Below are positions 1-64,000 of a DNA stretch of 64,000 nt, piece by piece. Source of the stretch: Variovorax paradoxus (GTDB lineage Bacteria; Pseudomonadota; Gammaproteobacteria; Burkholderiales; Burkholderiaceae_C); the NCBI RefSeq assembly GCF_009498455.1, contig NZ_CP045644.1:4033001-4097000 (forward strand). Direction: 5' to 3'. A program made the position numbers and the translations under genes. Numbering within the stretch: position 1 is the first letter of the stretch; each line of letters starts with the position of its first letter. The notes below the pieces were generated by a model. The model saw only the letters and a program-made list of their open reading frames with translations. It had not been told where the DNA came from and did no database searches.

Positions 1-1
1 G

Positions 2-115
2 GGCCCTGACAAGAAGCCCACGCCGCCGGCTGTGGTGCGCCAGGCCATCTTTTCAGCTGTGAAGCTCACACGCCTGTCTGCCATCTCGATGCTGCACAAA
101 ACGGTTAGCACTTGA
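2..115 (+). CDS. C-terminal fragment of an unknown protein, cut by the window edge
   Basis: An open frame enters from the left edge and runs 37 codons to a TGA at 113-115. The visible tail has an ordinary mixed composition, ending in KTVST. No start is visible and nothing identifies a family. It is kept because its codon use resembles the genes that follow and because the next gene has its own promoter-like region after it. It could be chance. Confidence 0.35.
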   Translation, partial: GPDKKPTPPAVVRQAIFSAVKLTRLSAISMLHKTVST

Positions 116-147
116 CGTGTGTAAGTCCTGAGTGACTTATCTACAAT
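112..147 (+). promoter_or_regulatory. Promoter/operator region ahead of the WGR gene
   Basis: A TTGACG hexamer (112-117) is followed by an inverted repeat TAAGTC (122-127) / GACTTA (134-139) and by TACAAT (142-147). The hexamer-to-TACAAT spacing is longer than the sigma-70 optimum, so the exact -10 is uncertain. The 18-bp palindrome between them looks like a repressor site. Similar -10-like boxes, TATAAT at 3118-3123 and TACAAT at 4242-4247, precede two other genes of this island. Confidence 0.35.
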
Positions 148-177
148 GAAGCATCGAACCCATTGAGGGGCACATTT

Positions 178-648
178 ATGAGCATTACTTTCCGCATCAC
201 GACGGCTTGGCTTGAGCACTCGACCAAGTTCTATCAGCTGTTCCGTATCGAGCGCTTTGACGACGACCGCTTCAACGGGCGCGCGGCCGCGGTGGGTCAC
301 TACGGCAGCAAGAACCTGCTGCAACGCGGCGGGCTCCGCCCCATTCAGGGAGGTCAATGCGCGGTCTACCTGGGCGTGGCCTACGAGACAAAACTGTCCG
401 AAAAGAAGCGTAAAGGTTACGTGATGGAAAACGCGCCGCTGGTCGAGATGATCGCCAGCGACGAGGACTTTCGCACCTGGCTTCGCACGCAAATGCCGAC
501 GAAGCACCGAGAGGAGATTCTCCAGACGCTGGGTCTATCTCTCGACCCAAACGCGCAGCCGATCGATCCCGACGACGAGCCGACACCCGAACCTGAAACT
601 GTGACCCGTGCCCCAGAAGAGACCCCCGAGGGCTGGGGCGACTGGTAA
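178..648 (+). CDS. WGR-domain protein
   Basis: This is a 156-residue protein. Residues about 17-81 match the WGR pattern: a K-x-Y-x-L strand, then a VGHYGSKN segment where the family has its W-G-R-x-G stretch, then a G-rich middle and a KRKGY end. WGR domains bind nucleic-acid ends in PARPs and in bacterial proteins that accompany ATP-dependent ligases. The tail (about 125-156) is acidic and proline-rich. The ATG at 178 is preferred over an upstream TTG because GAGGGG lies at 165-170. It is the first gene of a run that includes an ATP-dependent DNA ligase, which suggests a role at DNA breaks. The canonical W and R of the WGR triplet are not conserved here, so the assignment is by overall pattern. 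Confidence 0.65.
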   Translation: MSITFRITTAWLEHSTKFYQLFRIERFDDDRFNGRAAAVGHYGSKNLLQRGGLRPIQGGQCAVYLGVAYETKLSEKKRKGYVMENAPLVEMIASDEDFRTWLRTQMPTKHREEILQTLGLSLDPNAQPIDPDDEPTPEPETVTRAPEETPEGWGDW

Positions 649-672
649 CTAAATCCAATCAAGGAATAAGTC

Positions 673-1194
673 ATGACTGACACACCATCGTTCGTGCCGC
701 TCTCCGAGTCCGCCAACGGCAAGACCAACAGCTTCTGCCTGCAGTGCAAGAAGGCCGAGCAGACCATGAGCTACGCGGCCTGCCTGAATCGCATCGAGGT
801 GCTCCGTGCCAACGCGGCGGCTCCCAAAGACTGGAACGTCTGCGAGCAGGCGCTGCGCTTCGGCCAGTGCATTGCCCGAGACATGCGCCAGGAGGAGGAG
901 CTCGCGGGAACGTCGATCTACTTCCGGGCCCGAGAAGCCATCCAGTCCGCCGCGGCGGCCGCTGCACGCTGGTTCATGCCGGGCGACAAGAAGGTAAAGC
1001 CGGCCGCGCGCTCGGGCTCGGTGCTCGACGTGCTGGGTGACACCGGCTCCCTCGCAGACGCGATCAGCGGGTCGGCAGCAAGCGTCCCGCATACGCACAC
1101 AGCCCGAGTCATCCCGATCTCCGCAGTCGTCGGCGAGACGCCCCTGCAGATCGCCCGCCGACTGCGGGCAGAGCAGGAGGCCGCCAATGCCTGA
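673..1194 (+). CDS. Hypothetical Cys-containing protein
   Basis: This 173-residue protein is of no family I recognise. The N-terminal part has Cys22-x-x-Cys25 followed by Cys37, Cys57 and Cys66, a spacing that could hold a zinc ion. The region about 90-125 is alanine- and basic-residue-rich, and the last 25 residues form a likely helix (ARRLRAEQEA). It lies 24 bp after the WGR gene and its stop overlaps the start of the next small gene, so it is probably part of one transcription unit ending in the DNA ligase. Confidence 0.6.
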   Translation: MTDTPSFVPLSESANGKTNSFCLQCKKAEQTMSYAACLNRIEVLRANAAAPKDWNVCEQALRFGQCIARDMRQEEELAGTSIYFRAREAIQSAAAAAARWFMPGDKKVKPAARSGSVLDVLGDTGSLADAISGSAASVPHTHTARVIPISAVVGETPLQIARRLRAEQEAANA

Positions 1195-1345
1195 CGGCTA
1201 TCGCTTCCGCACGAACTGGCGCGGGAAGTTGATCTTGCAGCGCCGCACGCGGCACCCGTGGTGCGACGGCCCGCTCGTCCACACCGCCTGGCGCGACGCC
1301 ACCGCCGAAGACCTTGTCCACTTTTTCACCAACCAGGAGTCCTGA
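1187..1345 (+). CDS. Small hypothetical protein (52 aa)
   Basis: The ATG at 1187 overlaps the stop of the preceding gene, and its own TGA overlaps the ATG of the ligase (TGATG at 1343-1347). Both junctions suggest translational coupling, which is the main reason to call so short a gene. The product is basic and aromatic-rich (RFRTNWRGK near the start) and ends in FFTNQES. Function is unknown. In its operon place it may serve the ligase or the WGR protein. Confidence 0.55.
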   Translation: MPDGYRFRTNWRGKLILQRRTRHPWCDGPLVHTAWRDATAEDLVHFFTNQES

Positions 1346-2754
1346 TGTACCTCAACAAAGCCGCCTCGATTTTTCAAGCGATCGAAGCCATCGCTGCCAC
1401 TGCCTCGAAGAACGAAAAGGAGGCGCTGGTCAAACAGGCTGGCAGCCTGCCGCTGTTCATGCGCATCGTGCGCGCCGCCTACGACCCCTTCGTCAACTAC
1501 GGTCTGGCGCTGGCCCCCATGAAGCGCGACGGTTTGGCCCCGGGCAGCAACACGCTGGACGAGGAGCAGTTCTGGAACATCCTGGACAAGCTGGCCACCC
1601 GCGAGCTCTCCGGCACGGCCGCGCGTGACGCGGTGCAGAACGCCGTCGACCTGCTGGACGAGCCGAGCAGCGCGCTCTTCCGCCGGATCATCGCGAAGGA
1701 CCTGCGCGCGGGCTTCACCGACGGCACGGTCAACCGCGTGTTCCCGGGAACCTTCCAGGAATTCCCCTACATGCGCTGCAGTCTGCAGGCCAAGTCGAAC
1801 ATGGTGAAGCCGGGCTGGTGGGACAAGGGCGCCATCAGCCAAGAGAAGGCCGACGGCATGTTCGCCAACGTGAACCGCGCCGGCGACACCGTCTCGATCC
1901 ACAGCCGCCAGGGCAGCCCGTTCCCGGCGGGATGTATGCCCGAGCTCGAAGCGGCCATGGTGGCCAGCCTGGCCGCTGAAACGCAGACCCACGGCGAGCT
2001 GGTGGTCTACGAGGAAATGGAGGACATGGGTGTCCAGAACTGGTCGCTGCTGCCACGCGAGAAGGGCAACGGCGTGCTGAACAGCCTGTTGTCGGGTGGC
2101 GCGCTTGAGCCGGGCCAGCATGTAGCCTACATGGCCTGGGACCAGATCCCGCTGTCGGCCGTGAAGCCCAAGGGCAAGTACGAGACGGGCTACAAGGCTC
2201 GCTTGATCGCGCTGCTGGGTCAGCTCAAGGGTGCGGGCTCAGCGGGCTCCGCGGTGCTGCGCGTCATCCCCACCAAGCAGGTGGCGAACCAGGCCGAAGC
2301 CTTCGTGCACTACCGCGAGCTGCTGGCCAAGGGCAAGGAAGGCACCGTGGTCAAGCACCCCGACGCCATCTGGAAGGACGGCACCAGCAAGGACCAGGTC
2401 AAGCTCAAGCTCGAGGTGGACGTGGAGTTGCGCATCACGGGCTTCATCCCCGGCACGCCGGGCACCAAGACCGAAGCCACCTTCGGCTCCCTCATGTGCT
2501 CCAGCGAATGCGGGGCGCTCGAAGTGGGCGTGAGCGGGTTCACCGATGCCCTGCGCCAGACCATTCACAACGACCGCGAGCGCTTCCTCCAGAAGGTCGT
2601 GACCGTGCGTGCGAACAGCGTGATGGCACCGTCGGGCGAGCAGGGCATCTACTCCCTGTTCCTGCCCCGCCTGGTCGAGGTGCGCGAAGACAAGACCGTG
2701 GCCGACGACCTGCAGCGCATCAAGGACCAGTTCGCCGCTGCGATCGCAGCATGA
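1345..2754 (+). CDS. ATP-dependent DNA ligase (T4-like)
   Basis: This 469-residue enzyme seals nicks using ATP. The nucleotidyltransferase motif I is EKADG with the adenylated lysine at K168, near the position of K159 in T4 ligase. Motif IV (EGTVVK) and motif V (QVKLKLE) follow in the order of the superfamily. An N-terminal helical domain of about 150 residues and a C-terminal OB-fold-like region complete the T4/phage layout. Bacteria use the NAD-dependent LigA for replication, so this is an accessory, probably phage-derived, ligase. The start is coupled to the preceding 52-aa gene by TGATG, and the 45-aa gene that follows overlaps its stop by ATGA. Confidence 0.92.
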   Translation: MYLNKAASIFQAIEAIAATASKNEKEALVKQAGSLPLFMRIVRAAYDPFVNYGLALAPMKRDGLAPGSNTLDEEQFWNILDKLATRELSGTAARDAVQNAVDLLDEPSSALFRRIIAKDLRAGFTDGTVNRVFPGTFQEFPYMRCSLQAKSNMVKPGWWDKGAISQEKADGMFANVNRAGDTVSIHSRQGSPFPAGCMPELEAAMVASLAAETQTHGELVVYEEMEDMGVQNWSLLPREKGNGVLNSLLSGGALEPGQHVAYMAWDQIPLSAVKPKGKYETGYKARLIALLGQLKGAGSAGSAVLRVIPTKQVANQAEAFVHYRELLAKGKEGTVVKHPDAIWKDGTSKDQVKLKLEVDVELRITGFIPGTPGTKTEATFGSLMCSSECGALEVGVSGFTDALRQTIHNDRERFLQKVVTVRANSVMAPSGEQGIYSLFLPRLVEVREDKTVADDLQRIKDQFAAAIAA

Positions 2755-2888
2755 AGAAGCCACTGCGGGCGCCCACCACCCGCAGTGGCTGGGCTGCCTA
2801 CTACGACCTGAGGGCTCAGGGCGGCAACGCCCAAGCCTGCACCCTTTCGACTTGGTATTTGCTGCTCAAGGCAGCGTTCGGAGAATGA
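2751..2888 (+). CDS. Small hypothetical protein (45 aa)
   Basis: The ATG at 2751 overlaps the ligase stop (ATGA). The product begins MKKPLRAPTTRSGW and ends in a hydrophobic stretch, WYLLLKAAFGE. There is no recognisable domain. The tight coupling to the ligase on one side and the 1-bp gap to the next gene on the other argue that it is real. Confidence 0.5.
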   Translation: MKKPLRAPTTRSGWAAYYDLRAQGGNAQACTLSTWYLLLKAAFGE

Positions 2889-2889
2889 C

Positions 2890-3105
2890 ATGAGCACTGG
2901 CGAGCAGCCACCTGAAGGGGGCGTGACCCCCGCACAGGTCCTGAAGACCAACCCCGCGCCCTGGAACACGGTCACCTACACCGACGGCACCATCCGCGTG
3001 TACGACGCGACCGGCCGCGAGGTGGGCCTGCTGTCGATCCTGGCGTTCGCCGTCGGCCTGGCAAATGCGACGACCGTGCGCCGTCCGGAAGGCACTGCCG
3101 CTTGA
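2890..3105 (+). CDS. Hypothetical protein (71 aa)
   Basis: It starts one base after the preceding small gene. The first 25 residues are proline-rich. The centre (NTVTYTDGTIRVYDATGREV) reads like beta strands, and a short hydrophobic helix, SILAFAVGLA, follows. Function is unknown. It is probably the last gene of the ligase transcription unit, because a fresh TATAAT box lies after it at 3118-3123. Confidence 0.55.
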   Translation: MSTGEQPPEGGVTPAQVLKTNPAPWNTVTYTDGTIRVYDATGREVGLLSILAFAVGLANATTVRRPEGTAA

Positions 3106-3161
3106 CCTTGCGCTCCCTATAATCAGTCAGCAAACACTTACTGTATTCACCGGAGCAACAC

Positions 3162-3578
3162 ATGGGCCTGAAGGCATTGATCGCAAACTTCCTCGAGCGC
3201 GTCTACCCGGCGCGCGTCGCGCCATTCGTGCAGATGGTGGCCACGGCCATCACCGATTCGCCCGAGGCGTTCAGTGTCGAGCTGCAGGAAGGCGCCAACA
3301 TCCTGCGCGTGCGTCTGGCCGAGGGATGCAAGTCCTTCGAGGCAGACAGCGATCTCGTGGTCCAAGGTGTGGGCGTGGACGTCGACTTCTTCGACAACTC
3401 GATGTCCATCGTGACCTATTACTTCGACAGCATCCCCCTGAACTGGCGCGAGCGCCGCGTGATGATGGATGCCCTCGACAAGCTGATTGACGCCCACGAA
3501 GACGCCTACAAGCTCGCGACCGCGTTTGCTGTCGTGGTGGGCGGCGTCATCCTCGACGAAGTCATCTCCGCATCATGA
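3162..3578 (+). CDS. Hypothetical protein (138 aa)
   Basis: It is preceded by TATAAT (3118-3123) and GGAG (3152-3155). It begins MGLKALIANFLERVY and has an acidic middle with alternating hydrophobic residues (VVQGVGVDVDFF) suggesting beta strands. The C-terminal segment AFAVVVGGVILDEV is hydrophobic but is probably a buried helix/strand, not a clear membrane span. The stop overlaps the ATG of the kinase-like gene (ATGA at 3575-3578), so the two are co-translated. I do not recognise the family. Confidence 0.6.
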   Translation: MGLKALIANFLERVYPARVAPFVQMVATAITDSPEAFSVELQEGANILRVRLAEGCKSFEADSDLVVQGVGVDVDFFDNSMSIVTYYFDSIPLNWRERRVMMDALDKLIDAHEDAYKLATAFAVVVGGVILDEVISAS

Positions 3579-4219
3579 TCGTCACCCTGACCGGCCCCTC
3601 GTGCGGGGGCAAGAGCACATTGGAGCGCGCCCTGCAGGAACGCGGGTATGGCAGGGCGATCAGCCACACGACTCGCGAAGCCCGCTCGGGCGAAGTCTGC
3701 GGCGAGCACTATCACTTCATCAACAACTGCACGTTCGACGCCATGCTCGCGCGCGGTGACTTCATCGAGATCATCGACCTCGGCACCCGCCGGTACGCGA
3801 TGAGCTCGGCGTCGCTCGAGCTGGCGGCCCAGCAGGGGAATGTGGTCATCGTCGTTGAGCCGCATGGCTGTGCGCAGATCCACGACTACTGCAAGGCCCA
3901 CAACTTGCCCGTCATGGGCGTCTGGATCGACTGCGGCCCTGAAGAGCAGGCCAAGCGCTGGCTGTCACGCACCGTGGGCGAGCTGGCCTTGCCGCCGGCG
4001 TTCTCCAAGGGCAAGCTCGATGCCTCGACAGAGCGTCTGGGCCTGATGCTTGGGTTGGAGTCGGCCTGGCGCGACGAAGCCCTCTGGTTCAGTGGATCGA
4101 AGACCCACCCGCATCTGTACAGCTACTGGATCACCAGCAAGGACATTCCGGCCGAGAGCCTGGCCGAAGAACTGGACCGGGTTGTGAGCGCACGCAACCG
4201 GCACGCCGCCACCGCATAG
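3575..4219 (+). CDS. Guanylate-kinase-like P-loop kinase
   Basis: This 214-residue protein opens with a P-loop, GPSCGGKST (residues 7-15). It continues with SHTTREARSGEVCGEHYHF, which matches the guanylate kinase GMP-binding segment (S-x-T-T-R-x-x-R-x-G-E-x-x-G-x-x-Y-x-F). The C-terminal half diverges from cellular Gmk. Phage-type nucleotide kinases of this kind phosphorylate GMP or other dNMPs. It is coupled to the 138-aa gene by an ATGA overlap. Its place near a ligase suggests nucleotide or nucleic-acid-end metabolism by the island. Substrate is unproven. Confidence 0.75.
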   Translation: MIVTLTGPSCGGKSTLERALQERGYGRAISHTTREARSGEVCGEHYHFINNCTFDAMLARGDFIEIIDLGTRRYAMSSASLELAAQQGNVVIVVEPHGCAQIHDYCKAHNLPVMGVWIDCGPEEQAKRWLSRTVGELALPPAFSKGKLDASTERLGLMLGLESAWRDEALWFSGSKTHPHLYSYWITSKDIPAESLAEELDRVVSARNRHAATA

Positions 4220-4271
4220 CTCGCGCTGCCCCTGCCGTCCCTACAATGTTGGGACGATTTAGGAGAGAGCG

Positions 4272-4928
4272 ATGCGGCTGAGAGACGTGGTGGGCATGGA
4301 GGCGGTGCTGTCAGGGGATGACCTTGTCAGCGGCGATCCGATCTGGGACCGAGACGGCGGTCAGCTCACCAACACGGACATCCAGCTCTTCTATGCGCGC
4401 AGCGGCCTCAAGCGTCTGCGACAGAACGCGATTGATGCTGTCGACAAGGCCCAGGCCGTTGTCATCCGGGCACTATTCTGCGGAGAGCTGCCCCGCGGCG
4501 CCTTCGCCGCACTAGTGCTGCACGAAGCACCCCCGACCCCATACCTTGCGGACGAGTTCGTAGACGGCCTGGTCAAGCTGGCCCCGGCACGCCGTGGGGC
4601 CTGCATCTACATGCTGGAGAACCGAATGGCCGCCAGCGAGGTGACAGATCTGCTGTGGTCCAGCCTCGATCCGCGTGGGTTCTCGCAGACCAGCATGGAG
4701 GTGCTCAAAGCCGCAACCCTGACCCGGCACATCAAGCTGCCGTACGTTTTCTGGGAGTGGGCTACGCCGAACATTGCCAGCCCGCTGCTCGACTTGCAGG
4801 CCAGTATCGAGTCCGCATTCGAGTGCGGCGTGGCTGCGCTGCAGGAACGATACGATCGCATGGTGATGGTCGATCGCCGGTCGGATGAGACCAGCTTCCT
4901 GAGCTTGGTCAAGCAGCTCGGCGGCTGA
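4272..4928 (+). CDS. Hypothetical protein (218 aa)
   Basis: It has its own signals: TACAAT (4242-4247) and AGGAG (4261-4265) ahead of ATG 4272. The start region (LRDVVGMEAVLSGDDLVSGDPI) resembles the entry of c-di-GMP phosphodiesterase-like HDOD proteins, but the motif set is incomplete and I do not assign it. The rest is helical with no clear domain. It is the last plus-strand gene before the convergent AlpA/integrase pair. Confidence 0.55.
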   Translation: MRLRDVVGMEAVLSGDDLVSGDPIWDRDGGQLTNTDIQLFYARSGLKRLRQNAIDAVDKAQAVVIRALFCGELPRGAFAALVLHEAPPTPYLADEFVDGLVKLAPARRGACIYMLENRMAASEVTDLLWSSLDPRGFSQTSMEVLKAATLTRHIKLPYVFWEWATPNIASPLLDLQASIESAFECGVAALQERYDRMVMVDRRSDETSFLSLVKQLGG

Positions 4929-4941
4929 GCGGGGGCGCTCT

Positions 4942-5160
4942 TTAGGACTGGGCTTCGAGCCTGGACTCGGCGCGTGCTGCGCGCCAGGCGTCGATCTCTG
5001 ACCTGAGCCAGCCGACGGCCTGCGTCGACAGCTGCACCGGTGCCGGAAACTCCTTGCGGGCAATCATCCGGTACACGGTGGAAGGGGAGAGCCCCGTGGC
5101 GTCCTTGAGGTGCTTGCGGCGGAGAACTTCCGGGAGTGGGCTTACGGCTTCTGTGCTCAT
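4942..5160 (-). CDS. AlpA-family DNA-binding regulator
   Basis: This 72-residue protein has a MerR-like winged helix: a LRRKHLKDATGLSPSTVYRM helix-turn-helix, then KEFPAPVQLS and a VGWLRSEIDAW ending, the hallmark of AlpA/excisionase regulators. The ATG at 5160 is chosen because the family normally starts about here. It lies directly downstream of the integrase on the same strand. AlpA proteins control integrase expression or act as directionality factors, so it is likely to serve excision of this island. Confidence 0.8.
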   Translation of the reverse strand: MSTEAVSPLPEVLRRKHLKDATGLSPSTVYRMIARKEFPAPVQLSTQAVGWLRSEIDAWRAARAESRLEAQS

Positions 5161-5205
5161 GATCTGGTCTAAAAAAGGGGAGTGGCTGCCGCCACGATGC
5201 CTCAA

Positions 5206-6438
5206 TTATAGACCGGAAAGTAAGTCAGTGCTGAGTCTCTCTACTTGGTCGCCCCATGTCTGCAGCGCCTTCTTTCGCTCGGGGAAGTAGTCGTACTGGT
5301 TGTAAACAGCCATGACACCTTCCATCTGGTGGTTCAGGATTTTCTCGATCACATGCGGCTCTTGCTTTAGCTCGGCCATCCGGCTGGAGAAGGTGCGACG
5401 CAGATCGTGCGGGGTGAACGCGAACTCGATGAGACCGGCCTTCTGTAAGGCACGCAGCGTCTCACTGAGGCTGTGCCGGCGCAGACTTCTTTCGCGCTCG
5501 CGCGCCTCTTTGTCAGGAGAGGGGAATACACGCCGATTGCAGGCATCGGGGCGCTCCTTGATCGACTTGAGCAAGTCGATCGCTTGAGAGGACAGATGAA
5601 CAGTGTGGTCTCCGTTCGAGGGCACTTTCGTGAATTCGGCTGGAATCACCCAAATGCCTGCGGCTAGATCGATCTCGCCCCACTCGATCCGTACGACTTC
5701 ACCAGGCCGCTGACCCGTCAGGATCATCAGCTGTAGCGCCTTGCTCGTTTGCCAGGACATTTGCCGGGAGACGTTCAGGGGAGGGGAATGCAGCATTCGA
5801 TAGAAGGTGGCGAGCTGCTCAAAACGCAGATTCGTCTTCTTCGCCACCTCACGGCCGCCCGCGGCCGCCTTCGTCATAGTGACCGGATTGTCGGGCCGCA
5901 TATGCTGGTCGACTGCGTACTGAAAGAGCTTGCGCGTGGCCTGAAGGAAGCGGTTGGCCATGACCTTCTTGCCGCGTTCCAGAATCTTGTTCACACATGT
6001 GGTGATCTGCACGGGCTTCACGTCAGGCACCAGGATGTGGAAGATCGGCTTCAGATCCTTCTCAAGAATTGCCGCGCGTTCGCGAGGGCGCTTGAAGTGG
6101 AGCTTCAGCCACTTCTGCTCGTACTCATCAATCAGCTGCTCGACGTCCAGGGCGTCAATCTTGGCCTGGCGCTTGTCTTGGTGAACGGTTGCTGGGTTGT
6201 CACCCCGCTCCAGAATCGCCCGACATTCCCGGGCGCGCTCGCGGGCGTCCGCCAAAGATAGGTCAGGGAATGTGCCCAAGGTCATAGTCTGCCGCTTCGC
6301 CGCGTAGGTGAAGCGAAACTGGAACGACTTGGTGCCGAGCGGGACGATGCGCAGGTAAAGACCCTGGCCGTCAACGAGGCGGCGCTCAACAGCGCCAGCC
6401 TTCTCAGTCTCAATCTTGCGGGTGGTGAGGAGGGGCAT
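5206..6438 (-). CDS. Tyrosine integrase (P4/tRNA type)
   Basis: This 410-residue site-specific recombinase has the N-terminal DUF4102-type arm-binding domain (residues about 5-90, GLYLR and LGTFPDLSLADAR). Its catalytic set is Arg244 (TGQRPGE), His344-x-x-Arg347 (HDLRRTF), His370 (ILNHQ) and the nucleophile, probably Tyr379. All key residues are present, so it should be active. The start lies about 175 bp from the tRNA-Pro(GGG) 3' fragment, the probable att site, and the alpA-like gene follows it. Confidence 0.92.
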   Translation of the reverse strand: MPLLTTRKIETEKAGAVERRLVDGQGLYLRIVPLGTKSFQFRFTYAAKRQTMTLGTFPDLSLADARERARECRAILERGDNPATVHQDKRQAKIDALDVEQLIDEYEQKWLKLHFKRPRERAAILEKDLKPIFHILVPDVKPVQITTCVNKILERGKKVMANRFLQATRKLFQYAVDQHMRPDNPVTMTKAAAGGREVAKKTNLRFEQLATFYRMLHSPPLNVSRQMSWQTSKALQLMILTGQRPGEVVRIEWGEIDLAAGIWVIPAEFTKVPSNGDHTVHLSSQAIDLLKSIKERPDACNRRVFPSPDKEARERERSLRRHSLSETLRALQKAGLIEFAFTPHDLRRTFSSRMAELKQEPHVIEKILNHQMEGVMAVYNQYDYFPERKKALQTWGDQVERLSTDLLSGL

Positions 6439-6613
6439 CGGGTGTCTTAAAAATCTGGAACCATTTCTGGAACCACTTGCGTCGCGCTTGATTGCATTTG
6501 GCTGCGACAGGTAGGTAAGTTGTCACACACCACTATAAGGCATAATCTGGAAATGCAGAGTGAGGAGCGAGTCAGTAGGCACTTAGATGGTAAGGGTTGA
6601 CACACTGATCCAC

Positions 6614-6663
6614 TTTGCATGGGGTGCAAGGGGTCGAAGGTTCGAATCCTTTCACACCGACCA
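6614..6663 (+). tRNA. 3' fragment of tRNA-Pro(GGG), probable attachment site
   Basis: The stretch contains an anticodon arm with loop ATGGGGT (anticodon GGG), a variable region, the T arm GGTTCGAATCC and an acceptor strand ending CACACCGACCA. The D arm and 5' acceptor strand are missing, as the sequence upstream of about 6613 does not fit a tRNA. Tyrosine integrases recombine within the 3' half of tRNA genes and leave such fragments at the far end of the island. It lies between two divergent integrases. The intact gene should lie outside the window. Confidence 0.8.
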
Positions 6664-6674
6664 ATAAAACGTCC

Positions 6675-6710
6675 AAGGGCGTCCGGAATCATCCTCCGGA
6701 CGCCCTTTTT
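6675..6710 (+). terminator. Rho-independent terminator after the tRNA fragment
   Basis: A strong stem is formed by AAGGGCGTCCGGA (6675-6687) and its complement ending TCCGGACGCCCTT (6695-6707), with loop ATCATCC and a run of five T (6706-6710). It is probably the native terminator of the tRNA gene, carried along with the 3' end. Confidence 0.85.
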
Positions 6711-6856
6711 CATTGGGGAAATTGGCGAATCGTGTCCGGAGGCATACACTGAAATCCGGTGACTGCCAGCGCCAAGTGGGGGTACAAAAGGGGGTACAAA
6801 CCGCCTGAACCCCCTGGGACGGCGGTTTTGTACCCCCACCCCCATGGATGTACCCC

Positions 6857-8107
6857 ATGCCGTTGACCGATGCCGCATGCCGCAACGCCTCCTGTCCGCC
6901 TGACCGAAAGCAGGCCCGCTACGCCGACGCGGGTGGCCTTTATCTGGAAGTCTCGGCCTCGGGTTCTCGCCGATGGTTCTGGAAGTTCAGGATCGAGGGA
7001 GTCGAGAAGAAATTCGCCCTGGGCTCCTATCCCGACGTGAGCCTTGCGGCGGCGCGAAAGGCGCGTGACGCCGCCAAAGCCCAGAAGGCTTCCGGAATCA
7101 ATCCCATACAGGCGCGACAGGTCGTCAAGCTCAAGGCGGCCGTGAACACCGGCGATACCTTTCGAGAGACGGCGCTCGAGTGGTTCGACAAGCACCATGA
7201 GCGCTGGAGCGGCCACTACGCCACGCGCGAGAAACGCAACTTGGAAAAGGACCTGTTTCCGTATTTCGCTGATCGTCGCGTCAGCGAAATCGAGGCCATC
7301 GAGTTGTTGGCGGCCCTGCGCCGTGTCGAGGAGCGTGGCGCTCTCGACGTGGCCGGCCGCGTGCTGATGACGGCACGCGCGGTGTGGCGCTACGCGGTGG
7401 CGACTGCGCGGGCGCCGCGAGACATCACGGCGGATCTGAAAGGGGCACTCACGCCCCACAAGAAACGTCACTTCGCGGCGATCACCGATCCGGCCCAACT
7501 GGGGACTCTGATACGCGTCATCCGGGGTTACCAAGGCGGAGTCATCGTGCGTACGGCTCTTCAACTGGCGCCCATGCTTTTTCAACGCCAGAACGAACTT
7601 CGAGCGGCGGCCTGGGCCGAGATCGATCTCGACGAGGCGCTCTGGACTGTGCCCGCTGCGCGGATGAAGCGGCGCATCGATGGCAAGCAACATGGTGATC
7701 CGCACTTGGTGCCTCTGCCCAGGCAGGCTGTGGAGTTGCTGCGCAAGCTGCATCCCATTACGGGCCACAGCACGCTGGTCTTCCCGGGCGAGCGTAGTCA
7801 TGAGCGGCCGATCTCGGACAACACTCTGCGTGCAGCGCTTTTGACCCTGGGGTACGGCCCGACCGTGCAGACGGTTCATGGCTTCCGGGCGACAGCCCGA
7901 ACCCTGCTGGCCGAAACGCTGGAGATCGACCCACTGGTGATCGAAGCCCAGTTGGCGCACGCCGTCAAGGATGCCAATGGGCGCGCCTACAACCGTACGC
8001 AGTACCTCAAGCAGCGCACCCTGATGCTCCAGCGGTGGGCGGATTATCTGGACGTGCTGGCGACCAAGGCGGGTTCCCCAGCGGTTGCGTTGAAAGCGGT
8101 CGCATGA
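6857..8107 (+). CDS. Second tyrosine integrase (P4/tRNA type)
   Basis: This 416-residue integrase has the usual N-terminal MPLTDAA..RNA opening, so ATG 6857 is preferred over ATG 6848. An arm-binding domain (GGLYLEV, LGSYPDVSLAAAR) is followed by the catalytic residues Arg244 (LFQRQNELR), His341-x-x-Arg344 (HGFRAT), His368 (QLAHA) and a Tyr at 378 or 383. Position 246 is N where most relatives have P-G; this is not catalytic. It is transcribed away from the tRNA-Pro fragment, the usual arrangement for an island's integrase. What follows is a decayed gene and then catabolic genes, so its own element may be largely lost. Confidence 0.9.
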   Translation: MPLTDAACRNASCPPDRKQARYADAGGLYLEVSASGSRRWFWKFRIEGVEKKFALGSYPDVSLAAARKARDAAKAQKASGINPIQARQVVKLKAAVNTGDTFRETALEWFDKHHERWSGHYATREKRNLEKDLFPYFADRRVSEIEAIELLAALRRVEERGALDVAGRVLMTARAVWRYAVATARAPRDITADLKGALTPHKKRHFAAITDPAQLGTLIRVIRGYQGGVIVRTALQLAPMLFQRQNELRAAAWAEIDLDEALWTVPAARMKRRIDGKQHGDPHLVPLPRQAVELLRKLHPITGHSTLVFPGERSHERPISDNTLRAALLTLGYGPTVQTVHGFRATARTLLAETLEIDPLVIEAQLAHAVKDANGRAYNRTQYLKQRTLMLQRWADYLDVLATKAGSPAVALKAVA

Positions 8108-8139
8108 GGGCGGTCCCCGTCGGGTGTCGATCTCGAGCC

Positions 8140-8595
8140 TGGTCGCATGGCGGCCGGCTTTCCCGCGCGGGTGGATGGTCCGCGCATCGCGATGATCGAA
8201 ATCAGTGACTGGGACACGCACAGCGGACAGCATGCACGATTCGCCGCGCAACTGCGCGGACTCGACAGCCTCATCGGCGCGCTGCGCGATGGCATTGGGG
8301 GCAACGTGGACGCAAAGGTGGTGCTGGTCGCGACCGAGTTCGGCCGCGGTCGCGGCGAATGGCACCGGTGGCACCCGATCACGGAACGGGCTCTGCCGCG
8401 ATGCTGGTCGGCGGATAGGTAGGGGGGCGCATCCTCAGCGATTGGCCCGGTCTCGCCCCAGCGGACCTCTACGAGGGGCGGGATCTCAAGCCGACCTTGG
8501 CGCTCGACACGCTCATCGCTTCGCTTTGCGCGGACGCGTTCAAATTGGATGCGCAGCGCACGGCGCGGGTGCTATTCCCGGGTGCGGGAAGCGCG
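8140..8595 (+). pseudogene. Decayed C-terminal part of a DUF1501 protein
   Basis: Three reading frames joined in series recover the C-terminal part of a DUF1501 (sulfatase-like) protein: DGPRIAMIEISDWDTHSGQ in one frame, NGTGGT then DHGTGSAAMLVGG after shifts, and ILSDWPGL through LYEGRDLKPTLALDTLIA to RVLFPG in the third. At least two indels and an in-frame stop near 8420 break it. The N-terminal two thirds are absent. It lies just past the second integrase, so integration or deletion of an element probably removed the front of the gene. Confidence 0.7.
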
Positions 8596-8723
8596 AGGGC
8601 GAGCTGCCCAAACTGCTTCGCTCGTGAGCTTGGTAGGCAGTGGGCCCGATCGCAGTTGGCGCGCTACGACAATGTCTGCTTTGGCCCGAGGCAGAAGGTT
8701 GCTCCGTTGCGAGAGGGAATTGC

Positions 8724-9659
8724 TCAGCGTGAAAAGTCCGCCACGACCTTGCCGATGCGAGGGCCGATGCGATTGCCCTCGATGGCTGCGGGGATATCGT
8801 TGAAACCCACGATTTCGCTGAACTTCGGGACGAGCGAACCCTCGGCGATTTCCGCCACAAGTCGTGCGAGAAGGACCGCATCAGCCTTGTTCACGAACCA
8901 CAGTCCGCGATGGCCGACGGGTGTGCGTGCAAGGATGTCAGGCGCTGCCGCACTGACGATGGCGCCGTCCGGGGCCAGCACACCCCACGAGCGGTCCAGC
9001 CCCTCGCCGCCGACATAGTCGAGCACCAGGTCGATGTCCTGCGCGACCGACTCGAAGTGTTCACGCCGGTAGTCGATGACGTGGTCCGCGCCCAAGCTGC
9101 GCACGTAGTCCAGGTGTGCGGCCGATGCGGTGGCGAAGACTTCGGCACCCGCTTGCTTGGCATACTGCACCGCATAGCCGCCCAGCCCCCCCGCAGCACC
9201 GTGAATCAGGATGCGCTGACCTGCAGCAATCGGCCCTGCCTGGTGCAGGCTCTGCCAGGCGGCCACAGCTGCCACCGGGATGCCAGCCGCCTGCACATCG
9301 TCCAGGTCCTCCGGCGTATGCACCAGGTTCCCCTCTGCAACCGGAACGAATTCTGCATAAGCACCGAGCCGGCCTAGTGGACCCATGACGCGATCGCCGA
9401 TCTTGAAGCGCGAAGCCCCTGGTCCGACTGCCTCGACGGTGCCTGCCAGTTCAATGCCCAACACGGCGGGCAATTGCATGGGAAAAGCCTTCTGGACGAG
9501 GCCTTCGCGGAACTTCCAGTCGATGCCGTTCACGCCGGCCGCGCCAACGCGGACCAGCACTTGGCCATCACCGGCGGCGGGTTTCGCGATCTCGGCGACC
9601 TCGGCGGCTGAAGCACCGCCATAAGCCCGGACCAGAACGGCGCGTTGAGTGGTTGTCAT
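8724..9659 (-). CDS. Quinone oxidoreductase-like MDR protein
   Basis: This 311-residue medium-chain reductase lacks the zinc ligands of alcohol dehydrogenases. It has the GroES-like N-terminus (VGAAGVNGIDWKFREG, LGIELAGTVEAVG) and a Rossmann motif HGAAGGLGGYAVQ with ALGADHVIDYR downstream, typical of NADPH:quinone reductase and zeta-crystallin relatives. It probably reduces quinones or enones with NADPH. The OYE-type reductase gene ends 77 bp upstream on the same strand, and both reduce activated C=C bonds. Confidence 0.88.
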   Translation of the reverse strand: MTTTQRAVLVRAYGGASAAEVAEIAKPAAGDGQVLVRVGAAGVNGIDWKFREGLVQKAFPMQLPAVLGIELAGTVEAVGPGASRFKIGDRVMGPLGRLGAYAEFVPVAEGNLVHTPEDLDDVQAAGIPVAAVAAWQSLHQAGPIAAGQRILIHGAAGGLGGYAVQYAKQAGAEVFATASAAHLDYVRSLGADHVIDYRREHFESVAQDIDLVLDYVGGEGLDRSWGVLAPDGAIVSAAAPDILARTPVGHRGLWFVNKADAVLLARLVAEIAEGSLVPKFSEIVGFNDIPAAIEGNRIGPRIGKVVADFSR

Positions 9660-9736
9660 GTGAGGTTTCTCCTATTCAGGTTGCTATAACCCGGGACACC
9701 CAGGGGGACGATGGTGGGTTGGCCCCGGCGCGCGCT

Positions 9737-10807
9737 TCAGGCCGCTGCGCCGCCCAGGCTGGCGTAGTCGGTGTAGCCCTTCGCGTCACCGCCGTAGTAG
9801 GTCGCGTGGTCCGGTGAGTTCATCGGTGCGTGGGTCTGGAGGCGTTCGACGAAGTCGGGGTTGGCCAGCACCATCTGTCCGTAGGCTTCCAGTTCGGCGA
9901 AGCCCGACGCCAGGTCGGTGCCGATCTGTTCGCGTGCGCGCGACGGGCGGTTCACGATGAGCGTGCCATTCCAGAGCTTGCGGATGTCTGTCACCAGGGC
10001 TTCGTCGCCTGCGTGCATCACATGCACGTAGGCCAGGCCCAGCTTCGCGAGTTCGGTGATCAGATGGCGGTACAGGGCCGGCGCTTCGGAGCCCTCGTCG
10101 ATGCCCCCGAGCTTGGCGCCGGGAGACAAACGAATGGCGGTCCGGTCCGCACCGATTTCTTCTGCGATCGCCGTGGCCACCTCGATCGCGAAGCGGGCGC
10201 GGTTCTCGACGGAGCCTCCGTACAGATCGGTGCGGGTGTTGGCGCTCGGGGCGAAGAACTGCTGGATGAGATAGCCATTCGCGCCGTGGATCTCGACCCC
10301 GTCGGCACCGGCTTCGATGGCCCGGCGCGCGGCCAGGCGAAAGTCCGCCACCGTCTGGCGAATCTCGTCGGTGGTCAGCGCACGGGGCTCGGGAATGGGC
10401 TGCATCCCGGTCATGGTGAACATCGGCGCGCCGGGGGCGATGGCCGAGGGGGCGACCGGCTGCCGGTGATGCGGCGTGTTGTCGGGATGGGACATGCGCC
10501 CGGCATGCATGAGCTGGATGAAGAGGCGCGAACCCTTGTCGTGCACGGCCTGCGTGATGGCCTTCCAGCCAGCGACCTGGGCATCGGTGTAGATGCCGGG
10601 GGTGCAGAGATAGCCCTGGCCGTCGTCGGAAGGTTGCGTGCCCTCGGAGACGATCAGGCCGACGGTGGCGCGCTGCGCGTAGTAGGTGACGGCCAGCGCC
10701 TTGGGCGTGCCATCGAATTCGGCGCGCGAGCGGGTCATCGGTGCCATCACGAGGCGGTTCGAGAGGGTGTAGCGGCCGACTTTGACGGGGTTGAAGAGTT
10801 GTTTCAT
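9737..10807 (-). CDS. nemA: OYE-family alkene reductase (NemA-like)
   Basis: This 356-residue FMN enzyme of the Old Yellow Enzyme family starts MKQLFNPVKVGRYTL-NR and carries MAPMTRSRA, the HAGR motif, VEIHGANGYLI (substrate-binding His/Asn pair) and the C-terminal ANPDFVERL. These enzymes reduce enals, enones, N-ethylmaleimide or nitroesters. ATG 10807 is taken rather than a longer frame to 10909, because the family begins at this point. It is divergent from a LysR gene, the usual arrangement for a regulator that controls it. Confidence 0.92.
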   Translation of the reverse strand: MKQLFNPVKVGRYTLSNRLVMAPMTRSRAEFDGTPKALAVTYYAQRATVGLIVSEGTQPSDDGQGYLCTPGIYTDAQVAGWKAITQAVHDKGSRLFIQLMHAGRMSHPDNTPHHRQPVAPSAIAPGAPMFTMTGMQPIPEPRALTTDEIRQTVADFRLAARRAIEAGADGVEIHGANGYLIQQFFAPSANTRTDLYGGSVENRARFAIEVATAIAEEIGADRTAIRLSPGAKLGGIDEGSEAPALYRHLITELAKLGLAYVHVMHAGDEALVTDIRKLWNGTLIVNRPSRAREQIGTDLASGFAELEAYGQMVLANPDFVERLQTHAPMNSPDHATYYGGDAKGYTDYASLGGAAA

Positions 10808-10894
10808 GGCGATTTCGGATGAGGTTGAGAAAGTGCTCAGACCGTCTGAGCTGGCTTGAACGCGTGCGTCGCGCTGAAGAAGAGGCTCATCTTC

Positions 10895-10938
10895 AATTAA
10901 TCCATCCATGAGATAAAGATGGTTTCATGAGATTAATT
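10895..10938. promoter_or_regulatory. Inverted repeat between nemA and lysR
   Basis: AATTAATC (10895-10902) and GATTAATT (10931-10938) form a perfect inverted repeat, with CATGAGAT repeated directly inside it. It lies in the 148-bp divergent region and is the natural binding site for the LysR protein. It is AT-rich in a GC-rich neighbourhood. Confidence 0.55.
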
Positions 10939-10955
10939 GGTCCAAAATTGGCGCA

Positions 10956-11855
10956 ATGAGCACGGAATACCTGAACGACATGGCCCTCTTCGTGGAGGTC
11001 GTGAAAGCCAAGAGCTTTCGAGGGGCGGCCGACGTGACGGGGGTGCCCAACTCGACCTTGTCGCGCCGCATCGGGGCGCTGGAAAAGGTGATCGGCTTGC
11101 GCCTGCTGCATCGCACGACGCGCAGGATCGAGCTGACCGAGGCGGGGCAGGTCTACTACGAGCGGTGCCGACGCATCGTCGAGGAGGCGCGCATCGCGCA
11201 TGAGCAGCTGGGCGAGATGCTGGCGCAACCCACCGGCGTGCTGCGTGCGTCGTTGCCGGTGGACTTCGCCACCATCTACCTGGCACCGCTGATTGCGGAG
11301 TTCGCGCGCCGCTATCCGGGCATCGCATTCGACCTGGACCTCAGCCCACGCAATGTGGACCTCGTGGCCGAGCCCTTCGACGTCGCCATCCGCATGGGCG
11401 AGCAACCCAGTTCGACGCTGATCGCGCGTCTGCTGGCGCGGCTGACGCCCCACCTCTATGCGTCGCCGCGCTACCTGAAGATGGCAGGCGAACCGCGCGA
11501 TCCCGCCGAGCTGCAGCAGCACGAATGCCTTGGCTTTCCGAAGTCCGGCCCCTGGGTGCTGCACAACGACGAGGCAACGGCCGAGGTGCGTATCGGCCAG
11601 CGCTTCACCGTCACCAGCGTCGGCATGTATCGCAGTCTCGCGGTGCACGACCAGGGGATCGCGTTGCTGGCTGAAGGCGTGGCCGCCGACGACCTGGCCC
11701 ACGGGCGTCTGCGTCGCATCCTGCCGGACTGGCATGGAGAGCCGGTGCCGGTGTACGCGCTGACTGAAACCCGGCTGCTGCCGGCCAAGACGCTGCGGTT
11801 CATCGAGCTCCTGCAGGAGCGGTTGGCGCAGCCACGCGCCGATGCGATCAGTTGA
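10956..11855 (+). CDS. LysR-family transcriptional regulator
   Basis: This 299-residue regulator has an N-terminal winged HTH (FVEVVKAKSFRGAADVTGVPNS..LSRRIGALE, residues about 10-45) and HRTTRRIELTEAG. A periplasmic-binding-like effector domain (GVLRASLPVDFATIYLAP to the end) follows. It is transcribed divergently from the OYE gene and probably controls it. Its 3' end overlaps the convergent tannase-family gene by 8 bp. Confidence 0.92.
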   Translation: MSTEYLNDMALFVEVVKAKSFRGAADVTGVPNSTLSRRIGALEKVIGLRLLHRTTRRIELTEAGQVYYERCRRIVEEARIAHEQLGEMLAQPTGVLRASLPVDFATIYLAPLIAEFARRYPGIAFDLDLSPRNVDLVAEPFDVAIRMGEQPSSTLIARLLARLTPHLYASPRYLKMAGEPRDPAELQQHECLGFPKSGPWVLHNDEATAEVRIGQRFTVTSVGMYRSLAVHDQGIALLAEGVAADDLAHGRLRRILPDWHGEPVPVYALTETRLLPAKTLRFIELLQERLAQPRADAIS

Positions 11856-13566
11856 GGTATCTGTCGGATGGCGCCGGTGCATTGCCGCGTGGCGCGTCCT
11901 TGCACGCGAAGCTGCTGGCCTTGGTTGCATCTCCGCCCTGGTACGTGGGCAGTTTGGGGTACACGCAGATGGGTCTTTGCGTCGCGATCTGCCCGCTGGG
12001 CGTGTACGACGTGCCAATGATCTCTTCCGGCGCCTTCTGCTTCTCCACCCACTCGGTCATCTGGATCAGGATGTCTCCTTTCGCGCTCGAAGGGACGACG
12101 GCGGAATAGGGTTGACCGAACTCGGTGCCCCCGTTGCCACCGTCCAGGCCGCTGCAGTGGCCCATGCCGGGCACGAGGTAGTAGCGGAAGTGTTCCTGCG
12201 TTGCAGCGAGATTGCCGCCTTGTGCCTTGACGACGCGTTCGTAGTAGTTGAGCGCATCGTGGTAGGGCGCGCCGGGGTCTTGAAGGCCGGAGTACATGAG
12301 CAACTTTCCGCCTCTGGCCTTGAACGCACTCAGATCGGGACTGTTCGCATTGACGAGGGGCGCGAGCCGATCGTCGACCGTGTCGACGTCGTGATCGAAG
12401 TCGAAGGCCTTGTAGTCGAAGCCTTTGCCGAAGACCCAGTAGAACTGATAGAACTGCGCCGCTGGCCACCACGACGCGGCCTGCTCGACGGGACCGTAAA
12501 GGAGCCCCTCGGCCCCGAACGGAAGACCGCCGTAGATTTGTTCCCCTGTTCTCGGATTGGTGGGGCCCGCATAGGCTTTCTTCAACGCAGTGAGCTGAGG
12601 GTCCGTGAGGCAGTCATCGCCGTTGCCGGTGGTGCAGCGAGGCAAGGTGTCGGGATCGAAGTTGCACTGTCGCGGGTCGGTCAGGAACGTGTCGGTGGGC
12701 GCGCCGCCGTCCTTGCCAACGCATGCCGCGATTGATTTGCTCATCACCATCTTCGCCTTCCCCGGCGTCAGCGTCGCACCGGGCTCGTTGAACGCTTTGT
12801 GGTGCCAGATGAACGACATGTGCAGGTGGGTGCGGTTGTTGCCCGGTGCCCCCACGATCAGGCCGTCATAGTCGTTGGGATAGCGCTGCGCGTTGGTCAG
12901 GGCTTGCTGTCCACCGGTCGAGCAGCCTTGAAAGTACGAGTACTTCGGCGGCGCGTTGTAGTACGCGTTGACGATGGCCTTGCCCGCCACGGTCATCTCG
13001 CGGGTGGCGCGGTTTCCGAAGTCGACCCACTGCTCCGGATGCCCCTCCCTGGTGGTGATGTCGCGGGCCGTGCCCAGGTCGGTGTTGGCCACCGCGAAGC
13101 CGCGGATCAGTCCTTCCCTCAACCCCGTGTAGTAGGTAATGGCTCCGGCCGGGCCGCCATTTCCGGTGCCCAGAAAGCGACCGTTCCAGTTGGTTTTCGG
13201 CAGCCACACTTCCACACCGACGTTCGAGTCAGGGCTCGGTTTCATGGTCACGGTGACTCGGCAGAAATCGGGCAGACCGGTCAGGGGCGAAGGTTCGCCT
13301 GGCGCGATGTTGGGGGGCGTGTAGTCGCCAGCCACCACCGATTGGGCGCCGGTGACCGTGCCGCCGCTGAGTGCCGTTCCCGTCAATGATTCACAGGGAT
13401 CTTCTGATGGGGCGGGTGGTTGTGGTTGTGCAGCAGCGACTGGGGGCAGGGCGCTGTAGGAACCGCCGTTGCCTCCGCCGCAGGCTGCGAGGGTGGCTGC
13501 CACAGCCATCCCGGCAATGCCTCGCCCCACCGTGAGGGTGAGGCTGCTTTTTTCGATGTGTTTCAT
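11848..13566 (-). CDS. Tannase/feruloyl esterase family lipoprotein
   Basis: This 572-residue exported esterase has a lipoprotein signal ending LAAC-GGG, so it is probably lipid-anchored outside the inner membrane. The catalytic set of the tannase family is present: GCSTGGQQ (nucleophile Ser next to the Cys that forms the disulfide), an Asp in SGLQDPGAP and the His in PGMGHC. Several further Cys fit the Ca-binding lid. It hydrolyses esters of phenolic acids. The ATG at 13566 is chosen because it directly precedes the signal peptide. It is downstream of the TRAP/SDR genes and may release the acid that the TRAP system imports. Confidence 0.9.
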   Translation of the reverse strand: MKHIEKSSLTLTVGRGIAGMAVAATLAACGGGNGGSYSALPPVAAAQPQPPAPSEDPCESLTGTALSGGTVTGAQSVVAGDYTPPNIAPGEPSPLTGLPDFCRVTVTMKPSPDSNVGVEVWLPKTNWNGRFLGTGNGGPAGAITYYTGLREGLIRGFAVANTDLGTARDITTREGHPEQWVDFGNRATREMTVAGKAIVNAYYNAPPKYSYFQGCSTGGQQALTNAQRYPNDYDGLIVGAPGNNRTHLHMSFIWHHKAFNEPGATLTPGKAKMVMSKSIAACVGKDGGAPTDTFLTDPRQCNFDPDTLPRCTTGNGDDCLTDPQLTALKKAYAGPTNPRTGEQIYGGLPFGAEGLLYGPVEQAASWWPAAQFYQFYWVFGKGFDYKAFDFDHDVDTVDDRLAPLVNANSPDLSAFKARGGKLLMYSGLQDPGAPYHDALNYYERVVKAQGGNLAATQEHFRYYLVPGMGHCSGLDGGNGGTEFGQPYSAVVPSSAKGDILIQMTEWVEKQKAPEEIIGTSYTPSGQIATQRPICVYPKLPTYQGGDATKASSFACKDAPRGNAPAPSDRYLN

Positions 13567-13701
13567 CACTGCGTCTCCTGGTAAATGCCGCCAACGGCGA
13601 CCAATTTTTTTGGGCGTGCGCATGCCCTGGGCCCCATGAGGGGGCCGAGCAGCGTGGGTGTTGGGTGGTGGAAGCGAAGGGCTTGTCCGCAGCCCTCTGT
13701 C

Positions 13702-14505
13702 TCAGATCAAGCCGGGCAGCCCACACGAATGGCCGCCGTCCACGGGCAGGCAGACGCCGGTGATGAAGCGCGCTTCGTCCGATGCGAGAAAGACGGCGGC
13801 GTTGGCGATGTCCCAAGGCGAGCCGCATCGCTTCATCGGCACGGCGTTGCTCCTGGCGAGCTTCATTTCTTCCAAGGTCTTGTACTGGCCGGCGATCTGC
13901 TTGTAGACGAGCGGCGTGTCGATGACGCCGGGCATGATCACGTTCGCGCGAATGCCCTTGTCGGCGTACTGCAAGGCGATCGCAACGGTCGCGTGGTTCA
14001 CCGCCGCCTTGGAGGCGTAGTAGCCGAAGTACGAGTACCCGCTCCACCGGATGGCCGACAAGGACGAGATGTTCACGATCGAACCGCTGCCCTGTGCGAG
14101 GAAGTGCGGAAGCACGGCGCGAACCGTTCGATGCAGTGAGCCGACATTCAGATCCATGCTCCGCTGGAACATGGCATCGTCGGTTTCCAAAGGCCCGCCC
14201 GGGATGACGACCCCCACGTTGTTGTGGAGGATGTCGATCCGGCCGAACGCCTCGATGGTCGTCTGGATGGCGAGATCGACCGACGCGGTGTCGGTGACGT
14301 CCGCGGTCAGCGCCAGCGCCTTGCCGCCTTCGCTTCGAATGACCTGTGCCGCATCTTCGGCGGCTTCCGGGATGCGGTCGATGGCCACCACCGTCGCACC
14401 TTCGCGGGCGTAGGCCACGGCTGCAGCCTTTCCGTTGCTCCATTCCCCCGCAGGGCCGCCGGCCCCGAAAACGACGGCAACCTTGCCGTTCAGACGATCA
14501 GTCAT
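13702..14505 (-). CDS. SDR-family oxidoreductase
   Basis: This 267-residue short-chain dehydrogenase has a nucleotide motif VVFGAGGPAGEWSNGKA (a variant of T-G-x-x-x-G-x-G), an HNNVGV segment for the N-N-A-G motif, Ser in NISSLSA and the catalytic YYASK (Tyr/Lys). The end PVDGGHS is typical. The gene starts 2 bp after the TRAP permease stop, so it is in the same transcript. It probably oxidises a hydroxyl of the imported compound with NAD(P). The motif variant near the N-terminus may shift cofactor preference. Confidence 0.88.
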   Translation of the reverse strand: MTDRLNGKVAVVFGAGGPAGEWSNGKAAAVAYAREGATVVAIDRIPEAAEDAAQVIRSEGGKALALTADVTDTASVDLAIQTTIEAFGRIDILHNNVGVVIPGGPLETDDAMFQRSMDLNVGSLHRTVRAVLPHFLAQGSGSIVNISSLSAIRWSGYSYFGYYASKAAVNHATVAIALQYADKGIRANVIMPGVIDTPLVYKQIAGQYKTLEEMKLARSNAVPMKRCGSPWDIANAAVFLASDEARFITGVCLPVDGGHSCGLPGLI

Positions 14506-14507
14506 GT

Positions 14508-16382
14508 TCAATCCTTCAGAAAGCCAATGGAAAGCCAGGGGAAAACGGCGACCAGAACCAGGCCGAGGAACAGGGCAAGCATGTAGCCCCAGATCGGCCG
14601 GATGCCCTCGTCGGGGTCCACATTCCCGATCGCGCATGCGGAGTAGTAGCCCACGCCGAACGGTGGCGCAAAGAGCCCGAGGCCCATGCTCAACACGACC
14701 ACCATGGCGTAGTGAACTTCGTGGATGCCCAGTGCGCGCGCAATGGGAAACAGCAGCGGTCCGAACAGCACGATCGCAGGAATGCCCTCGAGCACGCTGC
14801 CCAGGACGATGAAGGCGAGGATGGAAACCACCATGAAGGTGTTCTTCCCGCCCGGGAGTCCCTTCATGAACTCGGCCAGCTCTCTGGAGAAGCCTGACTG
14901 GGTCAATGCCCATGCCATCGCAGACGCGGCGCCGATGATGAGAAGAATCGCACCCGAAAGAATGACTGTCTCCACCAGCATCGGGCCGAGCCGCCGCCAG
15001 TCGAACTGGCGATACAACGCCAGGCCCACGAAGATCGAATAGAGGATGCCGATGGTCGAAACCTCGGTGGCCGTCGCCACGCCTTCGACCACCGCGGCGC
15101 GAATCACGAAGGGAAGGGCGATGGCGGGTGCGGCGACAAGCGATAGCTTCAGGACGTCCTTCTTCGATGCGCGCGCCACGCCCGAAAGATCTTCCTTGCG
15201 ATAGCGGTAGCCCACGACGACGCACAGAAAAATCCCGAGAACCAGCGCCGGCACCAGGCCCCCGGTGAAGAGCGCCGCGATCGATACGCTCGCGACCGAG
15301 CCGACAGTGATGAGCACGATCGACGGCGGCACGGTCTCGGTCTGTGCTCCGGTCGCGGAAAGCAGTGCGACCAACTCGCCCGGTTTGGCGCCGCGCTTGA
15401 TCATTTCAGGGAACAAGGCCGGCGCGATGGCGGCCATGTCCGCCGCCTTCGAACCCGAGATGCCGGAGACCAGATACATCGCGCCGACCAGCACGTACGA
15501 CAGGCCGCCGCGAATGTGCCCGAGCAGGCTGGCGAGGCACTGGATCATGGCCCGCGCCATGCCCGTCATCTCCAGAAGCTGCCCCAGGAAAATGAAGGTG
15601 GGCACGGCGAGCAGCATGAGGTGCGACATGCCCTCGTCCATTCGCCCGACCAGCGTCAGCATCGGAACGCGCGTCGTCAGCGCGAGATAGCCGAAGGTCG
15701 CCAGTGCGAAGGCAAAGGCGATCGGAACCCCCGCGAACACGGCAACCGACACCACGCCGACGAAGAAGATCACCAGGTTGATGTAGCCCGCGCCTTTCAG
15801 GTTCGAGCCGAACAGCCAGAACACGAGCACCGCGAGGCCGACCAGGGCGATCGCCGCCACGGCCTGCTTGTCCTTGACGATCTCGATCAGCCGGAAGAGG
15901 CTGAAGCAGATCATCAGCGCAACGCCCAGCGGGATCGCGGACGCGCGCCAGGCATTGGAGATTTCGAGCGCGGACGAGGTGACGAACGCTTCTTCGCTCG
16001 CATAGTGATACGCCGGACCCAGAACCAGAAGAAGGAAGGCCAGGCCTGTCGCCAGCGAAAGCGATGCGAAGAAGCTGCTCCATCGCTCGCCCAGCATCGA
16101 CACCAACGCCGTCATGCGCATGTGCGAGGCCTGCTGCGTCGCAAGCGACGCACCCAGCATGGCGAGCCACAGGAACAGGATGGAACACAGCTCGTCCGAC
16201 CAGGTGATCGGCACGTGAAAGACGTAGCGCGACACCACGCCGGTAAACAGCAGCGCAATGATGGCCGTGAGCAGCAGCGCGCTGACCGTGGCAACCAGGC
16301 GGAACAGGGCGCGCTCGGCCAGCTGCAAGGGCCCCTCCACCACGGCCGTGGGCACAGTCGTAATCGCCTTCATGACGTTCAC
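14508..16382 (-). CDS. TRAP transporter fused DctQ-DctM permease
   Basis: This 624-residue protein joins the small and large membrane subunits of a TRAP importer. Residues about 20-175 form the four-helix DctQ part (SRYVFHVPITWSDEL). The rest is the multi-helix DctM part (GRMDEGMSHLMLLAVPTFIFLG, SGISGSKAADMAAI, GATGAQTETVPPSIVLI-like core). It uses an ion gradient to import the ligand brought by the DctP protein encoded 2 bp upstream. A GTG at 16382 or ATG at 16373 can start it. Fused permeases occur in a subset of TRAP families. Confidence 0.9.
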   Translation of the reverse strand: MNVMKAITTVPTAVVEGPLQLAERALFRLVATVSALLLTAIIALLFTGVVSRYVFHVPITWSDELCSILFLWLAMLGASLATQQASHMRMTALVSMLGERWSSFFASLSLATGLAFLLLVLGPAYHYASEEAFVTSSALEISNAWRASAIPLGVALMICFSLFRLIEIVKDKQAVAAIALVGLAVLVFWLFGSNLKGAGYINLVIFFVGVVSVAVFAGVPIAFAFALATFGYLALTTRVPMLTLVGRMDEGMSHLMLLAVPTFIFLGQLLEMTGMARAMIQCLASLLGHIRGGLSYVLVGAMYLVSGISGSKAADMAAIAPALFPEMIKRGAKPGELVALLSATGAQTETVPPSIVLITVGSVASVSIAALFTGGLVPALVLGIFLCVVVGYRYRKEDLSGVARASKKDVLKLSLVAAPAIALPFVIRAAVVEGVATATEVSTIGILYSIFVGLALYRQFDWRRLGPMLVETVILSGAILLIIGAASAMAWALTQSGFSRELAEFMKGLPGGKNTFMVVSILAFIVLGSVLEGIPAIVLFGPLLFPIARALGIHEVHYAMVVVLSMGLGLFAPPFGVGYYSACAIGNVDPDEGIRPIWGYMLALFLGLVLVAVFPWLSIGFLKD

Positions 16383-16384
16383 GC

Positions 16385-17398
16385 TCAGAGCGCCCCGACG
16401 GCGGCTTCAAGTTGCGCCCAGCCGGCCGCGGGGAACTTGCCTTGCCACTCCTTGTAGAAGCCCGCAGCCCGGAGCTTGTCCTGGAACTCGGAGGGCTTGG
16501 GCGTCGTGAACTGCAGGCCCTTTTTCGTCAGGTCTTCGCGCAGGCTTGTGTTGAGCTTCACCAGGTCTTCGCGCTCGGCCATGGCGCCTGCGTTCAGGTG
16601 CTTGGTCAGCACGGCCTGAACATCCTTGGGCAGGGCATCGAAGGCTGCGCGATTGCCGAGCAGCCAGAAGCCATCCCACATGTGGTTGGTCAACGCGCAG
16701 AACTTCTGCACCTCATAGAGCTTGAACGTCGACAGAACGGCCAGCGGGTTTTCCTGCGCGTCCACGATCCGGGTCTGCAACGACGAGTACAGCTCGTTGG
16801 CGTTGATGGTGGTCGGCGCCGCACCCAGGGCCTTGAACAGAGACGTCCACATGGCGGAGGGCGGCACGCGGATCTTGACGCCCTGCAGATCCGCCGGGCC
16901 GTTCACGGGCCGCGTGGCGGTGGTGATCTGCCTGAAGCCGTTGTCCCAGATCTTTTCGAAGGCAAAGATGGATCTGCTCTTTGCGATCTCGCCGCGGATG
17001 AATGCGCCGAGGCCGCCGTCCATGGCCTTCCAGACCGTGTCGTAGTCCTTGAATGCGAATCCCAATCCGCTGATGGCCGAGTTCGGCACGAAGGTCGAAA
17101 GGATGACGCCAGACAGCATGAAGAAATCGACCGCGCCCGATCGCACCTGGCCCAGCACATCCGATTGGGAGCCGAGCTGGTCGGCGGGGAATACCTGCAG
17201 GTCGAAGCGCCCCTTGGTGTCGGCCTTGATGCGCTCCGCCGCCTCCGTCAGGCGCAGGTGCAACGGGTGCGTGGCCGGCGTTGTGTGCGCGATGCGGTAG
17301 GTGAATTCAGCAGCGTTCGCCTGGCGCATCAGCGCCAGCCCTGAAGACGCGACGCATGCCGCAGAAATGCCCTTTACGAAATTCCGACGATCGATCAT
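16385..17398 (-). CDS. dctP: TRAP transporter substrate-binding protein DctP
   Basis: This 337-residue periplasmic protein has a Tat-like signal (DRRNFVKG then a hydrophobic stretch to NAA-EF). The DctP family fold is seen in YRIAHTTPATHPLHLRL, LGSQSDVLGQVRSGAVDFF and the RVPPSAMWTSLFKALGA.PTTINANELYSSLQT segment, which carries the Arg that binds the ligand carboxylate. It delivers an organic acid to the fused permease downstream. A 17-bp palindrome (17417-17433) lies 18 bp before its start, so it is a probable target of the divergent IclR regulator. Confidence 0.92.
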   Translation of the reverse strand: MIDRRNFVKGISAACVASSGLALMRQANAAEFTYRIAHTTPATHPLHLRLTEAAERIKADTKGRFDLQVFPADQLGSQSDVLGQVRSGAVDFFMLSGVILSTFVPNSAISGLGFAFKDYDTVWKAMDGGLGAFIRGEIAKSRSIFAFEKIWDNGFRQITTATRPVNGPADLQGVKIRVPPSAMWTSLFKALGAAPTTINANELYSSLQTRIVDAQENPLAVLSTFKLYEVQKFCALTNHMWDGFWLLGNRAAFDALPKDVQAVLTKHLNAGAMAEREDLVKLNTSLREDLTKKGLQFTTPKPSEFQDKLRAAGFYKEWQGKFPAAGWAQLEAAVGAL

Positions 17399-17416
17399 GG
17401 ATGTCTCCAATTTGTA

Positions 17417-17433
17417 GGTCCAATATATGGACC
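17417..17433. promoter_or_regulatory. IclR-type operator 1
   Basis: This perfect palindrome, GGTCCAATATATGGACC, lies just before dctP. The same 17-mer recurs at 17561-17577, with a variant at 17528-17544. It probably represses or activates the dctP arm. Confidence 0.75.
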
Positions 17434-17527
17434 ATTGATAAAACAATTGCGATCCAAATTAGAGCCTCGTACACTTCGACGGTCAATGCGATAGATTGAA
17501 TCTAATCGATGCATGCAGGGTAAATAC

Positions 17528-17544
17528 GGTCCGACATTTGGACC
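17528..17544. promoter_or_regulatory. IclR-type operator 2 (variant)
   Basis: GGTCCGACATTTGGACC keeps both GGTCC/GGACC arms and the 17-bp length but differs in the centre from the two perfect copies. It lies 16 bp from copy 3. Confidence 0.65.
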
Positions 17545-17560
17545 ATCAATGAAAATCAAA

Positions 17561-17577
17561 GGTCCAATATATGGACC
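17561..17577. promoter_or_regulatory. IclR-type operator 3
   Basis: This is identical to operator 1 (GGTCCAATATATGGACC). It ends 23 bp before the iclR ATG at 17601 and so overlaps the likely promoter or leader of iclR, which suggests autoregulation. Confidence 0.75.
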
Positions 17578-17600
17578 TTTACTTGGAGACAAGCCAAGCC

Positions 17601-18416
17601 ATGACTGACAACAAAGACCGGGGCGATGCCGAACGCGGTGCGGCCTCCGCAAGCCAGACGCTCGACCGGGCGATCCATCTGGTGCGGCTGATTTCGGCGG
17701 CGCGCGGCACGGGGCTGGCGCTGTCAGACCTCGTGCGTCTGGCGGGCCTGACGAAGCCCACCACGCGACGTTTGCTCGTCTCGTTGATCGACAACGGCAT
17801 GGTCGAGCAGGACCTAGAAAGCCGTCGCTACCACCTGGGTCCCGAGACCTATGCCTTCGGCGTCATCGCGGCAGAGCGCTTCGGCATTCACCGGCTCGCG
17901 GCGGACAGCCTGATCCGGCTGGCGGCCCTCTCGGGCGATGCCGCCTTGCTGAGCGTCCAGCACGGCACGGAGTGGGTGTGCCTCTCGCGCGAGGAGGGCT
18001 CCTTTCCTCTGCGTTCGCACGTTCTTCAGCCCGGCGACCGCCACCCGGTCGGCGCAGGTGCCGCAGGGCTCGCATTGATCGCGGGGCTGAGCGACGAAGA
18101 CATCGCCGGGATGCTCGCCGTGAATGCGGACCGCCTGGTTGCGGACTATCCCGGCCATCCGCTGGACGCGCTGCGCCGCCAGATTGCCGAGACCCAGGCC
18201 AACGGCTACGCGCTCAATTCAGGCTATGTCATCAAGGGCTCGTGGGGGATCGCGGTGGCGTTTCGCGACCCGCGAAGCCATACCCATGCGGCACTCACCA
18301 TCGCCGGCGTCGAAAGCCGATTCACCGGCGGTCGCGTCGAAGAGCTGGCGGCCCTGCTGATCAACGAAAAGACCTTGCTTGAGCAGCGCCTCGGCGGCGC
18401 CGCCCACCCATCCTGA
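17601..18416 (+). CDS. IclR-family transcriptional regulator
   Basis: This 271-residue regulator has an N-terminal winged HTH (SQTLDRAIHLVRLISAA, LSDLVRLAGLTKPTTRRLLVSLIDNGMVE) and the IclR effector domain (YHLGPETYAFGVIAA through LQPGDRHPVGAGAAGLALIA to the end). ATG 17601 is preceded by GGAGA and is preferred over upstream starts that run through the operator. It is divergent from the TRAP/SDR/tannase genes and followed by the thiolase operon, so it probably controls both arms through the three palindromes. Confidence 0.92.
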   Translation: MTDNKDRGDAERGAASASQTLDRAIHLVRLISAARGTGLALSDLVRLAGLTKPTTRRLLVSLIDNGMVEQDLESRRYHLGPETYAFGVIAAERFGIHRLAADSLIRLAALSGDAALLSVQHGTEWVCLSREEGSFPLRSHVLQPGDRHPVGAGAAGLALIAGLSDEDIAGMLAVNADRLVADYPGHPLDALRRQIAETQANGYALNSGYVIKGSWGIAVAFRDPRSHTHAALTIAGVESRFTGGRVEELAALLINEKTLLEQRLGGAAHPS

Positions 18417-18496
18417 GTCCGGGCGACCACCCGGACCGGTTCATCACCCGCGGTCTTCAGGCCGCAGCCATCCCGTTATTGAAGGAGTCAATTTTC

Positions 18497-19666
18497 ATGA
18501 CCAAGCGCGCAGTGATCGTGGGTTGGGCCCACACCCCTTTCGGCAAACTCGATGATCCCGATGTCGAGTCCCTGATTGCCCGTGTGTCGGGTGCGGCCCT
18601 GGCGCATGCCCAGGTCGACCCGGAAGATGTCGACGCCGTCACCGTCGGCGTCTTCAACAACGGACTCACGCCGCAAGGCTTCGAAGGCGGGCTCGTGTCC
18701 CTTGGCGTTCCCGGCTTGCGCTTCACGCCTTCGACCCATCTCGAGAATGCATGCGCGACCGGTTCCGCCGCGATCTACAGCGCACTGGACTTCATCGAGA
18801 GCGGACGCGGCCGCATCGCGCTCGCCATCGGCGCCGAAAAAATGACGGCCGTGCCGTCGCGGATGATCCCCGACATTCTCTTGAGCGGTTGCTATCGGCG
18901 CGAAGAAGAAAGCCCGGAAGGTTTCGCCGGCATCTTCGGCCAGATCGCCTCTGCCTACTTCGAACGCTACGGCAATCACAGCGAAGAGATGGCCATGATC
19001 GCGGCGAAGAACCACGCGAACGGCGTCAGCAATCCGTTCGCGCATTTCCGCAAGGACGTGGGCTTCGACTTCTGCAACAACGTGTCGGAGAAGAACCCGC
19101 TGGTCGCCGGCCCGCTGCGGCGAACGGATTGCTCGCTGGTGTCGGACGGCGCTGCGGCAGTGGTGCTTGCCGACGAGGACACCGCTGCGGCCATGGTGCG
19201 CGCGATCCGCTTTCGCGCGCGGACGCAAGTGAACGACATGATGCCGCTGTCAAGGCGCGACCCGATTGCCTTTGAAGGCGCGCGGCGTGCGTGGACCCAG
19301 GCACGCGAAATTGCCGGCGTCTCGCTCGACGACCTCAGCCTGGTGGAAACGCACGATTGCTTCACGATCGCCGAGATGCTCGAGTACGAGGCCATGGGCC
19401 TGGCCGCACCGGGTGAAGGGTGGAAGGTTGTGCGCGAAGGCATCACGCGCAAGGACGGGCGCCTGCCGGTCAATGCCTCCGGCGGCCTGAAGGCCAAGGG
19501 GCATCCGCTCGGCGCCACAGGCGTGTCGATGCATGTGATGGCGGCCATGCAACTGATGGGCGAAGCCGGCGACATGCAGATCCCCGGTGCGAAGCTCGCC
19601 GGCATCTTCAACATGGGCGGCGCCGCGGTCACCAACTACGTATCGATCCTGGAGCGCACGAAGTGA
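18497..19666 (+). CDS. Thiolase-family acetyl-CoA acetyltransferase (SCP2 type)
   Basis: This 389-residue protein has the active-site Cys86 in ENACATGS and the GLKAKGHPLGATG histidine motif. The C-terminal CxG motif of degradative thiolases is replaced by NMGGAAVTNY, as in SCP2-type thiolases. It probably cleaves or forms a beta-ketoacyl-CoA. GAAGGAG (18481-18487) sits before ATG 18497. It is the first gene of an operon with an acyl-CoA synthetase, a DUF296 protein and an SDR, a plausible CoA-ester breakdown route for the substrate released by the esterase. Confidence 0.88.
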   Translation: MTKRAVIVGWAHTPFGKLDDPDVESLIARVSGAALAHAQVDPEDVDAVTVGVFNNGLTPQGFEGGLVSLGVPGLRFTPSTHLENACATGSAAIYSALDFIESGRGRIALAIGAEKMTAVPSRMIPDILLSGCYRREEESPEGFAGIFGQIASAYFERYGNHSEEMAMIAAKNHANGVSNPFAHFRKDVGFDFCNNVSEKNPLVAGPLRRTDCSLVSDGAAAVVLADEDTAAAMVRAIRFRARTQVNDMMPLSRRDPIAFEGARRAWTQAREIAGVSLDDLSLVETHDCFTIAEMLEYEAMGLAAPGEGWKVVREGITRKDGRLPVNASGGLKAKGHPLGATGVSMHVMAAMQLMGEAGDMQIPGAKLAGIFNMGGAAVTNYVSILERTK

Positions 19667-21306
19667 CTGCCACGGCGCCAACGATTCCAGCGACCTCCCG
19701 CAGGGCGATGAACCTGGCCCATTGGGCGACGCAGAATGCCAGGCGACTGCCCGAGCGCATCGCGCTCGTCTGGGGCGATGCATCGTGGACGTGGGAACAG
19801 TTCGATGCACGCGTCTCGGCATTCGCTGCGGCCCTCGCCGAGCGCGGCGTTCGCCCCGGCGACAAGGTGCTGGTTCACTCGAAGAACAGCAACGAGATGT
19901 TCGAGTCGATGTTTGCGACCTTCCGGCTCGGTGCCGTCTGGGTCCCGACGAACTTCCGTATCACGCCCGAAGAGGTCGTGTACATGGCGAGGGTCTCGCA
20001 AAGCCGCACCTTCCTGTGCCAGACCGATTTCCCCGAGTACGCCGCCGCCGTCTGCGAGGCATTCCCGGACACGGACGTGGTCTGGCTCGAGGGCGCGAAG
20101 ACCTGGCGCGACGCCGAACAACCGCGTGTGGGCGATCTCATTGCGGCGTGCCTGGGGAAGACGACGCCCAATGCGCCGGTCGAGCACGACAGTCCTTGCT
20201 GGTTCCTCTTCACCTCCGGCACGACGGGCAAGCCCAAGGCGGCCGTTCTCACGCATGGTCAGCTGGCGTTCGTGGTCAACAACCATCTGGCGGACCTGCT
20301 GCCTGGCACCACGTGCGAAGACGGATCGCTCGTTGTGGCCCCGCTCTCGCATGGCGCGGGCGTGCACCAGCTGAACATGGTCGCGCGCGGCGCCAAGACC
20401 GTGCTTCTGCCTTCGGACCGGTTCGACATCGGCCAAGCCTATGAGCTCATCGAGAAGCATCACCTGACCAATCTGTTCACCGTGCCCACCATCCTCAAGA
20501 TGATGGTCGAGCATCCCAGCGTGGACGAGTGGGACCACTTCAGCTTGCGCTACGTGGTCTATGCAGGCGCACCGATGTACGAAGCGGACAAGCAACTCGC
20601 ACTGAAGAAGCTGGGCCCGGTGCTGGTCCAGTACTACGGACTCGGGGAGGTCACCGGCAACATCACCGTCCTGCCCTCGGGGGAGCACGAAGGCGAGGCT
20701 GCGGGCGCACGCGGTGCCACATGCGGCTACGAGCGCACGGGCATGGAAGTGTCGATCCAGGACGACGACGGCAACGCGCTGCCCTTCGGCCAGACCGGCG
20801 AGGTGTGCGTGATCGGTCCTGCCGTGTTCGTCGGCTACTACAACAACCCCGAGGCGAACGCCAAGGCGTTCCGTGATGGCTGGTTTCGCACGGGCGACAT
20901 GGGACACATGAGCAAGGACGGCTTCGTGTTTCTCACGGGCCGGTCCTCGGACATGTACATCTCCGGCGGCTCGAACATCTATCCCCGGGAGCTCGAGGAA
21001 AAGATCCTCATGCATGACGACATCACCGAAGTCGCCGTGGTGGGCATACCGGACGCACAGTGGGGCGAGATCGGGGTGGTGGTGTGCGTGCGCAAGACGG
21101 GCTCCTTGCTGAGCGAGCAGGAACTTGTCGACTGGATGTCCACGCGCATCGCGCGCTACAAGCTGCCGAAGCACGTGTACTTCTGGGACGCGCTTCCGAA
21201 GTCCGGCTACGGAAAGGTTCCGAAGCGGCTGGTGAAGGACGAGCTGGCGCGTCGCGGCGTGGCCGTGGAACTCGACGCGATGGCAGGCAGCCATGCGGCA
21301 CATTGA
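19663..21306 (+). CDS. Acyl-CoA synthetase (AMP-forming)
   Basis: This 547-residue ANL-superfamily ligase has the P-loop FTSGTTGKPKAAVLTHG, YYGLGEVTGN, DGWFRTGDMG, the hinge region LTGRSSDMYISGGSNIYPRELEE and the C-terminal catalytic Lys in LPKSGYGKVPKR. It activates a carboxylic acid to its CoA ester with ATP. The GTG at 19663 overlaps the thiolase stop (GTGA) and is taken as the start; ATG 19708 is the alternative. Its stop overlaps the DUF296 gene by 14 bp. Confidence 0.9.
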   Translation: MTATAPTIPATSRRAMNLAHWATQNARRLPERIALVWGDASWTWEQFDARVSAFAAALAERGVRPGDKVLVHSKNSNEMFESMFATFRLGAVWVPTNFRITPEEVVYMARVSQSRTFLCQTDFPEYAAAVCEAFPDTDVVWLEGAKTWRDAEQPRVGDLIAACLGKTTPNAPVEHDSPCWFLFTSGTTGKPKAAVLTHGQLAFVVNNHLADLLPGTTCEDGSLVVAPLSHGAGVHQLNMVARGAKTVLLPSDRFDIGQAYELIEKHHLTNLFTVPTILKMMVEHPSVDEWDHFSLRYVVYAGAPMYEADKQLALKKLGPVLVQYYGLGEVTGNITVLPSGEHEGEAAGARGATCGYERTGMEVSIQDDDGNALPFGQTGEVCVIGPAVFVGYYNNPEANAKAFRDGWFRTGDMGHMSKDGFVFLTGRSSDMYISGGSNIYPRELEEKILMHDDITEVAVVGIPDAQWGEIGVVVCVRKTGSLLSEQELVDWMSTRIARYKLPKHVYFWDALPKSGYGKVPKRLVKDELARRGVAVELDAMAGSHAAH

Positions 21307-22174
21307 ACATCCAGGGCCGGAGCATGCCCAGCGGCGGCTCGCCGTCGACTGCGGGTTGGTGCACGCCCGCGTCGCACTGGCGTCGGGTGCGACGCTGATC
21401 GATGCTTTGGCCGCCATGCTGGATCGATTCGGCGTGTCCAGTGCCGTGGCCACGCTGCACGGCGGCGGCTTCGACCCCTTCGTCTACTACATGCCGGCGC
21501 TGTCGCCGACGCCTGCGCATGCCGTGTACTTCAGCGGTCGGCACGAGCCGAAGGGGCTCGTCCGGCTGGAATCGGCCGGCGTCACCATCGGGCGGCGCGG
21601 CCACCAGCCCTGGTTGCACTGCCATGGCATCTGGCGCGACGCGGCAGGCCTTCGCCTGGGCGGGCATGTGGTTCCCAACGAGGCGTTGATTGCAGAGCCT
21701 GTCGAGGCATCGATGTGGTTCCTGAAAGGCGCCGCGTTCGAGGTCACACCGAGCCCGGAAACCGCCTTCTCGCTGTTCGAGCCGAAGGCCACGGGCGAGG
21801 GTGCCACCGACGGCAAGGGCGCATTCGCACTCGCCATTCGCGCCAATGAAGACCTGTGCACGGCGCTGGAGCAGGAGTGCCGCGCGCGTGGGATCGCCAG
21901 CGCGCAGGTCCGCGGCGGCGTGGGAAGCCTGATCGGGGCGCGCTTCGACGATGGCCGGATGGTCGAGCCCTTCGTGACCGAGGTCTTCATTCGCGAAGGA
22001 AAGGTCGGCACGAACGCTGCGAACGCGCTCGAAGCGCAGATCGACGTCGCCTTGGTCGATCACCTGGGCGGCCTGAGCGAAGGCCGCCTTCAGCGGGGCG
22101 ACAACCCCGTGCTCGTCACCTTCGAGCTCGTTGTCGAACCGACATCCTTCACCCCCACCTGGAACACAAAATGA
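21293..22174 (+). CDS. Tandem DUF296 (PPC/PCC-domain) protein
   Basis: This 293-residue protein has two DUF296-like units. The first shows WLHCHGIW..AAGLRLGGHV (residues about 108-128), the metal-binding/PD1-like core of the family. The second, about 180-285, shows a GGVGSLIGARFDDGR.VEPFVTEVFI core without the HCH motif. Bacterial DUF296 proteins are often encoded with CoA-ester and acyl-CoA genes, but their reaction is unsettled. Overlaps of 14 bp with the synthetase and 4 bp with the following SDR place it firmly in the operon. Confidence 0.75.
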   Translation: MRHIEHPGPEHAQRRLAVDCGLVHARVALASGATLIDALAAMLDRFGVSSAVATLHGGGFDPFVYYMPALSPTPAHAVYFSGRHEPKGLVRLESAGVTIGRRGHQPWLHCHGIWRDAAGLRLGGHVVPNEALIAEPVEASMWFLKGAAFEVTPSPETAFSLFEPKATGEGATDGKGAFALAIRANEDLCTALEQECRARGIASAQVRGGVGSLIGARFDDGRMVEPFVTEVFIREGKVGTNAANALEAQIDVALVDHLGGLSEGRLQRGDNPVLVTFELVVEPTSFTPTWNTK

Positions 22175-22938
22175 CGAACCACGCTGCAGTCACCATCGTC
22201 ACTGGCGGCGCCTCCGGCATCGGCCTGGCCACCGCCGCCTGGCTGCTGGCCCGCGGCCGCTCGGTGCTCGTGCTGGACCATTCCGAAGCCAACCTCGAAA
22301 GCGCGAGAGCCGCACTGAAGGCGTACACGGACACCGCAGCCTTTGCGGTGCTCGACGTCACCGATGAAGAGGCCATGCTGCACCTGATCTCGTCGCGCAT
22401 CCCCGCGAGCACCGCGATTTCGGGCCTGGTCAACAGTGCCGGCTTTGGTGCCGACATTCCCTTCTTCGAGACGACGTCCCAAACCCTTCGCGATATGCTC
22501 GAAGTGAACTTGGTCGGCACATTCGCGATCAGCCGGGAAGTTGCCACGCGAATGAGTGGCACGGGCGGCGGCAGCATCGTCCACATTTCCTCGGTGTCGG
22601 GCTTGATCGGCAACAAGGGGCGGTCGGCTTACGGCGCCACCAAGGCGGCGTTGGTGAACCTCACGCAGGTGATGTCGAACGAACTGGCGCGTTACCGCAT
22701 CCGAGTGAATTGCGTGTGCCCCGGGCCGATCGAGACGCCCCTCGCTGCTGCAGCCCACGGCGACGCGGGCAAGGTGCTGTGGGAGCAGCAGGTTCCCATG
22801 AAGCGCTACGGCACGCCCAAGGAAATCGCCAACACCGTGGGGTTCTTGCTCGACGAAGAATCGTCGTCCTATGTGACCGGCCAGATCGTCAGTGTGGATG
22901 GCGGATTTATCGCCTCAGGCCTCTTATCGCCTGCTTAG
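22171..22938 (+). CDS. SDR-family oxidoreductase
   Basis: This 255-residue SDR has TGGASGIG (cofactor), NSAG in the NNAG position, Ser in HISSVSG, YGATK catalytic Tyr/Lys and the NCVCPGPIETPL and VSVDGG signatures. ATG 22171 overlaps the DUF296 stop (ATGA). It probably reduces or oxidises a hydroxy/oxo-acyl intermediate handled by the thiolase. It is the last gene of this operon. Confidence 0.9.
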   Translation: MTNHAAVTIVTGGASGIGLATAAWLLARGRSVLVLDHSEANLESARAALKAYTDTAAFAVLDVTDEEAMLHLISSRIPASTAISGLVNSAGFGADIPFFETTSQTLRDMLEVNLVGTFAISREVATRMSGTGGGSIVHISSVSGLIGNKGRSAYGATKAALVNLTQVMSNELARYRIRVNCVCPGPIETPLAAAAHGDAGKVLWEQQVPMKRYGTPKEIANTVGFLLDEESSSYVTGQIVSVDGGFIASGLLSPA

Positions 22939-23279
22939 CGTCAGCTTATCCTGATCGCGGCTGCAGATGGTTCTGGCGCCGAGTCCGTAGCTGGGCCTGC
23001 GAATGCAGCTGTCGGGAGTCGGCCTTGGTGCGGACATCGGTGGCTCCAAGTCCAACGACAGCAATCGCTGGCGGACTCAACCGGTCGACGCAACACATTC
23101 GCTGAACATCTCAGCGGCCGAGATGAAGGCTTGCTTGGGGTCGGCAGCACCAGTTCCCTGCGAGAAGGAGCGGTCGCCGAGAGGAGCCTGTTCGCTGGTG
23201 TGAAGGATGCGCTGCCCTGACCGCTTGCCAAGGGCAGTTTCGCGCCGTCCGGGCGGCTCCGTTCGGTTCGGTTTATGAA
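22939..23279. other. Gene-free junction between catabolic block and ICE-like region
   Basis: I see no convincing gene in these 341 bp. The boundary of the Tn4371-like element should fall at or near here, because the plus-strand operon ends at 22938 and ICE-type genes begin at 23280. No integrase, tRNA or obvious direct repeat could be recognised. Confidence 0.4.
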
Positions 23280-23618
23280 TCAAGTCGTGCGCTCGTTCAT
23301 GCGCTCCGCGATCCAAGATTGCACGGCGCTCTCCGGCCATGCCGTGGTGCGTTGACCGGCCTTCACCGATCGCGGAAAGATACCCTTGCGCATTTGTTCG
23401 TAAATGGCTGACCTGCGCAGGCCGGTGAGGCGCTCGACTTCAGGTAGCCTCAGAAGCCTGTCGGGGGCGCGTCTGATCGTCTGCGCCAGTGGTAGCGTTG
23501 AGTCGGAGCAAAGGAGCGTGAGCGCCTCCTGCAGCAGACGAGCCGCCTGCATGGCTCGACTCGCGGGAGGGTCTGCTGCGACGAACGCGCTCGATTCACG
23601 GTTGGTTTGGGCTCGCAT
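23280..23618 (-). CDS. AlpA-family regulator
   Basis: This 112-residue protein has the AlpA winged helix at its C-terminus: LLRLPEVERLTGLRRSAIYEQMRKGIFPRSVKAG then AWPESAVQSWI. The N-terminal 50 residues are an unrelated helical extension. ATG 23618 has AAAGG 8 bp upstream. The frame continues open upstream to 24215, so a longer 311-aa product cannot be excluded. Confidence 0.72.
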   Translation of the reverse strand: MRAQTNRESSAFVAADPPASRAMQAARLLQEALTLLCSDSTLPLAQTIRRAPDRLLRLPEVERLTGLRRSAIYEQMRKGIFPRSVKAGQRTTAWPESAVQSWIAERMNERTT

Positions 23619-24215
23619 GGCATTGCCTTTCGGTTCTTCAGCCGCGTCCAACGCTGTTGCGGGACGTCCATAGATTGCCGGGCATGTCTGCTGAGACCAA
23701 CTCGTTGTAGCAATCCGAGGCGTACCGGAGTGGGCAAGTGGGAGTTGGGGAAGGGCGTTCAGCGCATGGCGAACGTTCATGGTCGCCGGCCAATGCGGAC
23801 GTATTGGCTGGTACCCCTCAACTATCTCCTTTCTTCCTTGCAGCAGAAACGCCTTGCGCTCGGCTCGTGCTTCGGCGGCTTGCTTCAGTTCGGTGTAGGA
23901 CTTTGCGTCGATAACCGCTCCGCTGGGATTCTTCGCATTCGGATTCAGGACCACGGCGAAGTAGCCGGGCGGCGATCTTTGCCCAGCCTCGCGGTAAATC
24001 TGCACCTGCATGCCGCTGTGCATGTACCCTTCGACGACCTGATCATGGTCCGAGGGTTCCGAGAGCGGAATCTGTGCCTTCACACGACGCGCTCCATCTT
24101 CCGCGGCGATGGGGTAGACGTTCAGCTCCAGAACCTGGGCATTCAACCCCACCTGGATCGCCGATCGCAGTGCGGCCTTGGTGGCCTCCGCGCCCTGGCC
24201 CGCGAGCGGGTTCAT
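23619..24215 (-). CDS. Hypothetical frame upstream of and in frame with alpA
   Basis: This open frame starts at ATG 24215 and runs without a stop into the AlpA gene. The first 130 residues look coding (VLELNVYPIAAEDGARRVKA, FAVVLNPNAKNPSGAVI). The last 60 look less so. Eight codons upstream of the ATG there is a TGA (24240-24242), and five codons before that another ATG (24257); reading through the TGA would give a longer N-terminus with similar composition. This may be an intact gene starting at 24215, or a gene broken at both ends. I do not recognise the family. Confidence 0.35.
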
Positions 24216-24316
24216 CTCGATGAGAACGTGCGCAAGGATTCAGCGGTTTTCGGTCATGTCGGGTTCCGATCGTTTTTACGAAGACGGGGTGATGTGGTCT
24301 GGGGGGGGGCCGCGCC

Positions 24317-25558
24317 TCATTCCGGCCACCAAGGCGTCCGTGCCGGCTGCGCCGCTTCGGCACGCAGCGCGTCGGCGAGTTCATGCACGGGGTCCTTGAG
24401 GCTGCTTCGCACGAGCGCGATCCATGCACGCAATGCGTCATCCTCGGGTTGATCGCCGGCGATCCGCTCCAGGTGCGACAGCACATCCAGAGCACTGTGA
24501 TAGGTCGCCAAGGACTGGCCGACCGCGGGCAGTTGATTCTCCCGCGCTTCCCGGCGCTGCGCGCGCGCCTGCTCTGCGGCCACTGCGATGTTGTGAGCCT
24601 GGGCTGCTTCCCGCTCCTGCTTTCGTCGGATGGCGGCTTCTTCGGCCACCAGCTTGGACCTGAGTGCTTCGGCTTCCGGGAATGCGATCAGGGCGCGTGT
24701 GATCTCCGGAAGCTGTTGCTCCAGTTGCTCACGACTTCCTGTCCATTGGCGGGCGATGACGTGCCAGTCGCTCTCCAGCTTCAGCTTGTAGCCATCGACG
24801 GCCCTGTATTCATCTCGATGAAAGGGGAAATCCTGGCGCTTGGGTTGGGCAATCTTCTCGACCTGTTCGGAGAAGTTCAGCCTGATGGCGCCGCCCGCGC
24901 GCCGGATTTCAACCGTGTTCGATGCGTCTCCCCGGCCAGCGACGACCTGGCAGCCTCCGGCGATCAGTCCCCGGATGAGCGCTTCGTGGAAACGCAGAAT
25001 CCAGTCGATGTGGGTCAGGGTCGCGGTGATGCGCAAGCAGCCGCTGCCGGAGGTGTACCGGCCCAAGGTCATTCGGTGGCTCGACATGGCGCCGAAGAAG
25101 GGCCTGCGCAGTCGCCTGGCTTCTTCAGCCTCCACCGCCAACTTCGCCTCTTCGCGCTCGATGGCCTGGAAGAAGCGAGCGGTCTTCGCCACCAGCGGGT
25201 GACAGTGATCGAGTGAGGGAGGGACATCGATGGGCTGTAGCACTACGGCGTCTTTGGCTCGGGAAAACGCTTGCTGGACCTGCTGGATCCTCGTGGCGTC
25301 GGAGGAGCGGGCCGCCGTGGTGTCTTTCTCCGGCAATTGGACTTCGTGATCGACGTCGGAAGGCGGCAGTGGGGTCTGCACGCAGATCTTGCCGACCGCG
25401 AGACGGGTCCAATAGCCGACGGGGGGAACAGGGATGTTGTATCGGCGGCAGAGCTTGGAGAGTCCGACATCGGACAGGCCGAGATTCGGCCCCAGATGGC
25501 GAAGCGGCGTCTGCCAGACCAACGCATACAGTTCGGATCGTCTCACGCACATCTCCAT
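24317..25558 (-). CDS. Conserved hypothetical protein with HTH-like N-terminus
   Basis: This 413-residue protein opens with RRSELYALVWQTPLRHLG, then LGLSDVGLSKLCRRYNIPVPP and GYWTRLAVGK, an entry shared by many proteobacterial proteins of unknown function found on integrative elements. It looks like a helix-turn-helix that recognises DNA. The remainder is mixed alpha/beta with a long charged helix (residues about 310-350, AIRRKQEREAAQAHN) that may be coiled coil. It sits between the AlpA gene and radC in the ICE-like region. Function is unknown. Confidence 0.7.
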   Translation of the reverse strand: MEMCVRRSELYALVWQTPLRHLGPNLGLSDVGLSKLCRRYNIPVPPVGYWTRLAVGKICVQTPLPPSDVDHEVQLPEKDTTAARSSDATRIQQVQQAFSRAKDAVVLQPIDVPPSLDHCHPLVAKTARFFQAIEREEAKLAVEAEEARRLRRPFFGAMSSHRMTLGRYTSGSGCLRITATLTHIDWILRFHEALIRGLIAGGCQVVAGRGDASNTVEIRRAGGAIRLNFSEQVEKIAQPKRQDFPFHRDEYRAVDGYKLKLESDWHVIARQWTGSREQLEQQLPEITRALIAFPEAEALRSKLVAEEAAIRRKQEREAAQAHNIAVAAEQARAQRREARENQLPAVGQSLATYHSALDVLSHLERIAGDQPEDDALRAWIALVRSSLKDPVHELADALRAEAAQPARTPWWPE

Positions 25559-25718
25559 CGTCAGTCAAAGGGAAGACTCCGGCCAGGCCGTTTGGTTATG
25601 CCGAATCCGAGCCTCTGACCTTCTTTTTTTTCAGCGTCCTGTGCGCCTTCCTTCCTCATGAAGAGTCAACCGCGCTGCGCTTGCCAGCGCGGGTGGCTTG
25701 CGTGGTGGGGCTTGTTGG
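25559..25718. other. Gene-free spacer before the radC leader
   Basis: No gene is seen. Together with the leader at 25719-25851 it makes a 311-bp divergent region between the hypothetical gene and radC, and should hold both promoters. Confidence 0.4.
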
Positions 25719-25851
25719 TTCCCTTCATCCTTGCACACCGTTCTCGCCGTCAAGGTCTGCGCGTGCTGCGCACGCTGGCGTCCTTCGGCCGTCTGTCGAA
25801 CCCTGACGGCTGCGCTGCAGCGTGCCGGTTCCGGTCTCGGGCAATCCCGCC
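25719..25851 (+). ncRNA. Structured 5' leader of radC (radC-motif-like)
   Basis: This 133-nt leader is closely similar to the one at 31210-31343. CCGTCAAGG (25747-25755) can pair with CCCTGACGG (25801-25809), with one mismatch. Inside it GCGTGC/GCACGC (25761-25766/25770-25775) form a hairpin that covaries with the other copy. A third hairpin using CGGC/GCCG follows. A radC RNA motif upstream of radC and other DNA-related genes has been described in Proteobacteria; this may be a member. It ends 18 nt before the radC ATG. Confidence 0.6.
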
Positions 25852-25869
25852 TGATCACTGGAGTTCGCC

Positions 25870-26400
25870 ATGTCGCACGATCTGTTCTCTTCCCTCGATT
25901 CCTTCGTTTCGGTTTCTTCGTCTTCGCTGCTGGTTCGCGATGTCGCGGGCGCGTACCGGCCGGCCGAGGCCGATGAAGTGCTCGCTGCGGCGCAGCGGGT
26001 GCTGGTGAGCCGGGTGCGTGGCGCCAACGTGCTGACGTCGCCGACGATGGTCAAGGACTTCCTACGGACGCGGCTGGGGGCCTTGCCCCATGAGGTGTTC
26101 GCGGTGGTTCACCTGGATGCTCAGCATGCGGTCTTGGACTACGTCGAGATGTTCCGGGGCACGGTGACGCAGACCTCTGTCTATCCGCGCGAGGTGGTCA
26201 AGGATGCGCTGGCGCTGAACAGTTCCGCGCTCCTGCTGGTGCATTGCCACCCGAGCGGTTGTGCCCAGCCTTCGTTGGCCGACGAGCATCTGACGCGGAC
26301 GCTCAAGCAGGCGGCCGCACTGGTGGACGTGCGGGTGCTGGATCACCTGATCGTCGCGGGCAGCACGGTCCTGTCGATGGCCGAACGAGGCCTTCTGTGA
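25870..26400 (+). CDS. radC: RadC-family JAMM protein
   Basis: This 176-residue protein has the JAB/JAMM domain: AVVHLDAQHAVL, then HCHPSGCAQPSLADEHLT, which supplies the metal-binding His, His and Asp, and LDHLIVAGSTVLSMAERGLL at the end. The usual HNHPSG has C in place of N. The N-terminal HhH part of chromosomal RadC is missing, as is normal for the short mobile-element type. The molecular role of these proteins is unsettled; they are common next to anti-restriction and transfer genes. Confidence 0.9.
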   Translation: MSHDLFSSLDSFVSVSSSSLLVRDVAGAYRPAEADEVLAAAQRVLVSRVRGANVLTSPTMVKDFLRTRLGALPHEVFAVVHLDAQHAVLDYVEMFRGTVTQTSVYPREVVKDALALNSSALLLVHCHPSGCAQPSLADEHLTRTLKQAAALVDVRVLDHLIVAGSTVLSMAERGLL

Positions 26401-26402
26401 CC

Positions 26403-26422
26403 CAAGGGCCCTCGGGCCCTTG
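26403..26422 (+). terminator. Hairpin after radC
   Basis: CAAGGGCCC (26403-26411) and GGGCCCTTG (26414-26422) form a perfect 9-bp stem directly after the radC stop. There is no T run, so it may be a processing or weak termination site. Confidence 0.35.
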
Positions 26423-26602
26423 CGCCGATGATCTAGGCGTGCGACGCGTCGGCTTCCGCGAGGCCCTCGGCCTTGGGCAACAGGCCCACCGACCAGTGGC
26501 CGCCTTGCTCCTGCTGAGGCGCCAGCAGGTCGTGGTCTTGACCATGTTCAACAGTCCCGAGTGGCCGTAGGTCTGAGGCGAGAAGGCGCGGAACCGTCGC
26601 GG

Positions 26603-26726
26603 GCCGATGAAGCGCTCACGCAGACCCTCAAGTCCGCGCTGTCGCTGGTGGACGTGCGGGGTGCTGGACCACCTGATCGCTGACGACCACGTCATCTACT
26701 CGATGGCCGAGCATGAGCTGATGTAG
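26603..26726 (+). pseudogene. 3' relic of a second radC gene
   Basis: The sequence reads ADEALTQTLKSALSLVDVR in one frame and VLDHLIADDHVIYSMAEHELM in the next, joined by a 1-base shift near 26660. This is a clear homolog of the last 40 residues of the intact RadC encoded 200 bp upstream, but diverged. It shows that a second radC once lay in tandem and was mostly deleted. Confidence 0.7.
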
Positions 26727-27152
26727 GCAAGAGGACTTCGGCCTTCTTTTGTTTTCCCAATCGCATGCGCGCTGCGCGTGTGCCTCTGGCTGGCGACCGA
26801 CGCCAGCCGTCCCTCGGAGTCAACTCTCCGGTGGCGGTGCCCGCCACCTGCGCGCCGCTGCGTGCGGCTTGCCTGGCCTCTGCGGGCGCTCCTTCCGTCA
26901 AGGGCCGCTGCGGCGCCCGTGTCCTCGGCTTCGCCTGCGGGCCGCGCCAGCGCCTTCGCTGTTCTCCCTTGACGGCGCACCCGCGCCGGCCCCAGCTGGC
27001 CTCTATGGCCGCGAAAGGGCTTCGCGGCCCCTGCGGAGCCCAACACCCAAGGAGAGCGCCTATGCACAGACCCCCACCCTGAATCCAGTTCCGGTTTTCG
27101 TTTCTTTCCAGTTTTGTTTTCCAACGTCCCGACATGGGACAGGAGTTCGATC
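26727..27152 (+). promoter_or_regulatory. Strongly folded leader of the parB-like gene
   Basis: This gene-free region holds perfect stems GGCTGGCG/CGCCAGCC (26788-26795/26801-26808), GGTGGCGG/CCGCCACC (26830-26837/26841-26848), a long-range CCGTCAAGGG/CCCTTGACGG pair (26895-26904/26966-26975) and GGCCGCGAA/TTCGCGGCC (27007-27015/27021-27029). The long-range pair uses the same CCGTCAAGG element as the leaders before radC and the DUF2958 gene. It looks like a transcribed regulatory RNA. Confidence 0.5.
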
Positions 27153-29186
27153 ATGAATATTGTTGATACGCCAGACGATTCCACCCTTGAAGCGGCCGTG
27201 CCTGCGCAGAGCATGGTGCTGGTGCCGCTTTCGCGGCTGCGCGCGCGGCCGTCCAAGCGCAACGTGCGCCGTAAGGCGCGCACGTCGATTGCTGCCTTGG
27301 CGGCAAGCATCCGGCGTCTGGGCCTCCTGCAGAACCTCACCGTGATTCCTTTCGGCGACGACGGGGACTTCGAGGTCGTCGCCGGCGGGCGACGCCTCGC
27401 GGCCCTGAAGCTGCTCGCGATGAAGCGGCGCATTCCGGAGGATTGGCCGGTGCCTTGCCTGCGGGTGGCCGACACGCTGGCGCGCACGGCGAGCCTCACC
27501 GAGAACGTGCAGAGGGAGGCGATGGGGCCTGTCGAAGAACTGCTCGCATGGAAAGCCCTCGTGGCCGAAGGCCGTTCGGTGGAGGCCATCGCGGCGGACT
27601 TCGGCGTGACGCCGCTGGTGGTCAAGCGCCGGCTCAAGCTCGCCAACGTCTCGCCGCGCCTGCTGGCGGACTATCGGGCCGGCACCGCGACCCTCGAACA
27701 ATTGATGGCGCTGGCCATCACCGACGACCACGCGGCGCAGGAGGCTGCGTTCTACGACAGCCCGGCGTGGCAGCGCAGCCCCGAGGCGCTGCGCGAGCAC
27801 CTGACCCATGACGAGATCGATGCGAGCCGCGATGCGCTGGCGCGCTTCGTCGGGCTGGAGGCGTACGAGGCCGCAGGGGGCGGCGTGCGGCGCGACCTGT
27901 TTTCGGACGAACGGCAAGGCGGCTATCTCACCGATGCCGGACTGCTGGACACGCTCGCGCGCCACAAGCTCGCCGCTGTCGCCGAACAGGTCCAGCTGGA
28001 AGGCTGGGGGTGGGTGGAGGTCGCGCCGCGCGCCACGGCGGCCGAACTCCATGTGTTCCAGCGGGTGCGGCGCACGCGCCGCGATCCGAACAGGACCGAG
28101 GCCAAGCGCATCGCCAGGCTCGAAGGGAAGCAGAGCGCGTTGCAGGACCGGCTCGACGACGAGGATGCGGACCTGAGCGAGGATGGCGAGCGTGCGCTGC
28201 AGGAAGAACTGGATCGGCTCGGCGACGAGCTGAAAGCCATCGAGCAGACCCTGACGGTCTATCCACCCGGCGCGATGGCAATGGCCGGTGCCGTGGTGTC
28301 GGTGGATCACATGGGCGGCGTGGTGGTGCACCGTGGGCTGCTGCGCGAAGAACAGGCCAAGGCGCTGCGGGCGCAAGAGCGGCAGGAGGCCGGTGGGGCA
28401 GGCGAGGAGCGCAATGCGCACGAAGGCGATGCCGATGAACCGGCCAAGCCCGGCATCTCGGAGAAGCTGGCAAAGCGGTTGAGCGCCCACCGCACGGCCG
28501 CCTTGCAGGCCGAGGTCGCCCGGCATCCGCAGGTGGCGCTGGTGGCGGTGGTGCATCGGCTCGCGCTGCGCGTGGTCTTGGACAGCTACGGTTCCGGCGG
28601 GTCGCCCATCGACATCATCGCCACCCCGCCGGATGGGCTCGCGCTGCATGCACCCGATATCGGGGATTCGCCTGCGGCGATGGGCATGGGCAAGGTCCGC
28701 GAGGCATGGGCGGCGCGCCTGCCGAAAGAGCCCAAGGCGCTCTTTGCCGAACTGCTGGCGCTGCCACAGAGCGAGTTGCTGTCGCTGCTGGCGGTGTGCG
28801 TGGCCTCCACGGTCAGCGTGCTGGCTTCCCGCGAGGATGAGGCGCCCGCTGCCGAACTGGCCAAGGCCGTGCGGCTCGACATGCACGACTGGTGGACGCC
28901 GACCGCCGAAGGCTATTTCTCGCATGTGTCCAAGGCGAAGGCGCTGGAGGCGGTGTTGGCCTTTGCACCCGATCACGTGACCCGGCTGTCCAAGCTCAAG
29001 AAGCCCGAGGTGGCGAGAGAGGCCGAAAGGCTCGCAGCCGGGACGGGGTGGCTGCCGGTGATGTTCAGGGGCGAGGCAGAACCGGATCCTGAGACGCCGA
29101 CATCGTCGGGAATCGAAGCGATGCCGGCAGCAAATGAAGCCGCTGCCGAAGCCGAAGACCGCGAGGAACTGGCGGCCGTCGCCTAG
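27153..29186 (+). CDS. ParB/RepB/Spo0J-family partition-like protein
   Basis: This 677-residue protein has a ParB nuclease-like domain at residues about 20-120 (VPLSRLRARPSKRNVR, SIRRLGLLQNLTVIP, FEVVAGGRRLAALK, ENVQREAMGPVEE). A KorB-like HTH follows (SVEAIAADFGVTPLVVKRRLKLANVSPRLLADYRAG). The rest is a long extension with a coiled coil about 310-365 and low-complexity acidic stretches. Large ParB-like proteins of this size are typical of Tn4371-type ICEs and related plasmids. It may silence or coordinate element genes. No parA is adjacent; the ParA gene is 5.7 kb away. Confidence 0.88.
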   Translation: MNIVDTPDDSTLEAAVPAQSMVLVPLSRLRARPSKRNVRRKARTSIAALAASIRRLGLLQNLTVIPFGDDGDFEVVAGGRRLAALKLLAMKRRIPEDWPVPCLRVADTLARTASLTENVQREAMGPVEELLAWKALVAEGRSVEAIAADFGVTPLVVKRRLKLANVSPRLLADYRAGTATLEQLMALAITDDHAAQEAAFYDSPAWQRSPEALREHLTHDEIDASRDALARFVGLEAYEAAGGGVRRDLFSDERQGGYLTDAGLLDTLARHKLAAVAEQVQLEGWGWVEVAPRATAAELHVFQRVRRTRRDPNRTEAKRIARLEGKQSALQDRLDDEDADLSEDGERALQEELDRLGDELKAIEQTLTVYPPGAMAMAGAVVSVDHMGGVVVHRGLLREEQAKALRAQERQEAGGAGEERNAHEGDADEPAKPGISEKLAKRLSAHRTAALQAEVARHPQVALVAVVHRLALRVVLDSYGSGGSPIDIIATPPDGLALHAPDIGDSPAAMGMGKVREAWAARLPKEPKALFAELLALPQSELLSLLAVCVASTVSVLASREDEAPAAELAKAVRLDMHDWWTPTAEGYFSHVSKAKALEAVLAFAPDHVTRLSKLKKPEVAREAERLAAGTGWLPVMFRGEAEPDPETPTSSGIEAMPAANEAAAEAEDREELAAVA

Positions 29187-29191
29187 GCTTG

Positions 29192-29217
29192 AGGCCCCGG
29201 TCGGAAGGCCGGGGCCT
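29192..29217 (+). terminator. Stem-loop after the parB-like gene
   Basis: AGGCCCCGG (29192-29200) pairs with CCGGGGCCT (29209-29217) over an 8-nt loop, 5 bp past the stop codon. It has only two T after it and is probably an auxiliary to the stronger hairpin that follows. Confidence 0.5.
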
Positions 29218-29230
29218 TGGATGTGCGAGA

Positions 29231-29264
29231 AAAACGCGCGCGGCAAGTGTGCCGCGCGCGTTTT
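29231..29264. terminator. Bidirectional rho-independent terminator
   Basis: A perfect 15-bp stem (29231-29245 with 29250-29264) over loop AGTG starts with AAAA and ends with TTTT, so it can stop transcription from either side. Confidence 0.85.
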
Positions 29265-29474
29265 CGATTGCGATGAGGATGGGGACGATGGACGCGCTGT
29301 GGCGGCGTTGAGTGTCCCAAGCCATCGGCATTCCTTGCGCCGTGGTGCGCCCCGGCATGCCCCGTTAGGTTTGCCGCGCCAGCACGTCGCGTGAGCATCG
29401 TGAGGGTTCCGATCCAGAAGCGTACGCATCGCTCGCGGATTCCGAGAGCTCGACGATTCCATCCCTCACATCCC

Positions 29475-29936
29475 ATGAATCAACAAGGCGTCAGCGAAAT
29501 CTGCTTTGAAGAAACCTATGCGGTGTCGCATGACCAGACGGCACGGTCTTTGTTCGCGAGGCTGCCGCATGGCCGCGAACACGCGCAGCAGTTGATCGAA
29601 TGTCTGGCGACCGGGTACCTGGTCGCGGTTGTCGAGTCCGTCTGCATTCGCGAAATGCAGAGGCATGTCGACTCGACGGTCGAGGTGGTCGTGGGCCGCA
29701 CCGTGCGCATCGAACATCGCGGTCCTGTTCCACCGTCGACACGCCTGCGCTTGCGGGGATGGGTCGAGGGGCTGGGCGAGCGCAGTGCGACGTTCCGCGT
29801 CCAAGCACATGACGACCACGAACTCGTGTTCGAAGGGACGGTCACGCTGGTGGCGGCCCATCGGGCAAGCATCGAGTCGCGCATTGCCGCGAAGGTCGAT
29901 GCGCTCGAGACGGCCCGTGGCGGGCAGCGGATCTGA
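29475..29936 (+). CDS. FlK-like hotdog thioesterase-family protein
   Basis: This 153-residue protein has the FlK/fluoroacetyl-CoA thioesterase pattern: FEETYAVSHDQTARSLFARLP at the start, the ATGYLVAVVESVCIREMQRHVD helix with the catalytic Glu/Thr region, then VGRTVRIEHRGPVPPSTRLRLRGWVE and FRVQAHDDHELVFEGT strands of a hotdog fold. Such proteins hydrolyse small acyl-CoAs or bind them. It stands alone behind a terminator inside the ICE maintenance region, with no related gene beside it. The ATG at 29475 lacks a clear ribosome site. Confidence 0.7.
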   Translation: MNQQGVSEICFEETYAVSHDQTARSLFARLPHGREHAQQLIECLATGYLVAVVESVCIREMQRHVDSTVEVVVGRTVRIEHRGPVPPSTRLRLRGWVEGLGERSATFRVQAHDDHELVFEGTVTLVAAHRASIESRIAAKVDALETARGGQRI

Positions 29937-30432
29937 AAGCCGGGAACGACGGGTCGTCCAGCGTCACGATAGGCCGTCGCCGTGAATTCATGACTTCCTT
30001 CCATGCAGCCGATACCGATCATGTCTTCTGCTTCGATGCTGAGGAGCGTTCCGGTGGCGCTTTCTTGGCCAGCCGGCGTGGACCTGGACCGCGTCCGGGC
30101 CCATGCCGGAAGCCATTGCTGCGGGCCAGTGCCTGGGCCATGCGTCCTTTCGGGATCAGGTTCACGCCCACGGCCTTGGATGTGTCGTGAATCCTGGCGC
30201 GGGCACGGCGACGCTTCTCTTCGTTGCGCTTCGCCTCGGGCTTCCTCGCCGCAACCGTCCGACCCGACAAATTTCCCCGACCTGCGGTCTTCCTCGCGAG
30301 GCAAATTTCTCGGGCCTTCCGGTCCTCCACTCGCGTTGCGGCCTTCGGTGCGACGCGCCCGGACCCGCGCCGTCCGGATCACGCCAAGGCCGCGATGGGC
30401 GCGGACCTGGGCAACTTCGAAAGGACTTCATC
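29937..30432 (+). promoter_or_regulatory. Gene-free leader region of the DUF736 gene
   Basis: This 496-bp stretch has no convincing gene. It contains CCCGACAAATTT (30263-30274) and AAATTTCTCGGG (30303-30314), an 11-of-12 inverted repeat that encloses the palindrome CCTCGCGAGG (30292-30301). It should hold the promoter and a folded leader of the downstream DUF736 gene. A basic minus-strand frame (30019-30330) is discounted. Confidence 0.45.
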
Positions 30433-30741
30433 ATGGCCAACATCGGCTCCTTCACCGCACAGAACAACGGCTTCACCGGCACGGTTCGCACCCTGACGCT
30501 CAACGTCAAGGTCAAGATCGCGCCCAGCGACAAGGAAAGCGAGAACGCCCCGGACTACCGCATCGTGGCAGGCACCGGCTACGAGATCGGCGCGGCTTGG
30601 AAGAAGGTCAGCAAGGCGGACCGGCCTTATCTGTCGGTGACGCTGGATGACCCGTCGTTCCCGGCGACCATCTATGCCCGCCTGGTCGAAGGCGACGACG
30701 GCGCGCACAACCTGATCTGGTCGCGCAGCAAGGGCGACTGA
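30433..30741 (+). CDS. DUF736 family protein
   Basis: This 102-residue protein matches DUF736: MANIGSFTAQNNGFTGTVRTLTLNVKVKI at the start, APDYRIVAGTGYEIGAAWKKVS in the centre and YLSVTLDDPSFPATIYARLVEGD at the end. It is a small beta-rich protein of unknown function, often abundant and carried by conjugative elements of this type. It is monocistronic here, with a long folded leader. Confidence 0.9.
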   Translation: MANIGSFTAQNNGFTGTVRTLTLNVKVKIAPSDKESENAPDYRIVAGTGYEIGAAWKKVSKADRPYLSVTLDDPSFPATIYARLVEGDDGAHNLIWSRSKGD

Positions 30742-31209
30742 TCGTCGCCCGGTGCCCCACCGGCAGGCGGGGCGCTTCACTTCTGAGCTCCATCAACGGC
30801 CCGCGATCCGTCGCGGGTCGTTTCACTGCTGCGAGCCCGCACTGAATTCAGTGAGTACGGAATGGCGCCAATCCATGTTTCCTGATTCCCTCATCTGCGG
30901 ATCGTCGTCATACCGACTTTGCGGTTCTACGGATGTGCGGGGAGCAGTGGATGTGCGCTGGCGGTTCTGCGGACTCGTGGCATTGTGCAAAGACGCATCA
31001 CAGGTTTTACGAGTCGGCGTGCATACGGTTCGGCGGCGAAGGCATTCGTGCGTCTCCCGGCGGTGCCGGGCCGGGCTGTCGTGCTGCGCATCGAGCCGCC
31101 GGCGGCGTCTCGCCCCTTCGGGCTTCCATCCCTGACGCCTGCGGCCTTCACTGCGCTCCCGGCCTGCGCGCTTCGCTTGCCACGAGGCAGGGGAGGGCTG
31201 GCTTTGCTG
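30742..31209 (+). other. Gene-free region with short direct repeats
   Basis: No gene is seen in these 468 bp. GCGGTTCTaCGGA (30921-30933) recurs as GCGGTTCTgCGGA (30961-30973) with a 40-bp period, and GGATGTGCG occurs at 30931-30939 and 30949-30957. These may be protein-binding repeats. Hairpin-prone GC-rich sequence follows up to the leader at 31210. Confidence 0.4.
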
Positions 31210-31343
31210 TTCCCTTCATCGTTGCACGGCGTTCTCCCCGTCAAGGTCTGCGCGCACGTCGTGCGCTTGCGGCCGGCGGCCGTCTCTCGAACCCTGACGG
31301 CTGCGCTGCGCCGTCCGGCTTCCGGTCTCGGGCAATTCCGCCC
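31210..31343 (+). ncRNA. Structured 5' leader of the DUF2958 gene (radC-motif-like)
   Basis: This is a homolog of the radC leader at 25719-25851. CCGTCAAGG (31238-31246) faces CCCTGACGG (31292-31300). The internal hairpin is GCGCAC/GTGCGC (31252-31257/31261-31266), at the same offset as in the radC leader but with two base pairs replaced by different pairs, which is covariation. GACGGC/GCCGTC can form an alternative stem that would compete with the long-range pair. An AAGGAG ribosome site lies just after it. Confidence 0.6.
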
Positions 31344-31367
31344 GGAATCCTTCCAAGGAGAAAGACC

Positions 31368-31709
31368 ATGACGAAGCTCATCACCGACGAACAACGCGCG
31401 CTGCTGCTGGCCAACGGCCGGGAATCGATCGAGAACTCTCACTTCGATCCGCTGCCTGTCGTCAAGCTGTTCACGCCCAACGCGGGCGCGACGTGGCTGT
31501 TGACCGAACTCGATGCCGAAGACGTCGCGTTTGGACTCTGCGACCTCGGGCAAGGCTTTCCGGAACTGGGCTATGTGAGCCTGACGGAACTGGAGAGCTT
31601 GCGCGGACGATGGGGTCTGCCGATCGAGCGCGATCTGCACTTCGTTGCTGACAAGCGGCTGAGCGGCTATGCGCGTGAAGCGCGGCTGGCAGGGCGCATC
31701 GTGGCGTAG
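31368..31709 (+). CDS. DUF2958 family protein (copy 1)
   Basis: This 113-residue protein has the full DUF2958 pattern: LITDEQRALLLANGR, DPLPVVKLFTPNAGATWLLTELDAED, FGLCDLGQGFPELGYVSLTELESLRG and LPIERDLHFVADKRLSGYAREARLAG. Function is unknown; these small proteins are a marker of Tn4371-type and related ICEs. AAGGAG sits 7 bp before the ATG. A related copy lies at 32170. Confidence 0.92.
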   Translation: MTKLITDEQRALLLANGRESIENSHFDPLPVVKLFTPNAGATWLLTELDAEDVAFGLCDLGQGFPELGYVSLTELESLRGRWGLPIERDLHFVADKRLSGYAREARLAGRIVA

Positions 31710-31720
31710 CGTCGAAGGCA

Positions 31721-32029
31721 TCAGCCGCCGATGGCCGGCTGATGCCATTCCTTCGGCAACCTTGCTTCTGTTTCGAGCATCAATTCGCCGGCGCTGCGGC
31801 CCAGTGCCCGGGCGATCCTGAGCACCAGAACCAGCGTGGGCATGTGCTCGCCGCGCTCGATCTTGCCCATGTGAGAGCGCTCGATGCCGGCGAGGTGCGC
31901 CAGCATTTCCTGGGCGATGCCGTCCTCGGTTCTCAGTGCGCGCACCACCGCACCGAACGCCAGCGCCGGCGCGACCTCAAAGGTCGTCGCGCCGGTAGGG
32001 CGTCCTCGCTGAATGGCTCGCTTCTGCAT
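31721..32029 (-). CDS. XRE-family HTH regulator
   Basis: This 102-residue protein has a Cro/C1-type HTH at residues about 25-85: FGAVVRALRTEDGIAQEMLAHLAGIERSHMGKIERGEHMPTLVLVLRIARALG. It is encoded between two DUF2958 genes on the opposite strand and is the likely local repressor. Its upstream region (32030-32169) is shared with the second DUF2958 gene. Confidence 0.9.
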   Translation of the reverse strand: MQKRAIQRGRPTGATTFEVAPALAFGAVVRALRTEDGIAQEMLAHLAGIERSHMGKIERGEHMPTLVLVLRIARALGRSAGELMLETEARLPKEWHQPAIGG

Positions 32030-32169
32030 GGACAGAAGCGTCTCGTTTCAGCACAATTTAAACCACGTTATCTTTAACTCATGTCGTTGTTTTCAGAATC
32101 TGGCCGCGCGTAGAAATCCTTCTGCACCTGTCTTTGTGGCATTAGCATTCCGTCATCTTTCGAGGGCCC

Positions 32170-32511
32170 ATGACCTTTCTTACCGAGCAGCAGCGCGCCG
32201 AGATGCTGGCCAACGGCGTAGCGAGCGCGCTTGGCCAAGCCGTCGACCCCTATCCCGTTGTCAAGCTGTATACGCTGGACGCTCCCGCCTGCTGGTTGCT
32301 CACCGAGCTCGATGCCGATGGCGATCGCGCCTACGGGCTAGCCGATGCCGGCACCGGCTTCCCCGAACTTGGGCACGTGAGCCTGTCGGCGCTCGAGCGT
32401 GTGCGCGGTCCCCAGGGATTGCGCATCGTCGCCGATCCGCATTTCAGGGCACGCCAGCCGTTGTCCGGCTATGTGGCCGACGCGCAGCGCGACGGGTCGA
32501 TCAACGATTGA
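32170..32511 (+). CDS. DUF2958 family protein (copy 2)
   Basis: This 113-residue paralog of the 31368 gene keeps the same blocks: LTEQQRAEMLANG, DPYPVVKLYTLDAPACWLLTELDADGD, YGLADAGTGFPELGHVSLSALERVRG and RQPLSGYVADAQRDG. It has diverged substantially from copy 1 and has no similar leader. The two copies flank the XRE regulator. Confidence 0.88.
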   Translation: MTFLTEQQRAEMLANGVASALGQAVDPYPVVKLYTLDAPACWLLTELDADGDRAYGLADAGTGFPELGHVSLSALERVRGPQGLRIVADPHFRARQPLSGYVADAQRDGSIND

Positions 32512-32636
32512 ACTTCCTTGGCGGGTGGGGCGCACGGAATCGTCGCTGCTCGCGCGACAGCGCATCGCCGCAAAAGCCAGCCGCGCCGGTCGTGCCTGTG
32601 GCAGCCTTCGCGCAAGCAAGAAAAGTGAGTTCTGCC

Positions 32637-33429
32637 ATGACCGACCGCAAGGCCGAAGGCCTGCCGACCGCGCCTTGGCGCGCGTCGGCGGCCTACCTCT
32701 ACACGCTCGATCTCGACAGCCCCGCGCTCGCGTGGGAGTACCTGCGCCGCCATCCGCAGTACCAGGCGGACTGGGCACGGCGCGCCGCATCGCTCGACCG
32801 ATGGGGGTTGCGACAGCGCCGAAGACCCCCGTCTCGATGCGCGCGAAGCGCAGCCGTTCTGGATCACGGCGGCTGACGAGCTGCTGCACGTGCGTGCTTC
32901 GCGCGCGCACGGCGCTTCGACCCGGCCGACCTTCGACCTCTGGCGCGTGCCTGGCCGCAAGCGCCTGGCGCTCGGCGGCGCAGGCTTGACGCTGCTGACC
33001 GACGTATCCGCGCAGCGCGTTCGTATGTCATTTGCCGACGATCTCTCCGACGGCGCGGCCTACGCCTGCACCGTCCCGCTCGGTCCTGGCCTGCGCGGCC
33101 AATTGGATGCCTTCAATGCGCAGGCACAGCTTCTTCAGGGGCGTGCGCTCGCGGAGGAATCCACGCGGTCTGTCACCCGGGCCGCGCTGCTGCATCTTCG
33201 CGCCTTGCAGGCGCTCGATGGCGCGCAGGCCGGTGCGTCGCACCGCGAGATTGCCCAGATCCTGTTCGGGTTCGAAGCCGCGGCTCGCTGGCACGCCGAT
33301 GGCGAACTGCGCGCCGCAGCCCGGCACCTGCTGCGGCGCGCCGAGGCGTACATGAGCGGTGGCTATCTGAGCCTCGCGGGCATACAGCGCAGTGCAGCCG
33401 ATGTCCCCGGAGACGAACCGATGCGCTGA
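32637..33429 (+). pseudogene. DUF2285-type protein gene with one frameshift
   Basis: The frame from ATG 32637 encodes the usual N-terminus (APWRASAAYLYTLDLDSPALAWEYLRRHPQYQADW). The frame of the rest (SAEDPRLDAREAQPFWI through WRVPGRKRLALGG to the end at 33429) is +1 to it. The switch falls near 32803-32812, at a run of five G. Removing one G joins RWG to CDSAEDP and restores a protein of about 263 residues. The downstream part has the DUF2285 HTH-like region (SHREIAQILFGFEAAARWHADGE). It is a Tn4371-type ICE gene; the shift is a real mutation or a sequencing error. Confidence 0.7.
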
Positions 33430-33521
33430 ATATCTCCCTGCGCAAAAAGGTCCCTGCTCCCGAGACTGCCTCCACTGGGCTGCGAATGGTTCGCGGCCCC
33501 GCGACAACGATGGAGGCCCTC

Positions 33522-33818
33522 ATGGCAAGTGCCAGTTCCCCGTTTTCCGCCCGCGCTGCGACGGCTGCGCTGCGGCCCCTTGCGGTGCCCGCCGCGCCGG
33601 CCAACCCCGAGTTCCTAACCACCGAGGAGGCCGGCGCCTTCTTGCGCCTGTCGCCGCGCACGCTGGAGAAGCACCGCGTGCTGGGCGGTGGGCCTCGCTT
33701 TCGGAAGTTCGGTGCGCGCGTGGTCTACGCGGTCGAGGATCTGCGGGCCTGGGCGAACAGCCGGGCCTACGAGATGACGTCCGACCCCGGCTACGTGCAG
33801 CGTGGCTCCGTCCGCTGA
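33522..33818 (+). CDS. Helix-turn-helix (excisionase/MerR-like) protein
   Basis: This 98-residue protein has a LTTEEAGAFLRLSPRTLEKHRVLGGGPRFRKFGARVVYAVEDLRAWA winged helix, the form of DNA-binding excisionase-like regulators. GGAGG (33511-33515) precedes ATG 33522. In Tn4371-like elements a gene of this kind lies just before repA, as here (29 bp gap), and probably regulates the repA-parA-traF-relaxase genes. Confidence 0.85.
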   Translation: MASASSPFSARAATAALRPLAVPAAPANPEFLTTEEAGAFLRLSPRTLEKHRVLGGGPRFRKFGARVVYAVEDLRAWANSRAYEMTSDPGYVQRGSVR

Positions 33819-33846
33819 CCGGCACGCAGGGCAGGGGGCATCACCC

Positions 33847-34851
33847 ATGTCGAAGCGTCCGAGCGAACGCGAACAGCTGTCGCTGTTCCGCGCGCTGCCG
33901 CGCGCTGACATGGCGCTGCGCGATGCGCTGGACCTGATGGCCTACCCGTTCTTCTCGCTGGCCAAGTCGCCGCGCGCGGTGCCGATCCGCTTCGAGGCCG
34001 GCGGTGTCTCGCTCACGGTCGAGGGCGTGCCGGAGCACGGGATCGCCACGATCTGGGATGCCGACGTGCTGATCTGGGCCGCGAGCCAGATCGTCCAGGC
34101 CAGGAAGGAAGGGATTGCGCCCTCGCGCTTGATGGTGGCGACGCCCTACGAGATCCTGCGCTTCGCGCAGCGCGGCACCGGTCGCAGCGACTACCTGGCG
34201 CTGCGGGCCGCGCTCGACCGCCTGCAGTCCACCACCGTCGCTACCACATTGCGCCAGCGCGAACGAGCGAACGGCGCCATGCGCGTGCACCGCTTCTCCT
34301 GGATCAACGAGTGGAAGGAATACATCCGGTCCGACGGACGCGCCGACGGCATCGAGCTGATCCTGGCCGACTGGTTCTTCTCGGGCGTGATGGACGAGGC
34401 CCTGGTGCTCACGCTCGATCCCACGTACTTCCGGCTTTCCGGCGGCATTGAGCGCTGGCTGTACCGGCTGGTGCGCAAGCACGGCGGACGCCAGCCCGGC
34501 GGCTGGCGCTTCGCAATGCGCCACCTGCACCTGAAGTCGGGAAGCCTGCAGCGCCATTCCGACTTCGCGCTGCAGGTGCGCCATCTGGTCCGGCGCCAGG
34601 CGCTGCCGGGCTACCGGCTGTCGATCGAGCGCAGTGGCGGCATGGAGTGGTTGGCTTTCCGACCGATGCCGGGCGAACCGTTTCAAAGCGACTTATCCAC
34701 AGTTTCTGTTGAAGAACCTGTGGATGACGTGGGGACGGACTCGGTGGATCGCCCGCACGACCCTCGGTGGATCACCCGCAGAAACATCGGTGGATCGCCC
34801 GCACCGATCGGGCCGGAGGCCGCGCCCGGCAACGGTTTCGGGCCTCCCTAA
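33847..34851 (+). CDS. repA: RepA-type replication initiator of the ICE
   Basis: This 334-residue protein matches the initiator encoded by Tn4371-type elements: LSLFRALPRADMALRDALDLMAYPFFSLAKSPR, GIATIWDADVLIWAASQIV, LMVATPYEILRFAQRGTGRSDYLALRAALDRLQSTTV, and SGGIERWLYRLVRKHGG further on. Residues 1-275 are the initiator proper. The last 60 residues are proline/arginine-rich and correspond to DNA carrying iterons. It allows the excised circle to replicate. The ATG at 33847 is preferred over an upstream start at 33802 that overlaps the preceding gene. Confidence 0.88.
   Translation: MSKRPSEREQLSLFRALPRADMALRDALDLMAYPFFSLAKSPRAVPIRFEAGGVSLTVEGVPEHGIATIWDADVLIWAASQIVQARKEGIAPSRLMVATPYEILRFAQRGTGRSDYLALRAALDRLQSTTVATTLRQRERANGAMRVHRFSWINEWKEYIRSDGRADGIELILADWFFSGVMDEALVLTLDPTYFRLSGGIERWLYRLVRKHGGRQPGGWRFAMRHLHLKSGSLQRHSDFALQVRHLVRRQALPGYRLSIERSGGMEWLAFRPMPGEPFQSDLSTVSVEEPVDDVGTDSVDRPHDPRWITRRNIGGSPAPIGPEAAPGNGFGPP
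34693..34803 (+). repeat. Iterons and DnaA-box-like sites: candidate oriV within repA
   Basis: TTATCCACA (34693-34701) matches a DnaA box, and an inverted near-box lies at 34718-34728. TCGGTGGATCGCCCGCA follows three times at 34741, 34764 and 34787, the middle copy with one change, at an exact 23-bp period. Because 23 is not a multiple of three, the copies are read in different frames, so the repeat is kept as DNA and not as protein. Confidence 0.75.
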
Positions 34852-34871
34852 ACATCTAAAGGGATACATAA

Positions 34872-35630
34872 ATGGAAGTCACGCGCGCGCGAGCCGAAGC
34901 TGCTCAAACAACGGGCAGTGCTTCGACCGAGGCAACCCAAGCGGACCAAACAGCCGAGAACCGCTCGCTGGGACGTGGGCCTCGGCCGGGCAAGGTCATC
35001 GCGCTGTTGAACCAGAAGGGCGGCGCAGGCAAGACAACGCTCGCTACGCATCTGGCCGGCGAGCTGGCGATGCAGGGAAGCCGCGTCACGCTGCTCGATG
35101 CCGATCCGCAAGGGTCGGCCTTGGACTGGGCGCAGCGGCGGCTCCAGAACGGTCAGCAGCGGCTGTACGGTGTCTTCGGGCTCGCGAGGGACTCGCTGCA
35201 CCAGGAGGCGCCGCAGATCGCCTCGCAAGCCGACTACGTGGTCATCGATGGCCCGCCGCGGGTCGCGGCCCTCGCGCGCTCCGCATTGCTGGCCGCCGAC
35301 CTGGTGCTGATCCCTGTGCAGCCCAGCGCCTACGACGTGTGGGCCAGCCACGAGATGGTGCAGCTCGTCATCGAAGCGAGGGTGTTTCGGCCGCAACTGC
35401 GCGCCGCTTTCGTGATCAACCGGCGTGTGGTCGGCACGGTGATCGGCCGCGAGGCGCGCGCGGCGCTGGCCGATCAGCCGTTCGCCGCGCTGCGGACTGA
35501 AATCTCGCAGCGCATCGTGTTCGCCGACAGCGTTGCTGCAGGGCGGCTCGCCTGCGAAGCAGCGCCCACATGCGCCGCGGCGCGCGAGATCGCTGCGCTG
35601 GCGCAGGCCGTGCGGGAGATGCTGCGATGA
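34872..35630 (+). CDS. parA: ParA-family partition ATPase
   Basis: This 252-residue protein has a deviant Walker [12 protein letters not shown] (Lys49 to Thr55), Walker A' [13 protein letters not shown], and VVIDGPPR. An N-terminal extension of 38 residues is low complexity. It resembles the ParA/IncC class used for partition of plasmids and circular ICEs. It overlaps the following RHH-like gene (ATGA at 35627-35630), which is its likely partner. Confidence 0.92.
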
Positions 35631-35890
35631 CGTCGCGAGCGACATCCGCATCGCCGAAGCGCGCGCCGATCGGCCGCAGGCCCGCTGCCGATCCGGCGTC
35701 TGCCTGGGTGCGGCGGGCCGACGAACCGGCGGCCGCGGACAAGGCGTCGATTTACACTGCGCGCCTGACCATCGACGTGACGCCGGCGCTGCGTGGACAC
35801 ATCAAGGTGGTCGCGTTCAAACGCGGCGTGACCGCGGCCGAGATGCTGCGCGAGCTGCTGGAGCGAGAGTACGGCGGAGGTGAACCGTGA
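35627..35890 (+). CDS. Small ribbon-helix-helix-like protein, probable ParA partner
   Basis: This 87-residue protein has a disordered, basic N-terminal 40 residues and then [41 protein letters not shown], a strand-helix-helix of RHH type. It is coupled to parA by ATGA and to the DUF2840 gene by a further 4-bp overlap. By position and fold it is the likely centromere-binding partner of ParA. This is inferred, not shown. Confidence 0.7.
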
Positions 35891-36417
35891 TGCAGCTGCA
35901 GCCGCTTTCTACGCGGCCGTCGCCCGCAGCCGTCGCATCTCCGGGGACCTTGAGCGGGCCCACCTCCATGCGGGTGTCACTGGCCTTCGTCGAGCATCGC
36001 GTGAACGTCTGGCTGCGCTTCGGTCGGCCGGCGCGCGAGACCATCCTCGATCGCTGGCGGCGCGTTGCGATCTTCGAGCCGGACGCGGTCTGCTGCCGTG
36101 TCAAGTGGATCGGCAACGACTATGGCACGGCACTGTGGCAGCTGATGGTGCTGCAGGCGCCCACGCCGTTCGACGGCGCGCAGCGCGTTGCCGGTGTACA
36201 GCCGGGCGCGCGCATTCTGCTGCGCGCTGACGGCGAGATCCAGGTCAAGGCCGTGCTCGCGGCGATGGACGCCATCGAGGGCTTGGGCATCGACCCGTGC
36301 GCGGTAGCCGTCACATACTGGCGCACAGTCGGCAATCGGCTGGCTGCGCGCCAGCCGCTGCCGGCCTACACCGCTGAGCGGCATGCGGCGCATCTGGCGC
36401 GCCGGGCGCTGCGATGA
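35887..36417 (+). CDS. DUF2840 family protein
   Basis: This 176-residue protein matches DUF2840: MRVSLAFVEHRVNVWLRFGRPARETILDRWRRVAIFEPDAVCCRVKWIGNDYGT near the middle, and IDPCAVAVTYWRTVGNRLAARQPLPAYTAERHAAHLARRALR at the end. It is a marker of Tn4371-type ICEs, always close to traF. Function is unknown. The stop overlaps the traF start by 4 bp. The second ATG cluster, near residue 28, could also be the start. Confidence 0.88.
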   Translation: MMQLQPLSTRPSPAAVASPGTLSGPTSMRVSLAFVEHRVNVWLRFGRPARETILDRWRRVAIFEPDAVCCRVKWIGNDYGTALWQLMVLQAPTPFDGAQRVAGVQPGARILLRADGEIQVKAVLAAMDAIEGLGIDPCAVAVTYWRTVGNRLAARQPLPAYTAERHAAHLARRALR

Positions 36418-36947
36418 CACCGCGCCTGCTCTTCGTCTGTATGGGCGTCGGCTTGGCTGCGCTGTGCGCGCCGGCCGTCATGCCGGTGGCGACACGCGAT
36501 CGCGTGCTCGTGGTCTACAACCCGAGCGACAGCTTGCCGCGCGGCTGGTACCGCATCGGCGGCCTGGGTAGCGCAGCCCCGCTGCACGTCGGAAGCATCG
36601 TGCTGGCACGGCTTCCGGCTGACGTGGCCGCCTTTGCGGCACGGCGCGGCTACCTGCCGAGCGGCGTGCCGATCCTCAAGCGCATCGGCGCGCTTGCGCC
36701 GCAATCGGTGTGTGTTCGCGAGCAGTTCGTGCGCATCGACGGCTCCGTGGTGGCGATCGCGAGAACGCATGACGGCGCGCATCGCTTGCTGCAAGCCTGG
36801 TCGCAATGCCGCCCCCTTGCGGTGGGCGAACTGTTCCTGCTCGGCGACACGAACCCGGCGTCGTTCGACAGCCGGTATTTCGGGCCCGTCTCTGCGTCAG
36901 CCGTGGTTGGGGTCGCGCGGCCCTTATGGACATGGAGTGCGCCATGA
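36414..36947 (+). CDS. traF: TraF-type S26 conjugal peptidase
   Basis: This 177-residue protein has an N-terminal membrane segment (residues about 5-25), then NPSDSLPRGWYR with the catalytic Ser40, VPILKRIGA with the general-base Lys90, and GDTNPASFDSRYFGP of the S26 family. TraF trims and cyclises the conjugal pilin TrbC in RP4-like systems. The pilin gene is not in the window. Confidence 0.92.
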   Translation: MTPRLLFVCMGVGLAALCAPAVMPVATRDRVLVVYNPSDSLPRGWYRIGGLGSAAPLHVGSIVLARLPADVAAFAARRGYLPSGVPILKRIGALAPQSVCVREQFVRIDGSVVAIARTHDGAHRLLQAWSQCRPLAVGELFLLGDTNPASFDSRYFGPVSASAVVGVARPLWTWSAP

Positions 36948-37322
36948 ACTTCACCGTGTCCAGCGAACGAGCATGCCGTCGAACTGCAGCCGGACGTGTG
37001 TCCGCGCTGCTTTCCGTCGTGCAAAGGGCCCGCCGCCAGCGTGCAGCGCGAGCTGCACCGCCGCTGCCCCTCGGGCAGTGTTGCGCACCTCGTGCGCGGC
37101 TGGCGGCAGTTCGGAGCCGGGAGCGGATGCGGGAGGCGAAGACGGAGGGCCAGATAAAAGGGGTGGCACGCCGCCACCCGCAAGGTCAGTCTGCACGTGG
37201 GTTGGGCGCGGCACGGCACCTGTCGGTGCCGGTGCCGTGCCAGTGCGCAATGCCGCATCGTTGTGACATTGCGCGCGTGCCGCTTCCGATCCATTGCTCC
37301 CCATTGCGCCGGAGTGCTCACC
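36948..37322 (+). other. Gene-free region before the relaxase: candidate oriT
   Basis: No convincing gene is seen in these 375 bp. GGCACGGCAC (37210-37219) and GTGCCGTGCC (37232-37241) form a perfect inverted repeat, and GCGCAATG (37245-37252) with CATTGCGC (37267-37274) another. Relaxases of this kind are usually encoded next to their own origin of transfer, and such repeats flank nick sites. Confidence 0.5.
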
Positions 37323-39269
37323 ATGGCGACTCGTAAGGAAATGGAGGGCGACCGCTTCCGCGTTCGGCCCGCGGCCCCGAAGTCCCGCGCAGGGCCGCGT
37401 CCGGAGCGCTTTGTGTCCCAGGTTCTCAAGGAAGTCTCAAAGGCCTGCGCCAAAGCGTCGGGCAAGCTGGCAGGACGCCCTGCATCGACCTTTGGCCGGG
37501 GCCGCGTCGCGGCCGGCATGGCCGGCGGTCGCCTCGGCGCGCATGCTCGGCGCGTGGTCATCAAGGCCCGCTTCGTGGTGCTCCGGAAAGCCGGCGCGAA
37601 CTCGGTCTCCACGCACCTGCGCTACATCGAGCGCGATGGGGTGACACGCGACGGGCAGCGCGGGCAGGCTTATGGTCCCGAGACCGATGCCGCCGACCTC
37701 AAGGCCTTCGAGGAGCGGGGCAGGGGAGATCGCCACCAGTTCCGCTTCATCGTCTCGGCCGAGGACGCGGTCGACCTGGACGATCTGCGCGGCTTCACGC
37801 GGCAACTCATGCAGCGCATGGCGGTGGATCTGGAAACGCCGCTGGACTGGGTGGCCGTCGATCACTGGGACACCGACAACCCGCACACCCACGTCGTCTT
37901 GAACGGCCGGACCGCGGGCAAGGAAGACCTCATCATCGCGCCGGACTACATCGCCCGGGGCATGCGCATGCGCGCCAGCGAGATTGCTACCGAATGGTTG
38001 GGGCCGCGCACCGAGATCGAGATCCGGCAAAGCCTCCAGCGCGAAGTCGAGCAGCAGCGACTCACCGGCCTGGACCGGGCCTTGATGCGCCAAGCCGTAG
38101 CCGATACCGTTGACCTGACTGGTCGGCCTGAGAACCGGCACCGCCAGAACCTGCTGCGGGCGCGTCTGCAGCGGCTCGAAGCCATGGCGATGGCCGAGCG
38201 AGTCGATGTCAACCGGTGGCGGCTGGCGCCGGACATGGTGCGGACCTTGACCGCGATGGGCGAGCGCGAGGAGGCGCTGGACACCATGCGCCGGGCACTC
38301 AAGGGCCAGCAGCGTGAATGCGTGCTGGAGGACGCGTCGACCACCCCCGTCATCGGCCGCATCGCGGGTAAGGGACTGACCGACGAACTGCACGACCGAG
38401 GCTATCTGGTGGTCGATGGCATTGATGGCCGGGCGCACTATCTGAAACTACCGCCCGGTGCCGATCTCTTGGCGTTTCCGGTGGACGGCATTGTGGAGGC
38501 GAAGACGCCGGGAGGGGAGCGGGCGGTCGACCGCACTATCGCGGCAATCTCCCAGGACGGCATCTACAAGACCGCCAATCACCTAGATCGACTGCGGCAG
38601 GCGGCATACCGCGATCCGCTGGCCACTATCGATGTTCATGTGCGACGGCTCGAAGCGTTGCGTCGCTCTGGCATTGTGGTGCGCGTGGCCGATGGTGTCT
38701 GGCGAGTACCGTCTGACTTAGCGCAGAAGGGCCAGCAGCACGATACGCAGAAAGTCACGGCTCCGGTCATTGAACTGCGCTCGCACTTGCCGATCAACCA
38801 ACAGGTGCGAGCCATCGGCGCGACCTGGCTGGACCGGCAATTGATTGGAAATGGCGATGGACTAGCGGCGCACGGTTTTGGCGCCCGGGTGCGCGATGCA
38901 ATGCGCGGCCGACAGGAATTCCTAGTCGAACAGAGGTTAGCTGAGCGACGCGGCCCGCATGTAGTTCTTTCGCGCAATCTGCTGCACACCTTGAGGGAAC
39001 GCGAGTTGGTGGCCGTCGGAAAGGCTCTGCAAGATCGGACAGGCCAGACCTATCGGCCTCTTGGGGAGAATGGAAGAGCGAGTGGCATCTACCGTTGTTC
39101 TATTCAACTCGTGAGCGGGCGCTTTGCGGTGCTTGACGATGGCATGGGGTTCACCTTAGTGGCGTGGCGACCTGCAGTGGAAGTTCGGCTGGGGCAACAC
39201 GTCTCTGCTGTGGCCCAGGGAAAGTCAGTCACATGGCATTTCGATCGTCGGCGAGACATGGCAATTTGA
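37323..39269 (+). CDS. Relaxase/mobilization nuclease with DUF3363 (RlxS type)
   Basis: This 648-residue relaxase has the metal-binding triad in DHWDTDNPHTHVVLNG (His181, His188, His190), and a candidate nucleophile Tyr101 in THLRYIERDG. The C-terminal half matches the DUF3363 part of Tn4371-type relaxases (HLDRLRQAAYRDP, NQQVRAIGATWLDRQL). It nicks oriT and pilots the strand. ATG 37323 is taken, since the frame upstream runs through the likely oriT. It is the last ICE gene seen; no traG or trb genes follow. Confidence 0.92.
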   Translation: MATRKEMEGDRFRVRPAAPKSRAGPRPERFVSQVLKEVSKACAKASGKLAGRPASTFGRGRVAAGMAGGRLGAHARRVVIKARFVVLRKAGANSVSTHLRYIERDGVTRDGQRGQAYGPETDAADLKAFEERGRGDRHQFRFIVSAEDAVDLDDLRGFTRQLMQRMAVDLETPLDWVAVDHWDTDNPHTHVVLNGRTAGKEDLIIAPDYIARGMRMRASEIATEWLGPRTEIEIRQSLQREVEQQRLTGLDRALMRQAVADTVDLTGRPENRHRQNLLRARLQRLEAMAMAERVDVNRWRLAPDMVRTLTAMGEREEALDTMRRALKGQQRECVLEDASTTPVIGRIAGKGLTDELHDRGYLVVDGIDGRAHYLKLPPGADLLAFPVDGIVEAKTPGGERAVDRTIAAISQDGIYKTANHLDRLRQAAYRDPLATIDVHVRRLEALRRSGIVVRVADGVWRVPSDLAQKGQQHDTQKVTAPVIELRSHLPINQQVRAIGATWLDRQLIGNGDGLAAHGFGARVRDAMRGRQEFLVEQRLAERRGPHVVLSRNLLHTLRERELVAVGKALQDRTGQTYRPLGENGRASGIYRCSIQLVSGRFAVLDDGMGFTLVAWRPAVEVRLGQHVSAVAQGKSVTWHFDRRRDMAI

Positions 39270-39289
39270 CACCCACGTAGGTGAATCAC

Positions 39290-39618
39290 AAGTACGGCGA
39301 CGAGCGCGGCGTCCGGCTGGAAGACACGCATCGAAAAATGCTCCATCTTTCGATAGAGCCGACGGCTGTAAACATGCTCAATGCGGTGGTCGGCCCATAG
39401 CACCTGCAGGCGCAGTGGGCCATGCCCAGAAATGCTCGACTGCCCTTCGTAGCCGAGTGCACGCCTCGCCCTTCTTCAATACGAATCTCTTCCGCACGCG
39501 CCACCAGCTCCCAGCGGCGACGTTCGGACAGCGCCAGATTGCGGAACGCCTCCGGCGTCCCGCCTACCGGTTCGGTGCTCGGCGCCCATCTCCAGCATGC
39601 GCCGTCGGACCTGTGCAC
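39290..39618 (-). pseudogene. Possible decayed gene after the relaxase
   Basis: Two minus-strand frames look continuous across a shift near 39410: ERRRWELVARAEEIRIEEGRG to GMAHCA in one, then VLWADHRIEHVYSRRLYRKMEHFSM in the next. Neither frame alone makes a sound gene, and the family is not recognised. The remaining sequence up to 39780 has no gene, so 39270-39780 is probably a junction between the ICE part and the catabolic block. Confidence 0.3.
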
Positions 39619-39780
39619 TGCGAAAGATGCTGGCCGATCACGATCCTAGCCGCCACCGGCGCTTGCGGCCATAACGAACAGGCTGCCTTTGACCAGCGTT
39701 CGGAGCCGCGAGACCCGTCACCGGCATCGTCAAGCGGATCTGGGTCTTGAACCGCACCGCGATTGCGACCTATGCCCGTG

Positions 39781-41007
39781 TCAATGCGCAGCCCATTTAA
39801 TCGATGAGATGTCGACCCCTTCCTTGTACATATCCCACAGCGGACTCAGCAGGCGAAGCCTCGCCACAGTTTCCGTGACTTGCCGGACCACCGCATCGAT
39901 CTCCGCCTCTGTCGTGAACCGCCCAAGCGTGAACCGAATGGAACTGTGGGCAAGCTCGTCGCTGCGACCCAGAGCGCGAAGCACGAAGGACGGCTCCAGG
40001 GACGCTGAGGTGCAGGCGGAACCCGATGACACCGCAATGTCCTTCATTCCCATAATGAGCGACTCCCCCTCGACGTAGTTGAAGCTCATGTTGAGGTTGT
40101 GCGGTACCCGGTGCTCGAGACTGCCGTTGACATACACCTCCTCCATCTGGGCCAAGCCTGCACTGAGCCGGTCTCGCAACTGTCCCACACGCGCGGACTC
40201 TGCCTCCATTTCGATCTTCGCCAGGCGAAACGCCTCGCCCATACCGACGATCTGGTGAGTCGGCAGGGTGCCGGAGCGCATCCCGCGCTCATGACCTCCA
40301 CCATGGATCTGCGCCTCTATGCGAGTCCGCGGCTTGCGACGCACGTACAGCGCCCCGATGCCCTTAGGACCGTAGACCTTGTGCGCGGTCACGGTCAACA
40401 GGTCGGCGTTGAATGTGCTGAGGTTGATCGGAATCTTGCCCGCCCCTTGTACCGCGTCGCAGTGGTAGACGATGCCGCGATCGCGGCATAACTGGGCGAT
40501 CTCCTCAACCGGATTGATCACGCCGATCTCGTTATTGACCATCATGATCGACACGAGAATCGTGTCGCCGCGCAGGGCCTCTCGCACCGAATCTATGCAA
40601 ACGCGTCCGTCGCTCTCAACGTCGAGGTACGTGACCGTGAACCCTTCACGCTCCAATTCTCTGCACGTGTCCAGAACAGCCTTGTGCTCCGTCTTTTGCG
40701 TGACGATGTGCTTGCCCTTGCCGCTGTAAAAGTGGGCAGCACCCTTGATGGCGAGGTTGTTGCCCTCGGTAGCGCCAGAGGTCCAAACAATCTCCCGCGG
40801 ATCCGCTCCTAAGAGACTCGCAACGTGGCCGCGCGCCGCCTCCACAGCACTTTCTGCCTCCCACCCGTAGGCATGACTGCGCGAGGCAGGATTCCCGAAA
40901 TGCTCACCAAGGTAAGGAAGGAGCGCGGCGACCACTCGCGGGTCGGTTGGGGTCGTCGCCATGTAGTCCATGTAGATCGGTCGAGAGAGGGGAGAAAGCA
41001 AAGTCAT
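39781..41007 (-). CDS. Cysteine desulfurase (IscS-like)
   Basis: This 408-residue PLP enzyme begins [25 protein letters not shown]. It shows TSGATEGNN, the [15 protein letters not shown] lysine site, [21 protein letters not shown], and [14 protein letters not shown] with the mobile active-site Cys of group I enzymes. These move sulfur from cysteine to Fe-S scaffolds. It stands apart from any isc genes, next to a Rieske oxygenase operon, so it may be a dedicated supplier for that operon's Fe-S proteins. It is divergent from the ABC importer operon. Confidence 0.92.
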
Positions 41008-41106
41008 ATGAGTGAGTCCAGGTTGCGAGTGTGTCTGAATGTGAGTGCACCAGAAAGGCAAGCTCTGCGCCAATAAAGTGCCTCTTGTATTCCTTAACTA
41101 CCCTAG

Positions 41107-41135
41107 TTGACAGATGTATATGGCGAATATAGCAT
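41107..41135 (+). promoter_or_regulatory. Promoter of the ABC importer/Rieske operon
   Basis: TTGACA (41107-41112) and TAGCAT (41130-41135) lie 17 bp apart. They are followed by AAGGAG (41149-41154) and ATG 41162. It is the only strong sigma-70-like promoter ahead of the run of genes to 50483. Confidence 0.6.
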
Positions 41136-41161
41136 TGCCTCGCAATCACAAGGAGCACACC

Positions 41162-42358
41162 ATGGTTATCGATCGCAGAGGGTTCTTGGCCGGCGCTGCA
41201 GGCGCAGGTTTGGCGGCTACTTTTCAGCCTGCGTGGGCGCAAACAAAGGAGGCGGTGCGAATCGGTGTGCCGACAGGCATCACGGGCAATTGGTCGGCTC
41301 TTGGATCGCAGATCCAGCGCACGTGCCGACTGTTCGCGAAGACGGTGAACGCCAAGGGCGGCATCGATGGTCGTCAGGTCGAGTTTTTTTTCGAAGATAC
41401 GCAGGGCGACCCCGCTGCATGCGTACGCAAGACCTCTGAGCTGATCGAAGGCCGCGGTGTCAAGTTGATCACAGGCGTCATCTCCAGCGGCGAGTCCCTG
41501 GCCATCATGCCGCGCCTTGCAGATTGGAACGCCCTGTACTTGGCAGGCATCAGTGGTGTTGGATCGCTGACGGCGCAACACTTCGTCCCCAACGCGTTCC
41601 GCACCTGCACATCCGGTCCCATGCGTGCCCGCGCGATCGCACAGTGGTTTGCTAAGTCGCCCAAAACCAAGTTTTTCACCATTGCCCAAGATTACGCCTG
41701 GGGTAAGAACAGTCTTTCGACGTTCGAGCAGCTCATCGGCGGCATGGGAAAGCAAACGGTAGGAAACGTCCTGACACCTCTGGGAACCAAGGACTACTCC
41801 AGCTACATCGCGCGTATTCGCCAGGCCAAGCCGGAAGTGCTTTATGTCGCCATGAGTGGTGACGACGCCACCGCCTTCCTCAAGCAGGCTGGCCAGTACC
41901 GACTGGGCGAGCAGATGCAAATGGTCACCGAGGTTTTGGATCTTCTGAATACGCGCCCGCTGGGCGATGCCGCCATCGGGTTGCATGGTGTCAGCCAGTA
42001 CAACTACGCGTACGATGCCCCAGCCAACAAGGAGTTCGTGCGCATCTTCCGAGCCGAGTACAGCGAGGTTCCAGACACGTGGGACGGCGAGGCTTGGCAG
42101 GGCCTGAGCCTCTTGGCAGAAGGGGTGCGGCGCGCCAAGTCTGTCGACGCGATGGCAGTCAGGAAGGCGCTGGTCGACCTCGAGATCGAGTCGGTCAAAG
42201 GAAAGGTGAAGTTGCGCGGCTGCGACCAGCAAGGCGAGCAGAGCGTCTTCATTGCGCGTCTGGAGAAGAGCGCCGATGCGAGCTACCCGCTCCCCAAGAT
42301 CATCGAAACGTTCGGCTCGGATGCGGTCATTCCAGCATGCCGCAAGGACACGTTCTGA
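41162..42358 (+). CDS. Liv-type ABC transporter substrate-binding protein
   Basis: This 398-residue periplasmic protein has a Tat-like signal (DRRGFLAGAAGAGLAA to AWA-QT). The LivJ/AmiC fold shows in VRIGVPTGITGNWSALGSQ, NAKGGIDGRQVEFFFEDTQGDPAACVRKTSELIE and a C-terminal DTWDGEAWQGLSLLAEGVRRA. This class binds amino acids, but in catabolic operons it often binds aromatic or short organic acids. It begins the importer genes; the LivH-type permease follows 58 bp later. Confidence 0.92.
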   Translation: MVIDRRGFLAGAAGAGLAATFQPAWAQTKEAVRIGVPTGITGNWSALGSQIQRTCRLFAKTVNAKGGIDGRQVEFFFEDTQGDPAACVRKTSELIEGRGVKLITGVISSGESLAIMPRLADWNALYLAGISGVGSLTAQHFVPNAFRTCTSGPMRARAIAQWFAKSPKTKFFTIAQDYAWGKNSLSTFEQLIGGMGKQTVGNVLTPLGTKDYSSYIARIRQAKPEVLYVAMSGDDATAFLKQAGQYRLGEQMQMVTEVLDLLNTRPLGDAAIGLHGVSQYNYAYDAPANKEFVRIFRAEYSEVPDTWDGEAWQGLSLLAEGVRRAKSVDAMAVRKALVDLEIESVKGKVKLRGCDQQGEQSVFIARLEKSADASYPLPKIIETFGSDAVIPACRKDTF

Positions 42359-42416
42359 GGCGAGCGTTTGCCGCCAAGCCGGTCGCTAGAACCTCAAACC
42401 TTACGAAAGACGCACT

Positions 42417-43286
42417 ATGAGTGTCTTGCAACTTTGGCTCAACCTCGGGCTGAACACGCTATCCCTCGCATCGCTCCTCGCGATGCTCACGGTGGGATTG
42501 ACTCTGATCTTCGGCATCATGCGCATCATGAACTTTGCCCATGGGGCGATGTACATGTTTGGCGCTTACGTCGGTATTTCGGCGGCCCAATGGGCCGGCA
42601 ACTTCTGGGCCGGACTTCTGTTCGCGGCGCTGAGCGCTGCGGCCGTTGGGGCCATTTTTGAATCGGGGCTTCTGCGCCACCTTTATAAGCGCGACGCAAG
42701 CAGCTTCCTTCTGATCACGTTCGGGCTGAGCCTGGTGCTCACCGAATCCACGCGCCTTGGGTGGGGATCAAACAGCCGCGACGTCCAACTTCCCGAAGCG
42801 CTCGCTGGGGTGGTGTTGGTCATGGATGAGCCGTTCCCCCTCTACCGCGTTTTCCTGATTGGTTTCGGATTGACCGCTTTGGGCATCCTCACCATCGTCA
42901 TCCTGAAGTCTCGCCTGGGTCTGCTCATCCGATCGATCTCGCAGAACGCAGAAATGACTCAGGCACTAGGTGTCAATGTCGGGACCATCCGCACATTGAC
43001 CTTCGCCGTGGGTTGCGGTTTTGCTGGATTGGGTGGTTTCCTTGCCGTCCCGCTCATCACGGGTTACATCGGAATGGGCAGCTCGGCCATCATCGAATCG
43101 TTCGTCATCGTGATGATCGGGGGCATGGGCAGCTTTCTTGGATCCGCTGTCGGCAGTCTGCTGGTGGCTACAACGCAGTCGTTTGGCAATTTCTACTTTC
43201 CCGACCTCTCGCTAGTGGTGACCTACCTCCTAATGATTGGCGTTCTGCTTTATCGCCCGGGTGGCTTGTTTGGAGAAGAAGAGTGA
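42417..43286 (+). CDS. LivH-type ABC permease
   Basis: This 289-residue membrane protein has eight or so hydrophobic segments and the LivH signatures LTLIFGIMRIMNFAHGAMYMFGAYV near the N-terminus and LLIRSISQNAEMTQALGVNVGTIRTLTFAVGCGFAGLGGFLA in the cytoplasmic loop. It forms the pore with the LivM partner. The stop overlaps the next ATG (TGATG at 43284-43288). Confidence 0.92.
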   Translation: MSVLQLWLNLGLNTLSLASLLAMLTVGLTLIFGIMRIMNFAHGAMYMFGAYVGISAAQWAGNFWAGLLFAALSAAAVGAIFESGLLRHLYKRDASSFLLITFGLSLVLTESTRLGWGSNSRDVQLPEALAGVVLVMDEPFPLYRVFLIGFGLTALGILTIVILKSRLGLLIRSISQNAEMTQALGVNVGTIRTLTFAVGCGFAGLGGFLAVPLITGYIGMGSSAIIESFVIVMIGGMGSFLGSAVGSLLVATTQSFGNFYFPDLSLVVTYLLMIGVLLYRPGGLFGEEE

Positions 43287-44248
43287 TGAAGTACGCCGTT
43301 CCTATCGTCGCCATGCTGGCGGCGGCCCCGTTCGCTCTCCAGAGCTACCAAGTCACGCTATTGACGGAAATACTGATCTTCGCGTTGTTCGCGATGAGCC
43401 TGGACGTACAAATGGGCTACGCACGCCTGTTCTCCTTCGGCCACGTTCTGCCGTACGGTGTCGGTGCGTACGCATGCGCGTTTGCGCTGCTGGCCGGCTG
43501 GCCGTTGCCCATCGCGATTGCCGCCGCCGTGCTTGTTGCAACGCTCCTTTCCATCCCGATCGGATGGTTAAGCACACGGGCTAGTGGCGTTGCTTTCGCG
43601 ATGCTGACGTTGGCCTTTGCGCAACTCGGCTATGCGATCGTTTTCAAGTGGAACACGCTTACCGGCGGTTCGGATGGCCTGACCGGCTTTGCGCGCAATG
43701 CGGGCCCGTTCGGGTTCGACGGATTCGTGTCCCGCGATGGCTTCTTCTGGCTTGTTCTGATCGTCGTGTTCGCGATGTACTGGCTGGCCCGAGGCTTCAT
43801 GAACTCCGCGATGGGTAGAGCCATCGTCGGCGTTCGTGAAAACGAGCGACGTGCCAGCGCCATTGGATATGTACCGCGGACCTTGCGCATCGTCGCATTC
43901 GTCCTGTCCGGGGCGCTCGCGGGCATGGCGGGGGCGCTTCATGCGGGGTTCCTGCTGTTCGTCTCTCCAGAGATCTTGCATTGGACGCTGTCGGGACACG
44001 TCATCATCGCAGTCGTCCTTGGCGGAACGGGCACCTTGATCGGCCCGATGATCGGCGCCGCCCTGATTGTTCTTGCTCACCACCAGCTGAGCGCAGTCAC
44101 CGACAGTTGGCCATTGGTAATGGGGTTGCTGTTCATCATCGTTGTCATTGCCGCGCCCAAGGGCCTGTGGGGCATCAAGGCTTCGCTTGCCGCCAAGATT
44201 TCCCAACGCCGCGCGCCCCCCGCTGGAGAGAAACATGCCGCTTCTTGA
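43286..44248 (+). CDS. LivM-type ABC permease
   Basis: This 320-residue membrane protein has LFAMSLDVQMGYARLFSFGHVLPYGVGAY, GLTGFAR near the loop and GRAIVGVRENERRASAIGYVPRTLRIVAFVLSGALAGMAGAL, all typical LivM blocks. It is coupled to the preceding permease. Its last codons overlap the start of the LivG-type ATPase gene by 14 bp. Confidence 0.92.
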   Translation: MKYAVPIVAMLAAAPFALQSYQVTLLTEILIFALFAMSLDVQMGYARLFSFGHVLPYGVGAYACAFALLAGWPLPIAIAAAVLVATLLSIPIGWLSTRASGVAFAMLTLAFAQLGYAIVFKWNTLTGGSDGLTGFARNAGPFGFDGFVSRDGFFWLVLIVVFAMYWLARGFMNSAMGRAIVGVRENERRASAIGYVPRTLRIVAFVLSGALAGMAGALHAGFLLFVSPEILHWTLSGHVIIAVVLGGTGTLIGPMIGAALIVLAHHQLSAVTDSWPLVMGLLFIIVVIAAPKGLWGIKASLAAKISQRRAPPAGEKHAAS

Positions 44249-44987
44249 ATGTTCTGGTCTTACCAAGCGCTGGGGAGCGGTCACGACGGTCGATGATGTG
44301 AGCCTCACCGTAGATGCAGGCGAGGTGGTCGCGCTCATTGGTCCGAACGGGGCAGGTAAGAGCACCGTGTTCAACCTGATTGCAGGTGCGATAAAGAAGA
44401 CCGCTGGCGCCGTGCGCTTCGCTGATGAAAGCGTCGAACACCTTTCCGCGTATGACCTGGCCCAGAAAGGCCTGAGTCGCACGTACCAAATTACCTGCTT
44501 GTTTCCGCAACTGACGGTTCTGGAAAACGTCCGACTGGCTGTTCAAGCCAGATCCCCCGGGCGGCTCAGGCCGACGGCGTCGAAGGCTTTTGTCGACAAG
44601 ACCGAGGCAGCGGCGATGGAGTGGCTCGCTCGAGTTCGTCTGACTGATTGTGCAGACCGCACGGCCGGCGAGCTATCTCATGGCGATCAACGGCTGCTGG
44701 AGATCGCGACGGCCCTGGCGCTTCAGCCGAAGCTGGTTCTTCTGGATGAGCCCACGCAAGGCATGTCGGTCGAAGAGACCCGCGCGACGGTGAGATTGCT
44801 CAAGTCGCTACTGGAGGACGCACCCATCGCGGTGCTGCTGGTGGAACACGATCTGGAAGTCGTGTTCGGCGTTGCGGACCGCATTGTTGTACTGGATCAG
44901 GGGAGAAAAATCGCGGATGGTAAACCGGAGGCGGTGCGAAACGATCCGGCGGTGCAGCGTGCATACCTGGGGGTGGCACATGCTTAA
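44235..44987 (+). CDS. LivG-type ABC ATPase
   Basis: This 250-residue ATPase has Walker A GPNGAGKST, the family Q-loop region SRTYQITCLFPQLTVLENV, a signature ELSHGDQRLLEIATAL (LSHGD in place of LSGGQ, usual in LivG), and Walker B LVLLDEPTQGMS. It energises import with the LivF-type partner, whose start overlaps its stop by 8 bp. Confidence 0.92.
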   Translation: MPLLECSGLTKRWGAVTTVDDVSLTVDAGEVVALIGPNGAGKSTVFNLIAGAIKKTAGAVRFADESVEHLSAYDLAQKGLSRTYQITCLFPQLTVLENVRLAVQARSPGRLRPTASKAFVDKTEAAAMEWLARVRLTDCADRTAGELSHGDQRLLEIATALALQPKLVLLDEPTQGMSVEETRATVRLLKSLLEDAPIAVLLVEHDLEVVFGVADRIVVLDQGRKIADGKPEAVRNDPAVQRAYLGVAHA

Positions 44988-45675
44988 AGTTGATCGGCTG
45001 GAAGCCGGCTATGGATCCGGTAAGGTTCTCTTCGGCGTCGACTTTCAGGTGCCCAAGGGTGAAGTGACCGCAATCATCGGGCGAAACGGCGTGGGTAAGA
45101 CCACGACGCTCAAGACCATCATGGGCATCGTGCAGGCGTCTTCCGGCACGGTGTCGATTGATGGCCTCGATCTGAGTCGCAAGCCAGCGCACGAAATGGT
45201 GAGAGCGGGCATTGGATACGTGCCCGAAGGCAGGCAGATCTTCCCGGCGCTGACGGTCCTCGAGAACCTGCGCGTGGGCCAGCGCAGCAAGCCAAAAACA
45301 TGGACTGAAGAGCGGGTGCTCGACCTGTTTCCCAACCTTCAACGCCGCATCAAGAACGCCGGTCACGCCCTTTCTGGCGGTGAGCAGCAGATGCTCGCGA
45401 TCGCTCGAGCTCTAGTGACGGACGTCAAAGTCCTGATGCTCGACGAGCCGACGCAGGGCCTGGCACCTATGGTGGTCCAACAGATCGGTGACGTGGTCAA
45501 GTTGCTGAAGTCCGAAGGGGTCGCAGTCCTGCTTGTAGAGCAGAACCTCAACCTCACCGAGCGCATCTCGGACCGCATCCTGGTGATGTCCAAAGGAAAA
45601 GTTGTGGAGACGCTCTCCATCGCCGATTTCAAGGCCGACGCGGAGCGCGTCCATCGTCAGTGGCTGACGATCTGA
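44980..45675 (+). CDS. LivF-type ABC ATPase
   Basis: This 231-residue ATPase has Walker A GRNGVGKTT, YVPEGRQIFPALTVLENLRVG, the LSGGEQQMLAIARAL signature and VLMLDEPTQGLAPMVV. It completes the importer (binding protein, two permeases, two ATPases). Confidence 0.92.
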   Translation: MLKVDRLEAGYGSGKVLFGVDFQVPKGEVTAIIGRNGVGKTTTLKTIMGIVQASSGTVSIDGLDLSRKPAHEMVRAGIGYVPEGRQIFPALTVLENLRVGQRSKPKTWTEERVLDLFPNLQRRIKNAGHALSGGEQQMLAIARALVTDVKVLMLDEPTQGLAPMVVQQIGDVVKLLKSEGVAVLLVEQNLNLTERISDRILVMSKGKVVETLSIADFKADAERVHRQWLTI

Positions 45676-45703
45676 ACATCTTTCGATTGACAGGAGTTAT
45701 TAG

Positions 45704-46477
45704 ATGATCGAACTCAACGGCAGTCCGCTGCTGGACGGCCAAGTGGCTGTGGTGACCGGGGCGGGTCAAGGGATGGGGCGAGAAATTGCCATCGGCCTTG
45801 CCGCAGCGGGCGCGAAGGTGGTGGTCGCCGACGTCAATATGCAGACCACCGAAGAGACCGCCGCGCTGATCAAGCAGCAGGGAGGCACCGCCTGGTCAGT
45901 GCTTTGGGACGTCTCCGATCCCGACCAAGCGACGCAGGTTGCGGCCCGTGTCCACGAGTTGGCCGGCGACGCTTCCATTCTCGTGAACAACGCGGGCATT
46001 CATCGCCGCGGTCAGTTCGGCGAGGAGGGCCACGTTGGCACTTGGCGCGAGGTCATGGCGGTGAATCTGGACGGGATCATGTACGGCATCACGGCTTTTC
46101 TGGATCAACTCAAGCGCACCAAAGGGAACATCATCAATTTGGCGTCGATCCAATCCTTCACTGCAGCCCCGAACTTCACTACGGCCTATGCCGCGAGCAA
46201 GGGCGGGGTGGCGATGCTGACCAAATCGCTGGCGGTAGACCTGGCGCAGCATGGCGTGCGCGTCAACGCTATCGCCCCCGGCTTTATCGAAACCCCGCAA
46301 ACCGCTGTCTCCCGGGCCAACCCCGACCGCGTCGCGTTCGTCATGTCGCACACGCCGATGAAGCGCGCTGGCCGCGCAGACGAGATGGCAGGCCCTGCCG
46401 TCTTTCTGGCCTCGCACCTGGCTTCCTTTGTGACCGGCGTCATCCTCCCGGTTGACGGCGGCTTTCTCACCCTTTGA
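45704..46477 (+). CDS. SDR-family oxidoreductase
   Basis: This 257-residue SDR has VTGAGQGMGREIA, NNAG, NLASIQS with the catalytic Ser, YAASKGG with Tyr/Lys, and PVDGG. It lies 28 bp after the ATPase and 26 bp before the Rieske oxygenase. In this position it could dehydrogenate a cis-diol or alcohol formed by the oxygenase. Confidence 0.9.
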   Translation: MIELNGSPLLDGQVAVVTGAGQGMGREIAIGLAAAGAKVVVADVNMQTTEETAALIKQQGGTAWSVLWDVSDPDQATQVAARVHELAGDASILVNNAGIHRRGQFGEEGHVGTWREVMAVNLDGIMYGITAFLDQLKRTKGNIINLASIQSFTAAPNFTTAYAASKGGVAMLTKSLAVDLAQHGVRVNAIAPGFIETPQTAVSRANPDRVAFVMSHTPMKRAGRADEMAGPAVFLASHLASFVTGVILPVDGGFLTL

Positions 46478-46503
46478 TTCGAGTCTCGATAAGGAAATAC
46501 ACC

Positions 46504-47829
46504 ATGGCACACGTCAACAAACTCGATGTACTGTCCCACGTGAGCAAGGGAACACCGGTCGGTGAACTGTTCCGATCTGTTTGGCTGCCCGCTTTGCTTT
46601 CATCTCAACTGCCCGAACCCGGCTGTGCGCCCGTGCGCTTGAAGCTGCTCGGCGAAGAGCTCGTTGCTTTCCGTAACGGCAAGGGTGAGGTCGGCATTGT
46701 TCAGGCCAACTGCGCTCACCGACTCGCACCGCTGTTTTACGGACGGGTCGAGCAGGAAGGCATCCGCTGCAACTACCACGGATGGCTCTACAACGCCTCT
46801 GGCGACTGCCTGGAGATGCAGAACTCGGCCGACCAATCGATCTGCAAGAAGGTCAAGCTGACTGCTTACAAGGCACAGGAGAAGGCCGACATCGTCTGGG
46901 TGTTCATGGGAAGCGGCGAACCCCCGTCGCTTCCCCAATTTCCATGGATTGATCTGCCGAGGTCGCAGCGCAACGCGACGGTGTGGATCCAGGAGTCAAA
47001 CTGGCTGCAGGGTATGGAAGGCGAACTGGACAGTTCGCACGTCTCGATCCTCCACACGAACCCGGCCACGATGGCAACCTCTCCGGTGCACCGTCCGTAC
47101 TCGGCGGTCGACATCACGCCCAAGCTGTTCGCCAGGGATACGTCCATCGGGGTCATCGGCATCGCGCGCCGCAACGCCGACGAGAATTTCTATTGGCGCG
47201 TTTCCCAGTTCATGGCGCCGTGCTTCAGTTCCATCCCCAGTGCAGACTTCCCAGTGGGCGGCCGTGCATTCATTCCGATCGACGACCACAACGCCTACAC
47301 ATGGGACTTCAACTACTACCTCAAAGGCGATCTTCCCGAAGCTTTCCTGGACTACATCGGCAAGGGACTGGCCTTCCCTCCGGACAGTGTTTATGAACCG
47401 TATCACCTGAACACGGGCGCCATCATTGACACGTTCGTCCCCGTTCGGAACCAGCGCAACAACTACATGATCGACCGCAAGGGGGCCAGCCTGTCGAGCC
47501 CGTCCGGCATTCATGGCCTCAATGACCAAGACCGCGCCATGCAAGAGGGCATGCTGGCCCTCCCGGGAACCGAAGGTCGCATCGTCGACCGCGAGAAAGA
47601 GTTCCTGCTCCCGACCGACATCGCGATCGTCCGCAGCCGCCGCCGCCTGCTCGAGTACGTCAAGTCTGAAGAGAGCCTTGCGAAGTTCCGCGAGATCGTC
47701 AAGGACGGCAGTGCCTACGCGGTCGTACCACTAGACGTCGTTTCCGAGCTTGGGGAGATGGACGAATTCCTGGAACGTCATCATGGCGAACTGATGCGCG
47801 GCGATACCGCCGAGCCCGCCGCCGCCTAG
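46504..47829 (+). CDS. Rieske oxygenase, catalytic subunit
   Basis: This 441-residue protein has the Rieske [2Fe-2S] ligands Cys70-x-His72 and Cys89-x-x-His92 (NCAHRLAP, CNYHGW). The mononuclear iron site is EGELDSSHVSILH with His179 and His184. The NWLQ-x-x-EGELDSSHVS form is that of the phthalate-dioxygenase/vanillate-demethylase group. It hydroxylates or demethylates an aromatic or cyclic acid. A Rieske ferredoxin and FAD reductase follow, so it is a three-component system, unusual for this oxygenase group, which normally pairs with one FMN reductase. Confidence 0.92.
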   Translation: MAHVNKLDVLSHVSKGTPVGELFRSVWLPALLSSQLPEPGCAPVRLKLLGEELVAFRNGKGEVGIVQANCAHRLAPLFYGRVEQEGIRCNYHGWLYNASGDCLEMQNSADQSICKKVKLTAYKAQEKADIVWVFMGSGEPPSLPQFPWIDLPRSQRNATVWIQESNWLQGMEGELDSSHVSILHTNPATMATSPVHRPYSAVDITPKLFARDTSIGVIGIARRNADENFYWRVSQFMAPCFSSIPSADFPVGGRAFIPIDDHNAYTWDFNYYLKGDLPEAFLDYIGKGLAFPPDSVYEPYHLNTGAIIDTFVPVRNQRNNYMIDRKGASLSSPSGIHGLNDQDRAMQEGMLALPGTEGRIVDREKEFLLPTDIAIVRSRRRLLEYVKSEESLAKFREIVKDGSAYAVVPLDVVSELGEMDEFLERHHGELMRGDTAEPAAA

Positions 47830-47841
47830 TCGTTTGCCGTC

Positions 47842-48147
47842 ATGACACTTCAGCTTATCGCCGCATGCGACAAGGTCACGCAGGACGCTCCATACGCCTA
47901 TGAAGGCCAGGGAAAGAAAATTGCGATCTACCGGGTCGATGACGAGTTCTTCGCAACCGACAACGTCTGTCCGCACGCCTACGCCCTGATGTCCGACGGC
48001 TTCGTGGAAGGTGAAACCATCGAGTGTCCCTTGCATGGCGCCGTGTTCAACATCCGCACTGGCAAATGCATGGGCCCGCCCGCAGAGTCTGATCTGGAGA
48101 CGTACCCCGTCACGGTGGTCGACAACAAGATCTTCCTTAACCTTTAG
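47842..48147 (+). CDS. Rieske-type ferredoxin
   Basis: This 101-residue protein has Cys43-x-His45 and Cys62-x-x-His65 (VCPHAYALMSDG, ECPLHGAVFN) and the GPPAESDLETYPV end of biphenyl/benzene dioxygenase ferredoxins. It carries electrons from the reductase encoded 12 bp downstream to the oxygenase encoded 12 bp upstream. Confidence 0.93.
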   Translation: MTLQLIAACDKVTQDAPYAYEGQGKKIAIYRVDDEFFATDNVCPHAYALMSDGFVEGETIECPLHGAVFNIRTGKCMGPPAESDLETYPVTVVDNKIFLNL

Positions 48148-48159
48148 TCGGCCGCGAAC

Positions 48160-49386
48160 ATGTCCAACGTCAACGACATCGTCATCATCGGAGCCGGGCA
48201 GTCCGGCGGCTGGGCAGCCAAGACGTTGCGCGACTCAGGCTTCACGGGCTCAGTGCTGATGATTGGCAATGAACGCCATCTTCCCTACGAACGTCCGCCC
48301 CTGTCGAAGCAAGTCTTGCTCGGCGAGCTGGGACCTGGTGCATGTCAACTGTGGTCGCAAGAGCGCCTTGTGGAGCTGGGAATCAAAGTGGAGCTTGGGA
48401 ATCACGTCGAGCGAGTCGACCGGGCCGGCAGCCAGGTTGTTTGTCGGGATGGAAAATCCTTCCACTTCGACCAGCTGCTTCTGGCGACAGGATCTCGACC
48501 CCGGCAATTGATCTGCGAGGGTGCAGAGCTGCAGGGCGTGCATTACCTGCGGACGATCGACGACTGCCTGGCCATCCGCGCCAACCTCGGAACCGCTATC
48601 CAGCTGGTCGTCGTCGGTGGCGGCTGGATCGGGCTGGAAGTTGCCTCAGGACTGCGGGCGCGCGGCGCCCATGTCACGGTGCTCGAGGCTTCCAATCAGC
48701 TCTGCGGACGCTCGCTTCCCCCGTCGCTCAGCAAGTATTTCCTGGAGCAGCACGTTAGTCGCGGCGTAGACGTTCGGCTCGGCGCTCGCCTCAAGCGCTT
48801 CGTGGGAAATGGAAAGATTCAAGGGGTCGAGCTCGACGACGGTTCGATCGTGCCTGCTACGGTAGTGCTCGTAGGCATCGGTGCGGTGCCGAACGACGAA
48901 CTTGCACGGTCCTGCGGGCTGGACGTTGGCAACGGAATCGTGGTCGACGAGCACTGCCGGACTTTGGACCCGAGAATATTTGCCTGCGGTGATGTGACTG
49001 ACCAGCCGTTGGTACAGGGCAGGGGGCGCCTCGAATCGTGGAAGAACGCACAGGATCAAGGGGTAGCAGCTGCGAAGGCGATGTTGGGCGCCGGGCCCGT
49101 CACCAGAGAGCTGCCGTGGTTTTGGTCCGACCAGTTCGACATCAACTTTCAGTTGTTGGGCATCGTGCCCCCAGGCGCGCAGCAGTACCGAAAGGCCAAT
49201 GACAACGGCTTCATCGACTTCTTTGTACAAGAAGGCCACCTGGTCGCAGCGGCGGCCATCAACAGCCCTCGCGAGTTGCGGGAAGCCAAGAGAGAGATCC
49301 AGAAAGCGCTTCCGTTCTCGGAAGAAGGCTTGGTGTTGATTCAAGATCGATGTGATGCCCTTGAGAGGCAGGAGAAAGCACTATGA
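48160..49386 (+). CDS. FAD-dependent ferredoxin reductase
   Basis: This 408-residue reductase has IVIIGAGQSGGWAAKTLR (FAD), YERPPLSKQ, LLLATGSRPRQL, VVVGGGWIGLEVA (NADH) and the IFACGDVTD plus ESWKNAQDQG motifs of BphA4-type reductases. It moves electrons from NADH to the Rieske ferredoxin. Its stop overlaps the ADH start by 4 bp. Confidence 0.93.
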   Translation: MSNVNDIVIIGAGQSGGWAAKTLRDSGFTGSVLMIGNERHLPYERPPLSKQVLLGELGPGACQLWSQERLVELGIKVELGNHVERVDRAGSQVVCRDGKSFHFDQLLLATGSRPRQLICEGAELQGVHYLRTIDDCLAIRANLGTAIQLVVVGGGWIGLEVASGLRARGAHVTVLEASNQLCGRSLPPSLSKYFLEQHVSRGVDVRLGARLKRFVGNGKIQGVELDDGSIVPATVVLVGIGAVPNDELARSCGLDVGNGIVVDEHCRTLDPRIFACGDVTDQPLVQGRGRLESWKNAQDQGVAAAKAMLGAGPVTRELPWFWSDQFDINFQLLGIVPPGAQQYRKANDNGFIDFFVQEGHLVAAAAINSPRELREAKREIQKALPFSEEGLVLIQDRCDALERQEKAL

Positions 49387-50483
49387 GCGGCGCAAGAGCG
49401 TTGGTGCTGGAGTCACCCAAGAACCTCCAGTTGCGAGAATTCCCCATACCCGAGATCGGCGACGACGACGCCGTGTTGCGGGTCGAAGCCTGTGGTCTGT
49501 GCGGCACCGACTATGAGCAGTGGCTCGGTCACCTCGGTGATTGGGGAGGAGGCATGCCGATCGTTCCCGGCCACGAAATCATGGGATTCATCGAGCGCAT
49601 CGGGCCCACGGCGGCCAAGCGTTGGCGTGTGAGGGAAGGTGATCGCGTCGCGATCGAGCCAATCATCCCTTGCGGTCACTGTGCAGACTGCATAGCGGGC
49701 GAGTACACACGGTGTCAGTCCGACTTAGGGTATGGCCTGTACCAGAATATTCATTCCGCGCCGTCGCTGTGGGGAGGCTACGCGAGTCATGTGTACCTGC
49801 ATCCGAAGACGATGGTGCACAAGCTCCCCACGAACGTCGCCACCGACCTGATGACCTTGGTGAATCCGTTGTCCAACGCAATCCGTTGGGTGTACGAGGT
49901 GGGCGGCGCGGCGCTCGGGAAGACGGTCGTGATCGCTGGTCCAGGACAGCGGGGGCTGCTGGCCGCTGTGGCTGCGCGCAGGGCAGGCGCCTCCCAGATC
50001 ATTGTGACCGGGACATCGTCTGATCGCGGTCGTTTGGATCTGGCCCTCCGGCTTGGCGCTACGGCGGTCATCGATGTCGACAAGGAAGATCCAGTGGAGC
50101 GCGTGGTCGAGATCACTGGTGGACGATTGGCCGACGTGGTCCTTGACGTGTCGGCAGGATCGATGGCTCCGATCATCCAGGGCGTGGACATGGTCAAGCG
50201 CGGCGGGCGAATCGTGCTGGCTGGTCTCAAAGCGAACAAACCACTCGATGGGTTTCCGATCGACAAGGCGGTGCTGCGGGAGATCCAGCTTGTCGGGGTG
50301 CTGAGCGCGGGGTGGGAATCGACTGAATTGGCGATCGACATCGTCAAGCATGCCGGAGAGGCGCTAAGGCCTCTCTGCACGCATTCTTTTGGAATGGATA
50401 AAGGCACCGAAGCGGTGCGCACGCTCGGGCGAGAGGTGACTGACGGGCGGGACGCTATCCACATCACTCTCACACCCGACTAA
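49383..50483 (+). CDS. Zinc-dependent alcohol dehydrogenase
   Basis: This 366-residue MDR enzyme has the catalytic-zinc Cys in ACGLCGTDYEQW, GHEIMG, the four structural-zinc Cys in PCGHCADCIAGEYTRC, and a Rossmann GPGQRGLLAA. It is coupled to the reductase gene by ATGA. It probably oxidises an alcohol to a ketone, which would suit the Baeyer-Villiger enzyme encoded 9 kb away. Confidence 0.9.
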   Translation: MSGARALVLESPKNLQLREFPIPEIGDDDAVLRVEACGLCGTDYEQWLGHLGDWGGGMPIVPGHEIMGFIERIGPTAAKRWRVREGDRVAIEPIIPCGHCADCIAGEYTRCQSDLGYGLYQNIHSAPSLWGGYASHVYLHPKTMVHKLPTNVATDLMTLVNPLSNAIRWVYEVGGAALGKTVVIAGPGQRGLLAAVAARRAGASQIIVTGTSSDRGRLDLALRLGATAVIDVDKEDPVERVVEITGGRLADVVLDVSAGSMAPIIQGVDMVKRGGRIVLAGLKANKPLDGFPIDKAVLREIQLVGVLSAGWESTELAIDIVKHAGEALRPLCTHSFGMDKGTEAVRTLGREVTDGRDAIHITLTPD

Positions 50484-50763
50484 GCATGTGTGCAGCCTGC
50501 TATCGCGCTGCCTCGTTTCGTTCCCTTCTTGCAAACGAGGGGCGCGCAGCGACGGACGAAAAGAAAAATCAAAAGCCCCCGCCGGTCAATTTTTCTGACG
50601 GATCTCCCCCAGCTTCAATCAGTCCGCTTGAAGGCGAGCGGCCTCAGCAGAGGCTGTCGCTCTACGCGCCCTCGGCCCGGCGCACAGTCACACGGTGACG
50701 AGTGCAGATTGAGCCTGTGTTGCTCGCAGCACCAGGCAACCAGGCTGCACGGTTCCCGCTGAA

Positions 50764-51630
50764 TCAGGCCTTGGCCGCCGGGATGTGCGATTGCGCCCCC
50801 AGCTGTGGCCAGGCAATTGGCGCGGTTGCCGCGGTGAGGCGTTCCTGGACCGAGAGCGCCAAGTCCCAGTGCCTCGCCACCAACCGCAAGCCAGTGACGT
50901 CATTTGCTTCGTTTGTACACAGCCAGAGCACTGGTTCAGCGAGCTTCTCGGGTTGGATCAGGTCTTCGGGTTCTATCCCGCAGTCCGCCGGCACCATGCG
51001 GGAGTTCACTGGTCCACCGGGGAGCAGCACGTTGACGGTGACGCCAGTTCCATCCAAATCCTGGAACATGATGCGCGATGACGCCTCCAATGCGGCTTTG
51101 CAAGGCCCATAGGGGCCAATGCCCTGACGATACATCGTATCCAGACTGGTCGAGACATTGATGATGCGTCCCCAGCCCCGTTGCACCATGTCCGGGGCGA
51201 ACAGTGTGCTGAGCAGTTGAGCCCCAAATACATTGACCCGCAGCATCTCAAGCCATAGCGCGTCAGGGGTCGACCAGAATTTAGGCTTCGCCACGAGATA
51301 GGCCGGATCATTGCGCTCAGGACCTATCGCTGCGTTATTGATCAGGATGTCGACCCTGGAGGATGCCTCGGCCAGCTTGACGCGCAGCGCCTGTGCGCTT
51401 GCTCGATCAGCAATGTCCATGACCTGGGCGAGAACGCTTGCGCCGTGACTCCGGAGCTGTGTTGCGGCCCGATGCAGTTCTTGCTCCGCCACGTCGACCA
51501 GAATGAGATTAGCCCCGGCGGTAGCGAGCCGCTGTGCGATTGCCAGACCAATTCCTTGCGCCGCGCCTGTTACCAGCGCGGTTCGGCCCGTCAGGCGTTC
51601 GGCCGGAAGATGTGCAGAGGGAGTCGTCAC
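50764..51630 (-). CDS. SDR-family oxidoreductase
   Basis: This 288-residue SDR has VTGAAQGIGLAIA, INNAAI, INVSTSLD with Ser, YGPCKAA with Tyr/Lys and VLLPGGPVNSRM. The GTG at 51630 overlaps the stop of the dienelactone-hydrolase gene (GTGA), so the two are co-translated. The start at 51672 in the same frame is less likely. Confidence 0.85.
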   Translation of the reverse strand: MTTPSAHLPAERLTGRTALVTGAAQGIGLAIAQRLATAGANLILVDVAEQELHRAATQLRSHGASVLAQVMDIADRASAQALRVKLAEASSRVDILINNAAIGPERNDPAYLVAKPKFWSTPDALWLEMLRVNVFGAQLLSTLFAPDMVQRGWGRIINVSTSLDTMYRQGIGPYGPCKAALEASSRIMFQDLDGTGVTVNVLLPGGPVNSRMVPADCGIEPEDLIQPEKLAEPVLWLCTNEANDVTGLRLVARHWDLALSVQERLTAATAPIAWPQLGAQSHIPAAKA

Positions 51631-52373
51631 GTCGGGGCTCCCACAGCCGGCTGGCTGAGATCGCCGAAGCATTTGGCGGCGAAGCGCAGCGCCCGGGCCT
51701 TGGCGAGTTCGTGAGCAGCAGGACTGAATCGATCGGCGCGAGACCGGTTGTAGAACGCGTGCTCAGCCCCTTCATAGGTGTAGAACTCGTCGCCTTCGTG
51801 GCCACGCTTGATGACCGCGTCGGACACCGCCTCGATCACCTCGATCGGGTTGTGGTTGTCGTTCGTCCCGAAATGGAACTGCAAGGGACACTGAATCCCT
51901 TGGATAAGGTCCCCGAGCTTGTTCAAGCCCACTCCGTACATGGAGATCATGCCGGACAGCGGCGTGGCAGCCGCCATGCGAACCGCCATTCGACCGCCCA
52001 GGCAAAAGCCGAACACGATTGGCCGTTGGTCTGCCGACTGTTCTGCCTGTAGCCAGTCGGCGCAAACGGCCAGATCCAATACGCCCGTGACCTCGTCGTA
52101 TCGCAAGGAGTAGTCCACGGCCGCTTGGCGCTCGTTGGCGTCCTCGCCGTTGCCCAAACTCAAATTGCGTGCCAGCCGCCAGTAGATGTCCGGCACAACA
52201 ACTGCATAGCCAGTCCCGGCAAGGTCGTCCGCGATGGAACGCATCGCGGGCGTGACGCCGAAGATCTCCTGGATCAAAACGATGGAGCCACTGGCTTGGG
52301 CAGGTCGGGTGAAGTACGCGTCCATGTGGTCGGTACCGATGGGAATCGAGACATTTGTCGAAAGGAGATCCAT
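51627..52373 (-). CDS. Dienelactone hydrolase family protein
   Basis: This 248-residue alpha/beta hydrolase has the DLH catalytic set: Cys in GFCLGGRMA, Asp in GTNDNHNP and His in EHAFYNRSR, with the QEIFG glutamate near the N-terminus. DLH enzymes open lactones formed in ring cleavage; this member may act on a different lactone. ATG 52373 with GGAGATCC upstream is chosen. It is divergent from the CoA-transferase gene. Confidence 0.88.
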   Translation of the reverse strand: MDLLSTNVSIPIGTDHMDAYFTRPAQASGSIVLIQEIFGVTPAMRSIADDLAGTGYAVVVPDIYWRLARNLSLGNGEDANERQAAVDYSLRYDEVTGVLDLAVCADWLQAEQSADQRPIVFGFCLGGRMAVRMAAATPLSGMISMYGVGLNKLGDLIQGIQCPLQFHFGTNDNHNPIEVIEAVSDAVIKRGHEGDEFYTYEGAEHAFYNRSRADRFSPAAHELAKARALRFAAKCFGDLSQPAVGAPT

Positions 52374-52456
52374 GGCAATTAGGTCTGTTGACAAAGGTAG
52401 TTGAATGATGCATCCTAGCATGCAGCATTTGGTGTTGCAACGACGTGGAAGGAAAA

Positions 52457-53638
52457 ATGGACAAGAACCCAACCTCGCCCCTGACCGGCGTGCGAATCGT
52501 CGAACTCACGGCGATGATCACGGGGCCGCTGGCCGGCACACTGTTGGCGGATCTCGGCGCCGAGGTGATCAAGGTAGAAAACCCGAAAGATGGCGACCCC
52601 TTCCGATCTTTTCGCGGCGGCACTTACAGCCCCTACTTCGCCACCTACAACCGTAACAAAAAAGGGGTCACGCTCAACCTGAAAGGTGCGCTCGGTAAAG
52701 AGGCGTTTCTGAAGTTGATAGAAAGCGCTGACGTGCTGATAGTGAACTTCCGCTCTGGTGTGATGGAGCGGCTCGGGCTCGGCGTGGATCAGCTGCGGGA
52801 GGTCAACCCTCGCCTGATCGTTTGCTCCATCACAGGTTTTGGCGAGTCAGGTCCGTACGCTGATCGGCCTGCCTATGACGCGGTGGGGCAAGCGCTGAGC
52901 GGCATCTCCAGCCTCTTGCTTGGTGCCGATGCGCAAATAACTGGGCCCTCGATTGCGGACAACCTGACGGGCATGTACGCCAGCTACGGGATCCTCGGCG
53001 CGCTGTTCGAACGGGAGCGCACAGGCAAGGTCCGTACCCTCCAGTTGAACATGCTGGAGTCGACAATGGCGTTCATCAGCGATCCCTTCGCCAATTTCAC
53101 GATGGCGGGCGTTAAGCCGGATCCTTTGATGCGAGTGCGCGCGTCGCAGTCCTACGCGTTACGCTGCCAAGACGGATCGCTGGTGGCCGTCCATATGTCT
53201 TCGCCTCAAAAGTTCTGGTTGGGATTGCTCAAGGCCCTGGAGCGCGAAGACCTGGCCACGGATCCGCGATTCGCTGAACGAGCACAGCGGCTGGACAACT
53301 ACGAAGAACTTGCTATCGAACTGAACCGCACGTCGAAGACGAGGCCGCGTGACCATTGGATCGCCCGCTTTGTCGAAAACGATGTACCGCATGCACCTGT
53401 GTTGACGCTTCCAGAAGTTATGGAGGATGCACAAGTAAAGCATCTGAACTCTTTCGCCGACGCCGAGCATCCCGTGCACGGTCCGCAGAAGATGATTCGC
53501 CGGCCGGTGCTGTATGACGGTCAGAGAACGGATCAACCGTTGCAGCCCGCGCCCGACCTCGGCGAACACTCCTTGAACGTGTTTCGTGCACTCGGCTATG
53601 CCGACGAGGTCATCGCCAAGATTCAGTCCGGCGGCTGA
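52457..53638 (+). CDS. Class III CoA-transferase (CaiB/BaiF)
   Basis: This 393-residue protein has GVRIVELTAMITGPLAGTLLADLGAEVIKVENPKDGDPFR at the start. The catalytic Asp lies in PSIADNLTGMYA, and RTLQLNMLESTMAFI follows. It moves CoA between acyl-CoA and a free acid. AAGGA before ATG 52457 favours that start over GTG 52445. The citryl-CoA-lyase-like gene follows 41 bp later, a pairing that suggests activation followed by C-C cleavage. Confidence 0.92.
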   Translation: MDKNPTSPLTGVRIVELTAMITGPLAGTLLADLGAEVIKVENPKDGDPFRSFRGGTYSPYFATYNRNKKGVTLNLKGALGKEAFLKLIESADVLIVNFRSGVMERLGLGVDQLREVNPRLIVCSITGFGESGPYADRPAYDAVGQALSGISSLLLGADAQITGPSIADNLTGMYASYGILGALFERERTGKVRTLQLNMLESTMAFISDPFANFTMAGVKPDPLMRVRASQSYALRCQDGSLVAVHMSSPQKFWLGLLKALEREDLATDPRFAERAQRLDNYEELAIELNRTSKTRPRDHWIARFVENDVPHAPVLTLPEVMEDAQVKHLNSFADAEHPVHGPQKMIRRPVLYDGQRTDQPLQPAPDLGEHSLNVFRALGYADEVIAKIQSGG

Positions 53639-53679
53639 AAAAGTTGGCGGACGATACAAAGGACATCAGGAATTCAATC

Positions 53680-54438
53680 ATGACGAAGACACGAATTGGA
53701 ACTCACCTTAATGACACCGCGCGGCTACGGGTTCGCGGCAAAGACACCCTGAGTGAGGTCGTTGGCGAACTGAGCTTTACCGAAGGCTTCTACCTGGTCG
53801 TTACTGGCCGAGTGCCGACTGCGACGCAACGCAAGGTTCTGGACGCGGCACTACTTGTCCTGATGGACCATGGTCTGACGCCCAGCGCACTAGTGGCTCG
53901 CATCGTTGCGGACTCTAATCCCGATGACATTCAGATCCCGCTGGCAGCAGGTGCATTGATGGTCGGAAATCGATACGCGGGCACGATGGTGGGCGCAGGC
54001 CGGGTGTTGAGCGAGGGTATGTCCTTTGGGGGGGACAAACGCGAATGGGCGAAGGATCTCGTCGCCAAGTTCCGCCAATCGAAGCGGCGTATCCCCGGCT
54101 TCGGTCACGCCAACTACAAGGGGGTGGATCCTCGCGCGGCGAGGCTGTTCGAAGTGGCTGAGGCGGCCGGCGTGAAGGGCGACTACATCGCCTTGCTGCA
54201 GACGCTGAGTGAAGAGATCGATGCCGACGCGGGCAAACGGATTGTCCTGAATGCGACCGGCGCACTCGGCGCGATCTTGCACGAGATCGACTTCCCTGTG
54301 GAAGCGATGCGCGCGGTCGCTGTGGTGAGTCGCTGTGCAGGGCTGGTCGGTCATGTGCTTGAGGAGCGGAGCTCGCCCATTTCCCCAGACATATATGCTC
54401 TCAGCGAGACTATCGACTACGAGGAGGGGGTGGATTGA
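53680..54438 (+). CDS. Citryl-CoA lyase-like (short citrate-synthase family) protein
   Basis: This 252-residue protein belongs to the short citrate-synthase-like family: FYLVVTGRVPTATQRKVLDAALLVLMDHGLTPSALVARI, then IPGFGHANYKGVDPRAARLFEVA with the conserved His, and VLNATGALGAILHEIDFPVEAMRAVAVVSRCAGLVGHVLEE. Members cleave citryl-CoA to acetyl-CoA and oxaloacetate or act on similar 3-hydroxy acyl-CoAs. With the CoA-transferase it could split a tertiary-alcohol acyl-CoA from ring opening. The actual substrate is not known. Confidence 0.82.
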   Translation: MTKTRIGTHLNDTARLRVRGKDTLSEVVGELSFTEGFYLVVTGRVPTATQRKVLDAALLVLMDHGLTPSALVARIVADSNPDDIQIPLAAGALMVGNRYAGTMVGAGRVLSEGMSFGGDKREWAKDLVAKFRQSKRRIPGFGHANYKGVDPRAARLFEVAEAAGVKGDYIALLQTLSEEIDADAGKRIVLNATGALGAILHEIDFPVEAMRAVAVVSRCAGLVGHVLEERSSPISPDIYALSETIDYEEGVD

Positions 54439-54608
54439 AGCCGTCGCTGAGCCAGTCAAGGGGAGGGCAGGCGTTCAGAATCGACGATTGACAGTGCCTC
54501 CGCTCACATCTGTGGGCCAAGTTTCCCGAGTACTCGGCTCAGGCAAAAAGACGTGGCAAGTGGTAAGCGCTGTTCATGTGACCCTGCCTCGTTTCCACGC
54601 ACATCAAG

Positions 54609-54689
54609 TCATGCAGCCGAGAGGCTTTGCTCCCTTGTGACTGGGGCGAGGTATCCGTTTGCTGAGTCAATGCGCACTCGGTTGTAGGA
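54609..54689 (-). pseudogene. C-terminal relic of an IS3-type transposase
   Basis: On the minus strand the last 26 codons read YNRVRIDSANGYLAPVTREQSLSAA, which resembles the end of IS3-family OrfB proteins (Y-N-x-x-R-x-H-S-x-L-G-Y-L-x-P). Nothing upstream continues it. It differs from the intact IS3 end encoded 200 bp to the right. The rest of 54439-54842 shows no gene. Confidence 0.4.
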
Positions 54690-54866
54690 GCCTTAGATCC
54701 AGTCCCCACGGGCAGCGTGGTCACGGTTCTCCTGAGCGCATTGGCCATGGCGATGGCTCGGTAACCCGCCAGCGCAGGACCGTTCTTCGTCCGGGGAGTC
54801 AGTCCATACAGCCAGCGTTCGCCCGTGGCAACATAGTGATCTTGCCCCCGTATTTCAGGACACGGG

Positions 54867-55802
54867 CTATTCGCAATGTAGCGTCTGCTCGATCTGAGCA
54901 AGACGCTGTTGGGCAGCGCGATGCTGCCTGAACTCCCTGGGTGATTTCATCTTCAATGCCGAGTGCGGATGCACCTCATTGAAGTGCTCGAAGGCTGCGG
55001 CCATCTGCGCCATTACAGTTCTCGCATCGGCAAGGTCCATGCGGCTGACGTAATCGCGCTTGAACGTGTTCACGAAGCTCTCGGCCATGCCGTTGCTCTG
55101 GGGACTGCACACGGGCGTGTTGACCGGGCTCAGGCCCAGTTGTCGAGCGATCTGTCGAGTCTCGGCCGCGATGTAGGCGCCCCCGTTGTCCGAGAGGAAC
55201 TCCAAGGCGTGGGTACTGGGAACACCCTCGACGCCGCCGAAGCGCTTCTCCACGGCCTCGATGAGCATTTCGCGCACCGGCTCGCCCGGCAGCCCTTTGC
55301 CCTCCCATGCCCGATAGGCCAGAATCTCCCGGTCGCAGCAGTCCTTGGTGAAGGTCGCGGTCACGGTTTGCCCCGAATCACACTTGATCTCGAAGCCGTC
55401 CGAGCACCAGCGCATGTCGCTGTGCGCGACGGCCACCTTGCCCTCATGGGGCCGGCTGGACTGGCGCCGTCTCGGCGCCTTCGGTAACAGCAATGCATGA
55501 GCCGCCATCACGCGGTGGATGCGCTTGGCGTTCACTCGCGGCGCACCGATGGTGGCTCGATGCCGGTTCACCAACGCACAGGCACGCCGGTAGCCATAGG
55601 TCGGCAACTCGGTGATCTGGGCCTTGATCTCGTCGAGCAAGGCCACGTCGCTTGCAGGCGCCGTGCGTCGTGTCCGGGCGTCGATCCAGGACTCGGGGCG
55701 AGCTTGCAAGCGATGAATGTTCGAGCGCGCCAACCCAAGGGCCTGGCAGACGGCCTTCACTGGCCGTCCCCGTCCAGCAAGGGCGAGCGCGCAATCCACT
55801 AA
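54867..55802 (-). pseudogene. IS3-family transposase OrfB, N-terminus lost
   Basis: The frame encodes most of an OrfB: GRPVKAVCQALGLARSNIHR, TYGYRRACALVN, a DDE domain with DMRWCSDGFE, EFLSDNGGAYIA and GMAESFVNTFKRDY, then HPHSALKMKSPREFR. The first codons are replaced by IS1111 DNA, and the apparent start further right (to 55880) is read from that element. The core catalytic residues are intact, but the gene has lost its natural start and its link to orfA. Confidence 0.8.
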
Positions 55803-55803
55803 T

Positions 55804-56084
55804 GAGATGGTCCGCCTCGCCCCTCCAAGTTGTACAACACGTTCCTCATCCACCAGGAGACCGTCATGAGCAACCAGCAAATCGCGGCAGTCACTTACGG
55901 CATCGATCTAGGCAAGACGTGGTTTCACGTCGTCGGCATGGACGCCAGCGGCAATCCCGTCAAGAAGGCCAAACTTAGTCGCAGCAACATTCAGGGATTC
56001 TTCGTCAATGTCCCGGGTGCACTGATCGGTATGGAGGCTTGCCCGGGATCGCAATGGTTGGCGCGCAAGCTGCAGGCGCTGGGT
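55804..56084 (+). repeat. Left-end partial copy of the IS1111-group element (281 bp)
   Basis: Bases 55804-56084 repeat at 56085-56365 with a 281-bp period and one visible difference (CAGC/CAGA after the start codon). It holds the left subterminal repeat ATGGTCCGCCTCGC (55807-55820) and the first 73 codons of the transposase from ATG 55866. It is a truncated copy in direct tandem with the full element. Confidence 0.85.
55866..56084 (+). pseudogene. Truncated IS1111-group transposase (first 73 codons)
   Basis: It has the same N-terminus as the full gene (MSNQQIAAVTYGIDLGKTWF..MEACPGSQWLARKLQALG) and is cut where the next copy of the element begins. Only the first two acidic residues of the DEDD site remain, so it is inactive. 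Confidence 0.8.
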
Positions 56085-56146
56085 GAGATGGTCCGCCTCG
56101 CCCCTCCAAGTTGTACAACACGTTCCTCATCCACCAGGAGACCGTC

Positions 56147-57205
56147 ATGAGCAACCAGAAAATCGCGGCAGTCACTTACGGCATCGATCTAGGCAAGACG
56201 TGGTTTCACGTCGTCGGCATGGACGCCAGCGGCAATCCCGTCAAGAAGGCCAAACTTAGTCGCAGCAACATTCAGGGATTCTTCGTCAATGTCCCGGGTG
56301 CACTGATCGGTATGGAGGCTTGCCCGGGATCGCAATGGTTGGCGCGCAAGCTGCAGGCGCTGGGTCACCAGGTTCGCATTCTTCCAGCTCAGTTTGTGAA
56401 GCCCTATGTGAAGTCCAACAAGAACGACATCATCGACGCCGCTGCGATCGCCGAAGCAGTCACGCGGCCGACGATGCGCTTTGTGCAGGTCAAACACACT
56501 GAACAGGTCGATCTGCAGGCGCTTCACCGTAGCCGCCAACTGCTTGTCTCGACGCGCACCCGATTGATCAATCAGATGCGTGCATTTTGCTTGGAATACG
56601 GGGTTGCCATGCGCAATGGAGTGGGAGGGTTCAAATCTGGATTGCCAGCCGCTTTGGCCGATGAGGCGAACGACCTCACGCCCTCCATGCGCGAACTCCT
56701 TGTCGATCTGGCCGGCGATCTAGCTGCTCTCGAGGGACGAATTGCCGTCCTCAGTCGCAAGATCAACGCGGTAGCGGACGCATCAGACATGGCACGCCGA
56801 CTTACATCGATTCCTGGGGTCGGTCCGCTTATCGCAACAGCGCTCGTATCGGCGGTAGGCGACGCCCATCAATTCAAGAGGGCCCGTGATCTCAGTGCAT
56901 GGCTGGGACTGACACCAGGGCAATATTCCACCGGAGGCAAAACGAACCTGACCGGGATCAGCAAGCGTGGCAACACCTACGTGCGCACGCTGCTCATTCA
57001 TGGCGCGCGAGCGTCCTGCATGCATTTGGACAGATCGAAGGATCGACTCGGGGTCTGGCTCGATCAGGCAGAAGCAAGACTGCATCACAACAAGCTGGTG
57101 GTCGCCCTTGCCAACAAAATGGTGCGGATCGCGTGGGTGATCTTGACCAGAGCAGGTGCTCTCTATGAACGGCGTGACCCTCGCTTCTCCACCGAATTGA
57201 ACTGA
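56147..57205 (+). CDS. IS110/IS1111-group transposase
   Basis: This 352-residue recombinase has the N-terminal DEDD (RuvC-like) domain: Asp in TYGIDLGKTWF, Glu in GMEACPGS, and Asp residues in KNDIIDAAAIAEA. The C-terminal Transposase_20 part (LTSIPGVGPLIATALVSAVGD, WLGLTPGQYSTGGKTNLTGISKRGN) carries the Ser. ATG 56147 with AGGAG upstream is chosen over a TTG at 56111. All key residues are present, so the element may be active. Confidence 0.92.
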   Translation: MSNQKIAAVTYGIDLGKTWFHVVGMDASGNPVKKAKLSRSNIQGFFVNVPGALIGMEACPGSQWLARKLQALGHQVRILPAQFVKPYVKSNKNDIIDAAAIAEAVTRPTMRFVQVKHTEQVDLQALHRSRQLLVSTRTRLINQMRAFCLEYGVAMRNGVGGFKSGLPAALADEANDLTPSMRELLVDLAGDLAALEGRIAVLSRKINAVADASDMARRLTSIPGVGPLIATALVSAVGDAHQFKRARDLSAWLGLTPGQYSTGGKTNLTGISKRGNTYVRTLLIHGARASCMHLDRSKDRLGVWLDQAEARLHHNKLVVALANKMVRIAWVILTRAGALYERRDPRFSTELN

Positions 57206-57442
57206 GTTTTTATCGCAACGCTTTTTGGGTTTCCGAAGTTTGCTTGGCTCCGGATTGATGACGAAACAGACGATCGACCTGACGTAAGCCCGAGAAAAAA
57301 AGCGGGTGTTCCAACCCGGTCCACTTATTGGGAACGTTGCGTGCGAATCTCATCATGGCCTGGCTGCAACAGCAGCCCACCCGCGAGAGGCCGGATACAT
57401 TTGTGCAAACTGCTTTCGTCTGAGTGAAGGAGCCTTGCGAAT
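57206..57442 (+). ncRNA. 3' non-coding part of the IS1111 element, possible guide RNA
   Basis: These 237 bp lie between the transposase stop and the right subterminal repeat. In IS110-family elements the longer non-coding end encodes a bridge/seekRNA that pairs with target and donor; in the IS1111 group it lies at this 3' side. The RNA boundaries and loops are not determined here. Confidence 0.45.
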
Positions 57443-57456
57443 GCGAGGCGGACCAT

Positions 57457-57809
57457 ACATTTTTTTCTGCGGCGTACTCCACAGCTTCCTTGAGGATCTC
57501 GTTCTCCAGCGTCTTCTTGCCAAGCACGCGCTGTAGCTTGGCGATCTCGGCACGAGCGGCGGCGAGCTCAGAAGCCGGCACCACCGCCTCGCCGGCGGAG
57601 ACCGCAGTCAGCGCCCCTTGGCGTTCAAGCTTGCGCCACTGAAACAGCAAGCTCGCAGCAACGCCTTCCTGGCGCGCAACGAGCGACACGCTCATGCCAG
57701 GTTCGTAGCTTCGACGAACCAGTGCGGCCTTCTCTGCAAGGGACCAGCGCCTGCGGCGCTGGTCCCTCATGATCACTTCGACGGTATCCGTATTCCTAGT
57801 CGTACTCAC
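57457..57809 (-). pseudogene. IS3-family transposase OrfA, 3' end altered by insertion
   Basis: From GTG 57809 (AGGAG upstream) the frame encodes [36 protein letters not shown] and a leucine-zipper-like [37 protein letters not shown], the form of IS3-family OrfA. At the end lies a run of seven A, a likely frameshift site toward orfB, and directly after it the IS1111 element begins. The frame runs on into that element as a fusion. Confidence 0.75.
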
Positions 57810-57986
57810 AGTCCTACTCCTATCTTTAAAGATAAGCGATAGACCGTGTTCTGTCATTCAAGGGGCCAGCTCAATAGGTTATGTCTGTCACCACGCCCGA
57901 TTCGGCCGCCAGCCATCGAAGCGTCAATCCGGAATGTTGGCAGCCACCGGCAACTGATGCACGGAATCGGTGATCCCCTGCGGCAC

Positions 57987-58901
57987 CTATTCGGTGCGTG
58001 TATGCGATCGCCCTTGATTGCGCATGATGTCTCTCAATAACGCTGCTAGTTCCTGCGGATGAGTGATGTTCGGGGAGTGTGGGCCATCCATCTGATAGAA
58101 AGCCACATTCGGCGCAACCGGCCGGACGTGCTTCGGCCAATCCGGCTCCACCAGTCGATCCTGGGCGGTGGTGATCACTGAGACCGGAACGGCCGCATCA
58201 GCTAGGCTGGCGGGATACCTGTCCTCGACGACGACAGGCGCCGCAGCAGGGTGTTTAAGTCTCAGTGACACCATGGCCGCGTAATGTCCGGGGGCCGTGG
58301 AATTTTTGTAACGCCGGTCGATATGCTCATCCATTCCTGAGGTCTTATTCGTCAACACCTCCACGACCCGTGAGATGTACTCTCGTCCGGGCTCTAGGTC
58401 GGCGAGGAGTTGTTTTGCGAGTTCGACCCGCCACGGTCCGCCGGTGCCTGCAACACTTGTCGCGCTCGCCATGGGAAAAGAAGAGGCCGCAGCGGCGCGA
58501 AGTGCCAACGTTCCGCCGAACGAGGTTCCCACTACGTGCGGCGGGCCACTTAGCTGCAGCAGCTTGAGAAAACCCGCGATGTGACGCAACCGATGCTCAA
58601 AGGGCGACGTGCCGAACATCACAACCTTGTCGGTTTGGCCGAAGCCGGGAAGATCGGGTGCGACCACGCGGTGATCGGCTGCCAAATCTACCAGGACGTC
58701 CCTCCAAGATAACATCGCGTCGGCGCCCCAGGCGCCGTCGTGTAGCAAGAGGACCGGTGTCGAACTTGGGTCGCCGGCAGTGTAGTAGCTGGTATGCACA
58801 CCTCCGACATCTAGAAAGGCATGCTCGATGTCTACCCTTGCCGATTCATCCGCACGCCCGATCGAGCGTCGGCCACCTTTGTCTTGATCCACGAGATTCA
58901 A
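57987..58901 (-). CDS. Alpha/beta hydrolase
   Basis: This 304-residue hydrolase has an oxyanion HDGAWGADAML region, DLPGFGQTDKV, the nucleophile in VGTSFGGTLAL, Asp in TTAQDRLVEPDWP and His in DGPHSPNITHP. It resembles meta-cleavage-product and lactone hydrolases. There is no ATG before residue 65; TTG 58901 lies 6 nt after AGGAG and is the best start. It is in line with the BVMO gene upstream on the same strand and could open the lactone that enzyme makes. Confidence 0.85.
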   Translation of the reverse strand: MNLVDQDKGGRRSIGRADESARVDIEHAFLDVGGVHTSYYTAGDPSSTPVLLLHDGAWGADAMLSWRDVLVDLAADHRVVAPDLPGFGQTDKVVMFGTSPFEHRLRHIAGFLKLLQLSGPPHVVGTSFGGTLALRAAAASSFPMASATSVAGTGGPWRVELAKQLLADLEPGREYISRVVEVLTNKTSGMDEHIDRRYKNSTAPGHYAAMVSLRLKHPAAAPVVVEDRYPASLADAAVPVSVITTAQDRLVEPDWPKHVRPVAPNVAFYQMDGPHSPNITHPQELAALLRDIMRNQGRSHTRTE

Positions 58902-59136
58902 GTCTTTCTCCTGAAGGATGTCATCTTGGAGATGACCGGTTAGAAGCAACGCGCCTCACTGGCCGCGTTGCAGGCCGAGCGCTCACCCGGAAAAAGTAAA
59001 GAAGCGGTCTGGACAACGCCCGCAAAACGGCGACTTATTTCTCTGCCATCACGCATCGAGCTACGCCGCTTCCGGCTGAACACCCGGAACCGCTTGAGTA
59101 AAGGCTGGAAGGGGCGAGAAAACGGTGACGACTTCG

Positions 59137-60768
59137 TTAGTCAACGGCCAGTGAGCGGGTCAGATGGAACCCCTCGTAACCCGCTTCGGCCACGTCGTCG
59201 CACTTCTTTCTGTAATTGCCATGCCCCCCGAGATAGGGCAGGAAGACTTGCGCTTTTCCGGGGACGTTGGCGCCGAGGTACCACGAGTTCGCCTTCAGAT
59301 AAAGCGTGCGTGACACAAGATCCTGCACATGCTGCATCCACTCGTGCTCTGCGCTCGCGTTGGCATCGATGCATTCGAAGTTGTGCTGTCGCATGTACTT
59401 CATCACGCGCGTTACCCAATCGACGTGCTGTTCGATGCCCATCGACATGTTGGCCAACGGCCCGGGACTGCCTGGTCCGGTCACCGTGAACATATTTGGG
59501 AATTCGCTGGTCATGAGACCCAGATAGGTCTTTGCGCCTCCCGCCCACTTGCCGCTGAGCGCGCGCCCTCCGACCCCGCGCACATCGATTTGGTTGAGTG
59601 CGCCAGTGAGCGCGTCATAGCCTGTAGCGTAGATCAGGACGTCGAGTTCGTGCACACCGTCCTTAGTGCGCACGCCTTTCTGTACGATTTCCTCGATCGG
59701 CGTGGACTGTAGGTCCACCAGCGTGACGTTCTCGCGGTTGTAGACGTCGTAGTATGTATCCCCGAGGCATGGTCGCTTGGTGGCAAAGGGAAATCCATAA
59801 GGAAGCAGCTTCTTCGCTACTTCCGGATTCTTGACGATCGCGCGAATCTTTTCGCGCACGAACTCGGCGACAGTTTCGTTCGCCTCATCGTTTGAGAGGA
59901 TGTCGCCGTAACAAGCGCGAAATGCAAGAAGGTGGCTGTTTTCCCACGCGTTATCGTACTTCTTCTGGCGCTCCAGAGGGCTCGCCTCCAGCGCGGATTC
60001 GTAGGCGGCTGGGACTGAATTGCCGAAGCGAGTTAGTCGGCTAATCGCTCGGCGTTCGCTGTAGCCTGAGCGGACCCGCGCTCGCATCGCCGGCGTGAGA
60101 GAGTAGTTTTTCGCGGGCAGCACAAACACCGCCGTACGCTGAAAAACCGTAAGGTGCTTGCATTTCCCGGCTATCGCTTGGATGACCTGCACACCTGATG
60201 AACCGGTGCCGATAATGCCCACCCGCTTGTCGGAGAAGTCGATGTCATGCTGCGGCCAGCGACCCGTGTGAAAGCTCTCTCCTTGAAAGCTCTCTGCGCC
60301 AGGGATGTCCGGCGGCTTGGGCACGGACAACACGCCGGTCGCCGGGACGAAGAAGCGGGCGGTGGTGGTTTTGCCGTCCGAAGTTGCAATCGTCCAAAGG
60401 TTGCGCTTCTGGTCGAAAAAGGCCGACTCCACCCGCGTATTGAAGCGGAAGGACTCACGAAGGCTGAAGCGGTCAGCCACATGATTGAGGTAGCGCATCA
60501 GCTCTCCAGCTGTGGGATAGCGCTCGGTCCAGTCCCATTCATCCTGCAGCTCCGAGGAGAACGAATACGAGTAATCCCAGCACTCGAGATCGACACGTGC
60601 ACCTGGATAACGATTCCAGTACCACGTACCCCCGAGACCGTCACCAGCCTCAAACGCCTGGACCTTGAAGCCCGCGTCGCGCAGCGATTTGACAGCGTAA
60701 AGGCCGCCGAACCCGGCGCCAACGACAACCGCGTCAACCACGGTTCCAATAGAAGTATCTTCCTTCAT
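59137..60768 (-). CDS. Baeyer-Villiger type flavin monooxygenase
   Basis: This 543-residue enzyme has GAGFGG (17-22) for FAD, the Baeyer-Villiger fingerprint F-x-G-x-x-x-H-x-x-x-W-P at 161-172 (FQGESFHTGRWP), and the NADPH motif GTGSSG (187-192). It also has GGTWYWNRYPGARVD and LIYATGYDALTG. It inserts oxygen next to a ketone to give an ester or lactone. ATG 60768 is chosen as the typical beginning. It is followed by the hydrolase gene and preceded by an aromatic-acid-type MFS transporter gene on the same strand. Confidence 0.92.
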   Translation of the reverse strand: MKEDTSIGTVVDAVVVGAGFGGLYAVKSLRDAGFKVQAFEAGDGLGGTWYWNRYPGARVDLECWDYSYSFSSELQDEWDWTERYPTAGELMRYLNHVADRFSLRESFRFNTRVESAFFDQKRNLWTIATSDGKTTTARFFVPATGVLSVPKPPDIPGAESFQGESFHTGRWPQHDIDFSDKRVGIIGTGSSGVQVIQAIAGKCKHLTVFQRTAVFVLPAKNYSLTPAMRARVRSGYSERRAISRLTRFGNSVPAAYESALEASPLERQKKYDNAWENSHLLAFRACYGDILSNDEANETVAEFVREKIRAIVKNPEVAKKLLPYGFPFATKRPCLGDTYYDVYNRENVTLVDLQSTPIEEIVQKGVRTKDGVHELDVLIYATGYDALTGALNQIDVRGVGGRALSGKWAGGAKTYLGLMTSEFPNMFTVTGPGSPGPLANMSMGIEQHVDWVTRVMKYMRQHNFECIDANASAEHEWMQHVQDLVSRTLYLKANSWYLGANVPGKAQVFLPYLGGHGNYRKKCDDVAEAGYEGFHLTRSLAVD

Positions 60769-60857
60769 GAAAATCCTTAGATAACAAGCTTGAAAAATTT
60801 GCACCAAGTCAAGGGGACGGGTGCCATGTGGAATGAGCGGCTTCGGTCAGGACTCCA

Positions 60858-62234
60858 TCACTCTCGATTGCCTTGTCGCGTCGTCGCCTCGACCCGCGTG
60901 CCGTCCTGAAATCCGCTGCCGCTCAACCGAGTGATAACGACACTTGCTGCGGTTCCAACGCCGAGCGGGATCAGCAGCAGCAGAAAAACATGGTGGAGCG
61001 GTAAGTTCATCGCCAGGAGGACTCCGCCGAGAATCGGCCCGCTCACCGCTCCAACGCGACCGATAGCGAAGGCCCAACCGGAACCGTTTGCTCTGAAAGC
61101 AGTCGGGTAAATGAGCGCCGATGCAGCGTTGAGTCCTAGTTGCAGACCGAGGAGGCAGAAACCTGCAAAAAATACTCCCGCCATCAGCAAAGGCTCCTTG
61201 CCGGTAAGGAACCCCAGCGAACCAACAATCGGAAGAGACAGCGCGAACAAAACAGCCACCGGCTTGAATCCGTGCTTATCAAGGGGGCGCGCAAGCGCCA
61301 GGCCACCGATGGTGCCCCCGATCTGGAATATTGACGTGGCGATCGCCGCGTGCGAGGCCGTCACTTGTGCAGTGGCGAGGACAGTGGGTAGCCAACTGTT
61401 GGTGAAATAGAAAGCCATCTGACAACAGATGAACATGACCCAAAGGAGGGGAGTCAGGTATGCCAGTCGGCCAGTAAACAGTAGCTTTGGCCGAAATCCC
61501 GAGTAGCCCGATTCCCCCTGGACGACGAATCTCGTGTTCAGACCAATCGCAAGCGTCGGGCTGAGAGCGCGCACGATGTCGACGATTGATTTCCGGCTAC
61601 GTTTGTTTAGTACAAGAAACTTCAGCGACTCAGGCAGTAGAAAGATCGCCAAGATGGCAAATGCAATGGGTGCAACACCGCCGATGAGGAACAGGACCTG
61701 CCATCCGTAGGTGGGCACGAGAGTCGCGGAGATCAGCCCCGGCAGCGCCCCTCCAAAGGTGAGGCCCGTAAACATGATGATGATCAGCGTCGCGCGGATC
61801 CGGCGCGGAGCGAACTCTCCATTCAATGCCGTGATGTTTGGGAGCAGTCCCCCGATGCCGATCCCGGCGAGGAAGCGCAGATAGAGCAGCTCTGTGGACG
61901 AGCTGGCCTTGATGCAGGCCAGTGTGAACGCGCCGAACAGCAAACACGAACCGATGATCGCGACCTTGCGCCCGAATCGATCGCCCACGTAGCCAAACAA
62001 CGGGGCACCGAAAGCAACGCCGACCAGGCTCGCACTAAAGACTGGTCCGAGTGCAGCCAAACTGGTGATCTCCCATTCCCTCACGAGGTATGGCGCGGCG
62101 AACGCTGCAGCAGTGAGCTCGTAGCCGTCCAGCAGCACGAACAGAAAGGAGATCACCAAAAGCTTAACGTTGAAGCGATTGATGCGGCGATCGTCAATCA
62201 AGCGCGAAACATCGATGGTGGGAGCTTCTGCCAT
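60858..62234 (-). CDS. MFS transporter, AAHS (aromatic acid:H+ symporter) type
   Basis: This 458-residue protein has 12 hydrophobic segments, LLVISFLFVLLDGYELTAAAFAAPYLV at TM1 (the AAHS D-G-x-[DE] motif), and GYVGDRFGRKVAI between TM2 and TM3. This family imports benzoate, 4-hydroxybenzoate and similar acids. ATG 62234 is chosen; the longer frame crosses the divergent marR gene. It probably shares a transcript with the monooxygenase. Confidence 0.9.
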   Translation of the reverse strand: MAEAPTIDVSRLIDDRRINRFNVKLLVISFLFVLLDGYELTAAAFAAPYLVREWEITSLAALGPVFSASLVGVAFGAPLFGYVGDRFGRKVAIIGSCLLFGAFTLACIKASSSTELLYLRFLAGIGIGGLLPNITALNGEFAPRRIRATLIIIMFTGLTFGGALPGLISATLVPTYGWQVLFLIGGVAPIAFAILAIFLLPESLKFLVLNKRSRKSIVDIVRALSPTLAIGLNTRFVVQGESGYSGFRPKLLFTGRLAYLTPLLWVMFICCQMAFYFTNSWLPTVLATAQVTASHAAIATSIFQIGGTIGGLALARPLDKHGFKPVAVLFALSLPIVGSLGFLTGKEPLLMAGVFFAGFCLLGLQLGLNAASALIYPTAFRANGSGWAFAIGRVGAVSGPILGGVLLAMNLPLHHVFLLLLIPLGVGTAASVVITRLSGSGFQDGTRVEATTRQGNRE

Positions 62235-62249
62235 GGCTTTGAATGATAG

Positions 62250-62294
62250 TAAGTGTGCTGTTAATAAGTAGGCTGACGATAAGTGTAGGCGTAT
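62250..62294 (+). promoter_or_regulatory. Three 15-bp direct repeats between MFS and marR
   Basis: TAAGTGTGCTG (62250), TAAGTAGGCTG (62265) and TAAGTGTAGGC (62280) are spaced exactly 15 bp apart, ahead of TATAAT (62292-62297). They sit in the 106-bp divergent region and are candidate sites for the MarR protein or another regulator. Confidence 0.5.
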
Positions 62295-62340
62295 AATTTT
62301 TGGACTACGTCCGTGTAAACCCTTGGCTCCTTTCAAAACA

Positions 62341-62898
62341 ATGACTGCTGAATTCGAGCAACTTCCCGGATACCACGTCAGGCGCCTACACCAGATCGCG
62401 GTCGCTTTGTTTCTCGAAGAGACAAAGTTGCATGGCATCACCCCGGTCCAGTACGGAGCGTTAGCGGCAGTTGCTGGTCAGCCCGGAATCGACCAGCGAG
62501 GTCTAGCTCGTGCAATCGGCATTGACACCTCAACCATCGGCAGCGTGGTCGACCGCCTTGAGGCGCGTGGGTTGATGACCCGAAATGCAAGTCCTGATGA
62601 CCGACGGGTGCGTTTACTTACCATCACGCCCGAAGGCGAGAGCCTTCTCTCGGCGGTGGAGCCTGGTCTACTTCGCACGCAAGATCGACTCCTTGCGCCT
62701 TTACCGGCCGATCAACAAGCGGACTTCATGAGGATGCTGACGACCTTGGTCCAAGGTAACAGCTCGGTCAGTCGCGCTCCCAGCAACTCGGACGGGCCAG
62801 CCCCCGAAGCTTTTGGCACGCGACAGGCAAACTCAGTAGTGCCGTCGGAAGTTGCGACACCGCCTCTTTCACCGCGCCGGCGACAACGGGCCGCTTGA
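62341..62898 (+). CDS. MarR-family regulator
   Basis: This 185-residue protein has the MarR winged helix: TPVQYGALAAVAGQPGIDQRGLARAIGIDTSTIGSVVDRLEARGLMTRNASPDDRRVRLLTITPEG. The last 40 residues are an unstructured basic tail, longer than usual. ATG 62341 is chosen. It is divergent from the MFS-monooxygenase-hydrolase genes and probably represses them until an aromatic effector binds. Confidence 0.9.
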   Translation: MTAEFEQLPGYHVRRLHQIAVALFLEETKLHGITPVQYGALAAVAGQPGIDQRGLARAIGIDTSTIGSVVDRLEARGLMTRNASPDDRRVRLLTITPEGESLLSAVEPGLLRTQDRLLAPLPADQQADFMRMLTTLVQGNSSVSRAPSNSDGPAPEAFGTRQANSVVPSEVATPPLSPRRRQRAA

Positions 62899-63460
62899 GC
62901 GTTCAATTCGAGTCCCTCGGGAGGCTTTGTCGTGCCATGTCAGCCACTGGGCCGATTTCCCTTCCAGACAGTGCCGCCGGGACATCGTCCCGCTAGCACA
63001 CGACCTGCTGCAAGTGCGAACTGACGCCGAGAAGTTCTTGCTGCTGGCCGCCCTCAACCTCCTGGAGTGCGTTTCCTACGTCGGAGCTCAACTGCAGTCC
63101 ACGTGACCCGAGTGCGGCCGGTCACGATGGGGATGACTGGACGCTCACGGAGAAGGCCGCGTTGACGTTGTAGGCGTCAAGATTTGACCGGGAAATGGTC
63201 GAGTGACTCAGAATGGAGCGGGGAATCTTCCGGCTTGCCATATGAACCAAGGAGCGCGTCTCTCAGTGCTGTTGGACACGACGGCGCCAAAGAAGCTGGT
63301 GTTGGAATTAATCGCCGATAGCTTCGAGCTCATATCGGTCACTTGAGCTTTTGGAAAAGCCGACTGGGCGTCGGTCGACGGACATCAAGCGGCCGCACCC
63401 TAGCAGCACAGGAGCGTCGCCCGAAGACCAGGGGACGCCTGTGCCGCCGCCTGGTATGGC
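62899..63460. other. Gene-free region between marR and the Bug-type gene
   Basis: No sound gene is seen in these 562 bp. A 34-codon frame at 63242-63346 (RLSVLLDTTAPKKLVLELIADSFELISVT) vaguely resembles part of a PIN-domain protein and may be a relic, but it is too short to assign. Confidence 0.4.
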
Positions 63461-64000
63461 TCAATCGATGTGGGCTCCGGATAGCTTCACGATCTCGGAC
63501 CACTTTTCAATCTCGGATTTGCTGAACTGCACGAGCTGTCCCTCGTCCATTGGGGGAACCTCAAGGCCCAACGCGACAAGCTTGGCTCTGGTCCCTTCGG
63601 TCATGACGGCTTTCGAGGTTGCCGCGCGCAACTTTGCAAGTACAGCAGGAGGGGTCTTGGCTGGAGCGTAGAGCATCATCCACGCCATCAGGTCGAAATT
63701 TTCCATGCCTTGCTCCTGGAGTGTTGGGACGTCCGGAGCAATCGAAGTTCGCCGCGCGGTTGAAGCGCCGAGTGCTCGCAGCTTGTTCGCACGGATGTGG
63801 GGAAGTGCCGCCACGGGGTGGTAGAACATGAAGTCCACTTGGCCCGCGATCACGTCGTTTAACGCGGTCGCTCCCTCCTTGTAGGGCACATGCACCATGT
63901 CGCCGCCAAGGCGAACCTTGAGCAGCTCGCCAGCCAGGTGCCCTGAAGTGCCGTTGCCCGCAGAGGCGAAGCTGAGTCTCTTTCCGGCTGACGCAGCGTT
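63461..64000 (-). CDS. Bug/TctC-family periplasmic binding protein, partial
   Basis: The C-terminal 179 residues are in the window; the N-terminus lies past the right edge. KRLSFASAGNGTSGHLAGELLK, VHVPYKEGATALNDVIAGQVDFMF and LRALGASTARRTSIAPDVPTLQEQGMENFDLMAWMMLYAPAKTPPAVLAKL are the typical Bug/TctC blocks. These proteins bind carboxylic acids; many act without adjacent transporter genes. It may bring another substrate for the catabolic block. Confidence 0.92.
   Translation of the reverse strand, partial: NAASAGKRLSFASAGNGTSGHLAGELLKVRLGGDMVHVPYKEGATALNDVIAGQVDFMFYHPVAALPHIRANKLRALGASTARRTSIAPDVPTLQEQGMENFDLMAWMMLYAPAKTPPAVLAKLRAATSKAVMTEGTRAKLVALGLEVPPMDEGQLVQFSKSEIEKWSEIVKLSGAHID

Follow-up and report, generated by a model that had tools for sequence, protein, structure and literature searches.

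Repeated hairpin leaders of radC and a DUF2958 gene in a Tn4371-type element of Variovorax paradoxus as probable single-stranded-DNA promoters

We analyzed a 64,000-nucleotide stretch of contig NZ_CP045644.1 of Variovorax paradoxus (the window). It contains the gene order repA-parA-traF-oriT-traI together with ParB-like, DUF736, and DUF2958 genes, in keeping with the Tn4371 family, and the same order is annotated in pPNAP01. Two unrelated genes, radC and the DUF2958 gene, are preceded by homologous leaders, as the preliminary description had stated; the copies lie at 25709-25851 and 31200-31342 and are 83% identical over 143 nt. The genes and hairpins are listed below.

25708..25867, minus strand (read as the functional strand, the probable T-strand): type A hairpin, the entire conserved element, before radC (nhmmer match; 83% identity to copy 2)
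25838..25853, plus strand: strongly conserved box CGGGCAATCCCGCC, copy 1 (family alignment)
25870..26400, plus strand: radC, encoding a JAB-domain protein of 176 aa (Pfam RadC)
26864..27034, minus strand: type B' hairpin upstream of the ParB gene, with arms at 26895-26903 and 26967-26975
27153..29186, plus strand: ParB-like gene (Pfam ParB_N; scan from 27114)
31195..31362, minus strand: type A hairpin upstream of the DUF2958 gene (nhmmer match)
31329..31344, plus strand: conserved box CGGGCAATTCCGCCCG, copy 2 (family alignment)
31368..31709, plus strand: DUF2958 gene (Pfam DUF2958)
37150..37179, no strand assigned: probable oriT core, CCAGATAAAAGG beside the inverted repeat GGGTGGC/GCCACCC, in the interval separating traF from the relaxase gene
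37197..39269, plus strand: relaxase gene (Pfam DUF3363), towards which the presumed leading genes point

Both leaders contain the distant pairing of CCGTCAAGG with CCCTGACGG, interrupted by a single internal A.C mismatch on the plus strand; in copy 2 it joins 31238-31246 with 31292-31300. Compensatory changes in an internal hairpin, also noted beforehand, were found at pairs 60-68 (TA versus CG) and 61-67 (GC versus AT), which differ on both sides between the window copies. A local stem GACGGC/GCCGTC, proposed to compete with the long fold in copy 2, is present and forms when that copy is folded to minimum energy; as a family feature it did not hold, since it occurs in 1 of 58 rows. The mid helix of copy 1 contains two pairs that read A.C on the plus strand and G.T on the minus strand, and its outermost position holds a T/C mismatch. 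The helix arms of copy 1 are as follows.

25732..25740, no strand assigned: mid helix, left arm (covarying pairs)
25747..25755, no strand assigned: inner helix, left arm CCGTCAAGG (pairing and covariation)
25801..25809, no strand assigned: inner helix, right arm CCCTGACGG (pairing and covariation)
25818..25826, no strand assigned: mid helix, right arm (covarying pairs)

The radC RNA motif occurs in Proteobacteria before radC and other DNA-related genes, and the leaders resemble it in standing before radC and other genes. The preliminary description had raised membership in this motif. Its picture of homologous, paired, covarying leaders common to unrelated genes stood up, whereas membership did not: Rfam gave no family at gathering score in the window, the radC model was not listed at E<=5 for 25500-32300, and at E<=1 a scan of 15 other loci yielded a single, unrelated match below threshold. 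Identity with the motif was rejected on these scans of the window and the 15 loci. The leaders further differ from the motif in carrying their promoter signal on the other strand. No paper on the motif, and none describing these hairpins, was among the matches listed in the open-access literature.

The type A leader family comprised 97 matches in 72 of the 84 sources searched, and 20 of these 72 sources held 2-4 copies. Leaders stood directly before radC in 49 of 53 RadC loci, while others preceded DUF2958 or a third small family; a reading frame lay within 150 nt of 94/95 leaders. A CGGGCAAT box and the ribosome-binding site adjoining the start codon were strongly conserved. The hosts were Tn4371-type elements and plasmids typed MOBP, MOBH, or MOBF, including two MOBF-typed plasmids with SSB/DUF932 genes, and a related plasmid lacking a relaxase typing, in which the leader precedes radC.

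The base pairing and its covariation persisted when more homologues were aligned, so the condition set beforehand for refuting the observation did not apply. Across 29 pairs in 58 homologues, 89.2% of cells were Watson-Crick (shuffle mean, 78%), and double changes occurred at 16 pairs against 8.1 in shuffles; neither value was reached in 500 shuffles. Shifting the 3' partner 1-3 columns reduced pairing to 22-30%. Pairs were counted on the nhmmer alignment because, on inspection by eye, the MAFFT alignments A2 and A3 (56 rows) misplaced some of the inner arm. When the window copies were folded singly as DNA, neither the long-range stem nor the hairpin was recovered; the z-scores (-1.0 to -1.65 overall; -1.54 for the ParB hairpin) were weak, and single-sequence folding was therefore not used in support.

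Strand preference was examined by comparing wobble pairs. Including G.U, paired cells amounted to 81.8% on the plus strand and 86.0% on the minus strand for the mid helix, and to 88.3% and 93.8% for the inner helix. Most mismatches in the covarying helices read A.C on the plus strand and hence G.T on the minus strand: A.C exceeded G.T in 11 columns and the reverse held in 2, and the inner pair 49-99 was A.C in 24/58 rows and G.T in none. The asymmetry is partly compositional (14 G.T and 70 A.C observed; 60 and 119 in shuffles). RNAalifold, with RNA energies on A2/A3, gave -32.1 kcal/mol for the minus strand and -24.4 for the plus strand; on the minus strand it recovered the mid helix only and replaced the inner helix, whereas on the plus strand it recovered both. 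Columns 1-12 also pair well with 137-148 in a candidate outer helix, yet this helix is nearly invariant, has no covariation support, and shows the opposite asymmetry (17 G.T versus 3 A.C). For these reasons it is left unclaimed.

On the minus strand, the left arm of the hairpin reads TTGA(CG)-N15-NANNNT. Among 58 rows, the -35-like positions were T in 58, T in 56, G in 58, and A in 57, and A-11 and T-7 were invariant, while positions -12, -10, and -8 varied. A-11 and T-7 fall in an internal loop of the hairpin; in copy 1, every base of the -10-like box except the first lies there. The boxes in the window are as follows.

25727..25732, minus strand: -10-like AAGGAT, copy 1, A-11 and T-7 kept (58-row family positions)
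25748..25753, minus strand: -35-like TTGACG, copy 1, in the inner helix left arm (minus-strand reading, sigma-70 scoring)
31218..31223, minus strand: -10-like AACGAT, copy 2 (minus-strand reading)
31239..31244, minus strand: -35-like TTGACG, copy 2 (minus-strand reading)

This site had the best sigma-70 family score on either strand (7.18, calculated with assumed weights), compared with -0.50 for the best plus-strand site, and 4 of 2000 column shuffles reached it. A further set of relatives kept CTTGA-N17-NANNNT in 26 of 29 matches, including 22 of the 25 that were new to the analysis; one lacked A-11 and one had a spacer of 14. These loci were collected through their similarity to copy 2 and are not independent. 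The -10 boxes of the window match TATAAT at 3 of 6 positions, with a spacer of 15 on the non-template arm and 17 on the template arm. No promoter, upstream on the plus strand included, emerged from a simple consensus scan restricted to spacers 16-18. As part of a duplex, the site faces away from the gene; in the transferred strand folded as a hairpin, it would face the gene.

The preliminary description had overlooked a related hairpin ahead of the ParB gene, extending from CCGTCAAGG at 26895 to CCTTGACGG at 26975, in which TTGACG is kept. In the type B hairpins, TTGAC-N-N16-[TC]A[CA]NNT was present on the minus strand in 18 of 38 places, and the plus-strand equivalent in 0/38. A -35/-10 pair reconstituted within the hairpin and aimed into the gene was found for type A and for these 18 type B places; no recognisable -10 was found in the ParB hairpin of the window or in the MOBF ssb/DUF3560 hairpins.

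Marker genes lay downstream of the leader on the same strand for RepA (28/28 leaders), ParA (18/18), TraF (15/15), and the relaxase (15/15), with leaders of one locus sharing a marker (14, 10, 8, and 10 tblastn rows, respectively). Wherever a marker was found, the leaders lay to the same side of the relaxase, towards which they pointed. The oriT of a Tn4371-family element has been mapped between traF and traI (PMC11448139). An AAAAGG motif adjoins the inverted repeat in the window and was present in 4 of 6 other loci examined. The minus strand of the window is probably the transferred strand of the Tn4371-type element.

As judged from sequence, the leaders probably represent a new family of Frpo-like single-stranded-DNA promoters, unrelated to Frpo in sequence, located in what is probably the leading region of a Tn4371-type element. 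On entry of the transferred strand into the recipient, each leader would fold into a long hairpin. The 3' arm would serve as the non-template strand; its -35 TTGACG would be paired within the inner helix, and A-11 and T-7 would sit in the internal loop. Since these two bases are exposed, the -10 would already be melted. The 5' arm would be the template, on which a sigma-70 RNA polymerase would start and then leave the hairpin to read radC or the DUF2958 gene; the transcript start would be expected near box CGGGCAATCCCGCC. Complementary-strand synthesis would dissolve the hairpin, and the boxes would then point away from the gene, so that expression would stop. RadC, DUF2958, and, in relatives, the ParB/DUF932 and SSB proteins encoded behind related hairpins may act as early establishment factors. 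More tentatively, strandedness may be the switch of a direction-reversing promoter, which reads into the gene when single-stranded and folded (template-arm spacer 17) and weakly away when double-stranded (spacer 15); this could be a general, Frpo-unrelated solution by which integrative elements and plasmids express establishment genes, among them those for RadC, DUF2958, and DUF932/ParB, upon entry, although we lean slightly against this whole reading.

In the F leading region, Frpo1 and Frpo2 hairpins are described as driving early expression (PMC9849209). The leaders resemble the Frpo/ssi sequences of F and ColIb-P9 in their presumed leading-region position, their repeated copies, a hairpin with -35/-10 on the (here presumed) transferred strand, and genes that would likewise be templated by that strand; the downstream genes of relatives (SSB, ParB-like, DUF932) are also of the kinds present in the F leading region. 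They differ in being GC-rich, in their 15/17 spacer, in occurring in Tn4371-type elements and in plasmids of the types named above, and in preceding radC and DUF2958; moreover, their covarying core spans ~95 columns, whereas the two F regions are 89.6% alike over 528 columns. With both family models, nhmmer at E<=10 gave no match in the F leading region or in a ColIb-P9 stretch holding tra/pil genes only. A search of the F Frpo regions for a canonical -35/-10 (TTG start, 9/12 matches) was empty, and for this reason no base-by-base comparison with F is offered. Samuel et al. 2024 sought -35, -10, and UP elements in foldable intergenic regions, taking candidates from BLAST with five known Frpo/ssi and a consensus search in four islands, followed by BLAST with the candidates (PMC11541004). 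The leaders would fit the notion of widespread ssDNA promoters before leading genes in that report; its main text contains none of radC, DUF932, and 'integrative and conjugative'.

A cis-acting plus-strand RNA leader (riboswitch-like, protein-binding, or a co-transcriptional switch), transcribed from an upstream promoter and controlling radC and DUF2958, is unlikely. It would accommodate the formation of both covarying helices on the plus strand and their recovery there by RNAalifold, the conserved CGGGCAAT box and ribosome-binding site by the start codon, and the outer-region mismatches, which favour the plus strand. However, it fits worse than the DNA reading, because the best sigma-70-like signal is on the opposite strand and the mismatches are mostly A.C on the plus strand, as at pair 49-99. 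It would also leave the near-invariant TTGA and the invariant A-11 and T-7 without a role. The absence of an Rfam match, that of an upstream plus-strand promoter-like site in the simple scan, and the placement of leaders with markers to the same side of the relaxase, pointing to it, all count against it.

An ordinary double-stranded promoter that reads leftwards on the minus strand and carries an operator palindrome is very unlikely, as is an antisense promoter. Such a promoter would account for the -35/-10 pair, and copy 1 does have a leftward ORF starting at 25558; copy 2, however, is preceded by a plus-strand DUF736 gene. In annotated plasmid stretches, whose gene tables are incomplete, the listed upstream neighbour was leftward for 4 of 15 leaders and on the strand of the leader for 11. 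Covariation over ~95 columns and the position before three gene families would also be left unexplained.

Frpo itself is described, in the title of Masai and Arai 1997, as a site of both transcription and priming. This lends some plausibility to a single-strand initiation site (primosome or primer RNA) for complementary-strand synthesis, with gene expression secondary. Multiple copies in 20/72 sources, most of them directly before a reading frame, would be needless for priming alone, and we give this reading very little credence. Most improbable of all is that the leaders are a conserved site for protein binding or recombination which was copied from gene to gene within the element: long near-identical repeats in one element can recombine, as noted for Frpo1/Frpo2 (PMC9849209), but conservation here is structured, with fixed promoter positions and compensatory changes elsewhere.

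If the single-stranded-DNA promoter reading is correct, integrative elements would run an F-type, entry-triggered expression programme with sequences unrelated to those of F; BLAST with known Frpo would be expected to miss such promoters. Working only during single-strand entry, they would cause the settling-in genes of the mobile element to be read first, and RadC, DUF2958, and the third small family would be probable early establishment or anti-defence genes. For RP4, the authors state that no such promoters were identified for entry-induced genes (PMC7314908). A covarying hairpin with invariant TTGA, A-11, and T-7 on the transferred strand would then serve as a search rule for GC-rich elements. 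Besides the two window copies, the same genome holds two more type A copies.

The window covers a portion of a Tn4371-type integrative element. Gene order in this element was identical to that annotated on plasmid pPNAP01, and repA, parA, traF and the relaxase gene followed the second DUF2958 gene, all on the plus strand (the names repA, parA and traF were taken from matches to annotated relatives). The remaining genes discussed here, with the relaxase gene, are as follows.

25870-26400, plus strand, radC
27153-29186, plus strand, ParB-like gene
30433-30741, plus strand, DUF736 gene
31368-31709, plus strand, DUF2958 gene, first
32170-32511, plus strand, DUF2958 gene, second
37197-39269, plus strand, relaxase gene

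The preliminary description had proposed homologous, base-paired, covarying leaders before radC and the first DUF2958 gene (type A hairpins). This was confirmed (83% identity over 143 nt) and extended to a large family. Two further copies were found about 450 kb away in the same genome. Only two of the six RadC-family matches in this genome directly followed leader places, indicating that the leader is tied to the element and not to RadC as such. Of 72,556 plasmid records searched, 247 and 262 matched the two window leaders, and a RadC-protein scan of genome contigs, confined to close relatives, gave 53 loci. A leader profile, started from both window copies and then remade with the sequences it retrieved, gave 97 hits, which came from 72 of the 84 sources (the window plus 83 loci). 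A leader ended at most 80 nt 5' of the RadC match in 49 of the 53 RadC loci; those without a leader were L073, where the contig starts only 54 nt before the match, L080 and L081, with distant RadC proteins, and L083, a partial match. For 95 leaders (duplicates L001 and L004 removed), the longest reading frame that begins no more than 150 nt away encoded RadC in 63 cases, DUF2958 in 15, a third family in 13 and other proteins in 3, with none in 1. The third family comprises proteins of at most about 137 aa, which the records of the three loci below label as ATPase or hypothetical, and is a candidate early establishment protein; residues 1-120 of the L029 member gave no Pfam match.

L029, 12008-12172, leader-associated place of the third family
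L024, 11671-11833, leader-associated place of the third family
L020, 17329-17493, leader-associated place of the third family

Covariation was analyzed in 58 rows, obtained by removing rows at least 95% alike (leaving 59) and one truncated row. Unsupervised analysis placed pairs of the apical hairpin, inner helix and mid helix among the top ranks. The 29 hairpin pairs were Watson-Crick in 89.2% of cells, compared with 78% in shuffles, and 16 of them showed double changes, compared with 8.1; none of 500 shuffles reached either value. Fourteen rows less than 80% alike gave the same outcome (14 pairs with double changes against 6.2). Mid-helix position 29-121, which lies outside the 29 pairs, paired poorly (Watson-Crick in 19 of 58). 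The outermost helix lacked covariation support and is not claimed.

Membership in the radC RNA motif, raised as a question in the preliminary description, was excluded by the Rfam score. The reading as an RNA leader was replaced, as the best-supported reading, by a single-stranded-DNA promoter. We consider it likely that the leaders are such promoters, with a putative start site, putative activity and a putative transferred strand. The minus-strand sequence of the left arm is TTGACG-N15-NANNNT. The -35 positions were T58, T56, G58, A57, C48 and G39 among 58 rows, and A-11 and T-7 were each present in 58 of 58, with -12, -10 and -8 variable. A-11 and T-7 are the bases flipped out by sigma-70 in the open complex; here both fall past the mid helix, within the internal loop, and so would be already unpaired. 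On the template arm the spacer is 17, the internal loop there being two bases longer. This minus-strand site was the best sigma-70-like site of either strand (family mean 7.18 versus -0.50 on the plus strand), and its family score was reached in 4 of 2000 column shuffles. The layout was kept in 26 of 29 hits among relatives fetched later (22 of the 25 not already seen); of the three misses, one had a spacer of 14, one lacked A-11 and one was truncated.

As duplex DNA, the type A promoter would face away from the gene. In the folded minus strand, the 3' arm would be non-template and the 5' arm template, and transcription would enter the gene. This strand is probably the transferred one. In PMC11448139, mapping placed oriT of a Tn4371-family element between traF and traI, and the authors regard a conserved stretch of 20 bp next to an inverted repeat as the most likely position of nic. 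Window 37150-37179 showed a similar arrangement of conserved stretch and inverted repeat, and an AAAAGG motif was present in 5 of the 7 loci (window counted) that contain both flanking genes. RP4-type origins have the repeat 5' of the nick, on the strand that is cleaved. By this rule, the window repeat suggests that the minus strand would be cleaved, placing radC in the leading region. Wherever the locus of a leader contained a marker, the nearest one was downstream on the same strand, with 0 opposite. Counted by leader, with leaders of one locus sharing markers, these were RepA 28 and relaxase 15 (resting on 14 and 10 match rows, respectively), ParA 18, TraF 15, DUF2840 10, DUF2285 4, TraD 1 and TrwC 1.

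Read on the plus strand, the 29 pairs had 70 A.C and 14 G.T mismatch cells (46 and 14 when pair 49-99, with 24 A.C cells, was excluded); by column, A.C was favored in 11, G.T in 2, and 5 were tied. Plus-strand A.C cells are G.T wobbles on the minus strand. Shuffles were likewise A.C-rich (119 A.C versus 60 G.T), the outer region showed the reverse trend (17 G.T, 3 A.C), and RNAalifold kept the inner helix on the plus strand and lost it on the minus strand, where the energy was lower. The asymmetry is therefore moderate evidence at best as a strand test.

The leading region of the F plasmid contains the same kinds of genes (SSB, ParB-like, DUF932). The hairpins Frpo1 and Frpo2 are described in PMC9849209 as required for early expression in that region, and a 2009 paper noted a resemblance between Tn4371 genes and proteins whose genes lie close to the transfer origin of F, including a ParB-like one (PMC2789088). 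PMC11541004 and PMC12826799 report Frpo-type promoters in F and ColIb-P9 and BLAST searches for them in many plasmids. Family models of both hairpin types gave no match in the F leading region, which makes this a separate sequence family that is Frpo-like in its proposed working and not by detectable descent. Open-access searches returned no description of these hairpins, the supplementary candidates of PMC11541004 being outside the comparison.

The second hairpin type was placed before DUF932 or ParB genes. Its minus strand carried TTGAC-N-N16 followed by a -10 element (e.g., TACGGT, TACAGT) in 18 of 38 places, and the plus strand an equivalent layout in 0 of 38. Among the other 20 are the ParB hairpin of the window (type B') and the MOBF hairpins preceding ssb and DUF3560; 19 of these 20 lacked the layout and 1 gave a weak match. 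Five places on Xanthomonas hydrangeae plasmid p76, among them L018 12060-12184, resembled the window ParB hairpin region. A segment like the type B' hairpin was also present at L025 11959-12097, where a plasmid with IncN replicon typing carries a TnAs1 transposon; the segment lies between intI1 and the transposon's recombinase gene.

Directly 5' of DUF736, window 30240-30432 is a conserved non-coding stretch with two CAAATTTC-containing repeats and BLAST matches in 19 other loci of the analyzed set (68-97% identity; L004, the same place, uncounted). TTGACG was absent from both strands of this stretch in the window, and the stretch may be a different control element of the same region. A FlK/4HBT thioesterase-like gene at 29391-29936, between parB and DUF736, is probably an inserted cargo gene. 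Directly 3' of radC, a decayed partial repeat of its 3' part was found (26594-26660 versus 26269-26335, 72% over 67 nt), and 55803-56364 is a perfect 281-nt tandem duplication.
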